10,740 nucleotides of DNA from an uncultured Faecalibacterium sp. (lineage in GTDB: Bacteria > Bacillota > Clostridia > Oscillospirales > Ruminococcaceae), in contig CALDLZ010000203.1 in assembly GCA_937915335.1 (NCBI GenBank), positions 1-10,740 on the forward strand. The letters are read 5' to 3'. A program made the position numbers and the translations under genes. The notes under the pieces are model-generated. The model was not told the origin of the DNA, made no database searches, and saw only the letters and a list, made by a program, of their open reading frames with translations. Shown one piece after another: positions 1-10,740 of the stretch (position 1 is the first letter of the stretch; each line of letters starts with the position of its first letter).

Positions 1-136
1 CCGCCGCTACCACCGCCGGGCTGGGCAGATAGGGGCTCTCGTTGGTATTTAGCTTGATGTACTGCTGGTCCTGCGGCTGCTCCCCTGGCGTATAGGGAGT
101 GAGAGCTGCCAAGCGCTCCGATAAATATTTACTCAT
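1..136 (-). CDS. hisC: Histidinol-phosphate aminotransferase, N-terminal fragment
   Basis: HisC is the PLP-dependent aminotransferase that converts imidazole-acetol phosphate to L-histidinol phosphate in cytoplasmic histidine biosynthesis. Only the first 45 codons lie in the window, and the gene runs off the left edge. Reading from the ATG at 136 gives [20 protein letters not shown], then [20 protein letters not shown]. The [12 protein letters not shown] segment is the N-terminal substrate-side signature of HisC-type class I/II aminotransferases. The PLP lysine and the rest of the fold are outside the window. The start overlaps the end of hisD by 8 nt (ATGAGTAA), which indicates translational coupling and a shared transcript. 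Position directly after hisD supports HisC over another aminotransferase. The call rests on a short fragment plus context. Confidence 0.85.
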
Positions 137-1418
137 TGTTGTTGTCCTCATACCGTATCGTCACACTCTTCGCATGGGCGTGCAGGCCCTCACGCTCTGC
201 AAAATCCGCAATGCGGGGAGCCACCTCGCCCAGAGCTTCCCGGGTGTAGTAGATAAAGCTGGACTTCTTCACAAAGTCATCCACACCCAGCGGGCTCGAG
301 AAGCGGGCCGTGCCGCTGGTGGGCAGGGTGTGGTTGGGGCCCGCAAAGTAGTCGCCCAGAGCCTCGGGAACATTGCGGCCCAGGAAAATGCTGCCCGCGT
401 TCTTGATCTCGTTTAGCACGCCGAAGGGATCCTCCACGCAGACTTCCAGATGTTCCGGGGCGATGATGTTGCAGGCTTCAATGGCCTTGTGCAGATCGGT
501 GCAGACGATGATCTTGCCGTTGTCATCCACGCTGGCCCGGGCAATGGCGGCACGGGGCAGCTGGGGGATCTGCACCTCCAACTCTGCCTGCACGGCCTTG
601 GCAAGGTCAGCGCTGTCTGTAACGAGGACAGGGCTTGCCAGCTTGTCGTGCTCGGCCTGGCTCAGCAGATCGGCGGCCACCCAGGCGGGGTTGCAGCCGC
701 CGTCCGCCAATACCAGAATTTCGCTGGGGCCTGCGATCATATCAATGCCCACCTTGCCGAACACTTTCCGCTTGGCGGTGGCAACGTAGATGTTGCCGGG
801 GCCAACGATCTTATCCACAGCCGGGATGGTCTGGGTACCGTAGGCCAGGGCGGCCACGGCCTGCGCGCCGCCGGTCTTGAAAATTTTGGTCACACCGGCC
901 GTGGCGGCGGCGGCGAGGATGACGGGATTTACCTTGCCGTCCTTCCCGGCGGGGGTGGTCATCACGATCTCGGAAACGCCCGCCACCTTGGCAGGGATCA
1001 CATCCATCAGCACCGTGGAGGGGTAAGCCGCCGTGCCGCCGGGCACATAGACACCTGCCTTTTCAATGGGGGTATATTTCTGGCCCAGCACAATGCCGGG
1101 CTTGTCGTTCACCACAAAATTCTTGTGCACCTGCTGGCGGTGGAAGTGCTCAATATTGGCGGCGGCTTCCTTCAGGGTCTCCACAAAGTAGGGGTCCATG
1201 TTGGCAAAGGCTTCGTCGATCTCTGCCTGCGTCACCTGCAGGTTCTCAATTTTCGCCCCGTCGAACTTGAGGGCGTACTCCTTCAGTGCTTCGTCACCCC
1301 GGGCACGGACATTGGCAATGATGCCGTCCACCACATCCTCCACGTTCTTTTCCGCGCGGATGTCCCGGTTCAGGATTTCCTCGGGCCTGAGCTCGTCAAA
1401 ATTATACAGCTTGATCAT
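129..1418 (-). CDS. hisD: Histidinol dehydrogenase
   Basis: HisD is a zinc- and NAD-dependent cytoplasmic enzyme that oxidises L-histidinol to L-histidine in two steps, the last reactions of the pathway. At 429 residues the protein has the usual full length. Family signatures are clear: [16 protein letters not shown] at about 207-221, SQAEHD at 253-258, APEHLE at 320-325, [20 protein letters not shown] at 360-379 and GLHAHAKSV near the C-terminus. By comparison with the E. coli enzyme, the zinc and catalytic residues are present as Q254, H257, E322, H323, D356 and H415, so it should be active. The ATG is preceded by GGAGGA with about 6 nt spacing. It overlaps the stop of the upstream hisZG gene by 4 nt (ATGA) and the hisC start by 8 nt, so the three genes form a tightly coupled his operon. 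Confidence 0.97.
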
Positions 1419-3007
1419 TTTGTTTCCTCCTGCAAGGTCTTGCGCAGCTTTTCCAGCATGGTATCCATCTCTTTGTGCTTGAACTGATAGCTTGCCTTAT
1501 TGGCAATGATCCGGGCCGAGATGGGCATGAACTCGGTAACCACCCGCAGACCGTTCTCCCGCAGGGTGGTGCCGGTCTCCACGATATCCACAATGACATC
1601 CGAAAGACCCAGAATAGGGGCCAGTTCAATGGAGCCGTTCAGCTTGATGATATCGATATCTCGCCCGATGGACGCGTAATAGCTCTTTGCAATGTTGACG
1701 AACTTGGTCGCCACCCGCACCGGGCGGCTTGGATCGTCCTGATAGTCCGCCGGGGCGGCAACGCACATCCGGCACTTACCGAGGCCGGTGTCCAGCAGCT
1801 CGTAGACATCGGCGGAGGCCTCGGTCAGAATATCCTTGCCTACGATGCCCACATCCGCCGCGCCGTGCTCAACGTAAATTGCCACGTCACTGGGCTTGAC
1901 GAGGAAATACCGGATGCCCGCTTCAGGGTTCTCCACCACCAGCTTACGGGTGGCGTTGTAATCCTCGGTGCAGCCATAGCCGATACGGGCCAGTAAGTTA
2001 TAAACCTTGTCACCCAGACGGCCCTTGGGCAGGGCCACATTCAGCATGACCTTGTCCGTACTGTTCCGCTGCACCGGCGGGGTTGGAGCGCTCAGACGGT
2101 CAAGCTCGTCCAGATAGACCGCAAACCCGATGGCACCGGCCCCGGGGGTAAACTTCTGCATCAGCAGGTCGTAGCGGCCGCCCTTCAGCAGGGGGCGGGG
2201 CAAGCCCTGCAAATAACCCTGGAACACCAGACCGTTGTAGTATTCCATCTCACCGGCAAGGCTCAGATCCAGCCGGACGGCCCCGCCGGCGGCTTCCAGC
2301 GTTTTGGCCAGCGCACGCAGTTCGGCGGCGGCGGCACGCATCCGGTCGTTGCGGCAGGCAGCCTCGGCCTTTGCCAATGTCTCTTCATAGCTGCCGGAAA
2401 GCTCCAGCAGGCCGGTCAGGGCATCCGCCCCGGCATCATCCACGCCTGCGGCCCGCGCGGCCCTGCGCAGCTCGTGGGCGTTCTTTTCCCGCAGCTTTTC
2501 CAGCAGGCCGGGGCGGGCGACTTCCGGCACGCCCAGTGCGTCGAACAGGCCGAACAGGTAGCCCATGTGGCTGACTTCCAGCACCCAATCAGCCCCCAAC
2601 TGAGCCAGACTCTGTTCCGCCAGCCGGACAGCCTTCCACACCTGTTCTTCCCTCACCGTGCCCAGCATCTCAAGGCCCATCTGGGCAATCTCCTTGAAGG
2701 TGTGGCTCTCAGCCGAGGGGCGGTAAACGTTCTCGTGGTAGTAATATTGCAGGGTCTCGCCGGGGGCAGGCTGAGCCGTCTTGGCGATGGACAGGGTCAC
2801 ATCCGGCTTGAGGGCCAGCAGACGGCCATCCAGGTCGGTGAAGGTGATGACCTGCTCCGATGACAAGAAACTCCGATTCTCCTGATACAGTCCATATTCC
2901 TCAAAGCGGCCCATGTGGTACTTGCGGCAGCCCGCTGCCTCGTACAGTGCCCGCAGTGCAAAAGAAGCTCGTTCCTTGGGCTGTAAGCTTTCCAGACTGA
3001 ATTCCAT
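1415..3007 (-). CDS. hisZG: HisZ-HisG fusion: ATP phosphoribosyltransferase, regulatory plus catalytic parts
   Basis: One 530-residue frame carries two normally separate proteins. Residues 1 to about 308 are HisZ, the histidyl-tRNA-synthetase-like regulatory subunit (KPDVTLSIAKTA at 67-78, YYYHENVYRPS at 88-98, LKGGRYDLLMQ at 274-284, GAIGFAVYLDEL at 291-302). After a Pro/Ser/Thr-rich linker (about 303-318), residues 320-530 are a short-form HisG (LNVALPKGRLGDKVYNLL, KPSDVAIYVEHGAADVGIVG, and the PRPP-binding segment VDIVETGTTLRENGL at 473-487). HisG condenses ATP with PRPP, the first and feedback-controlled step of histidine synthesis. The short form lacks the C-terminal regulatory domain and in other bacteria needs HisZ as partner, so the fusion is functionally coherent. 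I chose the ATG at 3007 because GAGGGA lies 6-8 nt upstream and the transcript probably begins near 3048. A GTG at 3043 would extend the protein by 12 residues but leaves almost no leader. Confidence 0.93.
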   Translation of the reverse strand: MEFSLESLQPKERASFALRALYEAAGCRKYHMGRFEEYGLYQENRSFLSSEQVITFTDLDGRLLALKPDVTLSIAKTAQPAPGETLQYYYHENVYRPSAESHTFKEIAQMGLEMLGTVREEQVWKAVRLAEQSLAQLGADWVLEVSHMGYLFGLFDALGVPEVARPGLLEKLREKNAHELRRAARAAGVDDAGADALTGLLELSGSYEETLAKAEAACRNDRMRAAAAELRALAKTLEAAGGAVRLDLSLAGEMEYYNGLVFQGYLQGLPRPLLKGGRYDLLMQKFTPGAGAIGFAVYLDELDRLSAPTPPVQRNSTDKVMLNVALPKGRLGDKVYNLLARIGYGCTEDYNATRKLVVENPEAGIRYFLVKPSDVAIYVEHGAADVGIVGKDILTEASADVYELLDTGLGKCRMCVAAPADYQDDPSRPVRVATKFVNIAKSYYASIGRDIDIIKLNGSIELAPILGLSDVIVDIVETGTTLRENGLRVVTEFMPISARIIANKASYQFKHKEMDTMLEKLRKTLQEETK

Positions 3008-3054
3008 CTCTGTTCCCTCGTTCCCTTGTTTGGTATTTCCCACTTCTTTCGTCT

Positions 3055-3083
3055 ATTTTACTTTATTGAGATAAAGTTGTAAA
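3055..3083 (-). promoter_or_regulatory. Sigma-A-type promoter of the his operon
   Basis: Read on the minus strand, a TTTACA -35 box (3078-3083), a 17 bp spacer and a TAAAAT -10 box (3055-3060) precede the hisZG gene. Transcription would start near 3048. That leaves a leader of about 40 nt before the ATG at 3007, with no room for a T-box or other long leader riboswitch downstream of this promoter. Confidence 0.65.
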
Positions 3084-3121
3084 GCATGAAAGTGACGGCT
3101 TTTTTGTTTTATCTTACAGTT

Positions 3122-3143
3122 TTTCTGTGCGTTTGTACAGAAA
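3122..3143. promoter_or_regulatory. Inverted repeat upstream of the his promoter
   Basis: TTTCTGT (3122-3128) and ACAGAAA (3137-3143) form a perfect 7 bp dyad with an 8 bp spacer. Its near edge lies about 40 bp upstream of the -35 box of the his promoter. It could be a regulator binding site acting on that promoter, but no regulator is encoded nearby and a dyad of this size can occur by chance. Confidence 0.2.
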
Positions 3144-3202
3144 GGCGAAATCATTTCACCCCAACACCAAAACAGATGATGGGGAGAGAAAACACGGGGT
3201 GC

Positions 3203-3239
3203 AAAAAGGCCGCCGCTCATCACAAAATGAGCAGCGGCC
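3203..3239 (-). terminator. Rho-independent terminator after trxA
   Basis: On the minus strand, 13 bases starting GGCCGCTGCTCAT pair with ATGAGCGGCGGCC across a loop of about 6 nt. One position is a G-U wobble, and a run of five T follows at once (3203-3207). It lies 14 nt past the thioredoxin stop codon and separates trxA from the his operon. Confidence 0.9.
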
Positions 3240-3253
3240 TTGTGGCTGCTTGT

Positions 3254-3568
3254 TCAGTTGTACCCCAGCAGTTCCAGCACACCGGCCTTGGGGCGGGCAC
3301 CGACGGCCTGATTGACAAGCTTACCGTCACGGAACACCAGCAGAGTGGGAATACTCATCACGCCGAACTGGGATGCCAGCTCGGGCTGCTCGTCCACGTT
3401 GACCTTGCCCACCTTGATATCAGCGCGCTCTTCGGCCACTTCATCCACAATGGGGCTCAACATCCGGCAGGGGCCGCACCAGGTGGCCCAGAAGTCCAGC
3501 AGAACGGGCTTTGTGCTGTGCAGCACCTCGGCTTCAAAGTTTTCTTTTGTAATGGTAACGACAGCCAT
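3254..3568 (-). CDS. trxA: Thioredoxin
   Basis: This is a small cytoplasmic dithiol-disulfide oxidoreductase that reduces protein disulfides and is itself reduced by thioredoxin reductase (not in the window). The 104-residue protein is a single thioredoxin fold of the usual length. It has the active site WCGPC (cysteines 31 and 34) in LLDFWATWCGPCRML, the conserved buried Asp in that strand, the cis-proline motif SIPT (P74) and the C-terminal FRDGKLV...GARPK pattern. I placed the start at the ATG at 3568, which has GGAGG 8 nt upstream. A GTG at 3577 would overlap that ribosome binding site region and add only three residues. The gene appears to be a single unit with its own promoter and a strong terminator. 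There is no trxB neighbour. Confidence 0.96.
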   Translation of the reverse strand: MAVVTITKENFEAEVLHSTKPVLLDFWATWCGPCRMLSPIVDEVAEERADIKVGKVNVDEQPELASQFGVMSIPTLLVFRDGKLVNQAVGARPKAGVLELLGYN

Positions 3569-3653
3569 ATCATACACCTCCGTGTTTTTGTCCGCGACCC
3601 TTTGCGGGCAGCGGCTTTTGGTAAAAGAAGGATTGGTTCTTACTTATGGCCTT

Positions 3654-3682
3654 AGTATACCCCATCTGGCTGAATTTTTCCA
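3654..3682 (-). promoter_or_regulatory. Probable promoter of trxA
   Basis: On the minus strand TGGAAA (3677-3682) and TATACT (3654-3659) are separated by 17 bp. The -10 box is good and the -35 matches the consensus at four of six positions. Transcription would start near 3647, giving a leader of about 80 nt. The promoter sits between the terminator of the leader-peptide genes and trxA, so trxA is probably transcribed alone. Confidence 0.45.
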
Positions 3683-3698
3683 GATATAATTTGTGAAC

Positions 3699-3741
3699 AA
3701 AAAGGCGGCGGCCCGCCCCGCTGTGGGGAGGAGCCGCCGCC
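3699..3741 (-). terminator. Rho-independent terminator after the two leader-peptide genes
   Basis: On the minus strand GGCGGCGGC (3733-3741) pairs with GCCGCCGCC (3704-3712), with an inner CCCC/GGGG helix (3725-3728 with 3716-3719), followed by five T (3699-3703). It lies about 45 nt past the stop of the second peptide gene and closes that transcription unit. Confidence 0.85.
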
Positions 3742-3785
3742 CTGTGTTGTTCTTTGGAGTTCTCCGGGCTGTCTGGTCAGAACGA

Positions 3786-4130
3786 TCAGGCCGTGACCCA
3801 GGCGATTGCGGTAACAGGCCACCAACCGGTCAGGTTCAGAGCGGTGTAAACACCAACAATCGCATTGCCGATGGACTTGCCCATGTAATTGACAGCGGCA
3901 TCAATGCCCTTTGCTGCCAGATCGGTCACATTCTGACCATCCTTCTTATTGTTCTTGATCCAGGTACGGGTCTGATCCAGGCCCCAAATCAGGTTTGCAA
4001 CAGAAATAACCGCACCAATCGTCCAACCCACAGCAAACGGGGCGCTGAAAGAGTCGCCGCCACTGGTATAGGTCATTTCTTCTTCGTTCATCACATTGTA
4101 GTTCGCAGGCAGCATGAGCTTCTTTTCCAT
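3786..4130 (-). CDS. Double-glycine leader peptide, bacteriocin-like, second of a pair
   Basis: This 114-residue precursor has a 25-residue leader with LPANYNV at 7-13 and EEEMTYTSGG at 16-25. The Gly-Gly end is the site normally cut by a C39-peptidase ABC exporter, so the product is probably secreted. The predicted mature part has 89 residues and no cysteine, which argues against a lanthipeptide. It has a hydrophobic N-terminal stretch with GWTIG (GxxxG), an IWG motif, a Trp eight residues later, a basic/polar stretch (KNNKKDG) and a hydrophobic Trp-rich C-terminus (TGWWPVTAIAW). It is homologous to the upstream gene. The ATG has AGGAG 7 nt upstream. No exporter, immunity or modification gene is nearby. 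It could be a class II bacteriocin-like peptide, a signal or another small exported membrane-active protein; I cannot name a family. Confidence 0.8.
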   Translation of the reverse strand: MEKKLMLPANYNVMNEEEMTYTSGGDSFSAPFAVGWTIGAVISVANLIWGLDQTRTWIKNNKKDGQNVTDLAAKGIDAAVNYMGKSIGNAIVGVYTALNLTGWWPVTAIAWVTA

Positions 4131-4161
4131 AATAATACTCCTTTACAAAAAGCATTTATAT

Positions 4162-4181
4162 ACGGTGCTGCATCACACCGT
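4162..4181 (-). other. Hairpin between the two leader-peptide genes
   Basis: ACGGTG (4162-4167) and CACCGT (4176-4181) form a 6 bp stem with an 8 nt loop in the 89 nt gap between the two peptide genes. No T run follows, so it is not a normal terminator. It may be an RNA processing or stability element that sets the ratio of the two products, or chance. Confidence 0.3.
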
Positions 4182-4219
4182 GTGTTACAGAAAACAGACC
4201 CGATCTCCCACTTTCCGTT

Positions 4220-4570
4220 TTACAGGATCAGCAGGACAGCGCTCAGGGGAGCCAGAGCAACCACCATAGTGCTGGAAACAGCATCACGGATAAAGTTGGA
4301 AGCGGACTTGGACATATCCTCGCCGACAGCATCAGCGGCACGGCCCAGAATGGTGAAGAGGTTGCCCTCACGATTGCTCTTCTTGTTCAGCCAGTCCTTG
4401 GACACCGAGATGCCCCAGATGTAGCTGGCACCCAGCACCACGGCACCCACAACGGTAGCGGCAGTGGTCACAGCGCCGCCAACATCAACATCGGCACCGC
4501 CCTGGGTATAGGTCATTTCTTCTTCAGAAAGCACTGCGTATTCAGCAGGCAGATTCATGTTCTTGTTCAT
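4220..4570 (-). CDS. Double-glycine leader peptide, bacteriocin-like, first of a pair
   Basis: Taken from the ATG at 4570, this is a 116-residue precursor. It has a 25-residue leader containing LPAEYAV at 7-13 and EEEMTYTQGG at 16-25, the same length and layout as the downstream paralogue. The mature part (91 residues, no cysteine) begins ADVDVGG, then has a long Ala/Val/Gly hydrophobic stretch, a YIWG motif, Trp eight residues later, a polar KKSNREGN stretch and a hydrophobic C-terminus (MVVALAPLSAVLLIL). From IWG onward it aligns without gaps to its paralogue, sharing I-W-G, W, N, A, M-x-K-S, N and I. The open frame extends to 4621, but AGGAG 10 nt before 4570, the matching leader length and the promoter position support 4570. 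It is probably exported by a peptidase-ABC transporter encoded elsewhere; its activity is unknown. Confidence 0.8.
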   Translation of the reverse strand: MNKNMNLPAEYAVLSEEEMTYTQGGADVDVGGAVTTAATVVGAVVLGASYIWGISVSKDWLNKKSNREGNLFTILGRAADAVGEDMSKSASNFIRDAVSSTMVVALAPLSAVLLIL

Positions 4571-4644
4571 AGGTCTCATACTCCTTTTTGAGCAGCTTGA
4601 ACCGGTGGTCGTCTTTCCCAAATTCCCACCCTGTTTCCAGCCTT

Positions 4645-4673
4645 ATATTACTGCATTCCATAGTTTTATGCAA
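4645..4673 (-). promoter_or_regulatory. Promoter of the leader-peptide genes
   Basis: On the minus strand TTGCAT (4668-4673), a 17 bp spacer and TAATAT (4645-4650) precede the first peptide gene. Transcription would start near 4638, giving a leader of about 68 nt before the ATG at 4570. No second convincing promoter lies in the gap before the second peptide gene, so the pair is probably co-transcribed up to the terminator at 3699-3741. Confidence 0.6.
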
Positions 4674-4714
4674 TGGATTTTGTGAAAAACCATCAAAAAT
4701 CGGAAAGTCGCATG

Positions 4715-4736
4715 AAAAAAGCAACCAAAGTTTGGT
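4715..4736 (-). terminator. Weak possible terminator after the DHHW gene
   Basis: On the minus strand ACCAA and TTGGT form a 5 bp, AT-rich stem with a 3 nt loop, followed after two bases by six T (4715-4720). It lies 26 nt past the stop of the DHHW/AlgX-like gene and before the promoter of the peptide genes. The stem is weak, so termination may be partial or absent. Confidence 0.3.
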
Positions 4737-4761
4737 GAAAACCACTGCAATAATTTTCCAA

Positions 4762-5931
4762 TCAGCCTGCCACGCCCGCACGGTAGAGATACGGGTCTGT
4801 GGTAAAGCTGGCGTAGCTGTACAAAACCAGAATCTGGTCGTAGTCGTTGTCCGCGATGAGCTGGTCGAGCCCATAGTTATAGTTGCGGAAATCCACCACG
4901 TCAATGGCCGCATAGTTGGCGGTCAGATACGGCACAAAGCTGTTGGCATAGCTGTCCTTGATGACCAGAATTTTTCCGGTACCGTCCCCCTCCACCCGGC
5001 TCAGGCCGTTGTTGCCGTGCAGGAACATGGCGTACTTGTCGTACACCTCCAGCTTGTCCAGATCATACAGGCCGGTGGTGGTGCCCTCGGTGGGCTGGCC
5101 CGGGCCGGTGACATTCCAGATGGTCAGGCGGTTCTGCAGGTCGTACCAGGTAATGGTATCCGGCTCGGCGTTCCAGGTGCGGGCCTTGGAATAGTGGGTG
5201 CCATAGAAATCAGTACAAGTCTCGATCTCGTGGGCCTCCCGGTCAAAGGGGGTCAGGCCCAGCTGCTCACAGAGCTGCTGGTAAGCGTAGTAGGCCCCCA
5301 GCGTCGTCCAATGGTGGTCGGTGCGGTAGTAGAGGTACTCGTCCTTATGCTCGGTCAGGGTGGGCAGAACGTCGATGAACCGTCCGTAGTTGTCCCCCTG
5401 TGCGGCAATATTTTCGAGGATGCTCTTTTCGTCGATCTGCGGGGCCCCCGCCGGGACATTCTCGGGGTAGATCGTCGATGCCGACGGCACCAGCATGAAA
5501 TTCACCTTGCCCGGGTAGCGCTGGGCCAGGCTCTGGACGGCGGCAAGGTTCTTCGCCATCCCCTTTTCCTCATTTTGCAGCAGGCTGTAATGCCGGGCGA
5601 ACATCATGTGCTCCCTGCCCAGCAGGATGCCGCCGCTCTGGGTCTTTTGGAACAGAGTGGTCTCGGCAAGGCTCTGCAGGCTGATCCACTGGTCACGGCC
5701 GAACACCTGATCCTTGACATACTTGGTGTAACTGGTGAAGTAGTTGTTCAGCCCGTCGGCGGAGACAGCGCTCAACTTGGGCCGCTGGGTCAGGGTGGTA
5801 TTTTCCAATTCGCTGTACGCGCGGTCAGGCGTGACCATGTCCAGCACGAACAAGGCAATGAAGAACAGCCCGAAGGCAACGAGCACAGGGTACTGGAACA
5901 GAGAGGGAGTTTTCTTTGTATGCTTGTCCAT
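4762..5931 (-). CDS. DHHW-family (AlgX/AlgJ-like) surface O-acetylation protein
   Basis: This 389-residue protein has a short positive N-terminus and one membrane anchor (about 13-31), with the rest predicted outside the cell. The motif YYRTDHHWTTLGAYYAY (201-217) defines the DHHW family, related to the SGNH-hydrolase-like AlgX/AlgJ proteins. The putative triad is D205 and H207 of the DxH motif and S327 in ILVIKDSYANSF. In the alginate system these proteins move acetyl groups, supplied by an MBOAT protein, onto an exported polysaccharide. The gene begins 14 nt after the MBOAT stop, with GGAGG about 9 nt before its ATG, so the two are co-transcribed and probably work together. The acceptor here is unknown (peptidoglycan, capsule or another wall glycan). 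No polysaccharide synthesis genes are in the window. Confidence 0.85.
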   Translation of the reverse strand: MDKHTKKTPSLFQYPVLVAFGLFFIALFVLDMVTPDRAYSELENTTLTQRPKLSAVSADGLNNYFTSYTKYVKDQVFGRDQWISLQSLAETTLFQKTQSGGILLGREHMMFARHYSLLQNEEKGMAKNLAAVQSLAQRYPGKVNFMLVPSASTIYPENVPAGAPQIDEKSILENIAAQGDNYGRFIDVLPTLTEHKDEYLYYRTDHHWTTLGAYYAYQQLCEQLGLTPFDREAHEIETCTDFYGTHYSKARTWNAEPDTITWYDLQNRLTIWNVTGPGQPTEGTTTGLYDLDKLEVYDKYAMFLHGNNGLSRVEGDGTGKILVIKDSYANSFVPYLTANYAAIDVVDFRNYNYGLDQLIADNDYDQILVLYSYASFTTDPYLYRAGVAG

Positions 5932-5945
5932 TCAGAGATCCCTCC

Positions 5946-7364
5946 TCAGAAATTGAAATACAGGAACGGGCTGTTGGTGCTGCCCACCACGTAGGCCGTG
6001 GAGAGCACCAGCAGCACCAGCACCGTGGCCACACGGGTCACGGTGTGCCTGCGCAGGGCGTTCCAGAGCTTTTCGATGAGCGGGGTGCAGCAGATCACGC
6101 TGACCACCAGCAGCACGCCATAGTTGCGCAGGAAGTAGACCGGGGACGCGCCGCCCGAGGGGATGAAGAGCTTTTGGAACAGCAGGCCGAAGCCCACCCC
6201 GGCATCATTGCCCACGAACATGGCCCAGCCCACCACCACGAGGAACATGGTGTAGATGTGGGGCCAGACCCTGCCTTTTTCCAGGTGCTTGAGCAGGAAC
6301 AGCTTTTCAATGGCCAGCAGGACAAAATAATACAGACCCCAGCAGATGAAGTTCCAGTCAGCCCCGTGCCAGATGCCGGTGAGCAGTTCCACCACGAAGA
6401 GGTTGAAGATCTGCCGCTTCAGGCCCCTGCGGTTGCCGCCCAGCGGGATATACACATATTCCCGGAACCAGCCGGAAAGGGTCATGTGCCAGCGCCGCCA
6501 GAACTCAGTGATAGAACGGGAGATATAGGGGAAGTTGAAGTTCTGGGGGAAGTCAAAGCCCAGCATCTTGCCCATGCCAATGGCCATCATGGAGTAGCCG
6601 GAAAAATCAAAGTAGAGCTGGAGCGAATAGGCGATGACACCCAGCCAGACCAGTGGGGTAGAGGCATTGGCAAGGCCCACAAAGGTGGTGGTGGGACTGT
6701 CGGCAATGCCGATGATATCCGTCCAGAGCGCGCCAATGGCATCGGCCAGCAGGACTTTTTTCGCCAGACCAAAGGTGAACAGGGTCATGCCCTCCTCGAT
6801 CTGCTTCAGGCTGTAACGGTTTTTGTAGACATGCAGCTGGGCCGAGACATCCCGATACTTGACGATGGGGCCCGCAATGAGCTGGGGGAACATGACAACG
6901 TAAGCGCCGAAGTCGATGATGTTGTGTTCGGTTTTCACGTCCCGGCGGTAGACATCAATGGTATAGGAAAGGGTCTGGAACGTGTAGAAGCTGATGCCCA
7001 GCGGCAGGACACTGATGCCCTGGATCTCCGCAAAGGCGGTACCCAGCAGGCTGTTCAGGCTGCGCAGGACAAAGTTTGCGTACTTGAAGTAAAAGAGCAT
7101 CCCCAGACTGGCAGCCAGCGCCACCAGCAGCAGCGCCTTACGGGCGGCAGGATTTGCATCAAATCTTTCCAGCCCCAGACCGCAGAGGTAGTTGATGAGG
7201 ATAAGGGCCAGCATAACTGGGAAGAACCGGACCTCGCCCCAGCAGTAGAACACCAGACTGCACACGAAGAGCACGGTGTTCTTGAGCTTTGCGGGCGCAA
7301 GGTAGTACAGCGCCAGCGTGATGGGGAGGAAGCGGAACAGGAAGATGATGGTGCTGAAAACCAA
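5946..7364 (-). CDS. MBOAT-family membrane O-acyltransferase (AlgI/DltB-like)
   Basis: This is a polytopic membrane protein of 472 residues, the usual length for the family. It probably carries acyl groups across the membrane for transfer to a surface glycan by its DHHW partner. The family core is clear: PLGISFYTFQTLSYTIDVYR (121-140), FPQLIAGPIVKYRD (159-172), YFDFSGYSMMAIGMGKMLGF (251-270), ITEFWRRWHMTLSGWFREYV with H293, and LLTGIWHGADWNFICWGLYY with H333, the invariant MBOAT histidine. I placed the start at a TTG (7364), giving MVFSTIIFLFRFLP, the normal N-terminus of such proteins. AAGGAGG lies 8 nt upstream and no ATG fits. The longer frame from an upstream ATG would run through a terminator hairpin. 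The D-alanyl-transfer protein DltB is related, but no dlt genes are present and the DHHW neighbour fits AlgI/PatA-like O-acetylation better. Confidence 0.9.
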   Translation of the reverse strand: MVFSTIIFLFRFLPITLALYYLAPAKLKNTVLFVCSLVFYCWGEVRFFPVMLALILINYLCGLGLERFDANPAARKALLLVALAASLGMLFYFKYANFVLRSLNSLLGTAFAEIQGISVLPLGISFYTFQTLSYTIDVYRRDVKTEHNIIDFGAYVVMFPQLIAGPIVKYRDVSAQLHVYKNRYSLKQIEEGMTLFTFGLAKKVLLADAIGALWTDIIGIADSPTTTFVGLANASTPLVWLGVIAYSLQLYFDFSGYSMMAIGMGKMLGFDFPQNFNFPYISRSITEFWRRWHMTLSGWFREYVYIPLGGNRRGLKRQIFNLFVVELLTGIWHGADWNFICWGLYYFVLLAIEKLFLLKHLEKGRVWPHIYTMFLVVVGWAMFVGNDAGVGFGLLFQKLFIPSGGASPVYFLRNYGVLLVVSVICCTPLIEKLWNALRRHTVTRVATVLVLLVLSTAYVVGSTNSPFLYFNF

Positions 7365-7372
7365 GGCTTCGA

Positions 7373-7379
7373 CCTCCTT
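7373..7379 (-). promoter_or_regulatory. Ribosome binding site that fixes the TTG start of the MBOAT gene
   Basis: AAGGAGG on the minus strand stands 8 nt before the TTG at 7364. It starts almost directly after the T run of the preceding terminator. A weak alternative hairpin, GGCTT (7386-7390) with AAGCC (7365-7369), would enclose it. Confidence 0.8.
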
Positions 7380-7380
7380 C

Positions 7381-7410
7381 AAAAAAAGCCGATGCCGCCA
7401 CGGCATCGGC
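7381..7410 (-). terminator. Strong terminator between the DUF4358 gene and the MBOAT gene
   Basis: On the minus strand CCGATGCCG-type arms (7401-7410 with 7388-7397) form a perfect 10 bp GC-rich stem with a 3 nt loop, or 9 bp with a 5 nt loop, followed by seven T (7381-7387). It lies 18 nt past the DUF4358 stop. Its T run almost touches the MBOAT ribosome binding site, so no promoter can fit between them. MBOAT expression must come from read-through or from a promoter upstream of the hairpin. Confidence 0.9.
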
Positions 7411-7427
7411 CTGTACAATTCTCTTTT

Positions 7428-8015
7428 TTACTCAGCCAGAGCGGAGTCCACGGCGCTGTCCAGATCGGCAGTGCACTCGTTGGAGGCGATGACCATGACC
7501 ACGGTGTTATCCTTGAAGGCGATCACAGCGTTCTCCACATTGTCCTGTGCCTGTGCGAACTCGGCGTAGTTGCCGTAGAAGGCCACCTGATCCTGCTGGT
7601 AAGCCTGCAGGGCCTCGGCCACATCCTGTGCCTTGCCGTCAGCGGCCTCGATGACCAGCACCAGGCCGGCATCGCCGTTGTCGTTGCTCTTCACGCCCTT
7701 GTAGCTCACCACATCGTCAGCGGGCAGGTTGAAATCGTACTCAATGTTCATGGCGGCGATCTCAAACTGGTTGGAGATGGGGTTGGCATCCAGCAGGGTC
7801 TCAAAGGGAGCATTCAGCGCGTCAGTGCTGTTATCCTCGCCCAGGGTGATGCTGGAGGCCTGGCTCAGCACGGTGGAGCCGGGCACAGAGGAAGCATCCT
7901 CGGAAGACGCGGCGGAAGAAGCTGTATTGCTGGAAGAAGAACCGCAGCCGGCCAGCAGAGCACAGCTCAAAGCCAGAGAAGCAGCAGTCAGAATGATTTT
8001 AGCACGAAGTTTCAT
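7428..8015 (-). CDS. DUF4358-type lipoprotein
   Basis: This 195-residue protein has a lipoprotein signal peptide with lipobox LLAGC, so C24 should be lipidated and the protein held on the outer face of the membrane. A Ser/Ala-rich linker follows (about 25-60) and then a globular C-terminal domain. The pattern there (MNIEYDFNLPADDVVSYKG, LVLVIEAADGKAQDVAEALQ, VIAFKDNTVVMVIAS) fits my knowledge of DUF4358, small Firmicutes lipoproteins of unknown function often found near MBOAT/DHHW genes. The ATG has AGAGGGA with about 8 nt spacing. The gene has its own promoter and a strong terminator, and the MBOAT gene starts 63 nt past its stop. A role as accessory factor for surface O-acylation is an inference from position only. 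The DUF assignment is from memory. Confidence 0.75.
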   Translation of the reverse strand: MKLRAKIILTAASLALSCALLAGCGSSSSNTASSAASSEDASSVPGSTVLSQASSITLGEDNSTDALNAPFETLLDANPISNQFEIAAMNIEYDFNLPADDVVSYKGVKSNDNGDAGLVLVIEAADGKAQDVAEALQAYQQDQVAFYGNYAEFAQAQDNVENAVIAFKDNTVVMVIASNECTADLDSAVDSALAE

Positions 8016-8089
8016 GGATTATTCCCTCTTTTATCTGTTTTACACCCGGCCCGCCCACACGGAACAGTTTCCGACAGCGAACCATTGTT

Positions 8090-8118
8090 ATCTTACCATA
8101 TCATAGCCCGAAATGCAA
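8090..8118 (-). promoter_or_regulatory. Promoter of the DUF4358 lipoprotein gene
   Basis: On the minus strand TTGCAT (8113-8118), a 17 bp spacer and TAAGAT (8090-8095) precede the lipoprotein gene. The start would be near 8083, with a leader of about 68 nt. It may also supply the MBOAT and DHHW genes by read-through. Confidence 0.6.
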
Positions 8119-8164
8119 ACGACGAATCCAAGATTTTACGTTTTCTTCACCGGTGCTTTGCCGC

Positions 8165-9091
8165 TCAGTCCACAATGGCGTGCAGGGCAGCGATGTAGTC
8201 CTCAAAGCACAGGCCGCTGGCGTTGATTTTGGCGGCGTTCTCCACGCCCACATAGCGCCAGTGCCAGGGTTCGTAAGTGATCTCGGTCTGTTCCTCGGCT
8301 CCCTTGGGGTAGCGCAGAATGAAGCCGTACTCCCCGGCATGCTGGCAGAGCCAGCGGAAGGCCGTTGTGTTCTCAAAGCCCTCGTCCAGACCGGTGTGCT
8401 CGGGGCTGTTCAGGTCAGCGGCCAGACCGCAGTTATGCTCGGAATAACCCGGCGGGTTGACGATGGCGGCAGCCTTTTCTTTGGCGGTGGCCTCGTCATA
8501 GCCCTGCTGTTTATAATAGTTGGTCTTTTTCTCGTAAAGGCTGGTCTGGTACTCCACACTGCGGTAGCCGCTCTGCATCCAGATGGTCACGTTCTCAGCG
8601 GCGGCGGCCTTCTGCATCTCGAGGAAGGCGTTGCAGGCTTCCACCTGCAGCTTCTTGTTCACGGCTGTCTTGGAGCCGCACTCGGCGGTGTCAAAGGTGT
8701 AGTTGTCCGGCATCTTGTTGGTGTGGTTCACCAACACCATCATGGGGTCGGCCAGCATGGCGGCGGCCTCCTCCTTCGTCAGGCCCAGGACGTTATCCCG
8801 GCTCTCGGTGCTCTCGGAAGCAGCCTCGCTCACGGCGCTGCTCTGGGCCTTGCTGCTGCTCAAAGCATCAGACAGCAGGCCATTATCGGTCGCACTGCTG
8901 GCAGAAGCACCGGCGGCATCCGCCGTGGGTACCGGGGCCTTGCGGCGGGAAAGCAGGAAGGACACACCGCCCACAGCCACGCAGACCACAAGGGTCAGCC
9001 CGGCCAGACGGCGGATGGCACGGTTGCGCCGTCTGCGCCTGATCTCCGCGCGGGTCAGGCGGCGGCGGTGAATGGGTTGCTGCTGGTTCAT
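8165..9091 (-). CDS. VanY-like D-alanyl-D-alanine carboxypeptidase (peptidase M15B)
   Basis: This is a zinc peptidase predicted to remove the terminal D-Ala from peptidoglycan stem peptides outside the cell. It has 308 residues: a very Arg-rich cytoplasmic tail (about 9-28), one membrane anchor (about 29-48), a Ser/Ala-rich spacer (about 55-98) and the catalytic domain. Family motifs are complete: SGYRS (174-178), GYSEHNCGLAADL (215-227, zinc ligands H219 and D226) and EPWHWRYVG (274-282, catalytic E274 and zinc ligand H277). The ATG is preceded by GAAGG at about 6 nt. It stands alone and divergent from spoVAC. No vanA/vanH/vanX, vanR or vanS genes are present, so a housekeeping or spore-cortex-related wall role is more likely than glycopeptide resistance. 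I saw no clear terminator before the DUF4358 promoter. Confidence 0.92.
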   Translation of the reverse strand: MNQQQPIHRRRLTRAEIRRRRRNRAIRRLAGLTLVVCVAVGGVSFLLSRRKAPVPTADAAGASASSATDNGLLSDALSSSKAQSSAVSEAASESTESRDNVLGLTKEEAAAMLADPMMVLVNHTNKMPDNYTFDTAECGSKTAVNKKLQVEACNAFLEMQKAAAAENVTIWMQSGYRSVEYQTSLYEKKTNYYKQQGYDEATAKEKAAAIVNPPGYSEHNCGLAADLNSPEHTGLDEGFENTTAFRWLCQHAGEYGFILRYPKGAEEQTEITYEPWHWRYVGVENAAKINASGLCFEDYIAALHAIVD

Positions 9092-9119
9092 AAGAGACCT
9101 TCTTTCTATCAGTCAACGG

Positions 9120-9186
9120 GCTTGCCCTCTCAGGCGCTTTCGCGCCAGCTCATCCAAAGGAAGAGCCTTTGACAAAAATGGCAAGC
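9120..9186. repeat. Degenerate three-hairpin intergenic repeat
   Basis: Outer arms GCTTGCC (9120-9126) and GGCAAGC (9180-9186) are exact inverted repeats. They enclose GGCGC-TTTC-GCGCC (9133-9146) and a second hairpin GCTCATCCAAAGGAAGAGC (9148-9166, one A-A mismatch). The layout CCCTCTCAG, variable hairpin, CAGCTC-TCCC-AAA-GGGA-GAGCC is one I recall as dispersed between genes in Faecalibacterium-type genomes; that recollection is unverified. It lies between the divergent vanY-like gene and spoVAC, and its right end contains a TTGACA box. Only one copy is visible in this window. Confidence 0.45.
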
Positions 9187-9196
9187 GGCATAAAAT
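9169..9196 (+). promoter_or_regulatory. Candidate vegetative-type promoter before spoVAC
   Basis: TTGACA (9169-9174, a perfect -35) and TAAAAT (9191-9196) are separated by 16 bp on the plus strand. The -35 lies inside the hairpin repeat. The start would be near 9203, with a leader of about 53 nt. SpoVA genes are normally read by sigma-G in the forespore, so a sigma-A-type promoter here would be unexpected and may be fortuitous. Confidence 0.35.
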
Positions 9197-9208
9197 CATC
9201 AAGCTTTC

Positions 9209-9237
9209 GGATAAATCCGCTTTTTATGTGCAAACTA
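9209..9237 (+). promoter_or_regulatory. Candidate sigma-G-like promoter before spoVAC
   Basis: GGATA (9209-9213) and CAAACTA (9231-9237) are spaced by 17 bp and resemble the Bacillus sigma-G pattern GMATA - about 18 bp - CATNMTA, with one mismatch in each box. The family role of spoVA supports it. The start would be only about 11 nt before the ATG, which puts the ribosome binding site at the very 5' end, so confidence is low. Confidence 0.25.
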
Positions 9238-9255
9238 TTCCACGAGGTGACAGCG

Positions 9256-9696
9256 ATGAAGATGACAGCACAGGAATACGCGCGGCGGGTGAAAAAGGTC
9301 GGCCCTCCCTCGCCTTTAGGAACAGACTGCCTGTGGGCGTTCTGCGTGGGCGGCGGCATCTGCCTGCTGGGCGAAGTGCTGCGGCAGTGGTATCTGGGGC
9401 TGGGGCTTGAGCCTGAGCTTGCCGGCACCCTGACCAGCTGTTCTCTCATCGTGTTATCGGCCCTGCTGACCACGCTGGGGCTCTACCAGAAGCTGGCGGC
9501 CAGGGCCGGGGCAGGGTCGCTGGTGCCCATCACAGGCTTTGCCAACGCCGTGGTCAGCGCCGCCATTGAGTTCAAGCCCGAGGGCAGAGTCTGCGGCACC
9601 GGGGCCAAGATGTTCACCATTGCGGGGCCCGTCATCGTCTACGGCACGCTGGCCGCCGTGGTCTACGGCGGGGTGCTCTGGCTGCTGGGCGGGTGA
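9256..9696 (+). CDS. spoVAC: Stage V sporulation protein AC
   Basis: SpoVAC is an integral inner-membrane protein of the spore SpoVA channel, which takes up Ca-dipicolinic acid during sporulation and releases it on germination; in Bacillus it acts as a mechanosensitive channel. The 146-residue protein has the usual length. It has an N-terminal MTAQEYARRVKK segment, CLWAFCVGGGICLLGE (25-40), a TLTSCSLIVLSALLTTLGLY segment (58-77), the family hallmark GAGSLVPITGFANAVVSAAI (85-104), EFKPEGRVCGTGAKMFTIAG (105-124) and a final membrane helix. I chose the ATG at 9256, with GAGGTG 6 nt upstream; the frame extends further left through the promoter region. The partial spoVAD gene follows on the same strand after a 110 nt gap. 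Confidence 0.94.
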   Translation: MKMTAQEYARRVKKVGPPSPLGTDCLWAFCVGGGICLLGEVLRQWYLGLGLEPELAGTLTSCSLIVLSALLTTLGLYQKLAARAGAGSLVPITGFANAVVSAAIEFKPEGRVCGTGAKMFTIAGPVIVYGTLAAVVYGGVLWLLGG

Positions 9697-9717
9697 ACAC
9701 TCTGTTTACAATACGCC

Positions 9718-9749
9718 TGCCGGGGTGCGAAGATTGCAGGATCCCGGCA
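9718..9749 (+). other. Hairpin in the spoVAC-spoVAD gap
   Basis: TGCCGGG (9718-9724) and CCCGGCA (9743-9749) form a perfect 7 bp stem around an 18 nt loop, which itself contains TGC/GCA (9726-9728 with 9736-9738). It lies 22 nt after the spoVAC stop. No T run follows, so it is not a standard terminator. It may be an RNA stability or processing element, or an operator-like dyad. Confidence 0.35.
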
Positions 9750-9806
9750 AAGATTCAGTATACCACAAAATTTCGAGAAAAACAGCCCTGAAAGGGGGAT
9801 TTTTTC

Positions 9807-10740
9807 ATGGCGACCCGCCGGGGTGATACTCTGATCTTTCCAAAACCGCCGGTCATCGTCTCCCATGCCGCCGTTGGCGGCAAAAAAGAGGGTGAGGGCC
9901 CGCTGGCGGCAGAGTTCGACGAGCTGCACAACGATAACCGCCTGGGTCAGGCCAACTGGGAAGCCGCCGAAAAATATCTGCAATTGCGGGCGGCACGGCT
10001 CTGCCTGAAAAAAGCCCACGCCACGGAACAGGACGTGAGCTTAGTATTGGCCGGAGACCTGCAGGCCCAGTGCACCGCCTCAGGCTATGCGGCCCGGGAA
10101 CTGGGCCTGCCTTTTGCTGGCCTGTTCGGAGCCTGCAGCACCATGGCCGAGGCCCTGGGCTTCGGGGCCTGTCTCTGCTCCGCGGACCTTGCCGGAGGCC
10201 TGCTGGCCATGACTTCCAGCCACTTCTGCGCGGCCGAGCGGCAGTTCCGCACACCGCTTTCCTATGGTGCCGTCCGCACCCCCACCGCCCAGTGGACGGC
10301 CACGGCGGCAGGTGCCTGCCTGCTTCGTCCTGCCGGGCAGGGGGTGGGCATCCGGGCCGTGACCTTTGGCCGGGTACAGGACATGGGCATCCAGGACATC
10401 AACAACATGGGGGCTGCCATGGCCCCGGCGGCCGCTGCCACCCTGATGCGGTATCTGACCAACACCGGCAGCCAGACCCAGGATTTTGATGCCATCTATA
10501 CCGGCGATCTGGGCCATGTGGGCAGCCAGCTCTTCCGGGAGCTGCTGGCCGCCGAGGGCCTGCTCATCAAGAACCATGTGGACTGCGGCTCTATTCTCTA
10601 CAACACCGAGGGCCAGTCGGTAGACAGCGGGGCTTCTGGACCGGGGTGCTGTGCGGCGGTGCTCTGCGGGCACATTCTGCCCCGGTTGGAGCGGCGGGGC
10701 CAGCACCGGGTGGCCTTTTTCGCCCCCCGGGGGGCGGTGC
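9807..10740 (+). CDS. spoVAD: Stage V sporulation protein AD, 3' end missing
   Basis: SpoVAD is a thiolase-fold protein of the SpoVA complex that binds dipicolinic acid during its uptake into the forespore. The frame from the ATG at 9807 stays open for 311 codons to the window edge; typical proteins have about 335-340 residues, so only the end is missing. Signatures are GACSTMAEALGFGA (108-121, with C110 at the thiolase-type cysteine position), TSSHFCAAERQFRTPLSYG (136-154), RTPTAQWTATAAGA (157-170), QDMGIQDINNMGAAMAPAA (191-209), IYTGDLGHVGS (230-240) and DSGASGPGCCAAVL (273-286). AAAGGGGGA precedes the ATG at about 7 nt. It is presumably in one operon with spoVAC; a spoVAE gene would be expected beyond the edge. 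Confidence 0.94.
   Translation, partial: MATRRGDTLIFPKPPVIVSHAAVGGKKEGEGPLAAEFDELHNDNRLGQANWEAAEKYLQLRAARLCLKKAHATEQDVSLVLAGDLQAQCTASGYAARELGLPFAGLFGACSTMAEALGFGACLCSADLAGGLLAMTSSHFCAAERQFRTPLSYGAVRTPTAQWTATAAGACLLRPAGQGVGIRAVTFGRVQDMGIQDINNMGAAMAPAAAATLMRYLTNTGSQTQDFDAIYTGDLGHVGSQLFRELLAAEGLLIKNHVDCGSILYNTEGQSVDSGASGPGCCAAVLCGHILPRLERRGQHRVAFFAPRGAV

Follow-up and report, generated by a model that had tools for sequence, protein, structure and literature searches.

Two adjacent genes of an uncultured Faecalibacterium, here called A and B, encode paralogous precursors with a common double-glycine (GG) leader that, with one exception, is present or absent across the genus together with a single strong PCAT exporter. 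Taken as a whole, the reading we consider likely is that A and B are added cargo of the putative exporter of MAM (microbial anti-inflammatory molecule) and are associated with the envelope or membrane. We infer that the A and B precursors would give rise to two small, rather hydrophobic helical proteins after their leader had been recognised, and cut behind the GG, by the single Faecalibacterium C39 PCAT encoded elsewhere in the genome. That PCAT would be the one already proposed as the MAM exporter, A and B being exported in trans, and the mature proteins would be released from the cytoplasm and most likely be retained by the envelope or membrane, which is where MAM has been reported in Faecalibacterium (PMC8836110 and PMC12184118). 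Because A, B and several other families bear nearly the same export tag as MAM, the exporter thought to ship MAM probably ships all of them. The near-identity of the A/B leader to the MAM leader, as judged from the sequences, was overlooked in the first-pass annotation of this DNA.

Genes A and B and their genomic slot

The window, by which we mean the whole 10,740-nucleotide stretch analysed, carries both genes on its minus strand, 89 bases apart. Based on sequence and homologues, gene A (4220-4570), the first of its slot, encodes a 116-aa precursor and gene B (3786-4130), the second, one of 114 aa. As first annotated, both leaders are 25 residues long and share LPA-x-Y-x-V and EEEMTYT-x-GG (25 codons with the GG at their end, 4496-4570 in A and 4056-4130 in B, delimited from sequence, leader profile and position counts), and the mature parts are cysteine-free, with 91 residues in A and 89 in B. 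Mature A (4223-4495) has two hydrophobic stretches according to its sequence and a membrane-span scan, and mature B (3789-4055), for which a structure model was also used, is predicted to be all-helical. The mechanically called reading frame of A begins with a TTG at 4621; we favour the ATG at 4570 because of the AAGGAG at 4581-4586, the likely ribosome-binding site of A, and because of the start positions of homologues. An AAGGAG is likewise the probable ribosome-binding site of B (4138-4143, minus strand as for A).

A promoter and a terminator belonging to the two genes had also been claimed. The terminator was borne out, in that a hairpin 3' of B on the minus strand (3702-3743), followed by a T run, folds with its flanks at -42.4 kcal/mol (z -6.9). 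The promoter fared unevenly: a consensus scan upstream of A gave no match, but a TTGCA-N-17 nt-TAnnAT arrangement is common to the window and five genomes, and its window copy on the minus strand (4645-4673; TTGCAT at 4668-4673, 17 nt, TAATAT at 4645-4650) is the likely promoter of A.

BLASTP aligns A with B at 31% identity across 115 columns (E 1e-17), with gaps solely before IWG, which agrees with the paralogy and the ungapped alignment from IWG onward noted earlier, and the two family profiles match at 99.8% probability with the leader included. At E <= 0.001 there were 305 homologues of A, of which the best 120 were listed, and 73 of B; the alignments were built from hand-chosen sequences (A1, n=31; A2, n=21; A5, n=31; A6, n=39). 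Many of the B homologues between P0123 and P0193 are singletons that carry internal deletions in frame, have displaced C-termini or are fused to unrelated genes (P0144 with PF00381, P0185 with PF00475), and from their sequences these are probably assembly chimeras arising from very abundant templates.

When genome contigs were scanned for the A family, 12 loci were found among 41 pattern matches and all 12 were from Faecalibacterium. The nearest genome among those compared, G014 (hisD 97%, DHHW 92%), has both A and B. Relative to G014, the mature parts have dN/dS values of ~0.17 (A) and ~0.14 (B), indicating purifying selection. A/B-type genes are found in 26 of the 27 genomes in which the leader was detected (the exception is G027), and their surroundings are stable: a DHHW gene lies 5' of the first cargo gene in 26/26 loci, and the full order SpoVAD-SpoVAC, VanY, DUF4358, MBOAT, DHHW, cargo is seen in 24 of these, the stretches of the other two (L095 and L101) beginning too late to show it. 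Downstream, trxA-hisZG-hisD follows the slot in the window and three loci (L001, L088 and L103), and an ORF read as dnaJ, on the opposite strand, follows it in 21 others. In the window, the DHHW/AlgX-like, MBOAT, DUF4358 and VanY genes occupy 4762-9091 on the minus strand, upstream of the slot as in nearly all loci, and the pairing of exported proteins with a cell-wall or polymer O-acetylation function may not be a coincidence. On the other side, at 1415-3043, a single ORF joins HisZ-like (tRNA-synt_His) and HisG domains.

The content of the slot is less fixed than its position. Among 27 loci, window included, it holds two genes in 19, three in seven and one in a single locus that lies at a contig end; by our reading the first gene is A-type in 24 of the 27, and those after it differ in type from species to species. 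Neighbours within a locus have leaders that are on average 65% alike and mature parts that are 28% alike (40 pairs). No immunity-like ORF of at least 45 aa recurred up to 3 kb downstream in the 27 loci, and among the downstream ORFs listed those that recur belong only to the dnaJ/dnaK strand and the trxA region. As it was worded, the earlier proposal of a two-component bacteriocin-like or signalling system, taken as a fixed pair, finds no support in this picture of one to three genes, varying later types and no recurrent immunity-like ORF.

The accompanying statement that neither an exporter nor an immunity gene lies nearby was upheld for the window: none of the nine neighbouring ORFs matched an ABC exporter, a histidine kinase, a response regulator or a lanthipeptide synthetase in Pfam, and we recognised no immunity gene. 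These neighbours also bear on whether mature A and B are pheromone-like signalling proteins exported by the PCAT. Pheromones are indeed among the exports of PCATs (PMC8836110), but the A/B cargo is long and helical and there is neither a histidine kinase nor a response regulator among the nine neighbours, so that we regard a signalling role as very improbable.

A leader set that accompanies one PCAT

Does the leader occur more widely, and does an exporter go with it? The leader-profile search that had been suggested (25 positions, E <= 0.01) gave 147 matches in 27 of 31 Faecalibacterium genomes, with two to seven per genome. With matches below 14 bits or without GG removed, 144 proteins were kept and, together with the two of the window, form a set of 146, which is for this reason not identical with the 147 matches. 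The GG of all 146 is present by selection; P(-18) and a hydrophobic residue or T at -4 are each found in 145, and E(-8) and M/L(-7) each in 144. The PCAT pattern given by the MAM authors comprises positions -12, -8, -7, -4, -2 and -1 (PMC12184118), and by reading both window leaders fit it (hydrophobic -12, E -8, M/L -7, -4 and GG at -2/-1). P(-18) is also a position whose alteration had a modest negative effect on secretion by the pneumococcal RtgAB (PMC7018657).

An exporter encoded elsewhere had been predicted, and in the relatives of the window one is present: 26 of the 31 Faecalibacterium genomes, G014 included, have one strong PCAT locus (PF03412, matching in two pieces of one gene), although the export step itself is inferred. 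Of these genomes, 25 have an open frame of at least 776 aa; the frame of G030 (L154:1063-3392) is split into ORFs of 198 and 564 aa, through either an error in the sequence or a genuine interruption of the gene, and five leader genes are kept in that genome. The peptidase residues of F. duncaniae PCAT are given as Cys14, His92 and Asp136 (PMC12184118), and in an alignment with PCAT1 the G014 protein keeps the peptidase Cys, His and Asp. Small proteins with an NKTLKLTNV-like start occur in the PCAT neighbourhoods L089, L142, L150 and L151, a HlyD-like protein is common to L089, L142, L143, L150 and L151, both are also seen outside Faecalibacterium, and an Ig-like gene adjoins in L150 and L151; these proteins may serve the exporter as accessory components.

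Wherever a strong PCAT is present, in all 26 genomes, the leader is matched too. The leader profile found nothing in G022, G023, G024 and G028, all of which are without a strong PCAT (PF03412 gave no match in G022, G023 and G028 and a weak one in G024). The counterexample among the five is G006, a 1.8 Mb assembly that has leader genes without a PF03412 match. A split of this kind has a chance of 5/31465, or ~1.6e-4, if kinship is ignored, and shared ancestry makes that figure optimistic.

To gauge specificity, leader and C39 profiles were run at E <= 0.001 against 247 genomes drawn from the family. The leader was matched in six, namely Faecalibacterium G004, G019 and G020 and the non-Faecalibacterium G087, G210 and G274, whereas C39 was matched in 63, including all six, so that the leader does not simply come with any C39 gene. 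Whole-length A-type matches were confined to G004, G019 and G020, those in the other three covering at most positions 1-49. In all three of the latter the contig that carries the leader genes also has a C39 gene, at most ~6 kb away from them: that of G210 adjoins two leader genes and is 60% identical to the G014 PCAT, and in G274 HlyD-like and Ig-like genes sit between leader genes and C39 gene.

Might the leader-like segment stay uncut, A and B being intracellular or simple membrane proteins? In favour of this, A has two membrane-span-like stretches. Against it, the leader has a dN of 0 in both A and B between window and G014, it is absent from members of the genus without a strong PCAT, and the same leader fronts ten clusters of mature parts, with no detectable links among the six groups compared. 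An uncut segment is accordingly hard to credit. Export of A and B by the Faecalibacterium PCAT is, on the sequence evidence, what we would expect with considerable confidence.

Mature proteins and their probable place

The mature parts of the 146 leader proteins fall into ten clusters, of 60, 34, 26, 12, 6, 3 and 2 members and three singles. The largest is the A/B superfamily, found in 26 genomes and the window with mature lengths of 82-109 residues; MAM forms the second (34 members in 24 genomes), and the start of the G014 member is by reading the same as the 42-residue F. duncaniae MAM peptide printed in PMC12184118. The third cluster is present in 26 genomes (mature length 114-131 residues), and another, occurring in 12 genomes, has mature parts of only 49-54 residues. 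Comparing the profiles of the six largest groups, with one stray A/B-type protein left out, gave no link, and between mature A/B and mature MAM hhalign returned a probability of 0.1 and an E of 0.58, i.e., no detectable homology. A membrane-span-like stretch is present in 57/60 members of the A/B superfamily, in 3/34 of the MAM cluster and in 11/26, 0/12 and 6/6 of the next clusters. The B model consists entirely of helices (30-61, 68-83, 87-102 and 104-113; mean pLDDT 76.4), and that of A has a helix order like that of B at low confidence (54.3). Comparison of the B model with solved structures gave no clear match.

No described family had been recognised for the mature parts earlier, and A and B stay under every curated cut-off in Pfam and NCBIfam. 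Neither is described in the accessible portions of the literature consulted, including PMC12184118, PMC8836110, PMC7018657, PMC12648078, PMC10781979, PMC9674144 and PMC4573289. Type 2 lantibiotics, to which the lichenicidin and mersacidin models belong, were considered and rejected: mature A and B have no Cys, there is no lanthipeptide synthetase among the nine neighbours and the matches are under cut-off. Where its position was shown, the sub-cut-off match of A to bacteriocin or lantibiotic models starts in the leader.

What would A and B do once outside? They could be bacteriocins, acting singly or as two peptides, that are exported by the distant PCAT and insert into the membranes of competitors. 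A GG leader on tandem paralogues, later slot genes that differ between species, the frequency of membrane-span-like stretches and weak matches to Bacteriocin_IIc (5/31 members of the B set, best E 6.1e-5, and 3/39 of the A set) and to the lichenicidin model (10/39 of the A set) are all in keeping with this, and it is for the hydrophobic cargo and the varying later genes that we retain it. However, class IIb mature peptides are about 25-60 residues long and those of the superfamily are considerably longer, no recurrent immunity-like ORF accompanies them, A and B are under all curated cut-offs, and a slot filled in nearly every leader-positive genome is unlike a patchy weapon. We consider bacteriocins possible but a weaker reading than an envelope or membrane role, and on balance unlikely. 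Three points lead us to prefer the envelope or membrane role: the slot is stable and seldom empty, no immunity candidate was found, and MAM is reported in the envelope. Given export, we put the envelope role at about an even chance and hold antibacterial action to be rather doubtful, the remainder falling to other roles; the argument from analogy with MAM is weak because mature A and B have no link to MAM and are more hydrophobic. More tentatively, the genus as a whole may rely on one PCAT for the export of seven recurring cargo clusters (A/B, MAM and five others) whose genes lie at scattered loci, with A and B contributing to the assembly or adjustment of the surface reportedly formed by MAM.

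Faecalibacterium ranks among the major commensals of the gut, and of its protein effectors MAM has been studied best. Should the proposed MAM exporter also ship A, B and other families, its loss would take away much besides MAM, and some of what has been attributed to MAM or to whole cells may be due in part to proteins exported alongside it. The leader profile supplies candidates that can be looked for directly in proteomic data, existing or new.

Comparison with known systems

Class IIb two-peptide bacteriocins resemble A and B in having a GG leader and two neighbouring, unmodified, hydrophobic products, but A/B-type cargo is longer, is encoded by one to three genes per locus and has neither an adjoining exporter nor an immunity candidate that we could find. 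MAM is closer in its leader, which is nearly the same (PANY..V...EMTY.xGG), in its genus and in having the same single PCAT available, and its three reported helices (37-70, 74-86 and 100-119; PMC12184118) resemble the helix order of the B model, which we take as a lead only. A and B differ from MAM in that they do not fit the published MMMPANx(8,11)VxGG (same source), having a different start and TxGG instead, in that their mature parts are more hydrophobic and without detectable homology, and in that they are at another locus, away from the PCAT in the loci compared. The Rtg GG peptides of Streptococcus pneumoniae are encoded inside the rtg locus, whereas the Faecalibacterium cargo is scattered and longer; in both systems the leaders have a conserved N-terminal part that includes P(-18), and one PCAT, RtgAB in the pneumococcus, is matched with a set of cargo proteins (PMC7018657).
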